Positions 1 to 64,000 of a stretch of DNA of 64,000 nucleotides are shown in pieces; position 1 is the first letter of the stretch, and each line of letters opens with the position of its first letter. The position numbers and the translations under genes were made by a program. The DNA is from Gelidibacter pelagius. Lineage in GTDB: Bacteria; Bacteroidota; Bacteroidia; Flavobacteriales; Flavobacteriaceae. Under the pieces are notes generated by a model. It ran no database searches, was not told where the DNA came from, and saw only the letters and a list, made by a program, of their open reading frames with translations. The DNA lies in assembly GCF_017581925.1 (NCBI RefSeq), contig NZ_JAGEVG010000013.1:62001-126000 (forward strand), written 5' to 3'.

Positions 1-2
1 AA

Positions 3-581
3 CCAACCATGAGTACCGAACTATCCCAATTGGAAGAGCGGATCGCGAATTCAAAAACAGGGGCCATTACGTCCATTCAGGCAGTCTATGTTCCCGCAGA
101 TGATTTGACGGATCCTGCTGCTGTACATACGTTTTCCCATTTATCGGCCACGATAACCTTGTCTCGAAAAAGAGCGAGTGAAGGGATGTACCCAGCCATC
201 GATTTTCTGCAATCGGGTTCCAAAATGGCAACGCCACACATTATTGGGGAAAGACATTATAATATTGCACAAAAAATAAGGCAGACCTTGGCGGAGTATG
301 AAGAACTTAAAGATATTATCGCTATGTTAGGTTTGGAGCAACTCTCGTTAAATGATCAAAAAACAGTCAACCGTTCACGCCGACTTGAGCGTTTCTTGAC
401 GCAACCCTTTTTTACAACGGAGCAATTCACCCAATACAAAGGAAAAAACGTGAGTTTAAAAGATGCCTTGGATGGTTGTGAAAGAATTCTAAACGATGAA
501 TTCAATGACTATCCTGAAAGTGATTTTTATATGATTGGAACCATCGATGAAGTAAAAAAGAAAACTGCAGTTAACGTTTAG
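3..581 (+). CDS. atpD: N-type ATPase beta subunit, C-terminal part (cut by window edge)
   Basis: Catalytic beta subunit of an F1Fo ATPase; only about the last 192 codons are present because the frame runs off the left edge. The first visible residues (TMSTELSQLEERI) match the segment after the Walker B region of beta subunits (EMGQLQERI type). The end has the usual helical C-terminal domain (FLTQPFFTTEQFT, then an acidic DEFNDYPESDFY tail). It lies 4 bp before atpC, as first gene of an atpDCQRBEFAG-order operon, which is diagnostic of N-ATPases. Walker A and the promoter lie outside the window. Confidence 0.95.
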   Translation, partial: PTMSTELSQLEERIANSKTGAITSIQAVYVPADDLTDPAAVHTFSHLSATITLSRKRASEGMYPAIDFLQSGSKMATPHIIGERHYNIAQKIRQTLAEYEELKDIIAMLGLEQLSLNDQKTVNRSRRLERFLTQPFFTTEQFTQYKGKNVSLKDALDGCERILNDEFNDYPESDFYMIGTIDEVKKKTAVNV

Positions 582-585
582 ACCG

Positions 586-987
586 ATGAAAACGAATTTA
601 ATGCAACTTAAGATTCTACTTCCGTCTGGCGTTTTTGCCGATATAAAAAACGTGAAACGCATTGTGGTGGAAACAACGGATGGGTCTTATGGTATTTTAC
701 CCCGTAGACTGGATTGCACAGCTGCATTGGTGACTGGCATTTTAGTCTACGAAATTGACGATGAAGGAGAAAAATATATTGCGGTGAATGACGGCATATT
801 GATAAAAGCAGGATCGCAGGTGTCCATATCCGTGCGGCATGCCATTGGAAATGCGCCTTTAGGGAAACTTAGGGCCATGGTAGAAAAGGAAATGATTGAA
901 CTGGATGAACTGGAAATAAATGCCCGCAACGTAATGGCAAAGTTAGAAACTGGCTTTTTACGAAATTTCCAAAACTTGAGAAGATAA
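586..987 (+). CDS. atpC: N-type ATPase epsilon subunit
   Basis: Epsilon subunit of the central stalk, 133 residues. The N-terminal beta-sandwich shows the pattern LKILLPSGVF...VVETTDGSYGILPRR typical of AtpC, followed by the IAVNDGILIKAGSQVSISV stretch and a helical tail rich in Glu and Leu. It starts 4 bp after atpD and stops 2 bp before the GTG of atpQ, so the genes are tightly coupled. Its place directly after atpD and before atpQ/atpR separates it from the ordinary H+-ATP synthase, where atpC follows atpD at the end of the operon. Confidence 0.93.
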   Translation: MKTNLMQLKILLPSGVFADIKNVKRIVVETTDGSYGILPRRLDCTAALVTGILVYEIDDEGEKYIAVNDGILIKAGSQVSISVRHAIGNAPLGKLRAMVEKEMIELDELEINARNVMAKLETGFLRNFQNLRR

Positions 988-989
988 TT

Positions 990-1313
990 GTGAAAGAGGA
1001 AAAATTAAATAAGAACAGTTCTTTTGAGAAAGTGGTCGGCGACAAGGAAGAGCGAAAACTGCAGGCACAACGCGAAACAAAGAGCGTATGGTCTGGGTTG
1101 GGTTTATTTGGAATGATAGGATGGTCCATTGCAGTACCTACGATATTGGGAGCTGCCTTGGGGATTTGGCTCGATAAAAACTTTAAGGAAGATTTCTCTT
1201 GGACGCTTAGTCTTTTGGTAGCAGGATTGATGTTGGGATGTTTGATTGCGTGGAATTGGATTCAAAAAGAAAATAAGGAAATTCATAAAAAAAATAAAGA
1301 TGGAGATGAATGA
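990..1313 (+). CDS. atpQ: N-ATPase accessory membrane protein AtpQ (AtpI-like)
   Basis: Small membrane protein, 107 residues, GTG start 2 bp after atpC. A charged N-terminal ~35 residues is followed by two hydrophobic segments (about 37-60 and 68-90) with small-residue motifs (AVPTILGAALGIWLD) like AtpI proteins. AtpQ and AtpR occur only in N-ATPase operons and are proposed to form a membrane complex, perhaps for ion supply or ring assembly (family knowledge, not shown here). The stop codon overlaps the start of atpR. Confidence 0.85.
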   Translation: MKEEKLNKNSSFEKVVGDKEERKLQAQRETKSVWSGLGLFGMIGWSIAVPTILGAALGIWLDKNFKEDFSWTLSLLVAGLMLGCLIAWNWIQKENKEIHKKNKDGDE

Positions 1314-1620
1314 CATATTAAGCCTACTTCCTGCGGTGTTTGCAGGGATTTTATTGGGTGCTATATTTTTCGGGGGACTTTGGCTCACCGTAAATAAAGG
1401 TTTGGGCTCAAAAAGGGCGACCCTGATATTTTTGGGCAGTTTGATATTAAGAATGGCAATCATTCTGGTTGGATTTTATTTTGTAGCTGGGGATAGTTGG
1501 CAGAAAATGTTGGCATGCCTTGGTGGTTTTTTAATAGCGAGGATTGTGATTACAAACGTCACAAAAAAAATTAAGCAGACAAATCCAGTTTTCATAAAAA
1601 AAGTAAACGATGAGAATTAG
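1300..1620 (+). CDS. atpR: N-ATPase accessory membrane protein AtpR
   Basis: Three-segment membrane protein, 106 residues. The frame stays open upstream to 1246, but the natural start is ATG 1300 (or 1306), since the translation MEMNDILSLLPAVFAG begins like AtpR; earlier codons lie inside atpQ. Hydrophobic spans are at about 6-28, 40-62 and 67-85, with GLWLTVNKG and the SLILRM arginine segment between them. It overlaps atpQ by 14 bp and atpB by 11 bp, fitting translational coupling. Confidence 0.85.
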   Translation: MEMNDILSLLPAVFAGILLGAIFFGGLWLTVNKGLGSKRATLIFLGSLILRMAIILVGFYFVAGDSWQKMLACLGGFLIARIVITNVTKKIKQTNPVFIKKVNDEN

Positions 1621-2311
1621 TCCTGATCAAATGGTGTTTTGGGAATATGGGTTTATCAGTTTAAACCTTACTATTGTTACCACATGGGTATTGATGCTTC
1701 TGCTCGCCCTTGGTGCATGGCTGATTACCCGAAATTTAAAATCAGAAATTAAGACCTCTCGCTGGCAGAATGTTTTGGAGATGCTGGTCATTATGATTCG
1801 CGATCAAATAAAAGAAGTGGGATTGAAAAAGCCTGAAAAATATATTGGCTTTATCGGGACCTTATTCCTATTTATTGCCGTTTCAAATCTGTTGACCATA
1901 GTGCCTTGGTATGAGGCACCAACGGGTTCACTTTCTACCACAGCTGCACTGGCGATATCCGTATTTATTGCGGTTCCCGTATTTGGAATTGCCGATGGAG
2001 GCCTCAAGGGATACTTACGTTCTTATTTACAGCCAAACTTTATTATGCTCCCATTCAACATTATCAGTGAGATTTCACGAACTCTGGCATTAGCGGTCAG
2101 ATTGTTTGGAAACATCATGAGTGGCGGTTTGATTGCTACCGTGTTGATTTCTATAGTGCCATTCTTCTTTCCGATGATCATGAGCGCATTAGGCTTGTTG
2201 ACGGGAATGATACAGGCTTATATTTTTGCAATTTTGGCAACGGTGTATATTGCGGCGGCTACGCAGGATGAGAAGGGGATAGAGGGTAGAGAGGTAGAGG
2301 GTAGTGAATAG
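1610..2311 (+). CDS. atpB: N-type ATPase subunit a
   Basis: Membrane stator subunit a, 233 residues, forming the ion half-channels. The essential helix is clear: SRTLALAVRLFGNIMSGG with the conserved Arg at residue 164. A second conserved region, GMIQAYIFAILATVYIAAAT (about 199-218), follows. Start ATG 1610 overlaps the end of atpR. The last ~14 residues (DEKGIEGREVEGSE) are coded by a GGTAGA-type heptamer repeat that also contains the stop codon, so the tail looks like recent low-complexity extension. A 249-bp gap to atpE follows, unlike the rest of the operon. Confidence 0.93.
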   Translation: MRISPDQMVFWEYGFISLNLTIVTTWVLMLLLALGAWLITRNLKSEIKTSRWQNVLEMLVIMIRDQIKEVGLKKPEKYIGFIGTLFLFIAVSNLLTIVPWYEAPTGSLSTTAALAISVFIAVPVFGIADGGLKGYLRSYLQPNFIMLPFNIISEISRTLALAVRLFGNIMSGGLIATVLISIVPFFFPMIMSALGLLTGMIQAYIFAILATVYIAAATQDEKGIEGREVEGSE

Positions 2312-2320
2312 GCGGTAGAG
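2277..2320 (+). repeat. Heptamer repeat GGTAGAG type across the atpB stop codon
   Basis: About six degenerate 7-8 bp units of the RGGTAGA pattern run from inside atpB across its stop codon (2309-2311) into the spacer. The unit length is not a multiple of three, so a change in copy number would alter the C-terminus of AtpB. Confidence 0.6.
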
Positions 2321-2490
2321 AAAAAATGAGGATTATGAGTGATAACGATTAATGGTTGAAGATTGTAGATTTTTGAACAACGGTCAACTTCTAATCAGGG
2401 ATGTTCAGATAGAAAATAGAGGCGATTTTAACAGTTTTCGGTTATAAAATTGTTAAAAAAAGTCAACTTTCTTCAGGCATGCTCAAACCG

Positions 2491-2539
2491 ACAACAGACA
2501 ACCGACAACAGATAACTGACAACAGACAACAGACAACAG
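2491..2539 (+). repeat. Tandem heptamer repeat ACAACAG x7
   Basis: Seven consecutive 7-bp units: five exact ACAACAG and two variants (ACAACCG, ATAACTG). They lie 22-70 bp before the atpE start within the N-ATPase operon. Similar AC-rich heptamer tracts are found between genes of Bacteroidetes; this unit differs from the one at 47455-47496. Confidence 0.85.
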
Positions 2540-2560
2540 AAAAACTTAAATTTATAAAAC

Positions 2561-2827
2561 ATGGATAACGTAACAATCATCGCAGTGGCATCAATAATCA
2601 CTGCAGGAATTACAACAGGAATTGGCAGTATGATGCCTGCATTAGGTGAGGGAAGAGCGGTTTCAAAAGCATTGGAATCTATTGCGCAACAGCCCGATGC
2701 GGCACCAACAATTACCAGAACCTTATTTGTGGGTTTGGCAATGATTGAATCGACAGCTATTTATTGTTTTGTGCTTTCGATGATCCTCATTTTTGCGAAT
2801 CCATTTTGGAATCATTTTATAGCGTAA
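2561..2827 (+). CDS. atpE: N-type ATPase subunit c (rotor ring, Na+ site-like)
   Basis: Two-helix ring subunit, 88 residues, with the polar loop AQQPDAAPT near residues 42-50. Compared with the Na+-binding c subunit of Ilyobacter tartaricus (offset of two residues), it keeps Glu63, Ser64, Thr65 and Tyr68 in the motif MIESTAIY, the known Na+ ligands. At the position of Gln32 it has Glu30 (LGEGRAV), giving two carboxylates at the site. This supports Na+ or mixed Na+/H+ transport; which ion is used cannot be read with certainty. It is preceded by the heptamer repeat and followed by atpF after 7 bp. Confidence 0.93.
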   Translation: MDNVTIIAVASIITAGITTGIGSMMPALGEGRAVSKALESIAQQPDAAPTITRTLFVGLAMIESTAIYCFVLSMILIFANPFWNHFIA

Positions 2828-2834
2828 TTATTTT

Positions 2835-3605
2835 ATGGAAATCAACTGGTTTACAGTAATAGCACAAATAGTCAATTTTCTCATTTTGGTCTGGCTTTTA
2901 AAACGGTTTTTGTACAAGCCGGTATTAGACGCTATTGATGCAAGGGAAAAGAAGATTGCTTCGCAACTTGAGGACGCTGCCACGAAAAAAGCAGAAGCCA
3001 AAAGAGATAAAGATCTATTCCGTCAAAAAAATGAAGCTTTTGATAAAGAACGTGTCGCAAAAATGAATGCAGTCCACGAACAGATCGATTCTGAAAAGCA
3101 ACGTCTATTGGAAGACGTGAGAAAGGAATCTACTGTACTGCGTTCAAAATTCGAGCAGTCGCTCAAGCAACAAGAACAAGAAATAGTAGATCGGCTTAAG
3201 AAAAAAACCAAGGATGCCGTTTTTGACATTGCGAAAAAAACACTTTCGGATCTTGCGGATGTCAGTCTTGAGCAACAAGTGGTCACTGTATTTATCGAAA
3301 AAATAAGGAATTTGGATGGGGCGTCTAAAACAAAATTTATAGACGCACTCAAAGATAACGAAGGTCCCATTACCATAAAAAGTGTGTTTGATTTATCGGA
3401 TAGTTCAAAACAGGAACTCGAAAAAGCGATGGAAAAAATCACCGAAAAACAAAATGATTTCCGATATGAATTGGAACCGGAATTGGTAAGTGGAATCAAA
3501 ATTGAAACGGCAAGTTACCAATTGTCATGGACTATTGATTCCTATCTCGAAGCCTTAAAAAAGGAGAGTATCATCACAAAGGAGAAAGAAAATGCGATCG
3601 ACTGA
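2835..3605 (+). CDS. atpF: N-type ATPase subunit b with delta-like C-terminal part
   Basis: Peripheral stalk subunit, 256 residues, well above the ~160 of ordinary b subunits. One N-terminal membrane helix (about 5-27, VIAQIVNFLILVWLLKRFLY) leads into a long charged coiled coil (about 30-135). The C-terminal ~110 residues end in the pattern YELEPELVSGIKIE...SYQLSWTIDSYLEALKKE, which resembles the end of delta/OSCP subunits (DPxLIGGxxIxxGxxxxDxSI). N-ATPase operons lack atpH, so this tail may do the job of delta (inference). The gene overlaps atpA by 14 bp. Confidence 0.9.
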   Translation: MEINWFTVIAQIVNFLILVWLLKRFLYKPVLDAIDAREKKIASQLEDAATKKAEAKRDKDLFRQKNEAFDKERVAKMNAVHEQIDSEKQRLLEDVRKESTVLRSKFEQSLKQQEQEIVDRLKKKTKDAVFDIAKKTLSDLADVSLEQQVVTVFIEKIRNLDGASKTKFIDALKDNEGPITIKSVFDLSDSSKQELEKAMEKITEKQNDFRYELEPELVSGIKIETASYQLSWTIDSYLEALKKESIITKEKENAID

Positions 3606-5130
3606 TTTAGACCAAATATTAGAGGATACCTTTCTGGAGATAAGCGACAGCAAGCAAAATTATGATCCCACGATTCAATTTCGTGAAATGGGAGTCGTAA
3701 AGAATGTTTCTGCGGGGATTGCCACCGTAACCGGTTTGCCGGGAACAGGTTTTGAGGAACTATTGGAGTTTCCCAACAATTTGTACGGTATGGCCTTTAA
3801 TCTGGATGAAGATGAAATAGGCGTGGTACTTTTGGGAAGGAATGATCAACTCCAAGCAGGTGACCCTGTTTTAAGGACCCATCGGGTTGCTGACATTCCT
3901 GTGGGCGACGGTCTTATTGGTAGGGTTGTGGATTCGCTCGGGAATCCGATGGATGATAAAGGTCCCATTTCGTTTCAACGCCGATATCCTATTGAACGGC
4001 CTGCGCCACCTATTATGAGTCGCGAAGCTGTCAATGCGCCTTTGCAAACTGGCATTAAAGTTATCGATGCGATTATTCCCATTGGGCGTGGACAACGTGA
4101 ATTGATTCTTGGAGATCGACAAACGGGGAAAACCTCTATTGCCATCGATACCATTCTCAATCAGCACGATAAAAATGTGTTATGCGTCTACTGTGCTATC
4201 GGGCAACGTACGGCAGCGGTTGCCACAGTGATTTCTGAACTTCAGGAGAAAGGCGCCATGGATTACACGGTGGTCGTATTTTCGGAAGGTAACAGTTCGC
4301 CTGGGCTTCAATATTTAACGCCGTATGCGGCTACAAGTATTGCTGAGTACTTTATGGAACAGGGACGCGACGTTTTGATTGTCTATGACGATTTGACCAA
4401 GCACGCGCGTGCGTATCGCGAATTGTCACTTTTACTGCGTCGACCACCCGGCAGAGAAGCATTTCCCGGTGATATTTTTTATATCCATTCCAGACTTCTG
4501 GAACGGTCAACCCATCTCAATGAAGCTAATGGGGGTGGATCCTTGACGGCTTTACCCATTATCGAAACACAAGCTCAGGATATCTCGGCCTATATCCCCA
4601 CAAACATTATTTCCATTACAGATGGCCAGATCTATCTCTCGCCAAAACTGTTCGAATTGGGTTTACTTCCAGCGGTAGATATCGGAAAATCGGTTTCTCG
4701 GGTAGGAGGCAAGGCACAGTTAAGAGCGTATCGGAAAATTGCGGGTAATTTGAAACTTGCCTATGCGCAATCAGAGGAATTGGAAACATTTTCACGCTTT
4801 GGAACCCGTTTGGACGCGGATACCCAAAAAATGATTGAACGAGGAAAAAGAATTCGGATGATTTTCAAACAGCCTGAAATGGAGCCTGTTTCGGTACCAG
4901 AGCAACTCTTGGTATTGATGGCGCTCATCCATGGTGTTTTTGACACGGTTCCTTTGGATAAAATCACAAAGGCAGAAGATCTGATTAAAAAGAAATCATC
5001 CCAATTACCTGATGCGGTGTTGCGACGCATCTTTTCCTCAGAATCCTTGAACGAGGCCGATGAAGCTGTTATTGTGTCCTTGGCAAAAGATGCCATCATC
5101 AACATTCCTGAACTCGAGAATCATGAGTGA
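3592..5130 (+). CDS. atpA: N-type ATPase alpha subunit
   Basis: Non-catalytic nucleotide-binding alpha subunit, 512 residues, full family length. The N-terminal barrel contains REMGVVKNVSAGIATVTGLP; the P-loop GDRQTGKT is at about 174-181; VGKSVSRVGG-type sequence (IGKSVSRVGGKAQ, about 364-376) marks the alpha signature. Start ATG 3592 lies within the end of atpF, and its stop overlaps the start of atpG by 8 bp, so the three genes are translationally linked. Confidence 0.96.
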   Translation: MRSTDLDQILEDTFLEISDSKQNYDPTIQFREMGVVKNVSAGIATVTGLPGTGFEELLEFPNNLYGMAFNLDEDEIGVVLLGRNDQLQAGDPVLRTHRVADIPVGDGLIGRVVDSLGNPMDDKGPISFQRRYPIERPAPPIMSREAVNAPLQTGIKVIDAIIPIGRGQRELILGDRQTGKTSIAIDTILNQHDKNVLCVYCAIGQRTAAVATVISELQEKGAMDYTVVVFSEGNSSPGLQYLTPYAATSIAEYFMEQGRDVLIVYDDLTKHARAYRELSLLLRRPPGREAFPGDIFYIHSRLLERSTHLNEANGGGSLTALPIIETQAQDISAYIPTNIISITDGQIYLSPKLFELGLLPAVDIGKSVSRVGGKAQLRAYRKIAGNLKLAYAQSEELETFSRFGTRLDADTQKMIERGKRIRMIFKQPEMEPVSVPEQLLVLMALIHGVFDTVPLDKITKAEDLIKKKSSQLPDAVLRRIFSSESLNEADEAVIVSLAKDAIINIPELENHE

Positions 5131-6004
5131 TACTTTAATCAATCTCCAAAGAAGACAGCAAAGTGCGGGCGATATGGGATCTGTGGTTAGAACGATGAAG
5201 GCTATGGCCACGTCCAATATCACCCAATACGAGATGTCCGTACAATCTTTACAGGATTATTACCGCACCATTTCCCTTGGAATCCATGCCTGTTTCAAAA
5301 AGGAAAGGATTTCGTTGATCGCAGATCATCACGATAAGAAAAACTCAAAATCCGTGGCCATCATCTTTGGATCCGACCAGGGATTGGTGGGACGGTTCAA
5401 CGATACCATAAGTTCCTATGCACAAGACATCATCAAAGAACTTCCCGGAGAGACGGAAATTTGGGTCGTTGGCGAAAGAGTTTATGCCTTGCTTTTGGAT
5501 GGAAAATTCTCACCTACAAAACGTTTTACGGTTCCTAATTCTGTAACTGCGATCACCCCTTTGGTCAACGAAATTCTAATTAAAAGTGAAGCCTACCGAC
5601 AGAAAGATCAGTTTTATAATTTTTATATTTTTCACAACAGGCCAACGGATGGCGCCAATTATCGACCAGAAAGCCAACAATTGTTTCCGCCAGATAAGAA
5701 ATGGGAAGAGGACATAGCAACTATGGAATGGCCGTCGCAAAATGTGCCACAAGTGATTGGCGGCACTGAAAGTACTTTACGTACGCTGATTAGGGAATAT
5801 CTCTTTGTTTCCTTGTACAAGGCCAGTGCAGAATCTTTGGCTGCAGAAAACGCCAGCAGACTCGAAGCCATGGAGCGCGCAGAAAAAAACATTGATGAAA
5901 TGTTGGAGGATTTGAAACGCGGTTACAATCGCCTGAGACAAAGCACCATCGATGAAGAACTTTTTGATGTGATTGCAGGATTTGAGGCACTAAAGGGAAA
6001 GTGA
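5123..6004 (+). CDS. atpG: N-type ATPase gamma subunit
   Basis: Central rotor shaft subunit, 293 residues. The frame is open from 5060, but the natural start is ATG 5123 (MSDTLINLQRRQQSAGDM), which overlaps the atpA stop by 8 bp; the earlier codons are a shadow of atpA. The N-terminal helix has VVRTMKAMATSNI and the C-terminal helix has ENASRLEAMERAEKNIDE, both gamma hallmarks. It closes the operon and is followed 100 bp later by a hairpin terminator. Confidence 0.94.
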   Translation: MSDTLINLQRRQQSAGDMGSVVRTMKAMATSNITQYEMSVQSLQDYYRTISLGIHACFKKERISLIADHHDKKNSKSVAIIFGSDQGLVGRFNDTISSYAQDIIKELPGETEIWVVGERVYALLLDGKFSPTKRFTVPNSVTAITPLVNEILIKSEAYRQKDQFYNFYIFHNRPTDGANYRPESQQLFPPDKKWEEDIATMEWPSQNVPQVIGGTESTLRTLIREYLFVSLYKASAESLAAENASRLEAMERAEKNIDEMLEDLKRGYNRLRQSTIDEELFDVIAGFEALKGK

Positions 6005-6103
6005 TGTGAGACAAATAATTGGTCGTGTCTGCTTAATGTATGATGGTTATATATTTGAATATTAGAGCAATCTTGTCACATTTCCACCAAATCATAAATA
6101 TAA

Positions 6104-6140
6104 CTGAAAAGGCCTTTGAAGTTTTCAAAGACCTTTTCAG
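6104..6140 (+). terminator. Rho-independent terminator of the N-ATPase operon
   Basis: The arm CTGAAAAGG-C-CTTTGAA pairs with TTTCAAAG-A-CCTTTTCAG, with one mismatch in a stem of about 17 bp and a minimal loop, followed by a TTTATAATAA run. It lies 100 bp after the atpG stop. In the other direction it could also end the minus-strand gene at 6217-6528. Confidence 0.8.
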
Positions 6141-6216
6141 TTTATAATAATTGCTAAGCTTAATATGTTTTTCATCTCAGTTTTACGTTATTGGAGATCA
6201 CGAAGTTTCAATTAAA

Positions 6217-6528
6217 CTAAAAGTCTATTGTAGGCCCAGCATAAGGAACCATTCCAACTGGTCGGTGTGTGAGCTCCGCTCTTCTAGCTTCCAACTTGCT
6301 TTGAACTTCAATTTTTTCAGCTTCCATTCTTCTCGCTGCATCTCTAATATACTGTTCGGTTTGCTCACGAATGGTGGTTTTTAATTCTTGTTCTTGCTGT
6401 TGTTGATAAACTCTTAGATTCCTTTGGTTTTCCTCTGAGTTTATCTTTTTAAGATTAAAATCTTCTTGAGCAGACATCCCCATGATAGAAAATGTTGCAA
6501 TTGATAGGCAAATAAAAATACGTTTCAT
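6217..6528 (-). CDS. Small secreted coiled-coil protein, function unknown
   Basis: A 103-residue protein not recognised as a named family. Residues 1-20 are a clear signal peptide (MKRIFICLSIATFSIMGMSAQ, likely cut after SAQ or MSA). The rest is one charged, Gln/Glu/Arg-rich helix (about 35-90, with QQQQEQE and EAEKIEVQSKLEARRAEL), likely a periplasmic coiled coil. The C-terminus ends PVGMVPYAGPTIDF. It stands alone; a TGAC-TTGG-GTCA palindrome lies ~118 bp upstream of its start. Confidence 0.65.
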   Translation of the reverse strand: MKRIFICLSIATFSIMGMSAQEDFNLKKINSEENQRNLRVYQQQQEQELKTTIREQTEQYIRDAARRMEAEKIEVQSKLEARRAELTHRPVGMVPYAGPTIDF

Positions 6529-6915
6529 AATAAATAATTTTTAAGGTTAATAATTTTTGGAACACATCTAATCATATAAATAAACATCTTGGCTATTAAT
6601 GTTCCAATCTGCATTCAATATACGTGATAATTAGAGTGTTAGCAATGACTTGGGTCAGTTATATTGTTTTGTAATGTCAATTGAGATGACTCATGGTTGG
6701 AAGTAATGGGAAAGCCTGAAAAGACATATTTGCCAAATAAAACTTAGGAAGTGATGGTTGAGAGCAGAATCTGAGTGATAATTCTGGCCATTAGGAGGTA
6801 AGTGTGAAAAACTAAAAAAAACCAGATAGGTTAGATCAGAAGTGACCTTATGATTCTTTTTCCTACTTGGTTTAGTATGAATGCCTTTTTATTGAATCGT
6901 TAAGTGGTTATAAAG
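6529..6915. other. Non-coding gap with one short palindrome
   Basis: AT-rich spacer between two minus-strand genes. No ORF or RNA was recognised. The only structured element is TGAC-TTGG-GTCA at 6646-6657 (listed separately). The stretch should hold the promoter of the 6217-6528 gene near its left end. Confidence 0.5.
6646..6657. promoter_or_regulatory. Candidate Crp/Fnr-type operator TGAC-N4-GTCA
   Basis: Perfect 4+4 palindrome with a 4-bp spacer, the geometry of Fnr boxes. It resembles the site at 11439-11452 upstream of the YtxH gene. It is ~118 bp before the start of the minus-strand secreted-protein gene, rather far for direct activation. Confidence 0.3.
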
Positions 6916-7776
6916 CTAAAGATGGAATTTACCATAATTTTTGGCGTTAAAACTTATTAAAGGAATTTTACCGTAGGACTTCATTTTTTTCAGAAGATTT
7001 CGGTAAAATAGATCCGCAGCTAAGCTCGTGTTTTCGCGCTCAAGCATTCCGATGATATCTGCATTGTTTTTTTCGGAATATCTTTTCAGTTCCGTGAAAA
7101 TATCATCCGAATATAAAACATCTAACTCAACGTTGGCATATTTCACATGTTTATCAATCTTTTCTTTTCTTAGTGTTTGCTCTACGTCACATACGGTTTT
7201 TTCCAATGGGCAAATATGCACTATTTTGATTTTCGCTTCAAGCGGCTTGGCGATTGTTGCCAATTTACAAAGAGCATCAAGATCTTCTTGTTGAAAATCT
7301 GAAGCATAGACAATGGTTTTTATCGGACTATAATGTGCGTCTTCAGGAATTGTTAAGACAGGATAAGGTGCTTTTTCGACAAGACCTCTTGCCGTACTTC
7401 CCATAATCAATCGTCGTAATTTGCTTGTACTATTCAGCCCAGTGACGATCAATAGCGATTGGATCTTTTCGGCTTTGGATACTATGCCATCTACCGATGA
7501 CTTATCCTGAATCGCTTCAACCGAAATATTCAACGTTTCTAAGTCACCTCCTAAATGTTCAATGCAAAAGGCCTCAAGTTTGTCATTATGCTTCTTGAAA
7601 GTATCCTGTTCGCGATTTGGGAAAGGTATTCTCGCTCTGGCTTGCATAGCCGAGGGACTTTCAAATACGTGAACTACCCATAATTTGGCGTTTAGGCCCA
7701 AACTCATCTGATAGGCATATTTTAAGGCAGCGACGGAGCTTTCTGAATAATCGGTGGCGTATAAAATTGATTTCAT
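6916..7776 (-). CDS. Universal stress protein with two UspA domains
   Basis: Cytoplasmic stress protein, 286 residues, two Usp folds in tandem (about 1-145 and 150-280). Domain 1 opens MKSILYATDYSESSVAALKYA and ends with an ATP-type loop (VTGLNST...MGSTARGLVEKAPYPVLTIP). Domain 2 begins KTIVYASDFQ but lacks a clear glycine-rich nucleotide loop, common in tandem Usp proteins. In other bacteria such proteins answer to low oxygen, energy shortage or other stress. A Fnr-like palindrome (7832-7845) lies 56 bp upstream of the start codon, which suggests control by the RR-Crp regulator nearby (inference). Confidence 0.92.
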   Translation of the reverse strand: MKSILYATDYSESSVAALKYAYQMSLGLNAKLWVVHVFESPSAMQARARIPFPNREQDTFKKHNDKLEAFCIEHLGGDLETLNISVEAIQDKSSVDGIVSKAEKIQSLLIVTGLNSTSKLRRLIMGSTARGLVEKAPYPVLTIPEDAHYSPIKTIVYASDFQQEDLDALCKLATIAKPLEAKIKIVHICPLEKTVCDVEQTLRKEKIDKHVKYANVELDVLYSDDIFTELKRYSEKNNADIIGMLERENTSLAADLFYRNLLKKMKSYGKIPLISFNAKNYGKFHL

Positions 7777-7831
7777 TGTACCTATAGTTTTAATTAAAAA
7801 TCAAATTTATGAAACGAATCATCAAAAAGAA

Positions 7832-7845
7832 ATGATATTCATCAT
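7832..7845. promoter_or_regulatory. Candidate Fnr-like operator ATGAT-N4-ATCAT
   Basis: Perfect 5+5 palindrome with the 4-bp spacer of Fnr boxes (TTGAT-N4-ATCAA type), in the divergent spacer between the universal stress gene (start 7776, minus) and the oxidoreductase gene (start 8057, plus). It is well placed for the stress gene. Confidence 0.35.
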
Positions 7846-8056
7846 CTTGACTTTTAATTATTTAATTAGCATTAACGCCTTCCACACTTTGATGCGATTT
7901 TTATTATGGCGTGACATTGAATTTCACGCGTGTTATTTTCTAAAAATTGGAAGTCTAAAGTTTTTCTATTGTCGTTTTTTACTAGTAAATTCCATGTTTC
8001 TTATTGAAAATACTTTAAAACAACAGGCTTTTGGTCTCAAAACAAAAAAGATAAAT

Positions 8057-9130
8057 ATGATTGATAAAATAGGTGTTCTCGGCTTAGGAAAAGTGGGTAG
8101 TCTTGTGGCGACTTTATTAAGTTCGAAATATGAAGTAGAAGGTATGGATCGGGATAAACCTGACGAAGCATTTCCTTTTAAAATTGTACAAGGAGACGTT
8201 TCTAAAGACGAAACGATTCGTGATTTTCTTAAAAACAAACAAGCGGTTGTGTCTTGTTTACCTTACTTTCTCAATATAAATATCGCCCGAACAGCAGCTG
8301 ACATGGGTGTGCATTACTTTGATTTAACTGAAGATGTGCCCACATTGAATGCCATTCGAAAATTGTCAAAAGATAGCAAATCCGTTTTGGCACCACAATG
8401 TGGTTTGGCTCCTGGATTTATTGGAATCCTCGGCGCGGGATTATATTCGCAATTTTCTGAAATTCGATCGGTGAAGTTGAGGGTTGGCGCACTGCCTTTA
8501 CATCCTATGGGGCAATTGGGCTACAGTTTTACTTGGAGCGCTGAAGGGGTGATCAATGAATATCTTAACGACGCCGAAGTCATTCATAATAGTCAGCGTA
8601 AAATGGTGAGTTCCCTCGACGATGTGGAATCCATCAATATCAACGGACGCCAATACGAAGCTTTTTCTACTTCAGGCGGATTGGGAACCATGTGCGAAAC
8701 TTTAGATGGCACAGTGGATACGTTGAATTACAAAACCATGAGATATCCAGGACATCGGGATGGCATGAAATTGCTGCTTTACGATCTGCAGTTAAAAAAC
8801 GATCGGAAGTTGGCAAAGGACATCTTAAACAATGCGTTGCCTCTAGTCGATGAAGATATCGTTTTGATTTATGCCGCTGTGGAAGGAAAGATAGATGGTG
8901 ATTTGAGAAGAAAGGAATTTAGCGAATCTTACCGCAGAATTAATTTGAACGGGAAAGATTGGCGTGCCATAAGCTGGACGACTGCCTGCAGTATTTCAGC
9001 CGTAGTCGATCTTGTTTCCGAAGGCAAATTAAAAAATAATGGGTTTATTAAGCAGGAAGAAATTTCGTTGGATATGTTCCTGAAATCGCATTTCGGATCG
9101 ATGTATGAAACTTATAAAGACTCTAAATAA
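8057..9130 (+). CDS. Saccharopine dehydrogenase-family oxidoreductase
   Basis: NAD(P)-dependent dehydrogenase of the saccharopine/lysine-6-dehydrogenase type, 357 residues. The Rossmann loop GVLGLGKVGS is at residues 5-14, and the C-terminal half has the family pattern TSGGLGTMCETLDG and KTMRYPGHRDGMKLL. The reading frame is open from 7754, but ATG 8057 fits directly before the Rossmann strand; upstream codons are AT-rich and unlike protein. The substrate is probably an amino-acid-derived imine or saccharopine; lysine breakdown is the usual guess, not proven here. Followed after 52 bp by the exonuclease gene. Confidence 0.88.
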   Translation: MIDKIGVLGLGKVGSLVATLLSSKYEVEGMDRDKPDEAFPFKIVQGDVSKDETIRDFLKNKQAVVSCLPYFLNINIARTAADMGVHYFDLTEDVPTLNAIRKLSKDSKSVLAPQCGLAPGFIGILGAGLYSQFSEIRSVKLRVGALPLHPMGQLGYSFTWSAEGVINEYLNDAEVIHNSQRKMVSSLDDVESININGRQYEAFSTSGGLGTMCETLDGTVDTLNYKTMRYPGHRDGMKLLLYDLQLKNDRKLAKDILNNALPLVDEDIVLIYAAVEGKIDGDLRRKEFSESYRRINLNGKDWRAISWTTACSISAVVDLVSEGKLKNNGFIKQEEISLDMFLKSHFGSMYETYKDSK

Positions 9131-9182
9131 TTTGATAATATCGCTCTAAACAGGCTTTTGATAATTACAAAAACAATAAACA

Positions 9183-9947
9183 ATGAAACTAATTTCTTGG
9201 AATATAAATGGCATAAGAGCAATAACAAAAAAGGATTTCTTTGAGGATTTCTCAAAAATGGATCCAGATATACTTTGTCTTCAAGAAACAAAAGCGCAAG
9301 ATGGGGAAGTGGAAAAAGCTTTATCACAATTGAGCAGTTACCACCACTATTATAATTCTGCTGAGAGAAAGGGCTATTCGGGAGTTGCAGTGCTATCTAA
9401 GATAAAACCGATAGCGGTTACTTATGATATGGGGATCGAAGAGCATGATCAAGAAGGTCGTGTTATATGTGCTGAGTTTGATACTTTTTATTTGGTAAAT
9501 GTCTATGTTCCAAATTCGGGTCAAGAATTGGTCAGGTTGGATTACCGACAGCAATGGGATACTGATTTTCGGAATTATCTATCGAATTTGAAAGCAACAA
9601 AACCTGTTATTCTCTGTGGCGACTTAAATGTAGCGCACCAAGCCATCGACCTTAAAAACGACAAAGCCAATTACAATAAAACTGCGGGATATACCCAAGT
9701 TGAAATTGATGGGATGGATCTTCTTCTTGACGCTGGGTTTGTAGATTCGTGGCGACATTTTCATCCAGAAACCGTAGCTTATACCTATTGGAGTTATCGT
9801 TTTAAAGCTCGGGAACGCAATACGGGATGGCGACTGGATTATTTTCTGGTCAGTAATTCCTTAATGGATAAAGTGAAGGACGTCGAGATTTTATCCGACT
9901 ATTATGGCTCCGACCATTGTCCAATTCAGTTGAAGCTTGAAGTGTAA
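9183..9947 (+). CDS. xth: Exodeoxyribonuclease III / AP endonuclease
   Basis: Base-excision repair nuclease, 254 residues, normal length for ExoIII. Motifs in order: MKLISWNINGIRA (Asn7-type metal site), DILCLQETKAQ (catalytic Glu), YVPNSG, ILCGDLNVAH (Asp/Asn pair), WRLDYFLVS and the final SDHCPI (Asp-His). It cuts DNA at abasic sites. A long copy of the dispersed intergenic repeat starts 15 bp after its stop. Confidence 0.95.
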   Translation: MKLISWNINGIRAITKKDFFEDFSKMDPDILCLQETKAQDGEVEKALSQLSSYHHYYNSAERKGYSGVAVLSKIKPIAVTYDMGIEEHDQEGRVICAEFDTFYLVNVYVPNSGQELVRLDYRQQWDTDFRNYLSNLKATKPVILCGDLNVAHQAIDLKNDKANYNKTAGYTQVEIDGMDLLLDAGFVDSWRHFHPETVAYTYWSYRFKARERNTGWRLDYFLVSNSLMDKVKDVEILSDYYGSDHCPIQLKLEV

Positions 9948-9962
9948 GTTGCAATTTTAAAT

Positions 9963-10080
9963 CCCACCAGTCGGTTTTGATACGCCGAGGCTTAGCTCGA
10001 TCAAAAAGACAATTCCTTATTTATACCTCGTGGGCTTGCCCGCCTGTGCTGGTCGAACGTAGCCGAAGATTTTGATTTCT
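9963..10080 (+). repeat. Dispersed intergenic repeat, long form (copy A)
   Basis: About 118 bp: starts CCACCAGTCGGTTTTGATAC, passes through CGAGGCTTAGCTCGATC and ACCTCGTGGGCTTGCCCGCC, and ends CGAAGATTTTGATTTC. It aligns along its whole length with the copy at 55550-55667. Short forms are at 50158, 54552 and 56362. Confidence 0.8.
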
Positions 10081-10184
10081 AAAGTCCTGTAACAGACTGA
10101 TCTTGGTCATTGCAAAACTTGAAATAAATTGATAAGTTAAGGAATCAACTAAATATACGATTCCTCTTAAAAATCAAAAAAGAT

Positions 10185-11345
10185 ATGAAAGCAGTCATTA
10201 CTACCGAGAAGATACCAGTAAAACTATGGTTGCAAGAAGAGCAGATAGAAGAAGGCGCCTTAAACCAAGCGCGCGACCTTGCCAATCTCCCTTTTGCTTA
10301 TAGCCATATTGCCATTATGCCCGATACCCATTTAGGCTACGGGATGCCCATTGGTGCCATCTTGGCCACCAAAGGTGCTGTGGTTCCCAATGCTGTTGGC
10401 GTAGATATTGGATGTGGAATGTGTTCGTTACGAACAAATCTGACCGACATAGAAACATCTGATTTAAAAGAAATCATGACCATCATAAGAAAGACCGTTC
10501 CTGTAGGTTTCAACCGTCATGAAGACCGTCAGGATGAATCTTGGATGCCCGAAAAAAAAGGAGATTTGCCCATTGTGGAGCAGGAATATAAAAATGCGCT
10601 TTATCAGATTGGTACTTTAGGTGGAGGTAATCACTTTATCGAAATACAAAAAGGCTCAGATGGTTATATCTGGATCATGATCCATTCGGGTTCCAGAAAC
10701 ATCGGTTTTACCGTGGCTAACCACTATAACACTATCGCTAAAGAGAAAAACGAAGCCTCTAAGCATCAAGTTCCAAAGGACTTGGCGTCTATTCCTGAAG
10801 ATTCTGAGTATTTTGATTTGTATTGGAATGAAATGAATTATTGTATCGAATTTGCCTTGGCCAATCGAAAACTGATGATGGAGCGGACAAAATTGGCATT
10901 TGAGGAAATTATACCTGGGGTAGAGTTTTCGCATTTCATCAATAAACCACACAATTTCGCTGCTTTGGAAGAGCATTTTGGAGAGCAGGTGATTGTACAT
11001 CGTAAAGGAGCAACCCGGGCAAGAAAAGGCGAATGGGGCATGATCCCTGGATCACAAGGTACTCATTCGTTTCTCGTTAAGGGAAAAGGTAATGCAGATT
11101 CGTTTGAATCGTGTTCTCACGGTGCGGGACGCGTTATGAGTAGAGCAGCTGCCCGTAGAAACCTTGACTTAAAAGAAGAAAGAAAATTTCTTACTGATCA
11201 AGGAATTCTACATGCCATACGACACAAAGGTGATTTGGACGAAGCGCCAAGTTCCTATAAAGACATCAATGAGGTCATGGCAAATCAAGAAGCTTTAGTG
11301 GAGGTACAAATTAAATTGCAACCCTTAGCAGTCATCAAGGGTTAA
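10185..11345 (+). CDS. rtcB: RtcB-type RNA-splicing ligase
   Basis: RNA 3'-phosphate/5'-OH ligase using Mn2+ and GTP, 386 residues. Motifs in order: IMPDTHLGYGMPIG, VGVDIGCGMCSLR (metal-binding Asp74 and Cys77), GTLGGGNHFIE, MIHSGSRNIG and SCSHGAGRVMSR, whose His is the expected guanylylation site. The length is close to the bacterial form of 408 residues. No archease gene lies next to it. RtcB repairs RNA broken by toxins or stress, which suits the stress-gene neighbourhood (inference). Confidence 0.95.
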   Translation: MKAVITTEKIPVKLWLQEEQIEEGALNQARDLANLPFAYSHIAIMPDTHLGYGMPIGAILATKGAVVPNAVGVDIGCGMCSLRTNLTDIETSDLKEIMTIIRKTVPVGFNRHEDRQDESWMPEKKGDLPIVEQEYKNALYQIGTLGGGNHFIEIQKGSDGYIWIMIHSGSRNIGFTVANHYNTIAKEKNEASKHQVPKDLASIPEDSEYFDLYWNEMNYCIEFALANRKLMMERTKLAFEEIIPGVEFSHFINKPHNFAALEEHFGEQVIVHRKGATRARKGEWGMIPGSQGTHSFLVKGKGNADSFESCSHGAGRVMSRAAARRNLDLKEERKFLTDQGILHAIRHKGDLDEAPSSYKDINEVMANQEALVEVQIKLQPLAVIKG

Positions 11346-11438
11346 GATGGCAACACCTATCCATTTCTTAATTTCAACTCGGCTCTCCCTTGTTTTGTGT
11401 TTTTTAAGAAAACATTGAATCTTGATAATTTATTGAAC

Positions 11439-11452
11439 ATGACCTAAGTCAT
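11439..11452. promoter_or_regulatory. Candidate Crp/Fnr-type operator ATGAC-N4-GTCAT
   Basis: Perfect 5+5 palindrome, ATGAC-CTAA-GTCAT. Its centre (11445.5) is about 41 bp before the start point predicted from the TATCTTTA element at 11475-11482, the spacing of class II Crp/Fnr activation. The RR-Crp gene lies just downstream on the other strand. Confidence 0.4.
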
Positions 11453-11474
11453 TTCATGCCAGCTACTTTCATCT

Positions 11475-11482
11475 TATCTTTA
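11475..11482 (+). promoter_or_regulatory. Bacteroidetes-type -7 element upstream of the YtxH gene
   Basis: TATCTTTA matches seven of eight positions of the TAnnTTTG -7 consensus of Bacteroidetes sigma-A, 38 bp before the start codon. The palindrome upstream takes the place of a -33 box. Confidence 0.35.
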
Positions 11483-11519
11483 TAATTAGAAAAAATAACT
11501 TAAAAAAACAGATAAAATC

Positions 11520-11705
11520 ATGGAAAGATGTAATGGAAAAGTAATGCTCGCACTTTTAACAGGAGCAACAATTGGAGCGAGTCTTGGAATTCTTTTTGCG
11601 CCTTACAAGGGCAGTAAAACCAGAAGGAAAATTAAAAGATCAGTTACAGATACGTCCCAGAACGTTTCGGAATTTGTAAAAGACGCCAAGGACGCAATTA
11701 AGTAA
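11520..11705 (+). CDS. YtxH-domain small stress protein
   Basis: A 61-residue protein of the YtxH/gas-vesicle-like family. One glycine-rich membrane helix (about 9-29, LALLTGATIGASLGILFAPY) is followed by the family turn KGSKTRRKIKR and an amphipathic tail. Such proteins are small general-stress products in Bacillus and common in flavobacteria; the molecular role is unknown. It has its own candidate promoter and Crp/Fnr-like operator, and ends in a hairpin shared with the convergent regulator gene. Confidence 0.8.
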   Translation: MERCNGKVMLALLTGATIGASLGILFAPYKGSKTRRKIKRSVTDTSQNVSEFVKDAKDAIK

Positions 11706-11750
11706 AGTGCATTGAATTAGTGAAAAAGAAAAATGGGATAACATCCCGAG

Positions 11751-11795
11751 AAAAAGACCTTATCCGAACATTACAATATGTTCTAAGGTCTTTTT
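11751..11795. terminator. Two-way terminator shared by YtxH gene and rr-crp gene
   Basis: The outer arm AAAAAGACCTTA (11751-11762) pairs with TAAGGTCTTTTT (11784-11795), and an inner arm GAACAT (11766-11771) pairs with ATGTTC (11778-11783). The A-run and T-run make it work in both directions. The right arm is inside the coding end of the minus-strand regulator gene, whose stop codon is at 11760-11762. Confidence 0.8.
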
Positions 11796-12830
11796 GTCTT
11801 CTATAATTATTTCTCTTCTAACACCAAAGGTTATCAGTCCTTCCTCACTAAATTGAGTGAGCATGCGTATGGCCGTTTCAGTTGCCGTGCCAATAAGACC
11901 TGCAAGATCTTCTCTTGCTATACTGATGCCCTCAACTTCATCATTGATTAGAATGCGTTGATCATGTATGTCAAGTAGTGCTTTTGCCGCACGCTGCCTT
12001 ACGGTGGCATAAGCGACGTTGACCATGAGTTCTTGAACATCAACCAAATTATTGGAAAGTAAGCTCATGAATTTATTGGCAACAACGTTGTTTTCTTTTA
12101 TGAGTGACGTAAAGTCCAATTTAGGAATTCCATAAAGCACAGCATCTTCCAATACGGTAGCCGATTCGATATAGGTGCCATTGTCAGAGAGTAGGGATAA
12201 TTGTCCTATAAAGTGGCCAGGGCCGCACAAGCCTGTTACAAATTCCTTGCCTTTTTCAGTGGTCTTAAAGGTCTTGACAACACCACTTTCTATGAAGTAT
12301 AATGTGTTTGCCGAATCACCCTCCATAAAAATCAGGTCTTTCGTATTGTACGTTGTCGGATTATAATCCCTGGATAAGTGATCTAATTCCAAATAGGTGG
12401 AAGCTGCTTCGATAAATTGGGAAACCCCATCGATAGATCTTGAAAATTCTCTTCTTAAGAAATCGTGTCGTTTTAATCGGCTTTGAATGGCTTCCAATAA
12501 TTCCTTTTCAGTAAAGGGCTTGGTCAAGTAATCATCTGCCCCCAGATTCATACCTTTGCGCATGTCAATTTTCTCGGTTTTGGCCGTCAGGAAAATAAAA
12601 GGAATGCTCGATGTTCGGGTATTTTTGTTCAATTCCTCCAATACACCGTAGCCGTCCAATTCCGGCATCATAATATCGCATACAATCACATCTGGCAAGA
12701 GTTGTTTTGCACGTTCAACACCAATTTTCCCGTTTTCGGCTGAGGTGACTTCATAACCTTCCAGTTCTAAAATATCGGCGGTATTTTCACGGACATCGTG
12801 ATTGTCTTCTATAATTAATATTTTTATCAT
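11760..12830 (-). CDS. Response regulator fused to a Crp/Fnr-type transcription factor
   Basis: A 356-residue regulator in three parts: receiver domain (1-120; acidic pair Glu8/Asp9, phospho-acceptor Asp52 in VCDIMMPELDG, Lys104 in LTKPF), cyclic-nucleotide-binding-like barrel (about 145-265, FMEGDSANTLYFIESGVVK) and a Crp-type winged helix (about 285-350, SIAREDLAGLIGTATETAIR as recognition region). It lacks the FNR cysteine cluster. It overlaps the kinase gene by 4 bp (ATGA), so the two surely form one system. Joining phospho-signalling to a Crp-type reader is known in flavobacteria but its signal is not. Palindromes near neighbouring stress genes are candidate targets. Confidence 0.92.
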   Translation of the reverse strand: MIKILIIEDNHDVRENTADILELEGYEVTSAENGKIGVERAKQLLPDVIVCDIMMPELDGYGVLEELNKNTRTSSIPFIFLTAKTEKIDMRKGMNLGADDYLTKPFTEKELLEAIQSRLKRHDFLRREFSRSIDGVSQFIEAASTYLELDHLSRDYNPTTYNTKDLIFMEGDSANTLYFIESGVVKTFKTTEKGKEFVTGLCGPGHFIGQLSLLSDNGTYIESATVLEDAVLYGIPKLDFTSLIKENNVVANKFMSLLSNNLVDVQELMVNVAYATVRQRAAKALLDIHDQRILINDEVEGISIAREDLAGLIGTATETAIRMLTQFSEEGLITFGVRREIIIEDKKTLEHIVMFG

Positions 12831-15800
12831 TTTTCTATCTGTATTGGGAACTCAACCGAAAAGGTTGTGCCCTTATTTAGTTCGCTTTTAAATGTAATGG
12901 TACCACCCATCAATTCTGTGTAGTGTTTTGCAATATTTAAGCCCAGTCCGGTGCCTTCAATATTGCCCGCATTCTTTGCCCTAAAAAAACGCCCGAACAA
13001 GTATTTTTGTTCATCCAATGGAATGCCAATGCCTTGATCGGAAATTTCTAGCACTACGCCTTTGTGTTTTTCTAAGATGTTAAAATTTATGTTGGAATCC
13101 TCGGATGAATATTTTGACGCATTCGATAATAGGTTGTTAAGAATGTGACTTAGTAATTTCACATCAAGATTTATAAACAGTTCGTCATTGGTGCTCATGA
13201 CACTAATGGTCTGGTCTTTCTTTAAACTGATATTGGTCTCTTCGACCATTTTATTTGAATAGGAAATCAAATCAAAACGTTCATTTATGGGCATAACCTT
13301 GCCTTCATCCATTTTGCTCAGTGAGAGAAAGTCGTTGAGGATGACCGTCAGGTTGTTGACATTCCTTTCTATCCGCGCCAGATACCTTTCTCTTTTCTCA
13401 GCCATACCATCCCCGTTTTGTTTGCCTATTAAAATTGCAGAAGTGAGTATAGCGCTCAATGGCGTTCTAAATTCGTGGGAGGCCAGAGACACAAAACGCG
13501 ATTTCAGATCATTTAATTCCCGTTCTGATTTTAAGGCGTTTTGAATTGTAAACTCAATTTCTTTTTGTTTGGAAATATCATTGTAAACGTGTAGGGCACT
13601 ATTTATCTTGTTGTTTTTGTCAGTCAATGGTGCTGTGTTTACCGCAAAGTATCGGTCTTTATAGTTGACTTCAAACGAAAGGTATTCGCCAGAAAGCGTT
13701 TTTTTAATACTTTCTTTGATTCGTTCTTTTCTTTCGTCGGAAAAAACTGAAATATCGTCAATGGACATGCCTTCTTGATAAAACTTATTTAATTCTAATT
13801 GATCTAAAGCGTCGCCTTCAGCAAACAGGATTTCTGAATGTTCATTCATAACGGCTACAAAACCATTAGGGAAATTTTTTGCAATTTCCGAAGCTATATT
13901 TTTACTTGTAATGGCTTCACCTTGTGCCAAATCTGCGATGCGTATTTGATCTTCAAGACTTATATTGGATTCTACCAGTTTTTGCACAGTTTCCATGACT
14001 TCTTGAGTGCGCTCCTGAACTTTTTGTTCCAGGTCGTGAGCGTGTTTTTCAAGCTGAATCCTGTTTTTATCAATGGTATCGGTATTCTTTCGATTTTCTA
14101 AAGCGATACTTGCGAGATGGGTCATGTCCAAAAGAATCTTTTTTTCTTCTTCTAAGGGCGATTTATTTGTGTTGCTATAAATGGAGATTGTACCCAACAC
14201 TTGATTGGTGGATGACAATACAGGAAATGACCAGCAGGCCTTTAGCCCGTTTTTGGAGGCTATTTCTTTATAATCTTTCCAAAGTCCATTCGTCTGGATA
14301 TTGGAGACAATAGTTTCTTTTTTTGAAAACGCGGCGGTCCCGCAAGAACCAGTTCTTGGTCCGATCTTAAGACCGTCAATATGGTTGCAAAAAGATTTTG
14401 GTAAATTTGGCGCCACCAATTTATGGAGTGTTTTGTCCTCCGAATCCAGCAAAAAAATGGAAGCTATACAGCCTTTAAAATGGGTCTCAAGGATTTTCAC
14501 AATCTCATTGCCAATGGTTTTTATGGAGTGGTCCTGAACTATTAACTCCAATACTTTCCTGATCTTATCTTTAAGATATTCTGCCTTTACCTTGTTGGTA
14601 ACGTCGTTTTGCACACTTATAAAGTGCGTGAGTTTATGTTCTTCATTATGCACAGGGGTTATGCTAATGTCGTTCCAGAACATAGTGCCATCTTTTCTGT
14701 AATTGCGTACAGTGACTTTGCAAGCTTCTCCATTGGCAATTGCATTTTGCATGATATCGAATTCCTTTTGGTCTCGGTCATCGACTTGTAAAAATCGACT
14801 TTTTTGTCCCAATATTTCTTCTCGGGAATAGCCTGTCATTTTTTCAAAAGCAGAATTGCAATAAATAATTGGGTTGTTTGGTTGTTGTGCATCTGCAATC
14901 AGGATACTATTTCCTGCAGAGGCCAGGGCATTTTTCTGTATGGTAAGTAATGCATCGTTTCTCCATTTCTCGGTGACGTCCCTAACAATGGTCAAAAGCC
15001 TATCGTCGCTCATAAGCACCACGCGAGCCTCAAAATGTTCCATCACTTTCTTATCTTGAGTGCTGATTTCTGTAATCTGCATTTTTCCGGAGGCGATGGC
15101 TTTTTTTTGTGAAGATTTTATTTTTTGGTACACATTGGGCGGCAGTACTTGTTCCATATTCAAGCCAATGAACTTATCTGGTTGTATGGATAGTTTTTCA
15201 GGACTGTTAGCATACCAATCAAGATACACCCCTTGACGGTCTTGGATGAACATGACATCTGGATTGGCTTTCAATAAGGCTTTTATTTTTGATTCGCTCC
15301 TTCGTAATTCCAATTCAGTTTCTTTTTGCAAGGTGATATCGGTAATGAAGCCTTCCAATATTACCCCGTCATTTTTCTCATCATCAATGGCCGTACCCTT
15401 TTCCCATACATATTTAATTGTTCCATCTAAATGTTTAATGCGATATTCAACACTGTAGGGTCTTCCTTGACTCACGGCGTTTTGAATGTCTTCCCATACC
15501 TTATCGCGGTCTTCAACCAAAATGAGATTTCCGTAGGCTATTTTTTGACTCATAAAATCTTCAAAAGAATAGCCGGTAACTTCTAAACACCCTTCACTGA
15601 TATAATCCATTTCGTAAGCCTTGGTGTTCTTACAGCGGAACACAATACCTTTCAGATTGTTTATCAGGGCATCGAACTTTCGATTACTTTCAATGAGTTC
15701 GGCATTCGTTTTTTTTATGGTTCTTAAATCATTTTTTTCTTGTGCAGCATTCTCAAAAAAAACGATCGTGACCTTTTTATCGTCAATTGTTGATGGGGTT

Positions 15801-16096
15801 GCGACTAAGTTTAAATGAAGCTTGCTCCCATCATTTTTGATCCCAAAAACAGCTTTTTCTATTTTAAGAGCTGAGTTCTGATTTTTAATGTGATTTTTAT
15901 ATCGGAGCTTCAGTTTTTCAGGGATGATCATCTCAATGTTTTTATCGATCAATTCTCCCGGACCATAACCAAAAAGCGCTTCGCATGCACGATTTGATGT
16001 TAAGATATAGCCAGCTTCATTCACAGCTATAATCCCTTCAGCAGATGCTTCAAAAATACTCTGTAACAAATCATTATTATGGACTTTGTTTTTCAT
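12827..16096 (-). CDS. Multi-PAS/GAF histidine kinase with a Cys-less LOV-like domain
   Basis: A 1089-residue sensor kinase without membrane segments. Order: PAS1 (about 8-120), PAS2 (140-262), PAS3 (268-380), LOV-like PAS4 (385-510), GAF (520-665), coiled coil (665-715), PAS5 (725-845), HisKA (860-930, phospho-acceptor His874 in SLASHEFRTPL) and HATPase (975-1086; NLLSNASKYS, DQGIGIP, GTGLGLNIAK). PAS4 has the LOV hallmark GQKSRFLQ, NYRKDG, FWN and a final Gln (SVQNDVT), but Ser433 stands where LOV domains have the adduct-forming Cys. The partner is the overlapping RR-Crp gene. The input is unknown; flavin redox or blue light through the LOV-like domain, and small ligands through other PAS/GAF domains, are possible. 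Confidence 0.93.
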   Translation of the reverse strand: MKNKVHNNDLLQSIFEASAEGIIAVNEAGYILTSNRACEALFGYGPGELIDKNIEMIIPEKLKLRYKNHIKNQNSALKIEKAVFGIKNDGSKLHLNLVATPSTIDDKKVTIVFFENAAQEKNDLRTIKKTNAELIESNRKFDALINNLKGIVFRCKNTKAYEMDYISEGCLEVTGYSFEDFMSQKIAYGNLILVEDRDKVWEDIQNAVSQGRPYSVEYRIKHLDGTIKYVWEKGTAIDDEKNDGVILEGFITDITLQKETELELRRSESKIKALLKANPDVMFIQDRQGVYLDWYANSPEKLSIQPDKFIGLNMEQVLPPNVYQKIKSSQKKAIASGKMQITEISTQDKKVMEHFEARVVLMSDDRLLTIVRDVTEKWRNDALLTIQKNALASAGNSILIADAQQPNNPIIYCNSAFEKMTGYSREEILGQKSRFLQVDDRDQKEFDIMQNAIANGEACKVTVRNYRKDGTMFWNDISITPVHNEEHKLTHFISVQNDVTNKVKAEYLKDKIRKVLELIVQDHSIKTIGNEIVKILETHFKGCIASIFLLDSEDKTLHKLVAPNLPKSFCNHIDGLKIGPRTGSCGTAAFSKKETIVSNIQTNGLWKDYKEIASKNGLKACWSFPVLSSTNQVLGTISIYSNTNKSPLEEEKKILLDMTHLASIALENRKNTDTIDKNRIQLEKHAHDLEQKVQERTQEVMETVQKLVESNISLEDQIRIADLAQGEAITSKNIASEIAKNFPNGFVAVMNEHSEILFAEGDALDQLELNKFYQEGMSIDDISVFSDERKERIKESIKKTLSGEYLSFEVNYKDRYFAVNTAPLTDKNNKINSALHVYNDISKQKEIEFTIQNALKSERELNDLKSRFVSLASHEFRTPLSAILTSAILIGKQNGDGMAEKRERYLARIERNVNNLTVILNDFLSLSKMDEGKVMPINERFDLISYSNKMVEETNISLKKDQTISVMSTNDELFINLDVKLLSHILNNLLSNASKYSSEDSNINFNILEKHKGVVLEISDQGIGIPLDEQKYLFGRFFRAKNAGNIEGTGLGLNIAKHYTELMGGTITFKSELNKGTTFSVEFPIQIEK

Positions 16097-16575
16097 TTAT
16101 AAAAAATATATAAGAAACGGGAAAGTGTTGTCTCCAATACGGCTGACTTAATAAGCTCCCAAGGCTTAAGTTGTCTCTATCTTGAAAATATCTTTCAACA
16201 GATTTATTGACTCATATTTTGGATAATAGTTATATAACTTTCGCATAAAGATAATTCGATTTTATCTCAATTGGGATGACAACTATCAATATAAGTCATC
16301 TAAGTTGTATTTTTTTTTGGTAGACCAATAAAATAGAAGTTTTCGGCAAACATGCTTAATTTTATAATGGAGTAAATCAGCTATAAATCCAATAGACAAT
16401 AATGGCCATTTGAAAATCATAATGGTCTCAATACTTTTGATTGAGATTGGATAAATACTGAAATAACATTTTTCTACTTTCTGAAACTATTTTTTAGAAT
16501 TCTTTTGTTTATAAAAATTTTGTCATAATAACAAAGCCGTATATTTATAATGGCATTACTATAGGTGAAATTTAT
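16097..16575. other. AT-rich gap, no gene seen
   Basis: About 480 bp between the kinase start (minus strand) and the broken small ORF. It must hold the kinase promoter. ATGAC at 16277 and GTCAT at 16297 form a palindrome with a long spacer (14 bp) that is probably chance. Nothing else was recognised. Confidence 0.4.
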
Positions 16576-16827
16576 ATGGAAGTATTTGATATTTTGAAAG
16601 AAATGGATGGTATTTTTACTATTAGCCATAGTTTTATGCCATCACTTTCTGAATTGGGCTGAATTGGTGATCTGATTTATTGTCTGGCAAATACATCAGA
16701 TAAAGAAATGAAAACTCTTATCGCAACTGATATCGTTTTAATAAATGAACTTTATTTTAATACTGTAACTTTAAAGGAATTTAATCTTTCGGTCAACAGA
16801 ATAAAGAAGATAAAAAAGGAAGTCTGA
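16576..16827 (+). pseudogene. Small ORF broken by one in-frame TGA
   Basis: ATG 16576 opens a frame of 83 codons ending at TGA 16825-16827, interrupted only at codon 29 by TGA (16660-16662). The first part reads MEVFDILKEMDGIFTISHSF and the second continues IGDLIYCLANTSDKEMKTL, ending KKIKKEV; both look like one soluble helical protein. The stop falls in a near-duplicate (CTGAATTGGG then CTGAATTGGT), suggesting slippage. It lies 19 bp before the PycTM-like gene. A sequencing error or two short genes are alternatives. No family was recognised. Confidence 0.4.
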
Positions 16828-16846
16828 CGTTTATTGAACTATAATT

Positions 16847-17395
16847 ATGGAAACAGAAACTAAAAAACTCAGCAAGCTCGAGAAATACGATTCCCGAGGT
16901 GTACAAACGCTCTTTAGAACCGTCTCTAAAAATCACTACAATCTTTTAAAAATGGTGGATAATAAAGCACGGATAATTTTGACTGTAAACTCAATCATCA
17001 CTTCGCTTTTGTTTGGTATTCATTTTATAGATAAAGGCAGTAAATCAATAACTATAAATGTAGGTACCAAGGTTTTAGTAATCAGTAGTATGTTGTCTAT
17101 GGTTTTTGCCTTGTTTAGTATGCTTCCTCATCGTTATTTAGGGAAAAAATTTGAAAAAAGTGGGTATAAGGGAACTTTATATGCCGATAATTTTTCTAAA
17201 CAAACATTAAGTGAATTTAAACAAGAATTTGATCGCATAATGGATAGTGGTCAAACTATTTACAATGAGCTGATCAGCGATTTATATTTTTTAGGCTTGG
17301 TGATTTCTAAAAAACAACGGCTTTTGCTTTATTCTGTGTTTGTATTTCTTATAGGTCTTATTATTACCATTATTTATACCCTTTCTACCCTTTAA
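16847..17395 (+). CDS. PycTM/DUF5706-like membrane protein
   Basis: A 182-residue membrane protein. The N-terminal part has the motif RTVSKNHYNLLKMVDNKARI followed by LTVNSIITSLLFG, the signature of the DUF5706 / Pycsar-effector transmembrane (PycTM) group. Hydrophobic segments are at about 45-65, 74-95 and 158-180; a soluble helical loop (100-150) lies between. In Pycsar defence, PycTM proteins are switched on by cyclic UMP or CMP and damage the membrane; stand-alone flavobacterial members are often not tied to defence. No cyclase gene is near, so a defence role is only a possibility. The next gene (68 bp on) is the phosphoesterase/Omp85 fusion. Confidence 0.65.
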   Translation: METETKKLSKLEKYDSRGVQTLFRTVSKNHYNLLKMVDNKARIILTVNSIITSLLFGIHFIDKGSKSITINVGTKVLVISSMLSMVFALFSMLPHRYLGKKFEKSGYKGTLYADNFSKQTLSEFKQEFDRIMDSGQTIYNELISDLYFLGLVISKKQRLLLYSVFVFLIGLIITIIYTLSTL

Positions 17396-17462
17396 TAGGT
17401 GTAATTAAGTAATCGTAAACTAAATTTAAAAGAGAACTAAAACCATTTAAAAACAATTTACC

Positions 17463-20400
17463 ATGACATCTCACAAATTAAGTATATGGTTACTAACACT
17501 CACAACACTCCTGTTTTTTAATTGTGCTACGTTTAAAACTTCCATAAAGGAAACGGAAACTATAAATCCAAAGGACACAGAGCCTGCATTAAAAGTCTAT
17601 ATGATAGGTGGCGTTGGCCTACCCGAAAATGGAAAAGCACCCGCTGCACTACAAGCTTTAGAAAACGAAATTAAGAACTCAAATAAAAGAGATCTGCTGC
17701 TTTTTTTAGGTGACAACGTGTATCCAAAAGGAATTCCAAACAGCGATGGTCCAGAAAACCAAGATGCTGAATTGGCCTTGTCATTTCAGATTGATGTGGC
17801 AAAAAAATTTAAGGGTCGGGTTATATTTATTCCAGGAGATAAGGATTGGAACAGTGGGGTTTCAGGTCTGAAAAACCAGGAGAAATTAGTTGAAGGCGCA
17901 TTGGGCAAAAACACGTTTTTACCTGAAAACGGCTGCCCTATTAAAAAAGTAAAAATCAATGATGACACCATTTTACTGGTTATAGATTCGCAATGGTATA
18001 TTACTAATTGGGATCGACACCCATCCATAAACGATAAATGTGAAATAAAAACGCGCACAGATTTTTTGGACGATTTTAGAAGTGAAATAAAAAAAGCAAG
18101 GGGGCAAACAGTTTTGGTTGCTATCCACCATCCGATGTTTAGTAGTGGACCTCATGGCGGTCAACACAGTTTTATGAGCCAAATGAAACCCTTGCCTATA
18201 ATTGGATCGTTTAAGAACTTAATAAGAAACACCAGTGGCATTTCAAGTAGGGATCTGTCCAATGTGTATTACAATGAATTAAAACGAAATTTAGTTGCTG
18301 CTTCCCAGCAGAATAATTCAGTTATTTTTATCTCCGGGCATGAACAAAGTTTACAATATTTGGTTAAGGATAATATTCCTCAAATAATAAGTGGTTCTGG
18401 CTCTAAATCAACGCCGACGAGATTGATAGAAGGGGGTGAGTTTGCATATCCTGACCACGGATTTGCCATGTTGACTATTTATAAAGATGGCGCTTCCGAA
18501 GTGAAATTTATTTCTGCAGAAAATCAGGAACTTGTCTATCAAACCCAAGTATTTGAATCTGATGAGAAGGTCTCAGAAAAGTATCCTAAAATAAGTCAAG
18601 ATTCAATTTCGGCAGCAATCTACTCAGAAGAAGAAACTACAAAAAGTAATTTTTATAAGTTTTTATGGGGAGAGCGTTATAGAAAATATTTTAGTACTCC
18701 CGTAAAAGCCAAGGTTGTTTATTTGGATACGCTAATGGGTGGTTTGACCCCTTTCCGAAAAGGTGGTGGAACACAGTCCAAAACGCTGCATTTAAAAACT
18801 GAGGATGGCACCAGATATGTGATGAGAGCCGCAAGAAAAAATGCAACTCAGTACATTCAGGCTTTTGCATTTCAAGATCAATATGTTGAAGGGTATTTTG
18901 AAAATACAGCTTCAGAAGCACTTATTGCAGACGTGTTTACGGGATCTTATCCTTATGCTCCTTTTATCGTGGCGTCTTTGTCTAAATCTTTAAGTATTCC
19001 ACATTTGAATCCCTATTTATACTATATACCCAAACAAGAAGCCTTAGGTAATTACAATCAAGAATATGGCGACGAATTATACATTTTGGAAGAACACGCT
19101 TCAAAAGGTCATCCGCATTTGGCTTCAGGAAATTTCACAGGAAACATTATCAGTACCACCGATTTCTTATTGGAAATCCATTCTGACGAATCAAAAGTTG
19201 TTGATGAAAAATCCTATATAAAAGCACGTTTGTTCGATATGCTGATTGGCGATTGGGATCGGCATCAGGATCAATGGCGTTGGTTGGAGTTTAAAGAGGA
19301 TGACAAAATCATCTATAAGCCATTACCAAGAGATAGGGACCAAGCCTTTTCCAAAATGTCCGATGGCATTATGTTGGGAGCTTCAATCCATTTGATTCCT
19401 GTTGCTAAATTATTGCGAAAATACTCGTCCGATTTAAAAGATGTAAAAGGATTTAATATCGAACCCTTTCCTTTAGATATGGCCCTTATTACCCGATCCA
19501 ATAAGGAGGTTTGGGATCAGCAGGTGGCCGAATTGCAACGCGATCTGACGGATGAGGTTATTGATAAAGCATTTAATACAGTGCCGAAAGAAGTGCAAGG
19601 CGAAACCATTGAATCCATTAAACAGCTCTTAAAAGGCAGAAAAAACAATTTACAGTCCATTTCAGATGCTTATTATAAGCTGATAAATGAATATGCGGTA
19701 CTTGTGGCCACCAATAAAGACGATTATATCAAAATAAATGGGTTGGAAAACGGAAATGTCGAAGTTTCGATGTTTCGTAAAAAAGGAGATTCAATTACAG
19801 ATGAATTTCATAATAGAACCTATAGTCCAGACCTAACAAAAGAAATATGGATTTACGGATTGGCCGATGATGACACCTTTAAGATCACTGGTGAAGTCAA
19901 AAACATAAAAATCCGAATTACAGGAGGTCAAAACAACGACGAATATATCGTCGAAAACGGAAAAAACATAAAAATTTACGATTATAAAACCCGACCAAAT
20001 ACATTAGAAGAAATCGATAATGCCTCCGTTAAATTACGTGACAATTATATTGCCAATGTTTACGATTATACGAAGCTTAGAAATAATACCAATCAGATTA
20101 TTCCTTCCATAGGTTTGAATCCGGACGACGGAGTAAAAGTGGGGATTAACAATACCTATACCGTATACGGATTTGAAAGAAATCCGTTTACCAGCCAACA
20201 TAAGATCAACGCGGCTTATTATTTTGCCACCAAAGGATATGAGATTAAGTACGAGGGCGAGTTTGCGAATATTATAGGTGATTTGAATTTTAAAATCGAT
20301 GCCAATTTTCAAAGCCCTAATTATACCTTAAACTTTTTTGGTTTTGGTAATGAAACTATAAACCTAGACGACAATTTAGGTCGTGATTATAACCGGGTGA

Positions 20401-21128
20401 GAGTTCGTGAATTCCAAATTGCCCCGTCATTGGTTTACAGGGCGCACGGCGGTGGTCAATTCAGTTTTGGAGTAGGGTATGAGTCGGTTGAGGTTGAAAA
20501 TACGGATAACAGATATGTCGCAGACAGTTTTCAATTGCCCAACTATATTTTTGATGAGAATCAATTCGGGACTATCAATGCAAAATTCGAATTTGAAAAT
20601 TATGATAACAAGGCCTATCCTACTTTAGGTTTTCAATCGAGCATTGAGTTGGGTTATAAAATGAATTTTGACCAAAACAATGTTGGCTATACCTACTTGA
20701 TTCCAGAGTTGAGTATTACCCATAAATTAGTGTCCTCTGGTAAACTTGTCTTAGCCAGTAGGATAAAAAGTCACATTAATTTTGGAGATCATTTCGAGTT
20801 TTATCAAGCCGCCTCCATTGGAGGTATTGATGGACCGAGAGGTTTTAGAAATCAGCGTTTTACCGGGAATCAATCGTTTTTTCAAAATACAGACATCCGT
20901 TATAGTTTTGGTAAATTCCGAACCAAATTAATTCCCATCCGACTGGGTCTTTTTGCTGGTTTCGATTATGGAAGGGTCTGGTTGGATGGTGAAGATTCTA
21001 AAAAATGGAATAATTCTTATGGCGGCGGATTTTTTATTTCCGGGGTCGATATTATTTCGGCAAATCTTGGAGTATTTAATTCAATTGACGGCATACGTGC
21101 CGCTTTTTCTTTGGGCTTTAATTTATAA
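17463..21128 (+). CDS. Metallophosphoesterase / kinase-like / Omp85-type barrel fusion protein
   Basis: A 1221-residue outer-membrane protein in three parts. A lipoprotein-type signal (LTTLLFFNC, Cys21) leads to a calcineurin-like phosphoesterase (about 45-350) with GDN (83-85), GDKDW (125-129), AIHHP (220-224) and GHE (292-294) metal motifs. The middle (about 415-700) has DMLIGDWDRHQDQWRW (592-607) and PRDRDQAF (622-629), the spacing and look of the catalytic and metal loops of HipA/Fam20C/CotH-type kinases. The C-terminal ~400 residues (GLNPDDGVKVGINNTY onward; PRGFRNQRFTG near 1120) are a D15/BamA-like barrel ending in an aromatic strand (AAFSLGFNL). A phosphatase and a kinase-like fold on one cell-surface barrel is unusual. 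The SRAP gene follows after 13 bp. Confidence 0.8.
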   Translation: MTSHKLSIWLLTLTTLLFFNCATFKTSIKETETINPKDTEPALKVYMIGGVGLPENGKAPAALQALENEIKNSNKRDLLLFLGDNVYPKGIPNSDGPENQDAELALSFQIDVAKKFKGRVIFIPGDKDWNSGVSGLKNQEKLVEGALGKNTFLPENGCPIKKVKINDDTILLVIDSQWYITNWDRHPSINDKCEIKTRTDFLDDFRSEIKKARGQTVLVAIHHPMFSSGPHGGQHSFMSQMKPLPIIGSFKNLIRNTSGISSRDLSNVYYNELKRNLVAASQQNNSVIFISGHEQSLQYLVKDNIPQIISGSGSKSTPTRLIEGGEFAYPDHGFAMLTIYKDGASEVKFISAENQELVYQTQVFESDEKVSEKYPKISQDSISAAIYSEEETTKSNFYKFLWGERYRKYFSTPVKAKVVYLDTLMGGLTPFRKGGGTQSKTLHLKTEDGTRYVMRAARKNATQYIQAFAFQDQYVEGYFENTASEALIADVFTGSYPYAPFIVASLSKSLSIPHLNPYLYYIPKQEALGNYNQEYGDELYILEEHASKGHPHLASGNFTGNIISTTDFLLEIHSDESKVVDEKSYIKARLFDMLIGDWDRHQDQWRWLEFKEDDKIIYKPLPRDRDQAFSKMSDGIMLGASIHLIPVAKLLRKYSSDLKDVKGFNIEPFPLDMALITRSNKEVWDQQVAELQRDLTDEVIDKAFNTVPKEVQGETIESIKQLLKGRKNNLQSISDAYYKLINEYAVLVATNKDDYIKINGLENGNVEVSMFRKKGDSITDEFHNRTYSPDLTKEIWIYGLADDDTFKITGEVKNIKIRITGGQNNDEYIVENGKNIKIYDYKTRPNTLEEIDNASVKLRDNYIANVYDYTKLRNNTNQIIPSIGLNPDDGVKVGINNTYTVYGFERNPFTSQHKINAAYYFATKGYEIKYEGEFANIIGDLNFKIDANFQSPNYTLNFFGFGNETINLDDNLGRDYNRVRVREFQIAPSLVYRAHGGGQFSFGVGYESVEVENTDNRYVADSFQLPNYIFDENQFGTINAKFEFENYDNKAYPTLGFQSSIELGYKMNFDQNNVGYTYLIPELSITHKLVSSGKLVLASRIKSHINFGDHFEFYQAASIGGIDGPRGFRNQRFTGNQSFFQNTDIRYSFGKFRTKLIPIRLGLFAGFDYGRVWLDGEDSKKWNNSYGGGFFISGVDIISANLGVFNSIDGIRAAFSLGFNL

Positions 21129-21141
21129 TTACTTAAAATAA

Positions 21142-21918
21142 ATGTGTTACGATATAAAGACATCCGTTGAGGCGCAGCTCAAGCGTGCTGACCGAAAAGG
21201 GGACAAGGAAGCTGTAGATGAAATTATGGAGCGACTCGTGCCATTAACCGATTTACCGCTTTTTCATGCCATGGGCTTTGATCATCCAAGTTTATTAATT
21301 TATACCGATCGGTCGCCTGAATTCCCAGAAGTTGCTACCTGGGGTTTAATACCACACTGGGTGCGAGATGAAGCACAGATGAAAAAGATATGGAATTCCA
21401 CGCTCAACGCTCGAGGCGAAACCATTTTTGAAAAGAATTCCTTTCGTTCTGCGGCAAAAAAGTCGCGTTGTCTAATTTATGTGGATGGATTTTATGAACA
21501 TCACCATTTTAACAAAGAGACCTATCCATTTTTCATCCATCGAAAAGATAAAGAACCGATGATTCTTGCTGGCCTTTATAATGAATGGAATAATCCCGAT
21601 ACAGGTGGTAAATTGACTACCTTTTCCATTGTGACTACCACTGGTAATGCAATGATGGGACAGATTCATAATAACCCTAAATTGGAGGGGCCTCGGATGC
21701 CGGTCATATTACCTGATGAATTGGCGGATAAATGGCTTATTGATTATAACGATCGTCTTGATCAACAGTCAATTGAAGAATTGATTAAAGAGTATCCAAC
21801 TACTGAATTATCGGCATATACCGTTCAAAAATTAAGAGGTAAAAATAGTATGGGCAATAGCGAGAAAGCGTCAAAGCCATTCAACTATGCAGAATTGCCT
21901 GATCTGAAAATTGAATGA
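21142..21918 (+). CDS. SRAP (YedK/HMCES-like) abasic-site protein
   Basis: A 258-residue SOS-response-associated peptidase-family protein. Met1 must be removed to expose Cys2 (MCYDIKTS), which forms a thiazolidine link with abasic sites in single-stranded DNA. Other expected residues: Asn in STLNARGET (about 88-94), Glu in YVDGFYEHHH (about 110-119), and a candidate His in QIHNN before GPRMPVIL. The stretch between that His and RMPV is a little longer than usual. The gene lies 13 bp after the Omp85 fusion, so they may share a transcript though a functional link is not obvious. Confidence 0.92.
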   Translation: MCYDIKTSVEAQLKRADRKGDKEAVDEIMERLVPLTDLPLFHAMGFDHPSLLIYTDRSPEFPEVATWGLIPHWVRDEAQMKKIWNSTLNARGETIFEKNSFRSAAKKSRCLIYVDGFYEHHHFNKETYPFFIHRKDKEPMILAGLYNEWNNPDTGGKLTTFSIVTTTGNAMMGQIHNNPKLEGPRMPVILPDELADKWLIDYNDRLDQQSIEELIKEYPTTELSAYTVQKLRGKNSMGNSEKASKPFNYAELPDLKIE

Positions 21919-22134
21919 TCGGTTTGGAAAAGAAATGTATTGTCTTTTTCATAACTATAATTCTAAGATCACCAGCTATAAACATATAGTAAGCCTTCTA
22001 ACACTGTAAAGATTTATGTCTCTCACTTATGAGTTCACATTCTGGTGCATCGAACTAATGTCTTTAGCATATTCACTTTAATTTTACTGTTTTACATTAT
22101 AAGCCATTTGGCGACAAACTAAAAACAGAAATTT

Positions 22135-22290
22135 ATGTCATTAATTACAATCATCTTAAATATTTTATTACCGCCCTTAGCCGTCTTTATGAAACATGGT
22201 ATTGGAACAACGTTTCTTGTCAGCGTTTTACTGACGCTCATAGGATGGATTCCTGGAGTCATTCATGCCTTTATTGTGAATGGTGACTAA
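22135..22290 (+). CDS. Pmp3/YqaE-family small membrane protein
   Basis: A 51-residue proteolipid: MSLITIILNILLPPLAVFMK, then a hydrophobic hairpin (about 28-47, VSVLLTLIGWIPGVIHAFIV). The pattern ILLPPLAVF...LLTLIGWIPGVIHA is the Pmp3/YqaE/UPF0057 signature, a family linked to salt and cold stress and membrane potential. It is 20 bp before the YetF-like gene, same strand. Confidence 0.85.
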   Translation: MSLITIILNILLPPLAVFMKHGIGTTFLVSVLLTLIGWIPGVIHAFIVNGD

Positions 22291-22310
22291 ATTTCACCAA
22301 CAAACCACAC

Positions 22311-22892
22311 ATGATGAATAAAATCTTAACCATTCCCATCTTGTCAAGTCCTGAAAACGCACTGATTGAGGCATTGGATACGCTTTTTAGTCTTAATTTA
22401 AAATCCTTTTTCTTGATTCTGCTGTCCACGATTTTAATTTATGTGGCAGTCATTATGTACACAAGAATTTTCGGGAAAAGGAGTTTTTCCAAAATGTCGA
22501 GTTTCGATTTTGCAATGACTGTTGCTGTCGGATCCATGATTGCTACCACCATTTTATCAGACAGTGTTAGTTTTTTGGAAGGGGCTATAGGGCTCCTCTT
22601 TGTGTATCTATTTCAGTTGACTGCCGCATTTTTTCGCAGGTATAAGTGGTTTCGGAAAATTATTGACAATCAGCCTACTTTAATCATGGATGGTAAAAAT
22701 ATATTGAGAGACAATATGAAAGCGGTCAGGGTGACGGAAGGGGATCTCCGTTCGAAATTAAGAGAAGCAAATGTGGTAAAGCTCTCAGAGGTAAAGGCCG
22801 TCATTTTTGAATCCACTGGAGATATGGTGGTCCTACATAAAAATAATGATGATGTTATTGATGACTGGCTGTTAAAGGACGTACAACGATAA
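22311..22892 (+). CDS. YetF/DUF421-family membrane protein
   Basis: A 193-residue protein: three membrane helices (about 29-50, 65-85, 88-108) then a soluble DUF421 domain (about 115-190, QPTLIMDGKNI...VRVTEGDLRSKLREANV...VKAVIFESTGDMVVLH). The segment YTRIFGKRSFSKMSSFDFAM is the family signature. Exact function is unknown; Bacillus members affect spore or envelope traits. ATG 22311 and 22314 are both possible starts. It is flanked by the Pmp3-like gene and the GntA-like gene on the same strand. Confidence 0.88.
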   Translation: MMNKILTIPILSSPENALIEALDTLFSLNLKSFFLILLSTILIYVAVIMYTRIFGKRSFSKMSSFDFAMTVAVGSMIATTILSDSVSFLEGAIGLLFVYLFQLTAAFFRRYKWFRKIIDNQPTLIMDGKNILRDNMKAVRVTEGDLRSKLREANVVKLSEVKAVIFESTGDMVVLHKNNDDVIDDWLLKDVQR

Positions 22893-22903
22893 TTTAACAT
22901 ATT

Positions 22904-23581
22904 ATGATGGAGATAGATTTGATAGAAAAAACCCACATAGAATCAGAATATCGCAATTTTATCCTTAGAGATAAGCACCCTTGCATTATGGCCAATGCGA
23001 TGTTTAAATTGGACAATTACCATTTAAAAATATATGACGACATGACTTCAGATGCGGTTGTCGCTCCGATTTTAAATGCTATAGAATCCTATTTGGAGCA
23101 CTATGATTTTGAGTCCAATGATTTTGAATCGTTAATACTATGTTTTAAGGAGAATCATTTCAATTCAGAACTTGATTTTGAACGTGCCCTTTGGAATCTC
23201 TTGCAGAAATTGCATGACGCAGACGATTTAGAGTGGGATCCTGAGGTAAGCAAGGATGAAGAAGACCCGACGTTTAGCTTTAGTCTTAAAGGAAAAGCAT
23301 TTTATATTGTGGGTATGCACCCCAACAGTTCCAGATTGGCAAGACGTGCGCCATACTCCACGCTTGTATTGAATTTGCACTGGCAATTTGAGAGATTACG
23401 TGAGATGGGCACCTATCAAACCATAAAAAAGAGAATTAGGCGTCGCGACAAGAAATTGCAAGGCTCTATAAACCCGGTTTTGAGAGATTTTGGAACCGAT
23501 TCTGAAGCCAAACAATACAGTGGAAGAGCTGTAGAAAAACAATGGAAATGCCCTTTCCATACAAAAACAGAACACCTATGA
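22904..23581 (+). CDS. YqcI/YcgG-family (GntA-like) haem-dependent N-oxygenase
   Basis: A 225-residue cytosolic protein of the YqcI/YcgG family. The signature is an N-terminal RDKHPCIMANAMF block and a later IVGMHPNSSRLARR block with LNLHWQFERLR. Family members such as GntA (guanitoxin pathway) and other haem oxygenases hydroxylate guanidino or amino nitrogens, for example of arginine derivatives. Substrate here is unknown. The gene overlaps the DUF1989 gene by 4 bp (ATGA), so the two products likely act on the same or linked compounds. Confidence 0.82.
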   Translation: MMEIDLIEKTHIESEYRNFILRDKHPCIMANAMFKLDNYHLKIYDDMTSDAVVAPILNAIESYLEHYDFESNDFESLILCFKENHFNSELDFERALWNLLQKLHDADDLEWDPEVSKDEEDPTFSFSLKGKAFYIVGMHPNSSRLARRAPYSTLVLNLHWQFERLREMGTYQTIKKRIRRRDKKLQGSINPVLRDFGTDSEAKQYSGRAVEKQWKCPFHTKTEHL

Positions 23582-24183
23582 ATGCTGTAAACATAATCAA
23601 TCCACAATCTGGCGATGCTTTCGAACTGAAAAAAGGACAAATCCTAACCATTATTGATCCTAAAGGACAACAAGTAAGCGATATGGTGGTCTTTAATCGC
23701 GAAGATACCAAGGAAAAATTATCCGCAGGAAAAACCATGGATTTTGAGGAATCCATTCTTTTGACCAAAGGCAACTTTTTATGGAGCAACCGGTCGCAGA
23801 AAATGATGGAGATAAAGGAAGATACTAATGGTCGGAATGATTTCCTTTTGGCGCCTTGCAGTCCGGAAACCTTTAAAATTATGTATGACAATCCAGAATA
23901 TCATCCCAGTTGTCTTGAAAATCTCTACGAGAATCTTCAACCTTACGGTATTGAAATCGATGATATTCCAACGGCATTTAACGTCTTTATGAATGTGCAG
24001 TTTGATGCACAAGGGAAATTGAAAGTATTACCACCAACCTCACAACCTGGAGATTTGGTACGTTTTAAAGCGAAAATGGATCTCATTGTAGCCTTGACAG
24101 CATGTTCGGCAGAAGATAGTAACGGCGGCACATTTAAACCGATTCACTATGTCATCACCGATGCAGATGGTAAAGTTGATTAG
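23578..24183 (+). CDS. DUF1989 / urea-carboxylase-associated family protein
   Basis: A 201-residue protein. The frame is open from 23542 but ATG 23578 (MNAVNIINPQSGDAFELKKG) overlaps the stop of the upstream gene as ATGA and fits the family start. Signatures: IIDPKGQQVSDMVVFN, LLAPCSPETF (candidate catalytic or metal Cys), PTAFNVFMNVQ and the late VALTACSAEDSNGG. DUF1989 proteins include carboxyguanidine deiminase subunits and urea-amidolyase-associated proteins. Together with the GntA-like partner this suggests guanidine- or arginine-nitrogen chemistry. Confidence 0.85.
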   Translation: MNAVNIINPQSGDAFELKKGQILTIIDPKGQQVSDMVVFNREDTKEKLSAGKTMDFEESILLTKGNFLWSNRSQKMMEIKEDTNGRNDFLLAPCSPETFKIMYDNPEYHPSCLENLYENLQPYGIEIDDIPTAFNVFMNVQFDAQGKLKVLPPTSQPGDLVRFKAKMDLIVALTACSAEDSNGGTFKPIHYVITDADGKVD

Positions 24184-24273
24184 TGTCTTTCTATTTGAAC
24201 AAAGATTTCGCTTGTTTAAGTCAATGCTATCAGCCTATTCTTTATAAATTGTTAGTTGTAAAACTATTTTATT

Positions 24274-24543
24274 ATGAAAATCGAAAAGGATATTCCAGAT
24301 AAGGTTAATCAGTATGACGAGATTTTGAAGCCTCGGCTCTCGGAAGAATCAAGTGTACAATCTATTTGGGAGAGAATAAAAGATGAATATCATCTCAAGT
24401 ATCCAAATTTAACTAAGAGGGATCTGAGTTATGTACCGGGTGCGTTTGACAAGATGACCTCTCTAATTGCGAGCAAAACCGATAGGTGTAGAGCAGAGGT
24501 AAACAACGAGATCAGAAGTTGGGAGGCCTCAAAAAAGCCTTAA
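24274..24543 (+). CDS. CsbD-like small stress protein (paralogue 1)
   Basis: An 89-residue soluble protein. Residues 28-85 follow the CsbD-type pattern W-x-I-x-x-Y-x-x-x-(Y/N)P-x-(I/L)T-x-x-D, a Gly-containing turn, I-x-x-(R/K)T and a closing I-x-x-W. It is the most diverged of three paralogues in this stretch (others at 24792 and 26842). CsbD proteins are strongly stress-induced in other bacteria; their action is unknown. Confidence 0.7.
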   Translation: MKIEKDIPDKVNQYDEILKPRLSEESSVQSIWERIKDEYHLKYPNLTKRDLSYVPGAFDKMTSLIASKTDRCRAEVNNEIRSWEASKKP

Positions 24544-24651
24544 GATTAGAATTGAATGATTTTTGCTCTTGACCAACCACTTCTTTAAAAGGAACAGCTT
24601 ATTCTATTAGGAGACCAAAATTATTAACATCAAAATTAAAATCAATATATC

Positions 24652-24786
24652 ATGAGCGACAAGAAGAAAGAAGAAACAGACCGCAAAGAGTCCAGCACCA
24701 AACATGCCCGAGGCAGTACCAAAGTGCACAGTGAAAAAGACGATTCCACCGAGGATGGATTTAAACCAAATAAACCTAAAAAATAA
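24652..24786 (+). CDS. Very small charged protein, function unknown
   Basis: A 44-residue ORF starting MSDKKKEETDRKESSTKHAR and ending NKPKK. Highly charged, Lys/Glu/Asp/Ser-rich, probably disordered. It ends 5 bp before the CsbD-like gene at 24792 and both seem to be one transcript. Composition resembles small hydrophilic stress proteins; no family is claimed. Confidence 0.5.
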   Translation: MSDKKKEETDRKESSTKHARGSTKVHSEKDDSTEDGFKPNKPKK

Positions 24787-24791
24787 AAATT

Positions 24792-25043
24792 ATGAGTTTA
24801 GACAAAGACAATATTAAACACCACGGCTATGACGCCGACAGTAAATTAAATGCTTCAGACGACAGTCTTGAAGGCAGATGGAGTAATATTCAAGCTGATT
24901 ATCGCAAAAAGAATCCAAGTATTACGGATGACGATGTAAATTTCAAATCAGGAGAATTTGACCATATGATCGCGAGTATTGCCCGCAGAACCAAGAGAAG
25001 CGCAGAGGATATAAAAAATGATATCCGCAATTGGAATATGTAA
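24792..25043 (+). CDS. CsbD-like small stress protein (paralogue 2)
   Basis: An 83-residue protein with the motif GRWSNIQADYRKKNPSITDD, then FKSGEFDHMI and a terminal IKNDIRNWNM. It matches the C-terminal half of the 26842-27249 protein closely (RW-x-x-I-x-x-DYRK-x-x-P-x-IT-D-x-DV). It is followed by a strong terminator, so the unit 24652-25043 ends here. Confidence 0.78.
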   Translation: MSLDKDNIKHHGYDADSKLNASDDSLEGRWSNIQADYRKKNPSITDDDVNFKSGEFDHMIASIARRTKRSAEDIKNDIRNWNM

Positions 25044-25092
25044 GTGCTTTTAAGGATTATATCAGTAAAATGAATATTTCCCTATAGTCATT

Positions 25093-25128
25093 AAAAAAGT
25101 CTGAGCTAACCGCTCAGACTTTTTTTTT
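25093..25128 (+). terminator. Rho-independent terminator after the CsbD-like gene
   Basis: The arm AAAAAAGTCTGAGC pairs with GCTCAGACTTTTTT around a 5-nt TAACC loop and is followed by more T. The stem is perfect and about 14 bp long. The A/T runs on both sides would let it also end the minus-strand genes to the right. Confidence 0.9.
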
Positions 25129-25218
25129 GAGATTTAATTAGTAGTAGCTAAATAGAGAGTTAATCTCCAGACCATAAAATCGTCTCAGGATTTAGTAATG
25201 TCAATTGAATTCAGAGGA

Positions 25219-25368
25219 CTATTTCTTTAATTTTTTCATTGATTTTTCATTTTTATCTTGAACTAACTTGTAGATCAGATAACCAAACTGGAGTCCTACC
25301 AAGATAATTTGTGCTTTCCTGTTCCGAAATATTGTCGATGCTGCTCCTAATAGTAATGTGGGTTTCAT
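25219..25368 (-). CDS. Small membrane protein, function unknown
   Basis: A 49-residue ORF: MKPTLLLGAASTIFRNRKAQ, then a hydrophobic helix (about 20-37, QIILVGLQFGYLIYKLV) and a Lys-rich tail. The layout (one helix plus basic tail) is common for short flavobacterial membrane proteins. It is 56 bp downstream of the VOC gene on the same strand. Support is limited to composition and placement. Confidence 0.45.
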   Translation of the reverse strand: MKPTLLLGAASTIFRNRKAQIILVGLQFGYLIYKLVQDKNEKSMKKLKK

Positions 25369-25424
25369 GTGCGTGGTGTTTATGATTAAATTTTAGTGTG
25401 TTATACGATTTTATGATCTTGACT

Positions 25425-25823
25425 TTAGTGATCACAGTTGACCATCCAATTAATTCCGAATTTGTCTGTGCATCTCCCAAAATGGCCCCATGCTCTTTCT
25501 CTGAAATTATGATGGGTTTTTCCATTTTCAGACAAAGTATCAAACACATATTTTGCTTTTTCTAAATCGGTGAAATCTACGCTCATGTGAATTTGATTGC
25601 CGTGATTTATAGGTGTATCGGGTGCGGCATCATAGGCCATAAAGTTGACGCCTTTTCCTTTCAATTCAGCATGTTGCAGCTTTTGTCGATAGGAGGAGGG
25701 GACATCTATTTTCTTGTCTTCGTAGGTCTGACGGTTTTGAATCTTAGCATCAAAAAGTTCAGAATAAAAACTGAGCGCTTCTTGACAGTTGCCATTGAAG
25801 GCGAGATAAGCTTGTACATTCAT
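25425..25823 (-). CDS. VOC-fold protein of the PhnB/glyoxalase-like group
   Basis: A 132-residue single-domain vicinal-oxygen-chelate protein. It starts MNVQAYLAFNGNCQEALSFY, typical of PhnB-like proteins, and has FDAKI, the central NHGNQIHMSVDF and the end motif WGHFGRCTDKFGINWMV. Metal ligands are likely partly missing, as in many PhnB-type members. The substrate is unknown. It stands beside small stress genes. Confidence 0.87.
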   Translation of the reverse strand: MNVQAYLAFNGNCQEALSFYSELFDAKIQNRQTYEDKKIDVPSSYRQKLQHAELKGKGVNFMAYDAAPDTPINHGNQIHMSVDFTDLEKAKYVFDTLSENGKTHHNFRERAWGHFGRCTDKFGINWMVNCDH

Positions 25824-26174
25824 AGTTTTAAAGTTTTATCTAATATAACAACTCAACCAGCGTTGGATTGCCCCAGAACCATTAACCTTTAATCCATATA
25901 GAGATTCAGAATTCATACAAAGGTTTGATGGGTGATAATTATCTTCGAAGCAATTATCTTTTTAAATTATATTCTAACCTTACCTAATTATCCATTTATA
26001 ACTAGATGACTATAATTAGATGACCAACACTAACGTTTGTGGCTGAGCAATTTTTACTTTCAGAGCAAACCGTCAACTATATGGCCGCATTATATGTATA
26101 AAGAAATGTCTTTTCTATAGAATTGGCAATTTGCCATAAAGTAATCTGTGATAATGAAATTAATTTTCGATCTT
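25824..26174. other. Gap with one short direct repeat
   Basis: AT-rich spacer between two minus-strand genes. An 8-bp direct repeat TAGATGAC occurs at 26003-26010 and 26017-26024 (14-bp period), which could be a dimer-binding site or chance. No gene was recognised. Confidence 0.35.
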
Positions 26175-26519
26175 TTAGCCCTTAGTGTCAGGTGGCAACA
26201 TAAAATCATCTTTAACATTGTCCTCTGGAATCAGATTCATAAAGCTATGGATCGAGTTGTCAGCATTTGCTCCGTAGCTTGCTAATAGTGTTCCTTTACT
26301 GCCGTCCATTGTCTCAATTACATATAATAGGGACATGTCTGACGGGTTGCTCATACCTTCATAACGGTGCTCTTTTAAAATAGTGACATCCCGGGGATCA
26401 TATTTGTTCTTTGATGTTAAATTTTGCAATTGATCTTCAACTATTTGAAACTGATCAGTAAAGCCAGCGGCTTCATAACGCCGAATATAGTCCAATTCGT
26501 TTTTGCTGTTTTCTTTCAT
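26175..26519 (-). CDS. Small conserved protein of the flavobacterial 'PRPP synthetase-like' type
   Basis: A 114-residue protein. It shares with the product of 50255-50602 the layout YxxxGFTDQF near the N-terminus, then HRYEGMSNPSDMSLLYVIE and a Gly-containing strand before an acidic end. Proteins with this pattern are often labelled phosphoribosylpyrophosphate synthetase in flavobacterial genomes, but nothing catalytic of that enzyme is present. Function unknown; a stress role is guessed from neighbours. Confidence 0.7.
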   Translation of the reverse strand: MKENSKNELDYIRRYEAAGFTDQFQIVEDQLQNLTSKNKYDPRDVTILKEHRYEGMSNPSDMSLLYVIETMDGSKGTLLASYGANADNSIHSFMNLIPEDNVKDDFMLPPDTKG

Positions 26520-26841
26520 AATCGTATGTAATATTCATTTATAATTATACAATCATAAAGATCTAAGCTTAATAGCGGATAGACTATCACATATGAATTA
26601 ATCTTTAATCTAATTGATTTAAAATATGAGATGTAAACGGCAAGGCCATTTTCTACTTTTTATTTATATAAAATAACCAATACTAAAATTGAACACTATT
26701 TATCAGAGTGTTCTGGAAATTTCAGTCATTTTAATCTGAGTTTAAAAAACGACTCGGATAGTGTTAATGTTTTATTTTATAAGAGTCATTCTATTGTTTA
26801 TTCATTTCTAACTTTAGTAAATAATTTATAATTCTTTTAGT
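26520..26841. other. Divergent promoter region, nothing specific seen
   Basis: About 320 bp of AT-rich DNA between divergent genes (26175-26519 minus, 26842-27249 plus). It should hold both promoters. No hairpin, palindrome or small gene could be supported. Confidence 0.4.
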
Positions 26842-27249
26842 ATGAGCACAGATAGAGATAAAGAAAAGCAGAATCGAGATTTTGATGAAGAGCGACAAAA
26901 TCAAGGTCAAAAACAAGATGGGCAAGGATCGGATCAAGACAAAAATCAAAAGATTTCAGGAAATCCAGAACGTCTTAAGGATAGTGATCACCGTATGGAT
27001 CGACGTACAAATGAAGTTCAAGGGGAAGTTGATTATGGAGAAAATCGACACCAACCAAATGAGGAAGCAGACCGTCAGGTTGAGAGCCGCTGGAAGGATA
27101 TTGAAAGTGATTATAGAAAACGCTATCCCAAAATCACCGATGAGGATGTCAATTATAAGTCAGATGACTTTAATGGTATGACCAGACGTATTGCAAACCG
27201 TACCAATAGAACTCCTGAGGAAGTACATAAAGAGATTGAAAATTGGTAG
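26842..27249 (+). CDS. CsbD-like stress protein with long hydrophilic N-terminal part (paralogue 3)
   Basis: A 135-residue protein. Residues 1-75 are disordered and very rich in Gln, Asp, Lys, Arg and Glu. Residues 80-135 are a CsbD-like domain (ESRWKDIESDYRKRYPKITD, then YKSDDFNGM, RIANRTNRTPEEV and a terminal EIENW) that is close to the 24792-25043 protein. The paralogue cluster probably arose by local duplication. Confidence 0.78.
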   Translation: MSTDRDKEKQNRDFDEERQNQGQKQDGQGSDQDKNQKISGNPERLKDSDHRMDRRTNEVQGEVDYGENRHQPNEEADRQVESRWKDIESDYRKRYPKITDEDVNYKSDDFNGMTRRIANRTNRTPEEVHKEIENW

Positions 27250-27271
27250 AATAATTCAAGTATTTATTCTA
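27247..27271. terminator. Weak hairpin between convergent genes
   Basis: TAGAATAA (27247-27254) pairs with TTATTCTA (27264-27271) around a 9-nt loop. It includes the stop of the CsbD-like gene and lies just past the stop of the minus-strand gene at 27275. AT-rich and short, so only a possible terminator. Confidence 0.3.
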
Positions 27272-27274
27272 AGG

Positions 27275-28282
27275 TTATTGCTGGTCAACTAATACTAATT
27301 CCACATAAATTGGAAAATGGTCAGAACCTATTTTTGATAGACGTTCCAGTTTTTTTAATTGAAATTCTTTAGTTACAAGTACGTGGTCCAGTGGCCACCT
27401 CATAAGAAAATTATTTGCATTAAAACTATTATAAAAACCTCTGCCAACCCTAAGGTCATAAAGACTGTTTTTTGTTCCTGTTAATTCATCAACATACGAC
27501 CAAACAACGTCATTCAGATCTCCAGCTACAAGGGTTGGGAATTCTTTGTCCACAATTTTCTTTCCTAACTTTTTTAGAGCATTTTCTTGCTGGCCAGCAT
27601 TGTCCGGTAAGTCTTGAAAGCGTGTCGGAGGAACAGGATGGATGGCATGAAAACTAAAGGTTTTGCCGTCTTCAAAAGTAATGATGCTTTCAAAAGAAGG
27701 CACTTTGTCATTCGTTAAATAATCGACTTCTATTTTTCTTAACGGAAACTTGCTATATAAAACCATCCCATAAGTGACTTCGTTAATGGTTTGATGGGAA
27801 AAAGGATAATCTTTTGTGAGAATTGCAAGTTCATCATTCCACCAGGAATCCACCTCCATTGCCAAAACCAGATCAGGCTTTTTTAATGCAATTAATTCGA
27901 TGAGTTGCGGTGCTTTTCGATTGGACATTTTAACATTGGTCAATAAAAGACTGAATTGGTTATCCCTGCTTTTCAAATGTTGTGCTGTTGGAACTTCGAC
28001 AGGAACAAGTGTGGTATAATTGATTAGAAAATAACTATGAATAGTAATTCCTATTAACAATCCGACAATTAAGAGATTATTGAACAATTTCCATTTTCGT
28101 TTTATAATTATGAGCAATATTAGGACGATAAGAGACAAAATAAATAATTGAATTCTTGGAAAATCAAGCATTTTTAAATATCGATTTTCCGAATTTCTGA
28201 AAAGAGAAAGAATGGACGCTATGGAAAGAATAACTGCAACCAGTTGAAGAATTATGGATAAGATTTTCTTTATTTTTTCCAT
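27275..28282 (-). CDS. Membrane-anchored endonuclease/exonuclease/phosphatase-family protein
   Basis: A 335-residue protein. ATG 28282 (MEKIKKILSI) is preferred to the TTG at 28300. Three membrane helices (about 6-26, 43-60, 68-87) anchor a C-terminal EEP domain (about 110-335) with LLLTNVKMSNRKAP, Glu in LVLAMEVDSWW, HAIHPVPP, LVAGDLNDV and SDHFPI. The domain probably faces the periplasm. Such proteins may cut nucleic acid or phosphoesters; the substrate is unknown. A DNase X/YafD-like secreted nuclease is one option. Confidence 0.88.
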   Translation of the reverse strand: MEKIKKILSIILQLVAVILSIASILSLFRNSENRYLKMLDFPRIQLFILSLIVLILLIIIKRKWKLFNNLLIVGLLIGITIHSYFLINYTTLVPVEVPTAQHLKSRDNQFSLLLTNVKMSNRKAPQLIELIALKKPDLVLAMEVDSWWNDELAILTKDYPFSHQTINEVTYGMVLYSKFPLRKIEVDYLTNDKVPSFESIITFEDGKTFSFHAIHPVPPTRFQDLPDNAGQQENALKKLGKKIVDKEFPTLVAGDLNDVVWSYVDELTGTKNSLYDLRVGRGFYNSFNANNFLMRWPLDHVLVTKEFQLKKLERLSKIGSDHFPIYVELVLVDQQ

Positions 28283-28660
28283 TAGCTTTGCATCATACAA
28301 TTTATGATAATGACGCCAATTTTTATTGCCATATGTTATTTATTTCCAATTTCTAGTCAGCCGTAAAAGCATAAGGTTTTGATTGACTACCATTTAATTA
28401 CGGTTAGATTGTAAAAAATACAACTTATATAAAGAACTTTAGACTAATATTTTCAATTATTGTGGTTTATTTAATTGTTTTGGTGGTCATTCTGGTGTTT
28501 AAATTCATTTTTTACAAGAATATTTTAAGATTGTATAATAATTAACGAGAGCTCTTGAAACGCCATTGGTCATTTCGAATAATGGATTGGTTATGCGCCA
28601 AATATTCATTAAAAACAGAATAATTTCCCTGAATTTATCGTAAATTACATATCCAATTTT
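28283..28660. other. Divergent spacer, no supported gene
   Basis: About 380 bp between divergent genes. A short hydrophobic frame near 28460-28545 has no ATG and is not called. No repeats or palindromes stand out. Confidence 0.4.
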
Positions 28661-30127
28661 ATGGTCATGAGAGTTCCTGTAATACGAAAAGAATTAAAAT
28701 TTCTTCCAGATTCGAGCAGGGTTATCGCCCGATATTTTATGAATGGTGAAAGTGCAACAAAGGAAATGCTTGCACGAGTATTTAGTTTGAATGAAAGTGA
28801 AGTTTACACTGCTTTAATACAAACATTAAATCAATTTGCCGCCCGACATCGCAATATTACCAAGCTATTCAATAGGCATTGCGATAATATAAGAGGCATC
28901 ATAGAGCAAATGCAAATCAATTTTGATGATATTTCCACTGAGCGAAAAATGCTTATTGGTTCTTATCTTACTCTGGAATACTCTTTAGAATCTACAGCCT
29001 TTTTCAATCCATCGATAATCCCCGATATAGATCAAACCTATTTGGAGGAAGGTGAAATGCGGGTTATTATTTCATTCAGGGCTACTGGTGAAGGACATAT
29101 CTCATCCATTGTATTCCGAAGAGCGATTCTTGACAGGAATAATGACATGCACTTGATGAAAATTGGAAATTCGATGGATACAGCGGAGGTCTCCCATAAA
29201 AAATTGTACCACAAAGGACGGTTTGTGAAAAAAATGAAGGAGATGGAAATTCCCGATAAATATTCAAAGGTCATTGTAGGAAATCTGCCTGACCATTTTG
29301 AATATTTCACTTTAAAAAATTCAGTAAACAATATCTTAAAGGATTTAGATATTAGTATTGATAAAAGAATAGCTCTCGAAGAAATCACATGGCTTGTAGA
29401 TTCTTACTATGATATACAATTTGAGCGTGATTCCGATCTCAGTGAACGTGTCATTTATCCAATTTCAGAATCGGAAAGCGGTGGGATAGAAGACGCACGT
29501 TTTGTTCGTTTCACTGATGATGATGGAAGCGTGACGTATTTTGCGACCTATACAGCCTATAATGGCCACACGATATTGCCTAAGTTTCTTTCTACTGAAG
29601 ACTTCTATAAATTCCGGATCATGCCTTTCCATGGAAAAGGAGCTATGGGTAAAAATCTGGCACTTTTCCCTAAAAGGATAAAGGGTAAATATGCCATGCT
29701 TTCCCGGTTGGACGGCATTAATAATTATGTCATGTTTTCGGATAGAAATACACTTTGGACGGATCCTATTCTCCTTCAAAAACCAAGATATCCCTGGGAG
29801 TTTTCTAAGATTGGAAATTGCGGATCTCCGATTTGGACCGAAGAAGGTTGGTTAATTATCACCCATGGGGTAGGACCAATGCGTCGGTATTGTATTGGGG
29901 CATCTTTATTCGATTTGGATGATCCGACCAAAGAAATTGGCCGGCTCAAAGAACCGTTGCTTATGCCATTGGAAGCCGAAAGAGAAGGCTATGTGCCAAA
30001 TGTAGTGTATTCCTGTGGATCAGTTATTCACAATAATAACTTGATTTTGCCTTATGCGGTTTCTGATTATTCTACGACCTATGCCGTAGTGGAAATGGCG
30101 GCTCTATTTGCTGCTTTGAAAAAATAA
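28661..30127 (+). CDS. GH130-family beta-mannoside phosphorylase-like protein, long form
   Basis: A 488-residue protein: a helical N-terminal extension (about 1-125) and a five-bladed GH130 domain (about 135-480). GH130 landmarks are GGIEDARFVRF (the ED-x-R catalytic block), ATYTAYNGH, KIGNCGSPIWTEEGWLIITHGVG and YVPNVVYSCGS. GH130 enzymes mostly split beta-mannosides with phosphate to give mannose-1-phosphate. The long form resembles the group containing 1,2-beta-oligomannan phosphorylases, but subgroup and linkage cannot be fixed by eye. It converges on a GT4 gene and is followed ~9 kb later by a second GH130 gene. Confidence 0.85.
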   Translation: MVMRVPVIRKELKFLPDSSRVIARYFMNGESATKEMLARVFSLNESEVYTALIQTLNQFAARHRNITKLFNRHCDNIRGIIEQMQINFDDISTERKMLIGSYLTLEYSLESTAFFNPSIIPDIDQTYLEEGEMRVIISFRATGEGHISSIVFRRAILDRNNDMHLMKIGNSMDTAEVSHKKLYHKGRFVKKMKEMEIPDKYSKVIVGNLPDHFEYFTLKNSVNNILKDLDISIDKRIALEEITWLVDSYYDIQFERDSDLSERVIYPISESESGGIEDARFVRFTDDDGSVTYFATYTAYNGHTILPKFLSTEDFYKFRIMPFHGKGAMGKNLALFPKRIKGKYAMLSRLDGINNYVMFSDRNTLWTDPILLQKPRYPWEFSKIGNCGSPIWTEEGWLIITHGVGPMRRYCIGASLFDLDDPTKEIGRLKEPLLMPLEAEREGYVPNVVYSCGSVIHNNNLILPYAVSDYSTTYAVVEMAALFAALKK

Positions 30128-30146
30128 GCGATTATTTTAAGATAAT

Positions 30147-32396
30147 TTATAAGGCGTTGGAGCTTTTTAATTCCTGACCGTGATAGGATTCCTCGTAGGC
30201 TTTAAGGACCGTAAGATGGGAAATAAGATAGGCCAATGAACTTTCGGCGCCCTGATTACGGTTGACCCCATAATCTTCAAAACCATCACAACAGCCTTTA
30301 GTCTCAAAATCATAAAGGCTCATACGCAAGTCATTTTCGCCTAAAAACCACATGAAAGAGGTGAAAAGTTTCTCTAAATACCCTCTTTCACCCGTTAAGA
30401 CAAAGGCCTGGTGATACATGAGCACCATGGCCATAGCATCAATAGGTTGTTGGGCATAGATGGAACGTTCTTTGTCTTTTACAAACCACTGTCTGTTCCC
30501 AATTACCGAGAGGTAACCATCTTTGAGTGTGTGCGAGGTAAGGAAACGCATGGCTTCAAACGCAATATCCTTAATTTTTTTGTTTTCTAATACCTTCGAC
30601 GCATGGAGCAATGAAAGAGGCAAAATTCCGTTATCATAAGCCAAGAGAGACTCAAACCAGTTCCAATTTTCCGATTGATTTTGTTCAAAATGCACGACAA
30701 GAGCGTCCGTCATTCGCAGAAGACACATTTTCATCTCATCATCAGACGGATTTGTTTTAAGATAATAACAAATGCCAATAATTGTATTTGCGTTGCCTCG
30801 GATGGATTTGAGCTTTTCAAAATTGGGTGACGCATTGAAGAAAACCAATTGTGCAGTTTGATAATACGCGTCGTTTGGAGCGTGGCGCATGAGATAACCC
30901 AATACCCATATGGTTCTTCCAAAGGAATCTTCAGAACCTACGTCATCCAAGAAGTTCCGATTGAAACTCAAGAAATTACGAAAGGTGCCGTCGGTGTTTT
31001 GCATATAGTGGATATAACTCATATACACAGGCATTAACTCTAATGCCAAGGCGCTTTTTTTCTGCTTATACGCCATGCAAACCATAAGAAGGGCGCGTGA
31101 ATTATCGTCAAGGCAGTAGCCTTCTTTCAGATTTGGAATTCCGAATTTTGCATGTTGAATGATCCCCGTGTCGTCCGTTAATCTTTTAATATGTACCAGA
31201 GAAAATGGAGGCAGAAGTAAGAGATCAATATCAGTTTCTTTTTTTGGTTGTCGTTTTGCTGGCTCTGATGCTAAATGTTCTGCAAGCTCCAAGTAGCGTT
31301 CACCAATTTTGGGCCATATAATGTCCTGACCGTATGCCACAGCTTTTTTCTGAATTGTTTTTAACTCTTCGGGAGTTTCTAACAGTTCATTCAAAACCTT
31401 TGCCAATCCATTTTCATCTTTAAAATCAAATAAGCGTCCTCTATTCTGTTTAAGTAGTTCGGCGGCATGCCAATATGGGGTAGATACCACAGCACAGCCA
31501 GAACCCATGGCGTAGGTCAAGGTGCCACTGGTTATTTGAGCTTCGTTGATATAAGGAGTAATATAAATATCGCAAGCTGCCAGATATTTGAACAGCTCTT
31601 TTTCTTCAACAAACTCGTTGAGCAGATTGACATGGTCGCCAAGTTTTAGTGTTTTGATGAGTAATTGCAGATAGCTACGGTACTCTTCACCCGCACTTCG
31701 AAGCACGTTCGGATGTGTTTTTCCCAAAACGATATAATAAACTTCAGGGTGTTTTTCAATGATTTGAGGCAATGCTTTTATAACGGTTTCAATGCCTTTG
31801 TTCCGACCAACGAAACCAAAGGTCAACAGCAGTTTTTTATTGGTCAATTTTAATTCGGCCCGCGACGTTTCTTTGTCAAATTTAATATCGGGAACGCCAT
31901 GCTCTATTCTGACGATTTTTTCTGAAGGCACATCGTAAATATCTTTAAGAAATTGAATTGCCTTATGGCTCATAACGACCAATTTGTCGGACATTTTGCA
32001 GATTTGCTGTAAAATGGCCTTTTCTGTATAGGAGGGGTTTTTAAGTATGGTATGCAAGGTTGAAAATAATGGTATATGCAACCGATGCAAAAGAGGTAAA
32101 ATATAGACGCCGCTCTGGCCACCATAAATACCAAATTCATGTTCAAGAATACATACATCTGCACCACTTCGATTAATAAAATCGGCAGCCGCTAAATAAT
32201 CGGTTTGATGCTCCTGATGGATCGTCAGTTTTACCTCAGGAGGAAACGCATAGGTTTCATGGTTATCGTTCATGGCTATAATGATGATTTCATTTTCGTC
32301 ATCACCATTGTTTTTTATGGCGTGCGCAAGGCTGTGCGTAAATGTACCTATTCCGCATTGTCGTGGTGGATATGTCGCTACAAAAGCAATTTTCAT
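30147..32396 (-). CDS. GT4 glycosyltransferase with C-terminal helical (alpha/alpha-barrel-like) domain
   Basis: A 749-residue two-part protein. Residues 1-375 are a GT-B glycosyltransferase of family GT4 (start MKIAFVATYPPRQCGIGTFT; LEHEFGIYGG; LLTFGFVGRNKGIETVI). The usual EX7E motif is altered: NEAQITSGTLTYAMGSG has the first Glu but Tyr near the second. Residues 395-749 are helical with repeated W/Y/H-rich turns (DDNSRALLMVCMAY, DSFGRTIWVLGYLMRH, QGAESSLAYLISH), like (alpha/alpha)6 glycosidases. It may build or trim a mannoside or glucoside. It lies apart (96 bp) from the GH100-like gene on the same strand. Confidence 0.85.
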   Translation of the reverse strand: MKIAFVATYPPRQCGIGTFTHSLAHAIKNNGDDENEIIIIAMNDNHETYAFPPEVKLTIHQEHQTDYLAAADFINRSGADVCILEHEFGIYGGQSGVYILPLLHRLHIPLFSTLHTILKNPSYTEKAILQQICKMSDKLVVMSHKAIQFLKDIYDVPSEKIVRIEHGVPDIKFDKETSRAELKLTNKKLLLTFGFVGRNKGIETVIKALPQIIEKHPEVYYIVLGKTHPNVLRSAGEEYRSYLQLLIKTLKLGDHVNLLNEFVEEKELFKYLAACDIYITPYINEAQITSGTLTYAMGSGCAVVSTPYWHAAELLKQNRGRLFDFKDENGLAKVLNELLETPEELKTIQKKAVAYGQDIIWPKIGERYLELAEHLASEPAKRQPKKETDIDLLLLPPFSLVHIKRLTDDTGIIQHAKFGIPNLKEGYCLDDNSRALLMVCMAYKQKKSALALELMPVYMSYIHYMQNTDGTFRNFLSFNRNFLDDVGSEDSFGRTIWVLGYLMRHAPNDAYYQTAQLVFFNASPNFEKLKSIRGNANTIIGICYYLKTNPSDDEMKMCLLRMTDALVVHFEQNQSENWNWFESLLAYDNGILPLSLLHASKVLENKKIKDIAFEAMRFLTSHTLKDGYLSVIGNRQWFVKDKERSIYAQQPIDAMAMVLMYHQAFVLTGERGYLEKLFTSFMWFLGENDLRMSLYDFETKGCCDGFEDYGVNRNQGAESSLAYLISHLTVLKAYEESYHGQELKSSNAL

Positions 32397-32492
32397 TTTT
32401 AAAGGGTTTTAAACTGTTTTCTATGATTCATTGTTACGGTGGTTAGTTAAAATTAAGAACGTGTTTCAAAAAGTTAAAATGTTGGTAGCCGT

Positions 32493-33689
32493 TTATAACA
32501 GATTTGGTTGCCGTTGGGAATTTAACCGTATCGTATCAAAAAAAGGCGTACTTCGTTCTTGCACACAGGCTGCCGCATATAGATAATTTGAGGCACTCCA
32601 GGTTTGCCAATCCTGGCCCATTGGCTCACCGGTTTGGGCTTTGTACCATTCGTTAAAACCGAATTCCAGCGATTTATTTCTACCTTTCTTGATGAGCTTG
32701 GTCAATGCTAAAAGTTTCTTTTCGGCCAGATCAAATTCTTTGGCAGCAACCAAGGCAGCAATATAAAACCCACTGATAAACGGCCATATCCCGCCATTAT
32801 GATAATCCCCAGGTCTATTAAACTCGTCATATCTTTGTAGCCAGTCGGGATCTTCGGGTAGGATAAAAGGAAAAAAATTAGGAGTCAGATCCAATACTAA
32901 ATTTTTCTTGCGATTCATGGCTTGGCACTCATTTTCTATCCATTTCACCATGGCTTGGGCTTTTTCCGTCGAAGCTAAACCGGATAAAATGGCGAGACTG
33001 TTTCCCAATAAATCAAACCGATCACTGCTATATACTTTATAAGACCATAATGCAAAATACGGTTGGTCATTAATGGCAAGTCCTTCATGTGGGCATTTAT
33101 GCGATGTATCTGAAGCATAGGTCAATTGCCCAATAGCATCTCCAAGATTTTTGGCCGGTCCTTCCTTTTTCAAAAATTTAAGACCACTGTAGGTGAGGGT
33201 GTTTACAAAAAGTCCGTACCCAAGTACCCATTGTTCATCGCGCCAATCGCTGGTAGGTTGTTGCGCTATCAAATAATGATTGGTGGGGCACTGGTAGGCC
33301 ATCCAGACAACTGCTTTTTCCACAGCAGCTTCCAAAAAATGAGGATCATCAAGTAGGGTTCTGAAAATACCAACCGCCATTAAAAAAAGAGGTGTGGTAT
33401 CACTTGAACCTAAATTACGCTTATCGTGAACAAGCGAAGGAATTTGTCCATGTTCCGACTGATTGTTTGCTAAGGTCAGAAGTACATTTTTTACACTCTG
33501 CAAAAGTTGCTTATTTCCTGTAGTTGCAATCCCTAAAGCGGATATCAGAAGATCTCTGGTATAGGGTTCCGGATACCCCCATCCCGCCGTGCGCGGTAAA
33601 TCGGCGACAGTGCCATGGGCGTTGTGCAAAAGCACGTCAGTGGCGGCCTTTTTTGCTGATTCGATTAATTTTTTGTCTTCGGGATTCAT
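32493..33689 (-). CDS. GH100-like (alpha/alpha)6 glycoside hydrolase
   Basis: A 398-residue soluble protein. GH100-like landmarks: YPEPYTRDLLISALG (candidate acid Asp), TSDWRDEQWVLGYG, YHNGGIWPFISGF, then FNEWYKAQTGEPMGQDWQTW and SASNYLYAA, which follows the invertase pattern of a Glu before TG and QTWS. Families GH100 and GH15/GH133 share this fold, so sucrose or another alpha-glucoside is possible. It starts 7 bp past the stop of the GT4 gene at 33697, in one minus-strand unit. Confidence 0.72.
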   Translation of the reverse strand: MNPEDKKLIESAKKAATDVLLHNAHGTVADLPRTAGWGYPEPYTRDLLISALGIATTGNKQLLQSVKNVLLTLANNQSEHGQIPSLVHDKRNLGSSDTTPLFLMAVGIFRTLLDDPHFLEAAVEKAVVWMAYQCPTNHYLIAQQPTSDWRDEQWVLGYGLFVNTLTYSGLKFLKKEGPAKNLGDAIGQLTYASDTSHKCPHEGLAINDQPYFALWSYKVYSSDRFDLLGNSLAILSGLASTEKAQAMVKWIENECQAMNRKKNLVLDLTPNFFPFILPEDPDWLQRYDEFNRPGDYHNGGIWPFISGFYIAALVAAKEFDLAEKKLLALTKLIKKGRNKSLEFGFNEWYKAQTGEPMGQDWQTWSASNYLYAAACVQERSTPFFDTIRLNSQRQPNLL

Positions 33690-33696
33690 TTAAAAC

Positions 33697-34839
33697 TCAT
33701 TTAATTCCTAATCTATCTTGTAAAATTTGTAGAAACTTCTTGGTCACAACCTTGTAATCAAAATGTTCGACTGCACATTCTCGTCCGGCGGCGCCCATTT
33801 TTATCCGGAGTTTTTCATCTTCCATCAACTTGAGCAAATACTTGGCAATATCTTGTGTATTGGCACGATAATCTACGGTTCTCGGAATGTTAAAATGTAT
33901 GGTTCGATTGTTTTCGAAACCTGATTCTTCGCCTAAAACAACATCATTGACCACGATTTGTTTAGCCACGCTCGCTAAAAAGGCTGTCTTTTTGTGGATC
34001 AATGTGTCCAACATGCCCATGGCATTGATTCCAATGACGGGTTTACCGCATGCACCGGCTTCAACCTGTGGCATTCCAAAGCCTTCCAGTCGTGATGGTG
34101 CGGCATAAATATCGCAGGCTCCAATCAGATAGGGCATAAAATTTCTGGAAACCGTATTTGTAGCGTAAGTAACATTCTTTTCGAGACCAAGTGATTCTGC
34201 CATTTTCAGGTCGAGCATATTTTGGACTATGGTTCGGGGTTGTGGCCATACTTTACAAACGTATTTCCAATCAGGGGCTTTAGTATCTATAATTGCGAGG
34301 GCCTGCATGACTTCTTGTGCGCCTTTAGATGCGGCATCGCCGCCCACAGTCAAAATCATGACTTGATCTGGCGCAATGCCCAATGCTTCGCGTACCGCTA
34401 CAATCTTAGGATTATCCTTGTCTAAAGGTTTAAAAGACTCAGTATCAATTCCGACGGGAAGAACTTCAATATTATCAGGATGGATGCCGTCGCGAACGTA
34501 CATTTCTTTTACCCAGTTGGAGGTGACCAAAATTAGCGGCAATTCGTTTAAAACTTCTTGATAATTGGCAATATATCCATCTGCTACCAGCCAAGGCACC
34601 GCCAGAATTCCATAACGCTGCGGATGGAGTACAAGGTGCGGCGTGTGACCCCAATAGCCAACGCCAACGACGACATCGGGTTCAAACCACCGGTAATACC
34701 ATTCCTTTTCTTGTGCCGATTCAAAATGAACAGCATGAACATCAACGCCCAGTTCAAGCAAGCCTCTGTAAAGCATGTCACCCTGTGTGGCAAGACCGCC
34801 AGGCGAAGGCGGATAGTCGTAAAGCACCAGCACTTTCAT
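33697..34839 (-). CDS. GT4 glycosyltransferase
   Basis: A 380-residue GT-B fold enzyme. N-terminal domain begins MKVLVLYDYPPSPGGLATQG; the second domain has ILTVGGDAASKGAQEVMQAL and a complete EX7E motif (PSRLEGFGMPQVEAGACG). It transfers a sugar from a nucleotide-sugar donor, with retention. Start overlaps the PIG-L stop by 4 bp and its stop is 7 bp before the GH100-like start. The gene set (cupin, PIG-L, GT4, GH100-like) looks like one operon. Confidence 0.92.
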   Translation of the reverse strand: MKVLVLYDYPPSPGGLATQGDMLYRGLLELGVDVHAVHFESAQEKEWYYRWFEPDVVVGVGYWGHTPHLVLHPQRYGILAVPWLVADGYIANYQEVLNELPLILVTSNWVKEMYVRDGIHPDNIEVLPVGIDTESFKPLDKDNPKIVAVREALGIAPDQVMILTVGGDAASKGAQEVMQALAIIDTKAPDWKYVCKVWPQPRTIVQNMLDLKMAESLGLEKNVTYATNTVSRNFMPYLIGACDIYAAPSRLEGFGMPQVEAGACGKPVIGINAMGMLDTLIHKKTAFLASVAKQIVVNDVVLGEESGFENNRTIHFNIPRTVDYRANTQDIAKYLLKLMEDEKLRIKMGAAGRECAVEHFDYKVVTKKFLQILQDRLGIK

Positions 34840-35495
34840 AAGTTATGATTTATTGAATTTTCTTTAGTTTGATTTAGATCTAACCATTTTAACACCTCTT
34901 CTGGGTTTTTGAATTGCCAAAAGGCCTCTTTTTCGGGAGTGGTTTTGGCTTCAAATCCCGATTTATGAAATCCGTAGCTCTCCGTGATCATCTGGTATTT
35001 TTTTAACCATATAAGGAGTGGCAGTTTTTTGCAAAAATCAGCACTTTCGATGGCACGTGGATAATAGGCTTTGTTTCCGTCTTCGTAAGCAAAAAGCCAA
35101 AGTTGATTTGTGGTTATTTTTTGTTCATGCCACAGGTTGATGACTGCTCTGCCAACTTCCTCATGTCGTAAATGTTTCGTGTATTCTCCAAAAGGACTAT
35201 GGGTAATAATAAGGTCATAATTTTTTTGTGGCAGTAGATCTAAAATTGCCTCTTCTACTATTTGTGATGCTAATGGAAGTTGTTCGGGACCATCATCCAA
35301 ATCGCCCATCACACCATCTGCACCATAATTATCAAGTATTTTTTTGAATTTAGGAGCTCTGTCTGGATCATTTTTTCTGCATAAACTTGCCACAAACCAA
35401 TGGTCGTTTGGATGCATTAATATCTCACCACCACACCACAGCGTTTCATCATCGGGATGCGCTACAATTACCGCCTTATTTTTATTGGGTTCCAT
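34836..35495 (-). CDS. PIG-L/LmbE-family deacetylase
   Basis: A 219-residue zinc-dependent N-deacetylase. ATG 35495 (MEPNKNKAVIVAHPDDETLW) is used in preference to TTG 35504. The metal motif AHPDDE and GGEIL are near residues 11-22; the third ligand is likely the His in ITHSPFGEYTKHLRHEEVG (THxxxGEYxxxH-HxxV pattern). Typical targets are N-acetylglucosamine on small molecules or glycolipids. Coupling to a GT4 gene suggests action on a glycosylated product, as in bacillithiol- or mycothiol-like routes (inference only). Confidence 0.9.
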   Translation of the reverse strand: MEPNKNKAVIVAHPDDETLWCGGEILMHPNDHWFVASLCRKNDPDRAPKFKKILDNYGADGVMGDLDDGPEQLPLASQIVEEAILDLLPQKNYDLIITHSPFGEYTKHLRHEEVGRAVINLWHEQKITTNQLWLFAYEDGNKAYYPRAIESADFCKKLPLLIWLKKYQMITESYGFHKSGFEAKTTPEKEAFWQFKNPEEVLKWLDLNQTKENSINHNL

Positions 35496-35518
35496 ACGTT
35501 TCAATTTTCTGGATCAGG

Positions 35519-35857
35519 TTATTCATAACCACTTTTGATAATGGTCGATATCATCTTGAAACGTTCATTGGCTTTAATGGTGTTTTTGGAATGTGCCGGA
35601 ATAATAATAGACTCACCCGAAATAAGACTAAATAAGTTGTCATCAATCTGAACTTCGGCTTGACCTTCTATGATTTGAATAAAGTGATCAAACCGCGATA
35701 GCTTTTCGGTGATTTGTTCTCCACGGTCAATAAATACGGCACTCACATTGCCGGTTGGTCTTTTTAGAATGGTTTTCATAACTATTCCGTTTGGAACATA
35801 GTGATCCAAGTCTACAACAGTGAAAATTTTCGATTTCTCAAAATCAGCAGTATCCAT
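35519..35857 (-). CDS. Small cupin-domain protein
   Basis: A 112-residue single cupin barrel. The strands run VSAVFIDRGEQITEKLSRFD, then FIQIIEGQAEVQIDD, FSLISGESIIIPAHSKNTIK and FKMISTIIKSG. The first motif lacks the classic HxH pair, but HSK remains in the second, so metal binding is doubtful. It is the first gene of the minus-strand carbohydrate unit (24 bp before PIG-L), perhaps as sugar-binding or regulatory protein. Confidence 0.82.
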   Translation of the reverse strand: MDTADFEKSKIFTVVDLDHYVPNGIVMKTILKRPTGNVSAVFIDRGEQITEKLSRFDHFIQIIEGQAEVQIDDNLFSLISGESIIIPAHSKNTIKANERFKMISTIIKSGYE

Positions 35858-36092
35858 CTTAGGTGAATTGAATGATAAATGTTTGAATTAGTGATGGTTC
35901 TCTATCCTGAAAACAGCCAATTAAAATTCGTTAATTTTTACAGATGAGGTGTTATATCGGACTATGGAAGAGTTGTAAGATTCCCACATTTATAAGGAAG
36001 GATATCGAAATAAGTATTTAAGTGAAAGACAGACTTTAAGATGTTTTTGTGTGATGGAATTAAGAAAACAATGAACATTACTGTTCTATCAA

Positions 36093-36653
36093 TTAAAGAT
36101 CCTCTAAGTTTTTGAGTTTTTTATTCTTAAGCGATTTAAAATAGGAGGGCGCAAGACCTGTAACTTTTTTAAACTGATTGGAGAGATGTGCTACACTGCT
36201 ATAATGCAATTGATAAGATATTTCGGTCAAATTCAAGTCTTCATAGAGCAATAATTCTTTGACCCGTTCAATTTTGTGATTGATGATATACTGTTGGATG
36301 GTGATTCCCTTAACTTCAGAAAACGTATTGGCCAAATAGGTGTAATCATAGCCTAATTTTTCACTGATATAATCAGAGTAATTCACCTTTGGCATATCCT
36401 TCGAATAATGGATCATTTCGATAATTATTGCCTTGATTTTTTCAATCAGAATATTTCGTTTATCGTCAAGAAGTTCAAGTCCATATCTTTTCAGGTTTTT
36501 CGCGAGTTCATTTCTCTTGGAATTGGTAAGGTTCTCCTTGATTTCAATGGTTCCAAGATCTACTCTTAAACAATGCATTCCAATTTTTTCGAGTTCTTGT
36601 TGGACGACCATTTTGCAACGTAAACTCACCATGTATTTGACGTATAAGAACAT
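36093..36653 (-). CDS. AraC-family transcription regulator
   Basis: A 186-residue protein. The C-terminal ~100 residues carry two AraC helix-turn-helix motifs (DYTYLANTFSEVKGITIQQY, then EISYQLHYSSVAHLSNQFKK and TGLAPSYFKS). The N-terminal ~75 residues (MVSLRCKMVVQQELEKIGMH) are a short ferredoxin-like or ligand module often found in flavobacteria, not a full cupin sensor. It lies between the cupin/GT4 unit and manA and could control either; no target site is visible. Confidence 0.9.
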   Translation of the reverse strand: MFLYVKYMVSLRCKMVVQQELEKIGMHCLRVDLGTIEIKENLTNSKRNELAKNLKRYGLELLDDKRNILIEKIKAIIIEMIHYSKDMPKVNYSDYISEKLGYDYTYLANTFSEVKGITIQQYIINHKIERVKELLLYEDLNLTEISYQLHYSSVAHLSNQFKKVTGLAPSYFKSLKNKKLKNLEDL

Positions 36654-37160
36654 GAATGTCTTTCTTTTATATAATTGTTTCCTTGTTAATCAATGAGCCA
36701 ATCAATGGGATTGAAAATTTTAGTTTTAGTCAATAAAGTTCAAAACTGTTCAATTAAGACTCTAATAACAAGTGACTTAAGGGTTAAATCTAAAGCAAAA
36801 TCAGTATTTATTACAATAAAATTACAAAATTAATATACAACTTAATGGCTTTATCGGATTAAGTGTTAACACTGTTCCCACACAATTGACATGACCAGCA
36901 ACACTTCAAATAGTCTTGACTATTGAACTTATTGAATCTGTGAAATATGTAATGATTCATAACATTTATGTAGCATAAAAGTGATGATTCAGTCGCATCT
37001 TTATACTACCGATAGCGACATCCAAAACCTAACTACGAAGTCCGTTGGATTTTAATGTTCAAATAGTTCCCTGATTCTACCAATCCGCTGGTCTCTCGAA
37101 TAAATGATGAAGAAACATACTTGAAACCTTTCGGTACACTAATTTTTAAAATATCATATT
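36654..37160. other. Divergent promoter region between AraC gene and manA
   Basis: About 510 bp, AT-rich. It must carry the AraC gene promoter (left) and the manA operon promoter (right). No clear palindrome, tandem repeat or short gene was found, which is notable for a region likely bound by regulators. Confidence 0.4.
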
Positions 37161-38159
37161 ATGAACGATAAACTCTATCCATTAAAATTTGAACCAATCT
37201 ACCAATACCGATTATGGGGTGGGAGACGATTGGCCCATTTACTGTCAAAGCCACTTCCTAAAGATGAACCTGTGGGTGAAGCGTGCCTATTAAGTGATCG
37301 AAAAGATCATGCGAGCAAAGTTGTAGATGGACCGTTAAAAGGAAAAACCATTACGGAATTGATGCAAAAATGCCCTGTAGAACTAATGGGCGAAAATAAT
37401 GCTCATTTCAAGCGTTTTCCACTCTTGTTGAAATTTCTGGATTGTCATGAAGTCTTGTCGGTGCAGGTGCATCCTTCCGATGACCAAACGGCCTATATTC
37501 CTGAGGGCGATACCGGAAAAACGGAAGCTTGGGTCGTTTTGGAAACAGCAGACGATAGCATTATTTACTCAGGTTTGAAAAAAGGAACCACCAAAGAAGA
37601 TCTGTTGCAATCTATTGAAACGAACTCAGTTTCTGAGAAACTGCACAGATTCATCCCTAAAATTGATGATGCCGTTTTTATTCATTCGGGAACTGTACAC
37701 ACCTTGGGTGGTGCCGTAGTTTTTGAAGTACAGGAAAACAGCGATGTGACATTCCGACTTTACGATTGGGATAGAAAAGATCCCAAAACAGGAAAACCAC
37801 GGGAACTTCAGGTAGAGAAAGCGATGGCTTGTATTGATTATAACCAGGTAGAAATTGGTCCAATTATTCCTGTGAAAAGCACAGAGGTTAAAAACGCAGA
37901 GCTGCTTTTTGACAATGAACACTTTAAATTATGGCGCATTGAGAGTGATACACAAGTTGATGTTGGTTTTAAAGATGAGCCCGTTATTTTGGTCTGTATC
38001 AACGGCAAAGGAACAATGCGCTATGAAAATAAAGACTATTCAATTTCAAAAGGAGAAGTGATGTTGTTGCCAGCTATTGTGGGGCAACTTGAGCTTCATC
38101 CCAATTCGGAGATCACGGTACTACAAATAGCCATTCCCCAAAAGAACGATAAGTCATGA
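37161..38159 (+). CDS. manA: Mannose-6-phosphate isomerase, class I
   Basis: Zinc enzyme joining mannose-6-phosphate and fructose-6-phosphate, 332 residues (short bacterial form). Landmarks: PIYQYRLWGGRRL, GEACLLSDR, LLKFLDCHEVLSVQVHPSD (metal His/Gln), GKTEAWVVLE (metal Glu), IHSGTVHTLGGAVVFEVQEN and SDVTFRLYDWDR. It overlaps the phosphomannomutase gene by 4 bp (ATGA), which itself overlaps the second GH130 gene; the three form a mannose-phosphate operon. Confidence 0.95.
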   Translation: MNDKLYPLKFEPIYQYRLWGGRRLAHLLSKPLPKDEPVGEACLLSDRKDHASKVVDGPLKGKTITELMQKCPVELMGENNAHFKRFPLLLKFLDCHEVLSVQVHPSDDQTAYIPEGDTGKTEAWVVLETADDSIIYSGLKKGTTKEDLLQSIETNSVSEKLHRFIPKIDDAVFIHSGTVHTLGGAVVFEVQENSDVTFRLYDWDRKDPKTGKPRELQVEKAMACIDYNQVEIGPIIPVKSTEVKNAELLFDNEHFKLWRIESDTQVDVGFKDEPVILVCINGKGTMRYENKDYSISKGEVMLLPAIVGQLELHPNSEITVLQIAIPQKNDKS

Positions 38160-38935
38160 AAAACTTAATTATTTTTGATTTGGACGGTACATTGGCCAAA
38201 AGCAAATCGCCAATAGACCAAGAAATGTCCGAACTTCTTAAGAGTTTGCTCCATGTTGCCCACGTAGCAATTATCTCTGGCGGCGACTGGCCGCAATTTG
38301 AGAAACAGGTATTGGACCATCTTCCCAAAAACACCTTGCTGAAGAAGTTGGCCATTTTACCTACTTGCGGCACCAAGTTTTACCAATACAAAGAGGATTG
38401 GAAAAAACTCTATGCTGAAAACTTCACTGATCAGGAAAGAAAGCACATCTTGGACAGCTTACATACAGCGCTCGAAGCCTCCGATTTAGACATAAATAAA
38501 ACCTGGGGAGCACAAATCGAAGATCGCGGCAGTCAAATTACTTTTTCAGCACTCGGTCAACAAGCCCCGCTCGAAGAAAAGAAAGGCTGGGATCCTGATT
38601 TTAAAAAACGTAAAAAGGTAGTTAATCTTCTTAAAAAACCTTTAAAAGGATTTTCCATTGGCATGGGAGGAACGACTTCCATAGATATTGTAAAACCCGG
38701 AATTGATAAGGCTTATGGAATACATAAACTCGAGGAAATATTGGGTTTTGGAATTCCTGAAATGCTATTTATTGGAGATGCTCTATTTGAGGGAGGCAAT
38801 GATTATCCAGCACGAAAAACCGGTGTGGATTGCATCCAAGTGAGAGATGCTGAAGAAACCAAAAGCATCATCCAGACCATTATCATGTGCACAAAAGATC
38901 CAAAAAAAAAAGTAAATAGTTATGATGCCATTTAA
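38156..38935 (+). CDS. HAD-type phosphomannomutase-like enzyme
   Basis: A 259-residue HAD-superfamily protein. Motif I is FDLDGTLAKSK (nucleophile Asp), motif II ISGGDWP, motif III Lys near KPGIDKAYGI and motif IV FIGDALFEGGNDYPA. The cap contains GAQIEDRGSQITFSALGQ, which recalls the eukaryotic alpha-phosphomannomutase cap. That enzyme turns mannose-1-phosphate into mannose-6-phosphate. Being sandwiched between manA and a GH130 phosphorylase gene (overlaps of 4 and 14 bp) strongly favours this role over a trehalose or sucrose phosphatase. Confidence 0.82.
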   Translation: MKNLIIFDLDGTLAKSKSPIDQEMSELLKSLLHVAHVAIISGGDWPQFEKQVLDHLPKNTLLKKLAILPTCGTKFYQYKEDWKKLYAENFTDQERKHILDSLHTALEASDLDINKTWGAQIEDRGSQITFSALGQQAPLEEKKGWDPDFKKRKKVVNLLKKPLKGFSIGMGGTTSIDIVKPGIDKAYGIHKLEEILGFGIPEMLFIGDALFEGGNDYPARKTGVDCIQVRDAEETKSIIQTIIMCTKDPKKKVNSYDAI

Positions 38936-40007
38936 ATTACACCGAATTTGTACGCTAATGGAACCCGAGAAGGGAAACGCACTTGAAGTAGAAGGTGTGC
39001 TTAATCCCGCCGTAACCCGTGGACCGGATGGCGAACTTTATATCTTTCCGCGTTTGGTGGCCAAGAATAACTATTCGAGAATTGGGATTGCCAAAGTGAA
39101 TTTTAATGATGATGGAGATCCGGTAGGTGTAGAGCGTCTGGGTATTGCATTAGAGCCCGAAATGGATTATGAAAAGCGTCCGAATGGCGGTGGCGGCTGT
39201 GAAGACCCAAGAATTGCCTATGTAGAATGCGTTGAACATTATATCATGACCTATACGGCGTATGGACCAAAAGGACCGCGTATTGCCATGGCCAGATCAA
39301 AAGATCTTTTTACATGGGAACGTTTGGGACTCGTATGTTTTACGCCTTATGAGGATGTTGATTTTAACGGCATTGATAATAAGGATGCGAGCTTTTTTTC
39401 AACTGATCTCCCGAGTCCGCATCAGCACATGTCTTTGGCCATGTTGAATCGCCCCCTTTTTCCTAATACGCGACCAGAGGAAATTGTACAAAACGATGAT
39501 ATCCACAAAAGTGATCAACCCCGAGAAAGTATTTGGATTTCCTATTTCAACCTGAAAAAAGGAAAGGATACTTCATTGGAAAATGCAAGATTCACCTCGC
39601 ATCATTGTTTGGCGCATCCCGAATACCCTTGGGAAAATCTAAAAATAGGCGCTGGTGCTCCGCCCATTTTGACAAAACATGGGTGGTTACTTGTATATCA
39701 TGGAGTCCAAAAACATGAAGATTGCACTAAAGATCAGCCCGCATTTTATTACTCTGCGGGTGCCATGATTCTCTCTGAAAATAAACCTCAAAAAATACGC
39801 TACCGATCACCAGAACCGATTTTGATTCCCGATCTGCCTGACGAAAGAATTGGAACTGTTGGCAATGTGGTATTTCCGACCGGAACCGATTGTCGAGATG
39901 ATATTGGCCAACCCAATCGCATTGATGTGTACTACGGAATGGCCGATAATAGAATAGGCGTCGCCAAAATGTTTATTCCAGATGATTTACCGACAACAAG
40001 GAAATAA
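38922..40007 (+). CDS. GH130-family mannoside phosphorylase-like protein, short form
   Basis: A 361-residue five-bladed propeller protein. GH130 landmarks: EGVLNPAVTRGPDGELYIFP, the catalytic GGGGCEDPRIAYVE block, YIMTYTAYGPKGPR, IGAGAPPILTKHGWLLVYHG and ERIGTVGNVVFPTG. It releases alpha-mannose-1-phosphate from a beta-mannoside, or makes the mannoside in reverse. Overlap by 14 bp with the phosphomannomutase gene gives a neat substrate hand-over: Man-1-P, Man-6-P, Fru-6-P. The linkage (beta-1,2, beta-1,4 or other) cannot be assigned from sequence by eye. Confidence 0.9.
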   Translation: MMPFKLHRICTLMEPEKGNALEVEGVLNPAVTRGPDGELYIFPRLVAKNNYSRIGIAKVNFNDDGDPVGVERLGIALEPEMDYEKRPNGGGGCEDPRIAYVECVEHYIMTYTAYGPKGPRIAMARSKDLFTWERLGLVCFTPYEDVDFNGIDNKDASFFSTDLPSPHQHMSLAMLNRPLFPNTRPEEIVQNDDIHKSDQPRESIWISYFNLKKGKDTSLENARFTSHHCLAHPEYPWENLKIGAGAPPILTKHGWLLVYHGVQKHEDCTKDQPAFYYSAGAMILSENKPQKIRYRSPEPILIPDLPDERIGTVGNVVFPTGTDCRDDIGQPNRIDVYYGMADNRIGVAKMFIPDDLPTTRK

Positions 40008-40028
40008 TAAAACTAAAATTGACTTCAT

Positions 40029-41681
40029 CTATTTTCGCCAATGCTTATAGGCATTGATCAATCCATTGGTGGACCCATCATGTGATTCGATGTTTTTATC
40101 ATTGTTCAATTCTGGCAATACTTTTTTAGCCAATTGTTTCCCAAGTTCCACACCCCATTGATCAAAGCTGAAAATATTCCAGATGACGCCCTGTACAAAT
40201 ATTTTATGTTCATAAAGTGTGATGAGCGCACCTAAAGAAAACGGTGTGATCTCTTTGAGTAAGAAGGAATTGGTAGGTTTATTTCCCTTAAAAACTTTGA
40301 AGGGAATCAGTTTTTTCTTTTGAGCCTCATCCATGTTGTCGTCTTTCAGTTCAGCGGCTACTGTTTCGTCATTTTTCCCATTCATTAGCGCTTCGGTCTG
40401 AGCGAAAAAATTAGAAACCAATATAGGATGGTGTTTTCCAATTGGATTGTGGCTAATGGCAGGCGCAATAAAATCACAAGGAATGATATGCGTGCCCTGA
40501 TGAATCAATTGGTAAAAGGCGTGCTGGCCATTGGTTCCTGGTTCGCCCCAAACCACAGGGCCAGTGCTATAGGTGACATCGTTTCCGTTTCGGTCCGTAT
40601 GCTTGCCATTACTTTCCATATTCCCCTGTTGGAAATAGGCTGGAAAACGGTGCATGTATTGATCGTAAGGCAAAATGGCTTCCGTTTCAGAGCCAAAGAA
40701 ATTGGTGTACCATATTCCAATAAGTGCCATGATCACGGGAATATTTTCTTTAAAATCAGCCGTTCTAAAATGATGATCGGTGGATTCGGCTCCTTTGAGC
40801 AATTTTTCAAAATTGTCATAACCGATGGTGAGCGCAATCGAAAGTCCGATACTGCTCCAAAGACTGTAACGTCCGCCTACCCAATCCCAAAACACGAACA
40901 TGTTTTCGGGAGCAATTCCAAAAGCTTTGACGCCTTTTTCATTTGTAGACAATGCCACAAAATGCTTGGCCACTAATTTTTCATCCTTGGCAGATTTCAA
41001 AAACCAATCCCGCGCCGTGTGCGCGTTGGTCATGGTTTCTTGGGTCGTAAATGTTTTAGAAGCTATGGTGAAAAGCGTTTCTTCGGGATTCAAATCTTTC
41101 AGCGTTTCCACAATTTGAGTGCCATCAACATTTGAAACGAAATGCGCTTTGATGCCTGCTATCCAATAAGGTTTCAGTGCCTCTGTGACCATAACCGGAC
41201 CCAGATCACTTCCTCCAATGCCAATGTTGACAATGTTCTTGATTTTTTTACCGCTATAACCTTTCCATTCGCCACTGTGGATTTTCTTGCAAAACGCTTT
41301 CATTTTCTCCCGGGTCTCTCTAATTTCTGGCATAATGTCTTCGCCATCAATCGTCATCGGTTGGTCCGAAAAGCTTCTTAACGCGGTGTGCATGACCGCC
41401 CGATCTTCAGTTTGGTTGATTTTTTCGCCGGCAAACATGGCTTCCCGTGCTTCTTTTACCTTGCAATCTTCTGTTAATTGTAATAGCTTTTCAAGCGTTT
41501 TTTCGCTGATGATGTTCTTGGAATAGTCAAAAAGAATGTCGCCAAAATAGAGGGACATTTTTTCAAATCGTTTTGGATTTTGTTTGAAAAGGTCTTTCAT
41601 TTGGACCTTATTCATTTCTTTTTGGTGTGCAACCAATGCTTTCCAAGCGGTAGTTTTGGTGGGATTTATTTTTGGAAACAT
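40029..41681 (-). CDS. pgi: Glucose-6-phosphate isomerase
   Basis: Interconverts glucose-6-phosphate and fructose-6-phosphate, 550 residues, normal size. Signatures: [45 protein letters not shown] (PGI signature 1) and the end motif [13 protein letters not shown] (signature 2). It is the last gene of the minus-strand pentose phosphate set, and its stop is 22 bp from that of the GH130 gene coming from the other side. A perfect hairpin repeat separates it from pgl. Confidence 0.96.
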
Positions 41682-41721
41682 AATCTGATGTTTTAAATAA
41701 GTACTGATTCGTTTTATAGCT

Positions 41722-41756
41722 CAGACCTAACAGGTTTCCAAAACCTGTTAGGTCTG
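41722..41756. repeat. Perfect 16-bp inverted repeat between pgl and pgi
   Basis: CAGACCTAACAGGTTT (41722-41737), loop CCA, then its exact complement to 41756. It starts 2 bp after the pgl stop codon in the direction of transcription. Copies of this AGACCTAACAGG-type hairpin are widespread between genes in flavobacteria. With no T-run it is more likely an mRNA 3'-end stabiliser or a mobile-type repeat than a terminator. Confidence 0.88.
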
Positions 41757-41757
41757 T

Positions 41758-42480
41758 TTACAACCGTGAAGCTGCTTCCGTATCCAAATACCAAACGACT
41801 TTATTGTCATCTGAATTGATCAAACGCGCTGGAAACTGACTTGCCGAACCCTTTTTATCTTCCAGAATCTGAAATACAGCCTCTGATTTATCTTTTCCAA
41901 AAACCAAAAAGGCAATATGTTTTGCTTGATTGATAAGCGGTGCGGTCATCGTAATCCGATACATATTGACTTCTTTTACAAAAACCGATTTAATAGTGGC
42001 CTCGGTTGCGTCCAATACATCCGTGTGTGGAAATAGTGATGCGGTGTGCGCATTATCGCCAATTCCTAAAAGCAGAAAATCGAATTCTACGGGTGGTTTT
42101 TGAAAATGTGCCGCTATGGATTCTGCATACTTTTTAGCGGCCTGTTCAGGGGATCCTGTAGTATCCACTTTGAAAATATGGGATTTCGGAATTTTTAAAG
42201 GGTCAAACAGAGCCTTTTTTGCCATGAGCGAATTTCTTTGGGAATCCCCTTGTGGAACAAAGCGTTCATCACCAAAGAAAAAATAGGTTTTCTCCCAATC
42301 GATTTGCTTTTTAAAGGGGTCTGAGGCTAATAACTTATACAGTTTTCGAGGCGAACTTCCTCCTGACAACACAAAGTTAAATTGTCCACGGGCAGAAATA
42401 GCTTCGATAGCAGCATCGCAAACGGCCTGTGCTAAGGCCTTTATTAAATCATTATCGTTGTCGTAAATTTTGATATTCAT
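41758..42480 (-). CDS. pgl: 6-phosphogluconolactonase
   Basis: Hydrolyses 6-phosphogluconolactone in the oxidative pentose phosphate path, 240 residues (DevB/SOL type). Landmarks: FNFVLSGGSSPRKLYKLLA near residues 35-53, YFFFGDERFVPQGDSQRNS and FLLLGIGDNAHTASLFPHTD (catalytic region with the His). It begins 2 bp after the zwf stop, so the two successive enzymes are translationally close. Confidence 0.94.
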   Translation of the reverse strand: MNIKIYDNDNDLIKALAQAVCDAAIEAISARGQFNFVLSGGSSPRKLYKLLASDPFKKQIDWEKTYFFFGDERFVPQGDSQRNSLMAKKALFDPLKIPKSHIFKVDTTGSPEQAAKKYAESIAAHFQKPPVEFDFLLLGIGDNAHTASLFPHTDVLDATEATIKSVFVKEVNMYRITMTAPLINQAKHIAFLVFGKDKSEAVFQILEDKKGSASQFPARLINSDDNKVVWYLDTEAASRL

Positions 42481-42482
42481 AA

Positions 42483-44006
42483 TTAGTCTTTTTTATTTTT
42501 CTCTGGAAGGTTAAACCAATGGTAGCCATCTTTTGCAATCAGGGCTTCGGCATTTTCGGGCCCCCATGAATCTGCGGAATAGTTAGGGAAACTCGAATCG
42601 GTGTTCTTCTCCCAATAATTGAGGATGGGCATAATGAGTTCCCAAGCAGCTTCTACTTGATCGGCACGCATAAACAGGGTTTGATCCCCAGTAATGGCAT
42701 CGAGTAGGAGAGTCTCATAAGCTTCTGGCGAATCAGATGTCTTACTTCCAGAATAATCAAAAGCAATATCCACCGTATTTAAAGTCATTTCAAGACCTGG
42801 TTTTTTGTTTTGCAACTGGAAACGAATGGACATATCGGGTTGGATACTGATGACCAAACGGTTTTGTTTGGGTACCCCAGAGGTTTCAGAAACAAAGATA
42901 TTATGTGGGATTTCCTTAAATTGGATGGTAATGATGGATGATTTTTTAAAGAGACGTTTGCCTGTTCGCAAATAAAAAGGAACGCCTTGCCAGCGCCAGT
43001 TATCGACATAAAGTTTTAGAGCGGCATAGGTATCGGTATTGGATTTTGGATCTACATTTTTCTCCTGTCGATAACCCAGTACCTCTTTTCCTTCTATCCA
43101 TCCCGAACTGTATTGTCCGCGGGCTGAGATAGATTCAATTTTTCCTGGTTCAATTTTTCGCATTGCCTTAAGCACATCCACTTTTCGATCGCGCACTTCA
43201 TCGGCATCAAAATTTATAGGTGGTTCCATGGCTATAATACAAAGCAATTGCATCAGGTGGTTTTGGATCATATCCCGCAACACACCGGCACGGTCAAAAT
43301 AATTACCGCGACTGCCCACGCCGAGCTGTTCTGTGACCGAAATTTGAACGTGTTCCACATGATTTCGATTCCAAAGGGGTTCCATAATGGAATTTGCAAA
43401 ACGAAAGGCCATGATATTTTGGACGACTTCCTTGCCCAAATAATGATCGATACGGTAAATCTGAGTCTCATCAAAAATACCGAGCAATCTTTTGTTCAGA
43501 TCTTTCGCCGATTCAAGATTGTTTCCAAAGGGTTTTTCTATGATAATACGCGTTGTTTCAGGATCATTTTCGAGTTTGCTTTTGGCAATATTCTCAGCAA
43601 TAGTACAGAAAAAATGAGGTGCCACTGCACAGTAGTAAATTATGGAAGGTGTCTGTTCCCATTCTTTTTTATATTTTTCAATAATGGTTCCGAATGGTTT
43701 GAAGGTTGAATGATCGTTGAGATCGGCAGTCAAAAAACTAATATGCGTTGAAAATTTATCCCAATCTTCTTTATTGGCTTTGCCGTTTCGTGAAAATTGA
43801 TTCACGGCCGATAAGAGTTCGCTTTTATAGGAGTCGTCGCTCAATTTGGTTGACGAACTACCTACGATCGCAAAATTTTCGGGCAACCAACCATCAAGAA
43901 AAAGATTGTATAATGCGGGCATTATTTTCCGTTTGGTCAGGTCTCCCGTACCACCAAAAATGATGAAAATTGTAGAATCTGCCTTCTTATTTGCTGTCTT
44001 TGCCAT
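42483..44006 (-). CDS. zwf: Glucose-6-phosphate dehydrogenase
   Basis: First NADPH-forming step of the pentose phosphate path, 507 residues. Coenzyme loop IFGGTGDLTKRK near residues 17-28, the family motif EKPFGNNLESAKDLN, the active-site block YRIDHYLGKEVVQN, and EQLGVGSRGNYFDRAGVLRD. It is followed at once by pgl and preceded by gnd (20 bp), in the order used by the pathway. Confidence 0.97.
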   Translation of the reverse strand: MAKTANKKADSTIFIIFGGTGDLTKRKIMPALYNLFLDGWLPENFAIVGSSSTKLSDDSYKSELLSAVNQFSRNGKANKEDWDKFSTHISFLTADLNDHSTFKPFGTIIEKYKKEWEQTPSIIYYCAVAPHFFCTIAENIAKSKLENDPETTRIIIEKPFGNNLESAKDLNKRLLGIFDETQIYRIDHYLGKEVVQNIMAFRFANSIMEPLWNRNHVEHVQISVTEQLGVGSRGNYFDRAGVLRDMIQNHLMQLLCIIAMEPPINFDADEVRDRKVDVLKAMRKIEPGKIESISARGQYSSGWIEGKEVLGYRQEKNVDPKSNTDTYAALKLYVDNWRWQGVPFYLRTGKRLFKKSSIITIQFKEIPHNIFVSETSGVPKQNRLVISIQPDMSIRFQLQNKKPGLEMTLNTVDIAFDYSGSKTSDSPEAYETLLLDAITGDQTLFMRADQVEAAWELIMPILNYWEKNTDSSFPNYSADSWGPENAEALIAKDGYHWFNLPEKNKKD

Positions 44007-44026
44007 GTTTTTTAATTTAAGATTTA

Positions 44027-45454
44027 TTAATTACCCGCTTCCCATTCGGTATGAAAAGTGCCTTCTTTTCCTATGAGTTCATAGGTGTGCGATCCGAAAT
44101 AATCACGTTGTGCCTGAATGAGATTCGCAGGCATCTCTTCACTTCTGAAATTATCAAAATAGCCTAAAGCAGCAGCGAATGCTGGTACGGCAATCCCGTT
44201 GCGGGCGGCCTCCGAAACGACGGTTCGAATTCCTGGAATGCTTTCAACGAGATTTTGATGAATGGCATCGTCTATAAACAAATGCTTCAATTTTGAATTC
44301 TTTTGATAGGCTGTATAAATATCTTCTAAAAACTCTGATCGGATAATACAGCCGCCACGCCATATTTTTGCAATCAAATCGAGATTGAGCTTGTAATCAT
44401 ATTCCTCATTGGCACGGTAGAGGAGATGCATTCCCTGTGCGTAAGCAGAAACCATGGCAAAATAAAAGGCTTGTTCAAGCTTGATGACGTGGTCATCATT
44501 TTTGTTGTCATATTGGAAATCTTCAGAATCCGGATATATTTTAGAGGCTTTGGTTCGCAAATCCTTGTACTTAGAAAGATCGCGCATCGACACGGCAATA
44601 TCAATTATGGGGATGGGAAGATTGAGGTCCATCGCTGCCTGTGATGTCCATTTACCCGTACCTTTTGACTTCGCCTCATCTTTGATATCATCGAGTAACA
44701 GATGGTCTGAACCTTTCTTCTTGAAGGCAAGGATATCGCGGGTAATTTCTATGAGGTAAGATTGTAATCGGCCTTCGTTCCATTTTTTAAAGATGCTGTA
44801 TATGGCCTCAGGCTTCATATGCAAGCCGTTTTTTAAAACTTCATAGGTTTCAGATATCAACTGCATGATGGCATATTCAATGCCATTGTGCACCATTTTT
44901 ACAAAATGCCCTGCTGATCGTTCTCCCATATAGGCAACGGTGGGATCGCCTTTGACCTGCGCAGCAATCTTAGTGAGAATGGGTTTTACAATTTCATAAG
45001 CATTTTGATCGCCTCCAGGCATCATACTCGGGCCTCGACGTGCACCTTCTTCACCGCCCGATACGCCCATTCCGATAAAATGATAGCCTTGTTTCTCCAA
45101 ATCCTTAAACCGGCGATCAGTGTCTATGAAATGTGAATTGCCACCATCGATGATGATGTCTCCTTTTTCAAGAACCTCGAGGAGTTCTTCAATAACACCA
45201 TCGACAATTTTACCTGCGGGAACGAGCAGCATGACAACTTTTGGCGAAGACAGACTATCGATAAAATCGTTCATATCTGTAAAACCTTGAATGGCGTCAG
45301 GGTTTAATTTATTGAGTGCTGCTACTTTATCAGCGCTGATATCGTAACCTGCGCATTTATAACCGTGATCGGCAATGTTTTGTAAAAGATTGGAACCCAT
45401 GGTGCCAAGTCCAATCATTCCGAATGCGTTTTTATGTTCTGTGTTCATTATCAT
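44027..45454 (-). CDS. gnd: 6-phosphogluconate dehydrogenase (decarboxylating)
   Basis: Makes ribulose-5-phosphate, CO2 and NADPH; 475 residues. Coenzyme loop FGMIGLGTMGSNLL, substrate motif GVSGGEEGARRGPSMMPGG, FVKMVHNGIEYAIMQ and KGTGKWTSQAAMDL. ATG 45454 overlaps the stop of the upstream HAD gene as ATGA; a second ATG lies two codons on. The C-terminal region (YFGSHTYELIGKEG) is full length. Confidence 0.97.
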   Translation of the reverse strand: MIMNTEHKNAFGMIGLGTMGSNLLQNIADHGYKCAGYDISADKVAALNKLNPDAIQGFTDMNDFIDSLSSPKVVMLLVPAGKIVDGVIEELLEVLEKGDIIIDGGNSHFIDTDRRFKDLEKQGYHFIGMGVSGGEEGARRGPSMMPGGDQNAYEIVKPILTKIAAQVKGDPTVAYMGERSAGHFVKMVHNGIEYAIMQLISETYEVLKNGLHMKPEAIYSIFKKWNEGRLQSYLIEITRDILAFKKKGSDHLLLDDIKDEAKSKGTGKWTSQAAMDLNLPIPIIDIAVSMRDLSKYKDLRTKASKIYPDSEDFQYDNKNDDHVIKLEQAFYFAMVSAYAQGMHLLYRANEEYDYKLNLDLIAKIWRGGCIIRSEFLEDIYTAYQKNSKLKHLFIDDAIHQNLVESIPGIRTVVSEAARNGIAVPAFAAALGYFDNFRSEEMPANLIQAQRDYFGSHTYELIGKEGTFHTEWEAGN

Positions 45455-46071
45455 GTTTTTAAATTTTCAAGAATCTGTTTTGTGTTTTCAAAATCCTCAT
45501 GAAGAATAGCATGGATGCCTTGTTTTTTAGCCGCATCGACCAACATGGGCCGATCATCAAAGTAAAGACATTCCTTTGGATTTAACCGTGTGATTTCCAA
45601 AGCTGTTTGATAAATACGAGGATCTGGTTTTCGAAATCCAAGATAGCAGGATGAAAAAAAGCCATTAAAGACGTCGTGAAGCTTGAATTTTTCTATACGA
45701 TAATCATTGAGCTCCATACTCTCGTTATTTAGTGCGAAAATGGGCAATGACGTTTGTTTTTTCCATGATTTCACCCAAGATAACATTTCTGGAAGTTCTA
45801 CGGATTGTTCGTACATGAATTGTTTGAAATCATCCTTCGTGAAATCGTGCGATTGGTTAAAGAGTACCGTATCGAGATATTCATCTAAAGAGATGCTCCC
45901 AATCTCAAACACATTGTAAATGAAATGGTGCAAGATGTCCATCTCCTCATAATCAAATCCAAAGACTTTTGCCGCTTTTTGACGCGATTCATGTCCCCAA
46001 CCATTGGTAAGCAATACGCCACCGATATCCATAAAAACCACTCTTATTTTCGAGCCCTCAAAATCGACCAT
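45451..46071 (-). CDS. HAD-family sugar phosphatase-like protein (YihX type)
   Basis: A 206-residue HAD hydrolase. ATG 46071 lies 5 bp after the tal stop and fits better than TTG 46104, which would overlap tal. Motif I VVFMDIGGVLLTNGWG has Gly after the nucleophile Asp (DIGG rather than DxDGT), as in YihX-like and epoxide-hydrolase-like members. Motif II FALNNES, motif III Lys in GFRKPDPRIY, motif IV YFDDRPML. It may act on glucose-1-phosphate or another sugar phosphate. It is tightly packed between tal and gnd. Confidence 0.88.
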   Translation of the reverse strand: MVDFEGSKIRVVFMDIGGVLLTNGWGHESRQKAAKVFGFDYEEMDILHHFIYNVFEIGSISLDEYLDTVLFNQSHDFTKDDFKQFMYEQSVELPEMLSWVKSWKKQTSLPIFALNNESMELNDYRIEKFKLHDVFNGFFSSCYLGFRKPDPRIYQTALEITRLNPKECLYFDDRPMLVDAAKKQGIHAILHEDFENTKQILENLKT

Positions 46072-46075
46072 TGCT

Positions 46076-47167
46076 TTAGCTTTTTTTTCGGTTTTGATCG
46101 GCAATACTTTTGAGTAATTGTTCGTAGGCCTTGTTGAATTTTTCTATGCCTTCGTTTTCTAACCTTTGGGTAATCGTATCGATATCAATGCCTAAATTCT
46201 TTAAGTCATCCATCGCCTTATTTGCGCTATCGATGTCATTGGTTATAGTATCGGCTACCTTGCCATGATCGCGAAAAGCATCTATGGTTTCCATGGGTAG
46301 GGTGTTAATGGTATCTTTTCCAATTAATGGCTCTACATATTTGACGTCACTGAACGAAGGGTCTTTGGCACTGGTACTTGCCCAAAGCACGCGTTGGGTT
46401 TGTGCGCCTTTTGCGGCAAGTTTTTTATAACGATCGCTCGCAATCATGTCGAGATAGATTTGATAGGCTTTTTTTGCAGAAGCAATAGCGATTTCTCCAA
46501 CCAGATGATTGGCGTTTTTTTCCTTCAGCATCGGATCGACCATGACATCAATTCGGCTCAGAAAGAAACTCGCTACAGAAGCGACGTCCTTTATGGAATG
46601 TCCTTCATTGAGCCTGTCTTCAAGTCCGCCCATAAAAGCTTCGGTGATTTCCCGATAGCGTGGAAGCCCAAAAAGAAGCGTCACATTAATGTTGATTCCT
46701 TCCCGCAAACATTCTCGGATGGCAGGCAGACCTTGTTTTGTCCCCGGAATCTTTATCATGACGTTTTTTCGATTCACCTTTTTCCATAGCTCACGAGCCT
46801 GTTCAATGGTGCCGTCGGTATCCAGAGCGAGATATGGAGATACTTCTAAACTTACGAAGCCATCTTTTCCTTCCGTTTTATCGAACACGGGTTTAAAAAT
46901 ATCTGCTGCTCTTTGAATATCGGCAATGGCCATATCGAAAAAAATGGCAGAATTGTTATCTTCATTTTTTGAGAGCTTGGCAATGTCATCATCATAGTCA
47001 GCGCTTCCGCTAATCGCTTTTTCGAAAATGGAAGGGTTTGAGGTCAATCCGCGCAGGTCATCGTCATCAATTAAATTTTGCAATTTACCAGAATTCATAA
47101 TCTCGCGATCAAGTAAATCAAGCCAGATGCTCTGACCGTGTTGTTGTATTTTATTTAAAGGGTTCAT
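46076..47167 (-). CDS. tal: Transaldolase
   Basis: Transfers a dihydroxyacetone unit between sugar phosphates, 363 residues, of the long TalB/Tal-Pgi-N-like type. Landmarks: QSIWLDLLDREIM near residues 12-24, LTSNPSIFEKAI, FVSLEVSPYLALDT and the Schiff-base Lys in RKNVMIKIPGTKQGLPA. The later VASFFLSRIDVMVD motif is also typical. In many bacteria this form is fused to pgi; here pgi is a separate gene in the same cluster. Confidence 0.95.
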   Translation of the reverse strand: MNPLNKIQQHGQSIWLDLLDREIMNSGKLQNLIDDDDLRGLTSNPSIFEKAISGSADYDDDIAKLSKNEDNNSAIFFDMAIADIQRAADIFKPVFDKTEGKDGFVSLEVSPYLALDTDGTIEQARELWKKVNRKNVMIKIPGTKQGLPAIRECLREGININVTLLFGLPRYREITEAFMGGLEDRLNEGHSIKDVASVASFFLSRIDVMVDPMLKEKNANHLVGEIAIASAKKAYQIYLDMIASDRYKKLAAKGAQTQRVLWASTSAKDPSFSDVKYVEPLIGKDTINTLPMETIDAFRDHGKVADTITNDIDSANKAMDDLKNLGIDIDTITQRLENEGIEKFNKAYEQLLKSIADQNRKKS

Positions 47168-47327
47168 ATTGTGGAAATATTTATTATTGTTATTATATAT
47201 TGTTTATCCGTTTTTAGTCATAAGAATGAAAAACTTTAAATACAAGCCAATTTTTTGTTTGCCCCACCCTAAAGGGAGCAAAAAATCTCAAATGATTAAT
47301 TAATTTGAGAATAAGCCACCTTTTAGT

Positions 47328-47343
47328 CCTGATAGCTATCGGG
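47328..47343. repeat. GATAGCTATC palindrome element
   Basis: CCTGATAGCTATCGGG, a near-perfect 16-bp palindrome inside the tal-rpiB spacer. CCCGATAGCTATCGGG-type palindromes recur between genes of flavobacteria. Function unknown. Confidence 0.6.
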
Positions 47344-47454
47344 AGGGTCAAGGCCTATTCAGATTTTAAATCAGAAATCTCAATTTTTTAGGATTGATTT
47401 CGGATATACTATTTATTGTTTTTAAAGCCAGAATAGAGTTGACCATTATTCGTT

Positions 47455-47496
47455 AATCAACAATCAAACAATCAACAATCATCAATCATCAATCTC
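47455..47496. repeat. Tandem heptamer repeat CAATCAT type
   Basis: About six 7-bp units (AATCAAC, AATCAAA, CAATCAA, CAATCAT twice, CAATCTC) directly beside the rpiB stop codon. Same period as the ACAACAG tract at 2491-2539 but a different sequence. Confidence 0.75.
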
Positions 47497-47501
47497 AAAT
47501 C

Positions 47502-47969
47502 CTAATCCCTCTCCTCCATTTTCTGAATTTTCTGCAATCGCCTAACATGTCTTTCTGCGCCGATGAAATTTGCCTTTAAAAATGCCAAAACAAATTCTTC
47601 TGCACTGGCATATCCTGTAATCCGACCCCCGAGGCAAATCAGGTTCATATCATCATCTTCAACACCTTGATGCGCCGAAAAATGCTCTGTGATCAATGCA
47701 GCTCTCACGCCCGAAACTTTGTTGGCTGCAATACAGGCACCGACGCCGCTTCCGCAAATGGCGATACCCCGAAAAACTTCTCCAGCAGCTACTGCTTTGG
47801 CCAATGGAATGACGAAGTCGGGATAATCGTCGGTGTTGTCCAATACGTTTGCGCCAAAATCTACGGGCATGAATTGGTTTTCAATGAGAAAGGGTTTTAT
47901 CTTTTCTTTGAGTTCAAAACCGCCGTGATCGGCACAGATTCCTATTTTTTTATGGGATTTTTTTTGCAT
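47502..47969 (-). CDS. rpiB: Ribose-5-phosphate isomerase B
   Basis: Interconverts ribose-5-phosphate and ribulose-5-phosphate, 155 residues. RpiB landmarks: IGICADHGGFELKEKI near residues 9-24, DFGANVLDNTDDYPDF, the active-site CGSGVGACIAANKVSGVRAA and ICLGGRITG. The C-terminal VRRLQKIQKMEERD is the usual family end. Part of the pentose phosphate cluster, downstream of tkt on the minus strand. Confidence 0.95.
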   Translation of the reverse strand: MQKKSHKKIGICADHGGFELKEKIKPFLIENQFMPVDFGANVLDNTDDYPDFVIPLAKAVAAGEVFRGIAICGSGVGACIAANKVSGVRAALITEHFSAHQGVEDDDMNLICLGGRITGYASAEEFVLAFLKANFIGAERHVRRLQKIQKMEERD

Positions 47970-48123
47970 TGTATTTTGTTTTTCAACTTTTCACTTTTTA
48001 ACCGCGTAGGACGCTAGGTGTTTGCGCCAAGGTCGCTATGAAGCGAGTGTGACCTGGAGAAATATACTTTTACGAATTAGGCTGTTGTCCTTTTGAGGTT
48101 ATATATCAATTTCAGTATTTATT

Positions 48124-50133
48124 TTATTTCTTATCAGAAAACAAATCCTTCGCTCTTTTTACGACGTTTTCTACAGAAAAACCATAGTCTTTCATGACTT
48201 CATCTCCAGGTGCCGATTCGCCGAATCTGTCGATACCGATCACTTCGCCATCGTCGGTGGTATATTTCAGCCATCCCACGGGAGATCCGGCTTCTACTGC
48301 CAGTCGTTTTCGAATGTTTTTAGGCAAAACCTTTTCGCGGTAAGCGGCGCTTTGTTTATCAAATAAACGCCAGCAAGGCATGCTCACCACACGCGCTTGA
48401 ATGTTGCTTTTTTTCAACTGCTCCTGTGCTTCTAAGATCAAATGGACTTCGGAACCTGTGGCGATCAAGATCATATCGGGGTCATCATCGGAATCCGAAA
48501 GAATATAGGCGCCTTTTTCTAATTCTTTAGCATTAGTATATTTGTTCTGGTCAAGGATAGGAATGCCTTGTCGCGTTAAAACAATGGCTACGGGTCCATC
48601 GGTGTGATGTATCGCAACACGCCACGCTTGTGCGGTTTCGTTGGCATCTGCAGGACGGATGACGGTCATGTTTGGCACCGTACGGAGTCCGATCAATTGC
48701 TCAACCGGTTGATGAGTGGTACCATCTTCGCCTAAACCAATACTGTCGTGGGTAAAGACCATAATCGGACGGATGTTCATAATGGCGGCCAGTCGTAATG
48801 GAGGTCGCATATAATCGGAGAAAATCAAAAATGTCGCCCCGTAGGGGATGAGGTAATTGCTGAGGGCCATGCCGTTGAGTACGGCACCCATGGCATGTTC
48901 GCGAATTCCAAAATGGAAGTTGCGTCCGTCAGGGTGTTTTGCCGAAAAGGATGGGTAAGCATCGAGATTCGTATCGGTAGAAGGTGCTAAATCGGCTGAG
49001 CCCCCAATCAATTGCGGCAAAGATTCTGCGATGGCATTCAGGGTTTTGCCAGAAGCTTTCCGGGTTGCCATTTTCTTACCCGGTGCAAATGTAGGAAGTT
49101 TGGATTCCCATCCGTCGGGTAATTTTCCAGCGCTGATGGTTTCATATTCCTTGTCAAGATCGGGGTGTCGTTTTTTGTAGTCTTTATAAAGTGTGTTCCA
49201 ATCTTTCTCGTTTTCTGCGGATTTCTGAGCCGCTTTGTGGTAAAAGTCCAATACTTCCTCCGGAACAATGAAGTTTTTGTCTGGATCAAATCCGAAGACT
49301 TTTTTGACCAAGCGAACTTCCTCTTCGCCCAATGGCGAGCCGTGTGCTGCCGCAGTACCGTGTTTATTCGGACTTCCGTAACCGATAATACTGTTCACAA
49401 TGATCAGTGAGGGACGATTGATTTCATTTTGGGCGTTTTTTGTCGCTTTAGTAATGGCATCCAAATCGTTGATATCCGTAACTTTTTGAACATGCCAACC
49501 ATAAGCTTCGAAGCGTTTGGCCACATCTTCGTCAAATGCGAGGTCGGTGTCACCTTCAATGGTAATATGGTTGCTGTCGTAGAAATAGATCATATTGCCC
49601 AATCCGAGGTGTCCGGCAAGGGAAGCAGCTTCTGACGAAACGCCTTCCATCACATCGCCGTCGCTGCAGATGGCATAGATTTTATAATCGAATATGTTGA
49701 AATCGGGCTGATTGTAACGTGCTGCCATATATCTTTCTGCAATAGCCATTCCCACGCCATTGGCGAATCCCTGACCCAAAGGTCCGGTGGTGACTTCAAT
49801 GCCAGGCATCAGGCCATATTCGGGATGGCCAGCAGTAATGCTATGCAGTTGTCTGAAGTTTTTAAGGTCCTTAAGGGTGACGTTATAGCCGGTTAAGTAC
49901 AAATAACTGTATTGTAACATACAGGCATGTCCGCACGAAAGGATAAACCGATCGCGATTTGACCATTCCGGGTTTTTGGGATTATAGTGCATGATTTCCG
50001 ACCAAAGCACGTGACCTAATGGCGATAGCGCCATAGGGGTGCCGGGATGTCCCGAATTTGCTTTCTGAACGGCATCGGCCGATAGTACTCTAACAGTGTC
50101 AATACATTTTTGAATGGTATTTTTAGTTTTCAT
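48124..50133 (-). CDS. tkt: Transketolase
   Basis: Thiamine-diphosphate enzyme moving two-carbon units, 669 residues, full length. Landmarks: ANSGHPGTPMALSPLGHVLW, TGPLGQGFANGVGMAIAER, the TPP motif CSDGDVMEGVSSEAASLAGH and the later FTHDSIGLGEDGTTHQPVEQ. Downstream parts DANETAQAW and EAGSPVGWLKY are also typical. Spacing to rpiB (~150 bp) and to the small gene upstream (~120 bp, holding a short copy of the dispersed repeat) suggests it may have its own promoter. Confidence 0.97.
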   Translation of the reverse strand: MKTKNTIQKCIDTVRVLSADAVQKANSGHPGTPMALSPLGHVLWSEIMHYNPKNPEWSNRDRFILSCGHACMLQYSYLYLTGYNVTLKDLKNFRQLHSITAGHPEYGLMPGIEVTTGPLGQGFANGVGMAIAERYMAARYNQPDFNIFDYKIYAICSDGDVMEGVSSEAASLAGHLGLGNMIYFYDSNHITIEGDTDLAFDEDVAKRFEAYGWHVQKVTDINDLDAITKATKNAQNEINRPSLIIVNSIIGYGSPNKHGTAAAHGSPLGEEEVRLVKKVFGFDPDKNFIVPEEVLDFYHKAAQKSAENEKDWNTLYKDYKKRHPDLDKEYETISAGKLPDGWESKLPTFAPGKKMATRKASGKTLNAIAESLPQLIGGSADLAPSTDTNLDAYPSFSAKHPDGRNFHFGIREHAMGAVLNGMALSNYLIPYGATFLIFSDYMRPPLRLAAIMNIRPIMVFTHDSIGLGEDGTTHQPVEQLIGLRTVPNMTVIRPADANETAQAWRVAIHHTDGPVAIVLTRQGIPILDQNKYTNAKELEKGAYILSDSDDDPDMILIATGSEVHLILEAQEQLKKSNIQARVVSMPCWRLFDKQSAAYREKVLPKNIRKRLAVEAGSPVGWLKYTTDDGEVIGIDRFGESAPGDEVMKDYGFSVENVVKRAKDLFSDKK

Positions 50134-50157
50134 GGACTTTTAATGCATTTATTCTAA

Positions 50158-50196
50158 CCGTTGGGTTTTAATAACCCGCGACGGTTCTTGATTTTT
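50158..50196 (+). repeat. Dispersed intergenic repeat, short form (copy B)
   Basis: CCGTTGGGTTTTAATAACCC then GCGACGGTTCTTGATTTTTT. It matches the ends of the long form (TGGG...TACCC-GAGG-TTCTTGATT) without its middle. It lies just upstream of the tkt start. Confidence 0.6.
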
Positions 50197-50254
50197 TGTG
50201 ATATGTTCATTGACGGATCAGGAGTTGTGATGATAATGATTTAGAATTATTGGC

Positions 50255-50602
50255 TTATGCTCTGTTTTCACTATTTCGTTCATCCAAAGCCTTAATCATG
50301 TCGTCGGAAATGGTCTCACTGGAAACTCCATAGCCATTAATCAAAACGCCTTTTAGATGATGTTTTGATGACGAAATTGCAAATACAATAGCTTCATCGC
50401 CAGGATCAGAAGGTCCTTCAAAGCGGTAATGCTTATCTACGATAAATTCGCCCGGAAATAGTTTTGTCTCCGTACCCTTACAAACAAGATGGGTTGGTTT
50501 TAAATTCAGATGTTTGGTATATCCTCTTTCATTCAGCAAATTCGTCACTTCTGAAAGTGTCGTCATGCTACCTAAAAGGGAGTTAAATTCTTTAGTGTTC
50601 AT
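50255..50602 (-). CDS. Small conserved protein of the flavobacterial 'PRPP synthetase-like' type
   Basis: A 115-residue protein. ATG 50602 (MNTKEFNSLLGSMTTLSEVT) is chosen; the frame is open further up but that part shadows fba. The core reads LLNERGYTKHL, then HYRFEGPSDPGDEAIVFAIS and GVLINGYGVSSE. It is distantly like the 26175-26519 product. Such proteins are usually named phosphoribosylpyrophosphate synthetase in flavobacterial genomes without any catalytic motif. The placing between fba and tkt suggests a link to sugar phosphate control (guess). Confidence 0.75.
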   Translation of the reverse strand: MNTKEFNSLLGSMTTLSEVTNLLNERGYTKHLNLKPTHLVCKGTETKLFPGEFIVDKHYRFEGPSDPGDEAIVFAISSSKHHLKGVLINGYGVSSETISDDMIKALDERNSENRA

Positions 50603-50714
50603 AGTCTGCTGTTTTAAATGATTATCTAAAGTCCCACAATTGGTTTTCATAGGCTGCAGATTCATGATTTTCTCACTGTTGATTTTTGGATCATCTTTGA
50701 ATCTAAAATCGTCA

Positions 50715-51734
50715 TCACTCTTCCATAGATGATTTATATTCGCCACGTCTTGCTGCGGCACTAAGTTTTGCCCGATGATAAAGTAACTTTTGTGCTATTT
50801 CCACATTGGCATCTTTTCCTTTCCAAGCCTCTAAACAGGGTTGCTGAATGGCTCTTGCAAAAGAAAACGCAACGATCCATGGCAGATGGTCTTTATAGTC
50901 TTTATTGATGGCATGCAAATGTTGAGATGCTTGTTGTGGCGATTGTCCGCCCGATAAAAATGCAATGGCGGGAACGGCCGCAGGAACCGCAGATAGAAAG
51001 CATTTCACGGTGGCTGCAGCGACTTCATCGATACTGTTTTTATCACTACATTCTTTTCCAGGAAGTACCATGTTCGGTTTTAGAATAATACCTTGGAGGT
51101 CAACACGAAAGTAATACAACGCCTCAAAAAGAGCTTTCAATGCGTGTTCCGTGACTTCATAACAACGCTGTAAAGAGTGATTGCCATCCATCAATACTTC
51201 GGGCTCTACAATAGGAACCAAACCTGCTTCTTGGCATAAAGCGGCATACCTTGCCAAGGCATGTGCATTGGCATCAATACATGTTTTTGTAGGGATGCCA
51301 TCCCCAATTGTGATGACGGCACGCCATTTGGCAAAACGGGCACCCATGTTTCTATAGTCGACCAATCGTTCTCGCAACCCATCTAAACCCTCGGTTATCT
51401 TTTCGTTGGGAAAGCCTGCCAAAGCTTTGGCACCCATATCTACTTTTATTCCTGGTATAATTCCAGCATTCATCAGTACGGAAGCCATTGGCTCCCCATT
51501 TTTTGTTTGCTGTCTGATAGTTTCGTCATACAAAATGGCACCACCGATACTTTCGTTCAGTCCTGCTGTCGTGGCGATGAGTTCTCTGTATTTACGTCGC
51601 ATCTCAACGGTTTGTGGAATTCCATTTGCTGAAAAACGTTTGTCAATAGTGGGCGTGCTTTCATCCATGGCAAGGATGCCTTTCCCGTTGGCAAATAATT
51701 GCTCGATCGTGTTTTTTAGAAGTTTCGTATGCAT
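50715..51734 (-). CDS. fba: Class I fructose-bisphosphate aldolase
   Basis: Schiff-base aldolase of eukaryote-like class I, 339 residues. Landmarks: GKGILAMDESTPTIDKRF near residues 18-35, the FAKWRAVITIGDGIPT region, EPEVLMDGNH, the Lys in LQGIILKPNMVLPG (Schiff base) and IAFLSGGQSPQQASQHL. Class I aldolase needs no metal. It fits the cluster by joining triose phosphates and fructose-1,6-bisphosphate, closing the pentose phosphate cycle for gluconeogenic flow. Confidence 0.95.
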   Translation of the reverse strand: MHTKLLKNTIEQLFANGKGILAMDESTPTIDKRFSANGIPQTVEMRRKYRELIATTAGLNESIGGAILYDETIRQQTKNGEPMASVLMNAGIIPGIKVDMGAKALAGFPNEKITEGLDGLRERLVDYRNMGARFAKWRAVITIGDGIPTKTCIDANAHALARYAALCQEAGLVPIVEPEVLMDGNHSLQRCYEVTEHALKALFEALYYFRVDLQGIILKPNMVLPGKECSDKNSIDEVAAATVKCFLSAVPAAVPAIAFLSGGQSPQQASQHLHAINKDYKDHLPWIVAFSFARAIQQPCLEAWKGKDANVEIAQKLLYHRAKLSAAARRGEYKSSMEE

Positions 51735-51883
51735 AATATTGAGTTAGATTTCACCGTATTAAAGATAGAAATCAATTCTCAGGAAAGTTTATACAATCTG
51801 ATGTATAACTTACATTATTCTCACTTGATGCATCTATTCAGGGGAAAGATTTGAGAGTGTTTTGCCAACTAAAGCAGACCTGT

Positions 51884-52534
51884 TTATAAGGCTTTTAACT
51901 GCGCAATGGTCTGGATTGGATTTTCGGATTTAAAAATTGAACTACCTGATACCAGCAAGTCAGCACCCACGGCAATAAGCTTTGGAGCATTGGTTAAGTC
52001 CACACCACCGTCTATTCCGATGATTGTTTTGGCGCCACTTCTCTCAATCAAATTTCGTGCGAGTTCAATTTTTCGATAGGTAGGTTCTATGAGCTTTTGT
52101 CCACCAAAACCAGGATTTACTGACATAATAAGCAGTTGGTCAATCTCCAGAATAATGGCTTCGAGATTGTTGATTGCGGTATGCGGATTGATAGCGACGC
52201 CTGCTTGCATTTCTGCTTTTTTAATAGCGAGAAGCGTGTTGTGTAAATGCGTGCAGGCTTCTAAGTGAACGATTAAAGTATCAGCACCAGCCTCTTTAAA
52301 CCGACTGATATACCGCTCTGGTTGTATGATCATTAAATGGACATCCAACGGTTTTGACGCATACTTTTTTATAGCCTTGAGTACGGGAAAACCAAAGGAC
52401 ATATTGGGAACAAAAACACCATCCATAATATCAACATGAATGCGGTCTGCATCGCTGTTGTTGAGCATTTCAATGTCTTTTGCCAGATGGGCAAAATCTC
52501 CGGATAAAATTGAAGGTGCGATAAGGGTTGACAT
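51884..52534 (-). CDS. rpe: Ribulose-phosphate 3-epimerase
   Basis: Interconverts ribulose-5-phosphate and xylulose-5-phosphate, 216 residues. The frame is open from 52654, but the family start is MSTLIAPSILSGDFAHLAKD at ATG 52534. Landmarks: DRIHVDIMDGVFVPNMSFG (metal His/Asp), LDVHLMI, LIVHLEACTHL, VNPGFGGQKLI and IGIDGGVDLTNAPKLIAVGA. First gene of the minus-strand sugar phosphate set, divergent from the permease gene. Confidence 0.95.
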   Translation of the reverse strand: MSTLIAPSILSGDFAHLAKDIEMLNNSDADRIHVDIMDGVFVPNMSFGFPVLKAIKKYASKPLDVHLMIIQPERYISRFKEAGADTLIVHLEACTHLHNTLLAIKKAEMQAGVAINPHTAINNLEAIILEIDQLLIMSVNPGFGGQKLIEPTYRKIELARNLIERSGAKTIIGIDGGVDLTNAPKLIAVGADLLVSGSSIFKSENPIQTIAQLKAL

Positions 52535-52750
52535 TTGGAATAGTTTTTCACAAGGTAAAAAAAAAGAGCTTACAAGTCGTTGATATTTAGCATAAATCGC
52601 CACCAATACGAAGGTGGGAATGCTGTAACTCTTCTTCAATGCTTTGTAATACAATTTTGATGAAAATGCCGCAACTTTACTCTATGGTTTGATAAAAAAA
52701 GAACCCCATTTATTAGCCTAAACAATACCCAAGCTAAAATCTAATCTCCC

Positions 52751-54481
52751 ATGGCAAAAAAGCTCAATCAACTGGAAGCTACTGCTATTTGCGGTAATGA
52801 CATCAGTTCCTCTTGCCTTTACGTGTCGGCCTTGGCAATTGTTTATGCCGGCCAATACGCTTGGATCTCACTTTTAATGGTGGCCACGGTATTGTTCTTC
52901 TTTAGAAAAATATATGGTGAGGTTGTGGGGGCTTTGCCCTTAAATGGTGGAGCCTACAATGCTTTGTTGAATACGACCAAGAAATCCACGGCCTCACTTG
53001 CCGCATCGTTGACGGTTTTGTCCTATATGGCAACGGCTGTGATTTCAGGAAGCGAGGCTGTAAAATACGCACATAGTATTTGGACGGTAATCCCCGTACT
53101 TCCAGTCACTATTGCTTTGCTATTGGTATTTATGGGCTTGGTCATATTGGGAATCGGTGAATCTTCAAAAGTAGCGATGATCATTTTTCTTTTTCATTTA
53201 TTATCATTGATCGTCCTTTGCAGCTTTTGTCTTATTTATTTTGTGGAAAGCGGTACAGAAACACTGGTCTCAAATTTCAAATTACCAATAGAAGGAAGTA
53301 TTTTCAGTGCTTTGTTTTTGGGGTTTTCGGCAGCAATGCTGGGGATAAGTGGTTTTGAGAGCTCTGCCAATTACGTTGAAGAACAGCAGAAAGGTGTTTT
53401 TCCGAAAACCTTACGGAATATGTGGATTGTGGTTACGGTATTCAATCCGTTGATTGCCTTTTTGGCCTTAGCGATTATTCCTATCAGTACCGTGGTGGAT
53501 TATCGGGATGCTCTACTTTCTGTCATGGGATCAACGGCTGGTGGCAATTGGCTTTCATTGCTTATCGGAATTGACGCTGCCTTGGTCTTGAGTGGCGCCG
53601 TACTGACCTCCTTTGTTGGTGTGGGTGGGTTAATGAAACGAATGGCTTTAGATAGAATCTTACCGAAATTCCTTCTAATAACGAATAGAAAAGGAAGTAA
53701 TTATTTGATTTTCATTGCATTTTTTGCCTTATGTGTATCCATTTTATTGGTCACCAAAGGCGATTTGGCAAAACTCGCAGGTGTTTATACCATTGCCTTT
53801 CTGTCCGTAATGATTTTATTCGGAATTGGAAATCTACTCTTAAAACTTAATCGCTCCCGCTTGCCAAGACCAGAAAAATCCAGCTGGCTTGGTTTGTTTA
53901 TTGGAATTTTTGCGGTGTTTGCCGCTATAATAGGCAACGTGATTTTAAATCCCCATTATTTGGCCATTTTTATGGAGTATTTAATTCCGACCCTTATCAT
54001 CGTGTTTTTTATGTTGTATAGAGTCCGTATTTACAAATTGATCTTGATCATGCTGGAATTTGCTTTTCCAGAAAAGGGCCTTGTATTTAAAAAATTGAAT
54101 CGAAAAACCAAACAGTTGCTCGATAGTGTCAATAAACAGCAATTTGTGTTTTTTACCAATCATGATAATATAGTGACCTTGAATATTGTGATTTTGTACA
54201 TCATTAATAACGAAGCCGCCAGAAGACTCAAAATCGTATCGGTTTTGGAGGCGGGAGAGATTGCCAACGTCAAACTTAAAGCGGATATAGAAACCTTAAA
54301 TAGAGCATATCCCAACATCAATGTGGAGTTTATTGAAGAACCTGGAACCTTTGGTCCTGAGAAAATAAAAGAGTTATCAAAACGTTGGAAAATCCCAACC
54401 AACTTTATGTTTATCGGTTCGCCAGGGGAAGGATTTCCATATAAAATTGAGGAATTGGGAGAAGTACGACTTATTATTTAG
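52751..54481 (+). CDS. APC-family amino acid permease-like protein with cytosolic tail
   Basis: A 576-residue membrane protein. Residues 15-440 hold about 12 hydrophobic helices; the first (ATAICGNDISSSCLYVSALA) and the sixth (LGISGFESSANYVEEQQKG) carry the unwound GxxxS-type and GFESS motifs of APC transporters. Residues 445-576 are a soluble alpha/beta domain (FVFFTNHDNIVTLNIVILYI, then KIVSVLEAGE) like the C-terminal part of some APC carriers. The substrate is unknown. Divergent from rpe. Confidence 0.85.
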   Translation: MAKKLNQLEATAICGNDISSSCLYVSALAIVYAGQYAWISLLMVATVLFFFRKIYGEVVGALPLNGGAYNALLNTTKKSTASLAASLTVLSYMATAVISGSEAVKYAHSIWTVIPVLPVTIALLLVFMGLVILGIGESSKVAMIIFLFHLLSLIVLCSFCLIYFVESGTETLVSNFKLPIEGSIFSALFLGFSAAMLGISGFESSANYVEEQQKGVFPKTLRNMWIVVTVFNPLIAFLALAIIPISTVVDYRDALLSVMGSTAGGNWLSLLIGIDAALVLSGAVLTSFVGVGGLMKRMALDRILPKFLLITNRKGSNYLIFIAFFALCVSILLVTKGDLAKLAGVYTIAFLSVMILFGIGNLLLKLNRSRLPRPEKSSWLGLFIGIFAVFAAIIGNVILNPHYLAIFMEYLIPTLIIVFFMLYRVRIYKLILIMLEFAFPEKGLVFKKLNRKTKQLLDSVNKQQFVFFTNHDNIVTLNIVILYIINNEAARRLKIVSVLEAGEIANVKLKADIETLNRAYPNINVEFIEEPGTFGPEKIKELSKRWKIPTNFMFIGSPGEGFPYKIEELGEVRLII

Positions 54482-54551
54482 CAAGTTCCTAAGTGATTTC
54501 AGATTGCATATGAGAATATTAATTGTACAGAAAGTAAATATTTACTTAATT

Positions 54552-54590
54552 TCCACCATTGGGATTTGATACCCCGAGGTTCTTGATTTC
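54552..54590 (+). repeat. Dispersed intergenic repeat, short form (copy C)
   Basis: TCCACCATTGGGATTTGATA then CCCCGAGGTTCTTGATTTC. The ends match the long copies at 9963 and 55550, but the ~80-bp middle is missing. It starts about 70 bp after the permease stop. Confidence 0.75.
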
Positions 54591-54660
54591 TCTTGCAAGG
54601 ATTAATGTCCCCGAATTTAATCGAAAATAAAAATCTTTAGATTAATAACTCCGATTTATT

Positions 54661-55458
54661 ATGGTTTATATAAGTATTATGATTGTGATCCTGATATTTG
54701 GAATTCATTTCTATCGAAAATCCAAACGGCAGACCGTCCAGCCTTTTCCTGAGCATTGGCGCCAATTGTTAACGGAAAACGTTCTTTATTATAGAAAGCT
54801 TCCTAAAGATAAACAACTTGTTTTTGAACAAAGAATGATGACGTTTTTGAGTGAGGTTTATATAGATAGCGTGCAGATGGAGATAGAAGAATTAGACAAG
54901 GTTTTAATTGCCGCAAGTGCAGTAATTCCAGTTTTTGGCTTTAAAGAATGGCATTATACTAATTTAAGTGGGATTCTTTTATATCCGGATAACTTTAATG
55001 AGGACATGCAATTTAGCGGTAAGGCTGACGATCGCCATATCGGGGGAGTCGTCGGAAACGGACGTTTTGAAAAACAAATGATCCTATCCAAGAAAGCATT
55101 ATATCACGGTTTTAAGAATTCGACTGATAAAAGTAATACTGCAATCCATGAATTTGTACATCTTATTGATAAGTTGGATGATAGGACAGATGGTGTGCCG
55201 GAACGATTATTAGAGCATCAATATACGATACCGTGGTTAAATTTAATCCACAAAGAAATGGAGGCGATAAATGACAATAAATCTGATATTCGAAAATATG
55301 GAGGCACAAACCAGGCAGAGTTTTTTGCGGTAGCTTCAGAATACTTTTTTGAGCGTCCAGATTTACTTAAAAGAAAGCATCCCGATCTTTATAAAATGTT
55401 GGTTAAATGTTTTAATCAACCACAAGGCGTTGGGAAAAACACATCAATTAATAAATGA
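54661..55458 (+). CDS. MtfA-like zinc metallopeptidase
   Basis: A 265-residue protein: one N-terminal membrane anchor (about 2-18) then an MtfA/DUF980-type peptidase domain. The zinc motif HEFVH is at 163-167 and the third ligand is probably the Glu in EFFAVASEYFFE. In E. coli MtfA binds the Mlc repressor of glucose uptake, but this membrane-bound form is more likely a general peptidase. VLIAASAVIPVFGF is the family signature. Flanked by two copies of the dispersed repeat. Confidence 0.9.
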   Translation: MVYISIMIVILIFGIHFYRKSKRQTVQPFPEHWRQLLTENVLYYRKLPKDKQLVFEQRMMTFLSEVYIDSVQMEIEELDKVLIAASAVIPVFGFKEWHYTNLSGILLYPDNFNEDMQFSGKADDRHIGGVVGNGRFEKQMILSKKALYHGFKNSTDKSNTAIHEFVHLIDKLDDRTDGVPERLLEHQYTIPWLNLIHKEMEAINDNKSDIRKYGGTNQAEFFAVASEYFFERPDLLKRKHPDLYKMLVKCFNQPQGVGKNTSINK

Positions 55459-55792
55459 ATTTATTATCATTATTATTGACGTTCCCCATCTGAGATTCTC
55501 TACATAACAATTAGCATTTTCAGCCTCTCCATAGATTATTTCCATTATTCCACCAGTGGGTTATAGTACCCAGAGGCTTGCCTGGATCGAAACGATAATT
55601 TCCTATTCATACCTCGTGGGCTTTCCCGCTCGTGCCGGTCGGACAGGCCCCGAGATTCTTGATTTGATCTTGGCAGAACTTATTATAGTTGGTTGAAATA
55701 ACCAATCCATTGTCTTATTGTTGATTTACTTGCTAAACACGTCCTAAATTGCGAGTTTTGCAAGTTATAAAAACACTATAAAGCAGAGTTTT
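55459..55792. other. Repeat-containing gap
   Basis: Spacer between the MtfA-like and DUF6642-like genes; more than a third is the long dispersed repeat (55550-55667). The remaining ~125 bp before 55793 should hold a promoter. No small gene could be supported. Confidence 0.5.
55550..55667 (+). repeat. Dispersed intergenic repeat, long form (copy D)
   Basis: Starts CCACCAGTGGGTTATAGTAC, has CCAGAGGCTTGCC and ACCTCGTGGGCTTTCCCGC in the middle and ends GGCCCCGAGATTCTTGATTT. It aligns over ~118 bp with copy A at 9963. Inner GC-rich parts could fold. Confidence 0.8.
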
Positions 55793-56356
55793 ATGGAACA
55801 TGAACAATTTATTTTCTGCCTGGAAGCCATTCCAGATGTCGATTCCGTCCATAATACCGAAGTCGTTAAAATCTTAGAGGAAATTGCACTGCAACAAGAT
55901 ATAGCAAGTATTTATAAGGCCTGCGATACCATTGAAGGGTTGGAGGAGAGCTTGAACGCACTGCTATATGACGATCATAACTTTAAAGATTATGAAATTA
56001 TCTACCTCGTCATGCCAGGAGAGGCTAACAATATAATGCTGAATGATTATTATTACAGTATTGAGGAAATAGCCGAAATTTTTGAAGGGAAAATGAAAGG
56101 TAAGGTGATCCATTTTTCAAATGATAAGATTTTGGATTTATCAGAGGAAGAATCGCAGTACTTTCTCGATGTTACCGGTGCACGCGCTATTTCAGGGTAT
56201 GGGCGAGAGATAAGAGAGATTCCAAGTTATAGAACCTTAGATCGTGCGTATTTTAGTTTATATCAAGAAAATGATGATCTAATGGAAGTGGTGGAAGAAC
56301 TTTTCAAAAAGCATTATGACCTCTGTAAATTACTTGACTTCAGATTGTATTATTAA
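55793..56356 (+). CDS. DUF6642-like soluble protein, function unknown
   Basis: A 187-residue acidic protein. It opens EQFIFCLEAIPDVDSVHNTE and has alternating strands and helices (EIIYLVMPGEANNIML, YYSIEEIAEIFEGKMKGKVI, FLDVTGARAISGYGREI). The layout (strand-helix with a GYGRE turn) recalls Bacteroidetes DUF6642 and, loosely, caspase/CHAT-like folds, but no catalytic His-Cys pair is evident. Dispersed repeats lie on both sides. Family label is tentative. Confidence 0.6.
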   Translation: MEHEQFIFCLEAIPDVDSVHNTEVVKILEEIALQQDIASIYKACDTIEGLEESLNALLYDDHNFKDYEIIYLVMPGEANNIMLNDYYYSIEEIAEIFEGKMKGKVIHFSNDKILDLSEEESQYFLDVTGARAISGYGREIREIPSYRTLDRAYFSLYQENDDLMEVVEELFKKHYDLCKLLDFRLYY

Positions 56357-56361
56357 AGCAT

Positions 56362-56400
56362 GTCCAAGTTTGCTCTTAAATAGCCCGAGGTTCTTGATTC
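56362..56400 (+). repeat. Dispersed intergenic repeat, short form (copy E)
   Basis: Degenerate 5' part (TCCAAGTTTGCTCTTAAATA) then a clear GCCCGAGGTTCTTGATT, as in the short copy C. It starts 6 bp after the stop of the DUF6642-like gene. Confidence 0.55.
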
Positions 56401-56479
56401 TCATGAATAATAAGTATTTGGATGTTCATTTTACTAATGAAAACTCAAGAGAAATCAATCACTACACAAATCCCATTCA

Positions 56480-57082
56480 CTAGGTTACAATAGTCCGAAA
56501 GGTCAAATTAATTCTCGGGGTTGTAATTTTTTTGGTAGGAGGTAAGCGGTGTAGCCAATTGGACTGCGTACTGCCTTTCATGAGCAATAAACTTCCATTT
56601 TCCAACACCACGGATACCGTTTGTTTTGTGACTTTATGTTTGAATGCAAATTTTCGAGCTGCGCCTAAACTTAACGAACCTATGGCGCCATTCTTTTTTA
56701 AATCCTTTTCATCATCGCTATGCCAAGACATGCCTTCTTCTCCAGTATGGTATAGATTAAGCAAACAGGAGTTAAAGCGTTCTCCTGATTGGTTTTCGAT
56801 AATCTGCTTTAGTTCCAGAAGTTCTTTGGTCCATGGTAAAGCGGATTTGGTGGTTTTGGAATAGGTATAAAGAAATGGTTCATCGCCATACCAGGCTACT
56901 TTGCGTTTTGTGACCATCAGTTTTCCGAAAATGATCGCCTGGTCATTTTGCCATAGAATGTTTTTCAGTAATTGATCGAAATAATGATTGGCGCTTTTAG
57001 AATCAAAGATACTTCCATAATAGTGGACGTCTCCATCAAAGGGTAGGATATTCGATATGGGCGAGTTGTTGAATAAGTCCAT
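56480..57082 (-). CDS. alkB: AlkB-type 2-oxoglutarate/Fe(II) DNA dealkylase
   Basis: A 200-residue dioxygenase of the ALKBH2/3-like group. Metal and 2-oxoglutarate ligands: His121 and Asp123 in SWHSDDE, His178 in NWLHRLPP, and Arg in TPRINLTFR (190, 196). The substrate-side motif KRKVAWYGD is also present. It repairs methylated bases in DNA or RNA by oxidative demethylation. Convergent with the DUF6642-like gene. Confidence 0.93.
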   Translation of the reverse strand: MDLFNNSPISNILPFDGDVHYYGSIFDSKSANHYFDQLLKNILWQNDQAIIFGKLMVTKRKVAWYGDEPFLYTYSKTTKSALPWTKELLELKQIIENQSGERFNSCLLNLYHTGEEGMSWHSDDEKDLKKNGAIGSLSLGAARKFAFKHKVTKQTVSVVLENGSLLLMKGSTQSNWLHRLPPTKKITTPRINLTFRTIVT

Positions 57083-57186
57083 TCTTAATGATTTTTCATT
57101 TATTGTTGCTCCGACACGGCCAATTTCGAATTGTATACAAAACTTAGATAGCTTCTACATATCACATTCGTTCGCTTCAGTACAAC

Positions 57187-57834
57187 TTAAAAAACGAGAC
57201 CTATGGCCACTCCAAAATTAAGTCCAAATCCAGTTATATTTTCATCTTCTCTTTCAAAAGATTCATCCGTATCTCCAAAAACAAAACTTGGCCCCGCGTA
57301 CGGATTTATGGAAATACTTTGTGCTACTAAAAACTGATACCCTAACAACGCCCGGACATTATATAGTTCCAAGTCTCTCTGCTTTAATCGTTCTGTGTAT
57401 AAAGCTTCAGTGTCGCCGTCTTCATCAGGCTGCTGTTCAAGAGCAGAAAAGCGTTCTTTGAATTTTATATACTGGATTGACGGTCCTATATAAAACCCTT
57501 TTGGTGCTTTATGGTCTCTCATATAATGTCTGTAATCCAAATTCACTGAAATGGTTTCTTTACGATGATGGGTATCTCGTGGATTATTCAAGGTCTTGCC
57601 AAAAAAATCAGAGTATAATTCCTGAAAATCATTGAGGTCGTGGTTATTTGTTTTACCTATTCCGAATCCAAGTTGGATTGTTGATCTGTCACTTAGGACA
57701 CGCTCATATTGCACATCGTAAATATTCGAAATGAGCAATAGCGAATTTATTTTTATAACATTTTTCTTAGACTCCTGGGCGTATTTTGTACTCGAGAACA
57801 AAAAAACGATGACAATAAAAAAGAACTTCTTCAT
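57187..57834 (-). CDS. Small outer-membrane beta-barrel protein (DUF3575-like)
   Basis: A 215-residue secreted protein with signal peptide (MKKFFFIVIVFLFSSTKYAQ, cut after YAQ). Alternating strands (VQYERVLSDRSTIQLGFGIG, then SVNLDYRHYM, KGFYIGPSIQYIKF, FGLNFGVAIGLVF) fit an 8-strand barrel ending in Phe. It resembles DUF3575/OmpX-like proteins. Role unknown. It lies 290 bp downstream of the LytTR regulator on the same strand. Confidence 0.85.
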   Translation of the reverse strand: MKKFFFIVIVFLFSSTKYAQESKKNVIKINSLLLISNIYDVQYERVLSDRSTIQLGFGIGKTNNHDLNDFQELYSDFFGKTLNNPRDTHHRKETISVNLDYRHYMRDHKAPKGFYIGPSIQYIKFKERFSALEQQPDEDGDTEALYTERLKQRDLELYNVRALLGYQFLVAQSISINPYAGPSFVFGDTDESFEREDENITGFGLNFGVAIGLVF

Positions 57835-58121
57835 GGCTCGATTGTTTATTTAACAGTTGTTTACAGGTACTTTCATTAATTATTAAGTCGATATTTACTC
57901 TAAGATAGAAAAAAATATTTTACTTTTTGAAATGAATGCGGACAGGGTAAATTCTTCAACACAAAAACAAAAGCTTATAGGGTCGCAGTTCAAGAGCGTC
58001 AAGAACATAGAATTCCTTGTTTATAAATAAACAACTATTTTTTCCGAAAACACAACATTTAGGATTGATCCTAAAGTGCACCAATAAAACTGTTTTGCCC
58101 AAATGATAAAGGCAATGGTTT

Positions 58122-58844
58122 TCACATAAAACGTTCCATAAAATCACTTTTAAATGCCCTTCCAACGGGGACTTTTATATCGTTTTCAAGAACGATTTGG
58201 TTTCCTGAAACTTTATTGATTTTGGTAGTATTGATGATATAGGACTTGTGTATTCTCATGAATTTATGTCGTGGAAGAAAATCTTCCCAATACCGTAAGG
58301 ATTCCGACGAGAGGTGTTTCTTATTCGATAGGTGTATCTCTGTGTAATCAGAATCTACCATTATAAAAATAATATCATCTGTCCTTATCCTTATATAATC
58401 GTAACCACTTTTAATATAGATTTCCTCGGAATGGGTTTTACTTTCAGTTTCAGCTTGGTGGTGTTGTAAACCTGAAGTATTTGCAGCTTTTATATCAGGT
58501 TGCATACTTAATTTTGAAATCGCTTGGATAAACCGTTGAAATGAGAAAGGTTTTAATAAATAATCAACCACATTCAATTCGTAACTTTCTAAGGCGTATT
58601 CTGAAAATGCTGTCGTTAAGATGACTTGGGGCGGATTTGGAAGCGTTTTTAAGAAATCAATCCCGGATAATTTTGGTAAATGGATGTCCAAAAACATGAC
58701 ATCTATCTTTTCTGAATTCAAGACTTGCATGGCTTCCAATGCATCGGTATAGGTGCCTACTAAATTTAGCGTACCCATATCTTCAATATATTTTTTTAAA
58801 ATGCGTTGCGCTGGCATTTGGTCTTCTATGATGATGCAGTTCAT
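58122..58844 (-). CDS. LytTR-type response regulator
   Basis: A 240-residue regulator. Receiver domain (1-120) has Asp53 in VMFLDIHLPKLSG and Lys in YLLKPFSFQRF. The C-terminal LytTR DNA-binding domain (about 145-238) shows IYIKSGYDYIRIRTDDIIFI and HKFMRIHKSYIINTTKINKV. It overlaps the kinase gene upstream by 4 bp. Likely targets are neighbours such as the DoxX/TonB unit or the outer-membrane protein gene, though no repeat pair typical of LytTR sites was found. Confidence 0.94.
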   Translation of the reverse strand: MNCIIIEDQMPAQRILKKYIEDMGTLNLVGTYTDALEAMQVLNSEKIDVMFLDIHLPKLSGIDFLKTLPNPPQVILTTAFSEYALESYELNVVDYLLKPFSFQRFIQAISKLSMQPDIKAANTSGLQHHQAETESKTHSEEIYIKSGYDYIRIRTDDIIFIMVDSDYTEIHLSNKKHLSSESLRYWEDFLPRHKFMRIHKSYIINTTKINKVSGNQIVLENDIKVPVGRAFKSDFMERFM

Positions 58845-59860
58845 ATGACTTGGGTTTTACTTAAATCGATGGTCAGGTCAACAATGTAAAGGTTATTTTT
58901 AGTGTCAATTTTTAGAGTATGACATTTCGGATAAATCAATTCCAAACGTTTTCTGACATTTTCCAAGCCTATTCCGTTATCCAGACTTTGGGTGTTGCTC
59001 TGTTTCAAATACGTATTGTGGCAGATAAAATGTAGAATTCCATTTTCGCAAACTTTAATGTCAATAAAAATAGAAATATTTTTGGACTGACTTGAAACGC
59101 TATGTTTAAACGCATTTTCGATAAATACTGAAAGTATCAAGGGCGCTATTCTATAATTGGATGGTATATTGCCAATTTCAAAAGTAACCTCTCCACGTCC
59201 TTCCACTTGAAGTTTGCTCAACATAACATAGTTTTCAATATGTTCCATTTCTTTTTTAAGCGGGACAAATGGAGCTTGACATTCATACAGCATATAACGT
59301 AAAACCGAAGAAAGCTCTAAAATAATTTCGGGTGTTTTGGGCGATTGTTCAACGGCATGGGCATACAGATTGTTCATATTGTTAAACAGAAAATGAGGAT
59401 TGATCTGCGATTTAAGAAATTGCAATTCGCTTTCCTTGACCGAATTCCTCAATTCAATGACCTCCTGTTGTTTAGTTAAGGCATCCCACGCAAATTTAAA
59501 ACCCACCAAAATTGTAATGGTTGGCATCGTACTCAATAAATTATAAAATACACCCAAGAATTTTCTTCCTCTCGTGTCTGGATAAAAGATTTGCTCTAAA
59601 AATGCTTCTTCCACAAAAATTACTAAAGCAATAGTCACAAGCGTGTAAATGGCAAATTCCAAATATCTGTTATGATAAAGAAAGCGCGGCAATAAGGCAT
59701 AATTGATAATGAGTGCCGCTAGTGCATAGTTGAGGAAGAAATAAATTTGGTAGAATTCGATTCCTGGTAAGCGTCTGTCAAACCCAAAAAAAACAAATAC
59801 CAAAACATTTAGAATGATCTGAAAGACAAGCTCCTTTAAATTTAGATGTGATGTGGACAT
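58841..59860 (-). CDS. LytS/YehU-type sensor histidine kinase
   Basis: A 339-residue membrane kinase. Four to five hydrophobic segments (about 11-28, 37-57, 67-86, 103-123), then the His_kinase motif LKSQINPHFLFNNMNNLYAH with His156 as phospho-acceptor, and a HATPase domain with VFIENAFKHS and DNGIGLENVRKRLELIY. It overlaps its LytTR partner (ATGA). The signal is unknown; the lack of a periplasmic domain suggests sensing within the membrane. Divergent from DoxX. Confidence 0.94.
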   Translation of the reverse strand: MSTSHLNLKELVFQIILNVLVFVFFGFDRRLPGIEFYQIYFFLNYALAALIINYALLPRFLYHNRYLEFAIYTLVTIALVIFVEEAFLEQIFYPDTRGRKFLGVFYNLLSTMPTITILVGFKFAWDALTKQQEVIELRNSVKESELQFLKSQINPHFLFNNMNNLYAHAVEQSPKTPEIILELSSVLRYMLYECQAPFVPLKKEMEHIENYVMLSKLQVEGRGEVTFEIGNIPSNYRIAPLILSVFIENAFKHSVSSQSKNISIFIDIKVCENGILHFICHNTYLKQSNTQSLDNGIGLENVRKRLELIYPKCHTLKIDTKNNLYIVDLTIDLSKTQVI

Positions 59861-60098
59861 TTTAAAAGTTATTTCATAAAAGTAAGTAATTCATAGGATT
59901 ATAGCTTAACGAAACGCATCATCAACCATCTGAACACCGCAAACAGCATAATTATACCTCTAAACGGAGATATGCTTTTCACGGTAGAAGTTCTGTCGTT
60001 TGGATGAAAATATTTTCCTGCCCGCGATGCTAGTAGTTTCTTTGTTCCATCAAATTAATTAAAACAATTGTAATCATCATTAATTAATACACGCAAAA

Positions 60099-60521
60099 AT
60101 GAAATCCGTAGAAAAATTCACTTTCAATGATTTAGGTCTCTTAATTTTAAGATTGTTCCTTGGATTAACAATGTTATTCGCTCATGGCCTCGGAAAATGG
60201 GGACGGTTGTTTGGTGGTGGTGAAATCCAGTTTAGGGATCCGTTAGGGGTTGGAGACACCACCTCGTTAGGCTTGGCTGTTTTTGCTGAAGTTATCTGTA
60301 GCATATTATTGGTTTTCGGATTAATGACCCGCTGGGCATTATTACCACTTATCATAACCATGTTGGTTGCGACATTTATCGTTCATAGCGCAGACCCATT
60401 TGGGGTGATGGAGAAAGCGATGCTTTATGGGGTTGGCTATATTACAATATTCCTGACAGGTCCAGGCAAATATTCGGTTGATTACTACTTGAAAAATAAA
60501 AGAGCAGTTGTCAAGTCGTAA
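60099..60521 (+). CDS. DoxX-family membrane protein
   Basis: A 140-residue protein with four membrane helices. DoxX pattern: LLILRLFLGLTMLFAHGLGK, then FAEVICSILLVFGLMTRWA, LLPLIITMLVATFIVH and YGVGYITIFLTGPGKYSVD. Members act in thiol or redox stress or as subunits of quinone-linked systems; role here unknown. It sits 27 bp before the TonB-linked protein gene and divergent from the LytS kinase. Confidence 0.92.
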   Translation: MKSVEKFTFNDLGLLILRLFLGLTMLFAHGLGKWGRLFGGGEIQFRDPLGVGDTTSLGLAVFAEVICSILLVFGLMTRWALLPLIITMLVATFIVHSADPFGVMEKAMLYGVGYITIFLTGPGKYSVDYYLKNKRAVVKS

Positions 60522-60548
60522 AACGATCAGATAATAAAAACTAAATTT

Positions 60549-63011
60549 ATGAAAAAGTATATCAGCATTCTTATAGTATGTATGTCATTGGTCTCTTTTG
60601 GTCAAAATCCAAATGGTGATTCAAAAGAAGTCGTGATTACAGGAAACATCATTGAGGCCTCCACAGGGGCGCCTTTAGAATATGCAACTGTGGCATTTAC
60701 TGATATGCAGGGCAAGATTGTGACGGGTGGTATTACTGATTTGGAGGGCAAATACGCCATTAAAGTACCTGCTGGAATGTATAAGGTTACTTTTGAATTC
60801 ATCGGTTTTTCTACTAAGACCCTAGAGAATCAAAACTTGACCAAGGACACTACTTTACCAACAATAAAGTTGGCGGAAGATTTGGAGAGTTTGGACGAGA
60901 TTGTGATTCGTGCCGAGACTACCGAAGTTGTCGTAAGACTTGACAAAAAAATCTATAACATCGGTAAAGATCTGACTACCAGTGGCGCAAATGTTGGCGA
61001 TGCATTAGCAAATGTACCGTCAGTTACTGTAGATATTGATGGTTCAATTGCCTTGAGAGGAAATGAAAATGTCAGAATATTAATCAACGGCAAACCCTCT
61101 GCGATTGCAGGCTTCGGATCTACTGATGCCTTGCGCGCGTTGCCAGCTGACGCCATTGACCGTGTAGAAGTCATCACATCACCTTCCGCCCGTTATGATG
61201 CCGAAGGTACCGCAGGTATCTTGAATATTATTTTAAGGAAAGAAAAAACCTTAGGCTTAAACGGGTCTATTCAAACCAATTTGGGGTTGCCGGCAAGTAG
61301 CAGTATTAATGGAAATATCAATTTACGTACGGACAAATTCAATATTTTTAATAACACAGGCTGGCGTTACCGAGAATCTCCCGGAAAAGCTTATTTCAAA
61401 AACCAATACTTATCCAATAGCATCATCAACCCTCTGGTTATAGAAAATAGAGACATGGACCGTATTAACAGAAATTTTAATACCAATTTAGGGATTGAAT
61501 ATTTTATTTCTGATAACACTTCCGTTACGGCATCTGCATTTTTCTCACATGGTAATGATGATGATGAAACAATTAATAAGACGGATGAATTTGACGCGGA
61601 TAATGATTTGGCCATTAGTAGAGATCGGATAGAATACGAGTCCGAAACCGATACAAACTATCAATTTGCTTTAAATTATATTACCAAGTTCGACGATAAC
61701 GGCCACGAATTAAAAGCCGATCTTCAATATGAAAGTGAGAATGAAGAGGAAATCTCGTTAATCAACGAAAACAATACCTTTCCTAATGAAGTCGTGTTGC
61801 CGTCTGAATTTATTACAACGGATGAAGACCAAAAGGAATATTTGGCTCAGATAGACTATGTACGCCCGATTGGCGAGAATGCACAGTTTGAAGCAGGTTA
61901 TCGCGGTAATTTTAAAGAAACAGCTACGGACTATGATCTGACGGAGCAAATGACAGCTGGCGGTAGTTTTATACGAAATGATAGTTTGTCCAATATTTTT
62001 ACCTACAACGAAAATGTGAATGCGTTATATACCCAATATGGTGATAAGTACGGAAAGTTTTCGGTATTGTTGGGTTTACGTCTTGAACATACTGAATTAA
62101 AGGGTGAAGTAGATGCAGAGAATATTGAAGCCAATGGGGACGATGCGCTCAACATTAATTTTGACAAGTCGTATACTGGGTTGTTTCCTACCTTGAATTT
62201 AACTTACGAACTCAATGATCGTGAAAGCATTTCTTTGGGCTATAACCGTCGTATCAATAGACCCAGAGGACGTTGGATCAATCCGTTTCCATCCCGTTCA
62301 AGTGAAGCCAATATCTTTCAAGGTAATCCTAATTTAGACCCGGCTTTTGCGAGTGCTTTTGATCTTGGTTATCTTAAACGTTGGAGTAAGCTCACCTTAA
62401 CCTCTTCAATTTATTATCAACATGAAACCGATGCTTTTGAACGCATCCAAGAAGATACAGGTCGGGAAACTTCCAATGGGATCCCCATTATTAGAACACT
62501 TCCTATCAATTTAAGTACCAATGAGCGCATTGGATTTGAAGTCGGTATATTATATAATCCTGCCAAATGGTTACGCCTTAACGGTAGTTTTAACTTTTTT
62601 CAGTTCAATACAGATGGCGAATTTAACGGTATCGACTATGGCGCTAAAAATACCAGCTATTTTGCCAGAGGAAGTGCCAAGGTTAGTTTGCCTTATAAAA
62701 TAGAATGGCAAACCAATGCTTTTTACAGAGGGCCTTCCAATAATTCACAGACCGAGAGTGATGGTATTTTATCAGTTGATCTTGCCCTAAGTAAGGATAT
62801 CATGAATGACAATGCCACTGTAGGTTTTAATGTCAATGATTTGTTTAATTCGCGTAAACGATCATCTATCACTAATACTGATACTTTTATTAGTGAGAGT
62901 GAATATCAATGGCGCCAGCGTTCGGTTAATTTATCTTTTACCTATCGTTTTAATCAGAAGAAAGAAAGAAGAGCTCAAGAAAGTAGAGATGATGATGAAG
63001 GCGAGTTTTAA
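60549..63011 (+). CDS. TonB-dependent outer-membrane beta-barrel protein
   Basis: An 820-residue outer-membrane protein: signal peptide (1-19, LVSFGQ end), carboxypeptidase-like regulatory domain (about 27-110, GNIIEASTGAPLEYATVAFT), plug (about 125-225, GANVGDALANVPSV, LRGNENVRILINGKPSA, RVEVITSPSARYDAEGTAGI) and barrel (about 230-805). The last strand VNLSFTYRFNQ is followed by a charged tail with DDDEGEF. It belongs to the family with a short plug and a barrel like FecA; no substrate can be read. Regulated perhaps by the LytTR pair. Confidence 0.93.
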   Translation: MKKYISILIVCMSLVSFGQNPNGDSKEVVITGNIIEASTGAPLEYATVAFTDMQGKIVTGGITDLEGKYAIKVPAGMYKVTFEFIGFSTKTLENQNLTKDTTLPTIKLAEDLESLDEIVIRAETTEVVVRLDKKIYNIGKDLTTSGANVGDALANVPSVTVDIDGSIALRGNENVRILINGKPSAIAGFGSTDALRALPADAIDRVEVITSPSARYDAEGTAGILNIILRKEKTLGLNGSIQTNLGLPASSSINGNINLRTDKFNIFNNTGWRYRESPGKAYFKNQYLSNSIINPLVIENRDMDRINRNFNTNLGIEYFISDNTSVTASAFFSHGNDDDETINKTDEFDADNDLAISRDRIEYESETDTNYQFALNYITKFDDNGHELKADLQYESENEEEISLINENNTFPNEVVLPSEFITTDEDQKEYLAQIDYVRPIGENAQFEAGYRGNFKETATDYDLTEQMTAGGSFIRNDSLSNIFTYNENVNALYTQYGDKYGKFSVLLGLRLEHTELKGEVDAENIEANGDDALNINFDKSYTGLFPTLNLTYELNDRESISLGYNRRINRPRGRWINPFPSRSSEANIFQGNPNLDPAFASAFDLGYLKRWSKLTLTSSIYYQHETDAFERIQEDTGRETSNGIPIIRTLPINLSTNERIGFEVGILYNPAKWLRLNGSFNFFQFNTDGEFNGIDYGAKNTSYFARGSAKVSLPYKIEWQTNAFYRGPSNNSQTESDGILSVDLALSKDIMNDNATVGFNVNDLFNSRKRSSITNTDTFISESEYQWRQRSVNLSFTYRFNQKKERRAQESRDDDEGEF

Positions 63012-63243
63012 GACAAATGTTTTTCGCCCTTGTTTTCAGGAAATTTAGGATCGGGTTTTAGGTGAAATGCTCGAAACGGTTTCAAGATTTGTCTACTTGA
63101 AGGAATCGCTATTATAGGAAACCAAGTAGCGTCAGGGTTGATTCTACTGGGACATATTGGATTTGGAATTGAATAAATAAACAATTAAATTGTTGGTATT
63201 GAGAGGTCTTACCGACCTATTCATTGTAATCAATTCGAACATT

Positions 63244-63975
63244 ATGAAAAATAACTTTCCTGGCTTAAAAGCTATCTATGTCAACTGTACATTAAAAAAA
63301 TCGCCTGCTCAGAGTCACACCCGTGATTTAATGGATGTCTCTATAAACATTATGGAATCTGAGAGGGTTCAGGTAGAAGTGGTCCGATTAGTAGATTATG
63401 AGATTCCTGTGGGTGTCCAGCCCGATATGACAAAAGAGGGAGCATCAATAGATGAATGGCCTGAACTCTATAAAAAAATAATTGAGGCCGATATCTTGGT
63501 CATTGGAACTCCTATCTGGTTAGGTGAGCGTTCTTCTGTTGCCTCTAAACTTATAGAGCGTCTTTATGCTATGAGTGGGCATCAGAATGATAAGGGGCAA
63601 TATGTATATTATGGAAAAACCGGAGGCTGTATCATTACCGGAAATGAAGATGGTGTAAAACATTGTGCTATGGGAATTCTGTATGCGCTTCAACATCTGG
63701 GTTACAGCATTCCTCCCCAGGCAGATGCAGGCTGGATTGGTGAAATCGGTCCAGGACCGAGTTATGGAGACAAAGAATGGGACGGCCATACAATAAACCC
63801 ACCAACAGGTTATAATTCTTCTTTCACCAATAGAAATATTACTTTTATGACTTATAATTTACTTCACCTTGCCAAAATGTTAAAGGCAAGTGGAGGTTAC
63901 CCTTCTTACGGAAATTCCAGAAAAGAATGGGATGATGGGACACGATGGAGTTTTGAAAATCCGGAATACCGATGA
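63244..63975 (+). CDS. Flavodoxin-fold NAD(P)H-dependent reductase-like protein
   Basis: A 243-residue protein. ATG 63244 (MKNNFPGLKAIYVNCTLKKS) is preferred to TTG 63190. Flavodoxin-like features: AIYVNCTLKKSPAQSHTRDL (phosphate loop), ADILVIGTPIWLGERSSVAS (FMN-binding) and GGCIITGNEDGVKHC. It probably binds FMN and reduces quinones, nitro compounds or similar. It ends 25 bp before the window edge; the stop (TGA) is inside the window. The gene seems to be alone, 230 bp after the TonB-linked gene. Confidence 0.9.
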   Translation: MKNNFPGLKAIYVNCTLKKSPAQSHTRDLMDVSINIMESERVQVEVVRLVDYEIPVGVQPDMTKEGASIDEWPELYKKIIEADILVIGTPIWLGERSSVASKLIERLYAMSGHQNDKGQYVYYGKTGGCIITGNEDGVKHCAMGILYALQHLGYSIPPQADAGWIGEIGPGPSYGDKEWDGHTINPPTGYNSSFTNRNITFMTYNLLHLAKMLKASGGYPSYGNSRKEWDDGTRWSFENPEYR

Positions 63976-64000
63976 TTCTCATGATTGCAAAGAACATCAA

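Follow-up and report, generated by a model that had tools for sequence, protein, structure and literature searches.

The window analysed here is a stretch of 64,000 nucleotides from Gelidibacter pelagius (contig NZ_JAGEVG010000013.1). Reading its open frames, we found that positions 17463-21128 of the plus strand form one frame of 1221 amino acids. The encoded protein combines a lipoprotein-type start, a metallophosphoesterase (MPE) domain, a middle region that we call KLD (kinase-like domain) and a C-terminal barrel:

16847..17395, plus strand: PycTM-domain membrane protein (PF18967, E 7.4e-15), 67 bases upstream of the window gene; a conserved neighbour of KLD genes
17463..17525, plus strand: signal peptide with lipobox-like LFFNC and putatively lipidated Cys21
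17535..18611, plus strand: calcineurin-like MPE domain, residues 25-383, degenerate here
17610..17612, plus strand: Gly50, replacing the motif-I Asp (Asp in 145/152 three-part proteins)
17838..17843, plus strand: Asp126-Lys127, replacing Asn-His of GNHD (Asn 148/152, His 147/152)
18345..18347, plus strand: Gln295, replacing the second His of GHxH (His 146/152)
18612..19733, plus strand: KLD, residues 384-757, outside any Pfam or NCBIfam family; profile links to PDC-M03A, HipA_C and CotH
18762..18770, plus strand: GGG, residues 434-436, candidate Gly-rich phosphate-binding loop (G434 40/44, G435 41/44)
18825..18839, plus strand: R455-xxx-K459, an Arg at the by-eye beta-3 Lys position and a conserved Lys
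19248..19283, plus strand: GDWDRHQDQWRW, residues 596-607, putative catalytic-loop equivalent, by conservation and by alignment to CtkA, HipA_C-type L262 and CotH
19326..19349, plus strand: PRDRDQAF, residues 622-629, putative metal-binding Asp, DFG-equivalent by analogy; conserved, with Asp624 aligned to an Asp of CtkA and to CotH DxDxxF
19734..20102, plus strand: linker from KLD to barrel; no Pfam match above cut-off
20103..21125, plus strand: Omp85-type outer-membrane barrel, residues 881-1221, by Omp85_fam and ShlB; boundary set by conservation
20835..20849, plus strand: PRGFR, residues 1125-1129, loop-6 RGF/Y motif

Both ends of the protein bear out the first-pass annotation. The lipoprotein-type start is the string LLFFNC, and of the 77 full-length proteins in the alignment 74 have a Cys in the column of Cys21. 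Among related frames a hydrophobic N-terminus was found in 146/151 three-part, 14/15 KLD-barrel and 9/10 KLD-alone cases, counts that are generous because the start was picked to favour hydrophobicity. The D15/BamA-like barrel is matched by NCBIfam Omp85_fam at residues 1031-1192 with E 3.1e-19 (69.8 bits, under the curated cut-off of 200) and by Pfam ShlB with E 7.9e-4 (19.4 bits, under the cut-off of 22.7). It also carries the RGF motif (R1126 77/77, G1127 75/77); RGF/Y in loop 6 is a hallmark of Omp85 barrels. When the barrel half was searched in the PDB with phmmer, a single short match came up, at E 0.22. The Pfam scan found no POTRA domain in the window protein, and the linker has conserved residues of its own in the aligned full-length proteins (G821, D826 and D840).

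The MPE domain was recognized by PF00149 at residues 61-236 (29.1 bits against a cut-off of 21.5), its nearest PDB match being a purple acid phosphatase (E 5.4e-6). The window copy does not, however, keep the full set of calcineurin-like metal motifs credited to it earlier, carrying instead D50G, N126D, H127K and H295Q. Over nine scored positions, two or more changes occur in just 7 of the 152 three-part proteins, the window copy included; the other 145 have fewer than two. A copy from the same genus (L006) has part of the same losses. The window genome encodes two full-length paralogues, one with an MPE that is also decayed (L003) and one with the site kept (L002). Judged by its residues, the phosphatase of the window copy looks broken.

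The KLD motifs are better preserved. DWDRHQDQWRW and PRDRDQAF lie where they had been reported (D597, D599, D624 and D626). We counted conservation in 44 non-redundant copies, which make up profile A3; these are KLDs less than 62% identical, taken from 162 after two short fragments (L071 and L072) had been removed beforehand. D597 is present in 44/44, D599 in 40/44, and D624 and D626 each in 41/44. The ATP-binding Lys had been left in doubt, and by eye its position is taken by a near-invariant Arg455 (41/44; 151/152 in the three-part set), with Lys459 close by (43/44; 152/152). The 152 three-part proteins were chosen by a pattern in which part of DWDR is fixed, which biases their D597 and D599 counts but not those for D624, D626, K459 and Q604; in both sets the counted sequences are related rather than independent. 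By analogy, we take Asp599 to be the catalytic Asp and Gln604 to occupy the metal-ligand position, D+5. The KLD conserves both the catalytic Asp and the metal Asp of the HipA_C or kinase-like clan, in the same order and at similar spacing.

Does the KLD belong to a known kinase family? The PADLOC profile PDC-M03A matched the window protein at residues 582-609 (E 1.7e-5), and PDC-M03A profiles matched 29 of the 44 KLDs at E<=0.1 (best 2.6e-6); these matches fall at the DRH motif and are short, at 28-40 residues. Across 148 genomes PDC-M03A had three matches, of which L264, with a stop in its short frame, was left out. The two open frames, L262 and L263, exceed the Pfam HipA_C cut-off, and L262 also has weak PDB matches to CtkA, a HipA_C protein and FAM20A (E 0.04-0.25). 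At E<=1 a profile of L262 and L263, which spans both KLD motifs, found 127/162 KLDs, the best at 3.7e-4; reversed sequences were the sole control here, and 0/162 of them matched. In the reverse direction, the KLD profile found L262 at E 0.017-0.046 and L263 at 2.9-9.3. Intermediate sequences thereby link KLD to PDC-M03A, two members of PDC-M03A above cut-off to HipA_C, and these two back to KLD. In L262, LLFDAIVGNNDRHFFNW...SPIYDSARGLFW lies in register with KLD RLFDMLIGDWDRHQDQW...PRDRDQAF. The KLD differs from the HipA_C/PDC-M03A kinases (PF07804) in being exported, in having Gln at D+5 and, by eye, Arg for Lys, and in having no direct HipA_C match. Direct membership in HipA was rejected: a profile built from 30 of the phylum's HipA proteins gave nothing above controls, and profile-profile comparison of KLD with HipA gave a probability of at most 1%.

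The CotH kinases gave a second link. At E<=0.05, two of three CotH profiles matched 29 of the 162 KLDs and the third 13, against 0 reversed sequences and 0-2 in each shuffled set, in which individual sequences went as low as E 0.0013 and 0.0043. The same profiles matched 1, 4 and 1 of 327 neighbour proteins, and the best of these scores (1.4e-7, 3.4e-4 and 7.1e-7) each beat the best KLD for that profile; a genuine CotH gene is the probable source of the strong scores. Next to KLD genes in L223, L224 and L230 lie CotH genes whose starts are lipoprotein-like. In profile-profile comparison KLD-CotH scored 30.4, with low probabilities (1.1-38%), and none of 20 unrelated families exceeded 23.4; in the comparison of one subset with one CotH profile, the score of 23.5 fell short of the best unrelated one, 26.6. 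The catalytic region and the DxDxxF motif of CotH align with the KLD, but the KLD stays under the cut-off of PF08757, which matched at best one of the 44, at E 0.013. CtkA was found in the PDB by the KLD profile A1 (E 0.047) and not by the wider profile A3 at E<=10; we regard CtkA as a lead to the closest solved structure, not as proof. Fam20C (PF06702) is absent from the 25 families listed for the 44 KLDs, and only the intermediate L262 matches it, weakly (E 0.051).

No Pfam or NCBIfam kinase cut-off was reached by any scanned KLD, in sets of 24 and 44. The kinase core called by eye in the first-pass annotation is supported through PDC-M03A, the HipA_C link, CotH and the near-invariant motifs, but not through any direct kinase match. 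The comparisons support a kinase-clan C-lobe with a conserved site and turned up no homology to an N-lobe; we consider it very probable that the KLD is a kinase-clan domain.

How widespread is the KLD? It is carried by 111 of 296 sampled genomes of the phylum Bacteroidota, as MPE-KLD-barrel, as KLD-barrel, alone, or as three adjacent genes; these classes were assigned by frame length, with domain content checked by profile in selected regions only. About 57 of 140 KLD frames are, by length, too short to hold an MPE, and in two genomes (L221 and L222) the order is KLD, MPE and barrel as three separate genes. The window genome also has a stand-alone KLD paralogue of 423 amino acids (L004:1339-2610). 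The conserved core would be the KLD with its export signal. The MPE appears to be accessory: many homologues lack it, and that of the window copy has decayed.

KLD genes also keep particular company. In 76 of the 96 genomes that have both, across 19 families, PycTM and KLD genes are no more than 10 kb apart (Fisher p 7e-44 for co-occurrence, phylogeny ignored). At least 16 of 73 genomes have a polyphosphate kinase (PPK1) inside the same distance, where a crude expectation is 0.75. Twenty KLD regions, mostly from genomes known for a nearby PycTM, included PPK1 in 9 and SixA in 7, and in several families KLD genes adjoin genes that bear the Pfam names of polyphosphate kinase, SixA-like, PAP2 and phosphate-porin proteins; the neighbour labels 'HD', 'GAF' and 'cyclase' were given by eye. 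The PPK1 of L229 is split into two frames. The 11 regions from the window's own order (L246-L256) held no polyphosphate kinase, and the window genome has at least two among the matches listed, both on other contigs. Table 1 of a study of phosphate starvation in F. johnsoniae (PMC8115612) has no Omp85-type entry and so lends no support to Pho control.

Domains N-terminal to an Omp85 barrel lie on its periplasmic side. The cell-surface location proposed earlier is thus unsupported, and the enzymatic parts of the window protein are probably periplasmic. Nor is an MPE on a barrel new in itself: Heinz and Lithgow described in 2014 a 'Metallo' subfamily of PF00149 plus Omp85 barrel among non-POTRA architectures (PMC4104836). 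By that description, rather than by member lists, the window protein very likely belongs to it. Their account differs in calling PF00149 a metalloprotease, and the word kinase is absent from its main text. The same source describes a 'noNterm' subfamily whose barrels are said to resemble the Metallo group; at about 870 amino acids, KLD-barrel proteins would fit it, again by description and not by member lists, except that it is described there without an N-terminal extension and they have the KLD. In PlpD, a patatin-Omp85 protein that carries an unrelated enzyme domain, that domain is reported to remain periplasmic (PMC11116518). Our literature search found no published description of the KLD, which goes unmentioned in passages of PMC12611786, PMC12045153 and PMC9758233.

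On balance we favor, with moderate confidence, a kinase-clan phosphotransferase that is exported, anchored in the outer membrane and linked to (poly)phosphate biology. The barrel would serve as the anchor and the lipidated N-terminus as a second one, with MPE and KLD projecting into the periplasm as in the PlpD precedent. We infer that the KLD folds as a two-lobed phosphotransferase of the HipA/CtkA/CotH/Fam20 type, in which Asp599 would be the catalytic base, Gln604 and Asp624 (perhaps Asp626) metal ligands, and Arg455 and/or Lys459 contacts to the phosphate chain. That it is catalytically active seems more probable than not. ATP is not expected in the periplasm, and because of this and of the polyphosphate-linked neighbor genes we propose that the KLD acts on (poly)phosphate; a polyphosphate-related function is a tentative assignment. 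The phosphate, from polyphosphate as a possible donor or from some other exported one, would be placed on a lipid, glycan or protein of the envelope, and intact MPE domains may run the reverse reaction or clean up. A broader version is speculative: two of the ten described Omp85 subfamilies would carry unrecognized exported kinases in an ATP-free compartment, phosphorylating the outer membrane from the polyphosphate of linked PPK1 or from another exported donor, while linked PycTM proteins report the phosphate state of the envelope. The phosphotransferase reading would name the missing domain of a widespread Bacteroidota protein, extend the kinase clan by an exported branch and raise the question of the phosphate donor beyond the cytoplasm. 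The linkage to PycTM and polyphosphate kinase would offer an entry to an envelope-phosphate system that we did not find described in the literature searched.

Could the KLD instead be a pseudokinase-like binding module, its kinase fold sensing a periplasmic nucleotide or phosphorylated ligand and gating the barrel without phosphotransfer? The Arg at the by-eye Lys position, the lack of expected periplasmic ATP and the linkage to a PycTM membrane protein all speak for it. Pseudokinases usually lose the catalytic and metal Asp, however, and these are near-invariant across the sampled architectures; we consider this reading rather unlikely, in a set of alternatives that overlap and whose odds need not sum to one. 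The design first proposed, a kinase and a phosphatase on one barrel that reversibly phosphorylate envelope proteins or glycans, draws on the fusion or adjacency of MPE and KLD and on the 145/152 three-part proteins with a little-changed MPE site. It is unsupported for the window copy, where the MPE lacks four conserved active-site residues, and the many KLD frames too short for an MPE also count against it, leaving it unlikely in general. We give an equally low standing to an ordinary Omp85 protein for assembly or secretion, with chaperone-like N-terminal replacements for POTRA. It would accord with the barrel's RGF motif and with the assembly role that Heinz and Lithgow propose by default (PMC4104836), but no POTRA was found, the active-site conservation exceeds the needs of a scaffold, stand-alone KLDs exist without a barrel, and PlpD is an Omp85 protein with a periplasmic enzyme domain (PMC11116518). 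Least probable is that a DxD metal site arose by chance or convergence in an unrelated hydrolase or transferase: the direct profile matches are all weak or short, some unrepeated with another profile, but HipA_C-type and CotH profiles share their register at the motifs and reversed sequences give no match.

Some further matches fall outside the kinase comparisons. Those to HDAC6 follow the DWDxH string and were taken as chance, and those to EnY2, HrcA, Arylsulfotran_N, CcmI, LanM and similar families are scattered and under cut-off. PHROG 8728, a family of unknown function, matches 10 of the 44 KLDs at E<=0.1, with a best value of 0.0021.

The gene under study encodes an N-terminal metallophosphoesterase domain (MPE), a kinase-like domain (KLD, residues 384 to 757) and a C-terminal barrel.

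17463 to 21128, + strand: gene for the three-part protein, encoding 1221 residues
16847 to 17395: gene for a PycTM-domain protein, adjoining the three-part gene

A Pfam scan of the 1221-residue protein returned a sole family over cut-off, PF00149, at residues 61 to 236, and NCBIfam placed an Omp85-type barrel at residues 1031 to 1192 with a score under the curated cut-off. No Pfam or NCBIfam kinase family exceeded its cut-off over the KLD. The closest named relative found, from Flavobacterium odoriferum (L081), is 75% identical across the KLD. Two further full-length paralogues (41% and 38%) are present in the same genome as the window, as is a stand-alone KLD of 423 residues with a membrane-anchor-like start (L004, 1339 to 2610). 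Similar frames of 416 to 439 aa recur in related genomes.

Was the first-pass annotation right to propose a kinase-like middle domain? Its hunch proved a good one, given profile links to PDC-M03A, CotH and CtkA and the conserved aspartates. Among 44 KLD copies below 62% identity (fused, barrel-only and stand-alone forms all included), Asp597, Asp599, Asp624 and Asp626, which it had singled out, are present in 44, 40, 41 and 41, respectively; Gln604 is found in 42, Lys459 in 43 and Arg455 in 41. The roles of KLD residues are presumed from textbook knowledge of kinases. PADLOC PDC-M03A models matched the full-length window protein at residues 582 to 609 (E = 1.7e-5) and 29 of the 44 KLDs at E ≤ 0.1 (best 2.6e-6). 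A search of 148 Bacteroidota genomes with these models gave three matches, and the two with usable open frames exceed the Pfam HipA_C cut-off. The better of the two proteins, L262, gave weak PDB matches to CtkA, a HipA_C protein, and FAM20A. At E ≤ 1, a profile built from just this pair detected 127 of 162 KLDs, the best at 3.7e-4, and no reversed KLDs. Three CotH profiles, at E ≤ 0.05, matched 29 (two profiles) or 13 (one) of the 162 KLDs, no reversed KLDs and 0 to 2 shuffled sequences in each of five sets. The KLD-CotH profile-profile score was 30.4, versus at most 23.4 for 20 unrelated families. Finally, a profile of 24 KLDs reached CtkA (E = 0.047), with the DRH motifs of both in register and an Asp opposite Asp624. 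In the putative N-lobe, pairing YVMRAARK by eye with the YIAKVG stretch of L262 places Arg455 where the Lys would be.

Several results weigh against the kinase link. A broader KLD profile did not match CtkA, a HipA profile built from the phylum gave no signal with KLDs, and profile-profile probabilities for the kinase links were low. In the CotH searches, single shuffled sequences reached E values of 0.0013 and 0.0043, and the three profiles matched 1, 4 and 1 of 327 neighbour proteins at E ≤ 0.05; the best of these (1.4e-7) is probably a true CotH gene. On balance, we consider it very probable from sequence comparison that the KLD holds a kinase-clan C-lobe.

The accompanying claim of an intact phosphatase fails. 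The window copy has Gly50 where 145 of 152 three-part proteins have Asp, Asp126-Lys127 where 148 have Asn and 147 have His, and Gln295 where 146 have His. Judged by these residues, its MPE phosphatase is decayed. Two or more changes over nine scored MPE positions occur in 7 of the 152. A protein of the same genus (L006, 83% over the KLD) carries G50, Q127, Q223 and Q295; of the two paralogues, L002 has an intact MPE site and L003 a decayed one. K459, D597, D599, D624 and D626 are unaltered in all seven MPE-decayed proteins, and elsewhere in the 152 a single protein differs at one of them (D624H); this constancy is subject to the caveat that the 152 were chosen by a pattern fixing part of DWDR. 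Since the scored KLD residues are unchanged in all seven, constraint seems tighter on the KLD than on the MPE. MPE decay with the scored KLD residues kept is likewise seen in Nonlabens and Winogradskyella (L136, L152).

We found the KLD at 140 places in 111 of 296 genomes of the phylum, in frames of at least 1150 aa (83), 740 to 1150 aa (42) or under 600 aa (15). MPE-KLD-barrel, KLD-barrel and KLD-alone forms were all confirmed by profile in the regions examined. In two genomes of one genus (L221, L222), KLD, MPE and barrel are consecutive same-strand genes in that order, which is good evidence that the three act jointly. KLD-only genes also cluster, with three in one locus (L225) and two in another (L064).

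By a simple, generous rule, a hydrophobic N terminus was scored in 146 of 151 frames of the three-part form, 14 of 15 of the KLD-barrel form and 9 of 10 of the KLD-alone form. Domains that precede an Omp85 barrel in the chain should lie in the periplasm. A precedent is PlpD, whose enzyme domain, according to PMC11116518, was demonstrated to remain periplasmic on its Omp85 barrel. Hence, the cell-surface location first proposed is unlikely, and ATP as donor would be a problem.

Fusion of MPE to an Omp85 barrel is already known: Heinz and Lithgow (PMC4104836) describe two Omp85 subfamilies, 'Metallo', which carries PF00149, and 'noNterm', whose barrels are similar. The main text there does not contain the word 'kinase'. 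The paper terms PF00149, a calcineurin-like phosphoesterase, a metalloprotease, and this label colours the functional guess for 'Metallo' proteins. No description of the KLD was found in the open-access literature searched, and within that scope the domain appears undescribed. Our verdict is that the window protein is a known Omp85 fusion carrying an unrecognised, putatively exported kinase-clan domain.

KLD genes have recurrent neighbours. PycTM is a Pycsar-effector domain. Among the 296 genomes, 111 have a KLD, 112 have PycTM and 96 have both; in 76 of the 96, spanning 19 families, the two lie within 10 kb. Many of these PycTM proteins have about 400 residues and a front half that is HD-like by eye. 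PycTM could be an inner-membrane partner of KLD proteins. In two genomes (loci L259, L261) PycTM sits with SixA and polyphosphate kinase 1 (PPK1) in a region without a KLD, which suggests a polyphosphate-linked, non-defence role for PycTM proteins. In one family (L228, L233, L245), an MPE-KLD-barrel gene stands beside a short PycTM gene and a gene, class-III-cyclase-like with repeats by eye; the latter two resemble a Pycsar cyclase-effector pair.

Of 73 genomes, at least 16 have PPK1 within 10 kb of a KLD, against a crude expectation of 0.75. No polyphosphate kinase was found near the KLD in the 11 regions examined from the order to which the window belongs, 10 of them from its family, though in G174, of the same family, a stand-alone KLD lies 8 kb from one. 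Other neighbours, by Pfam name, in L223 and L224 are His_Phos_1 (SixA-like), PAP2, Porin_O_P and CotH. The trio Porin_O_P-CotH-PAP2, named from the L223 copies (5589 to 8552), adjoins KLD-barrel genes in L223, L224 and L230. We read this neighbourhood as tying the KLD to the way (poly)phosphate is handled at the envelope, which is a lead, not a demonstration. The window also encodes a large PAS/GAF histidine kinase (11760 to 16096, − strand), whose neighbour is a response regulator carrying fused cNMP-binding and Crp-type HTH domains.
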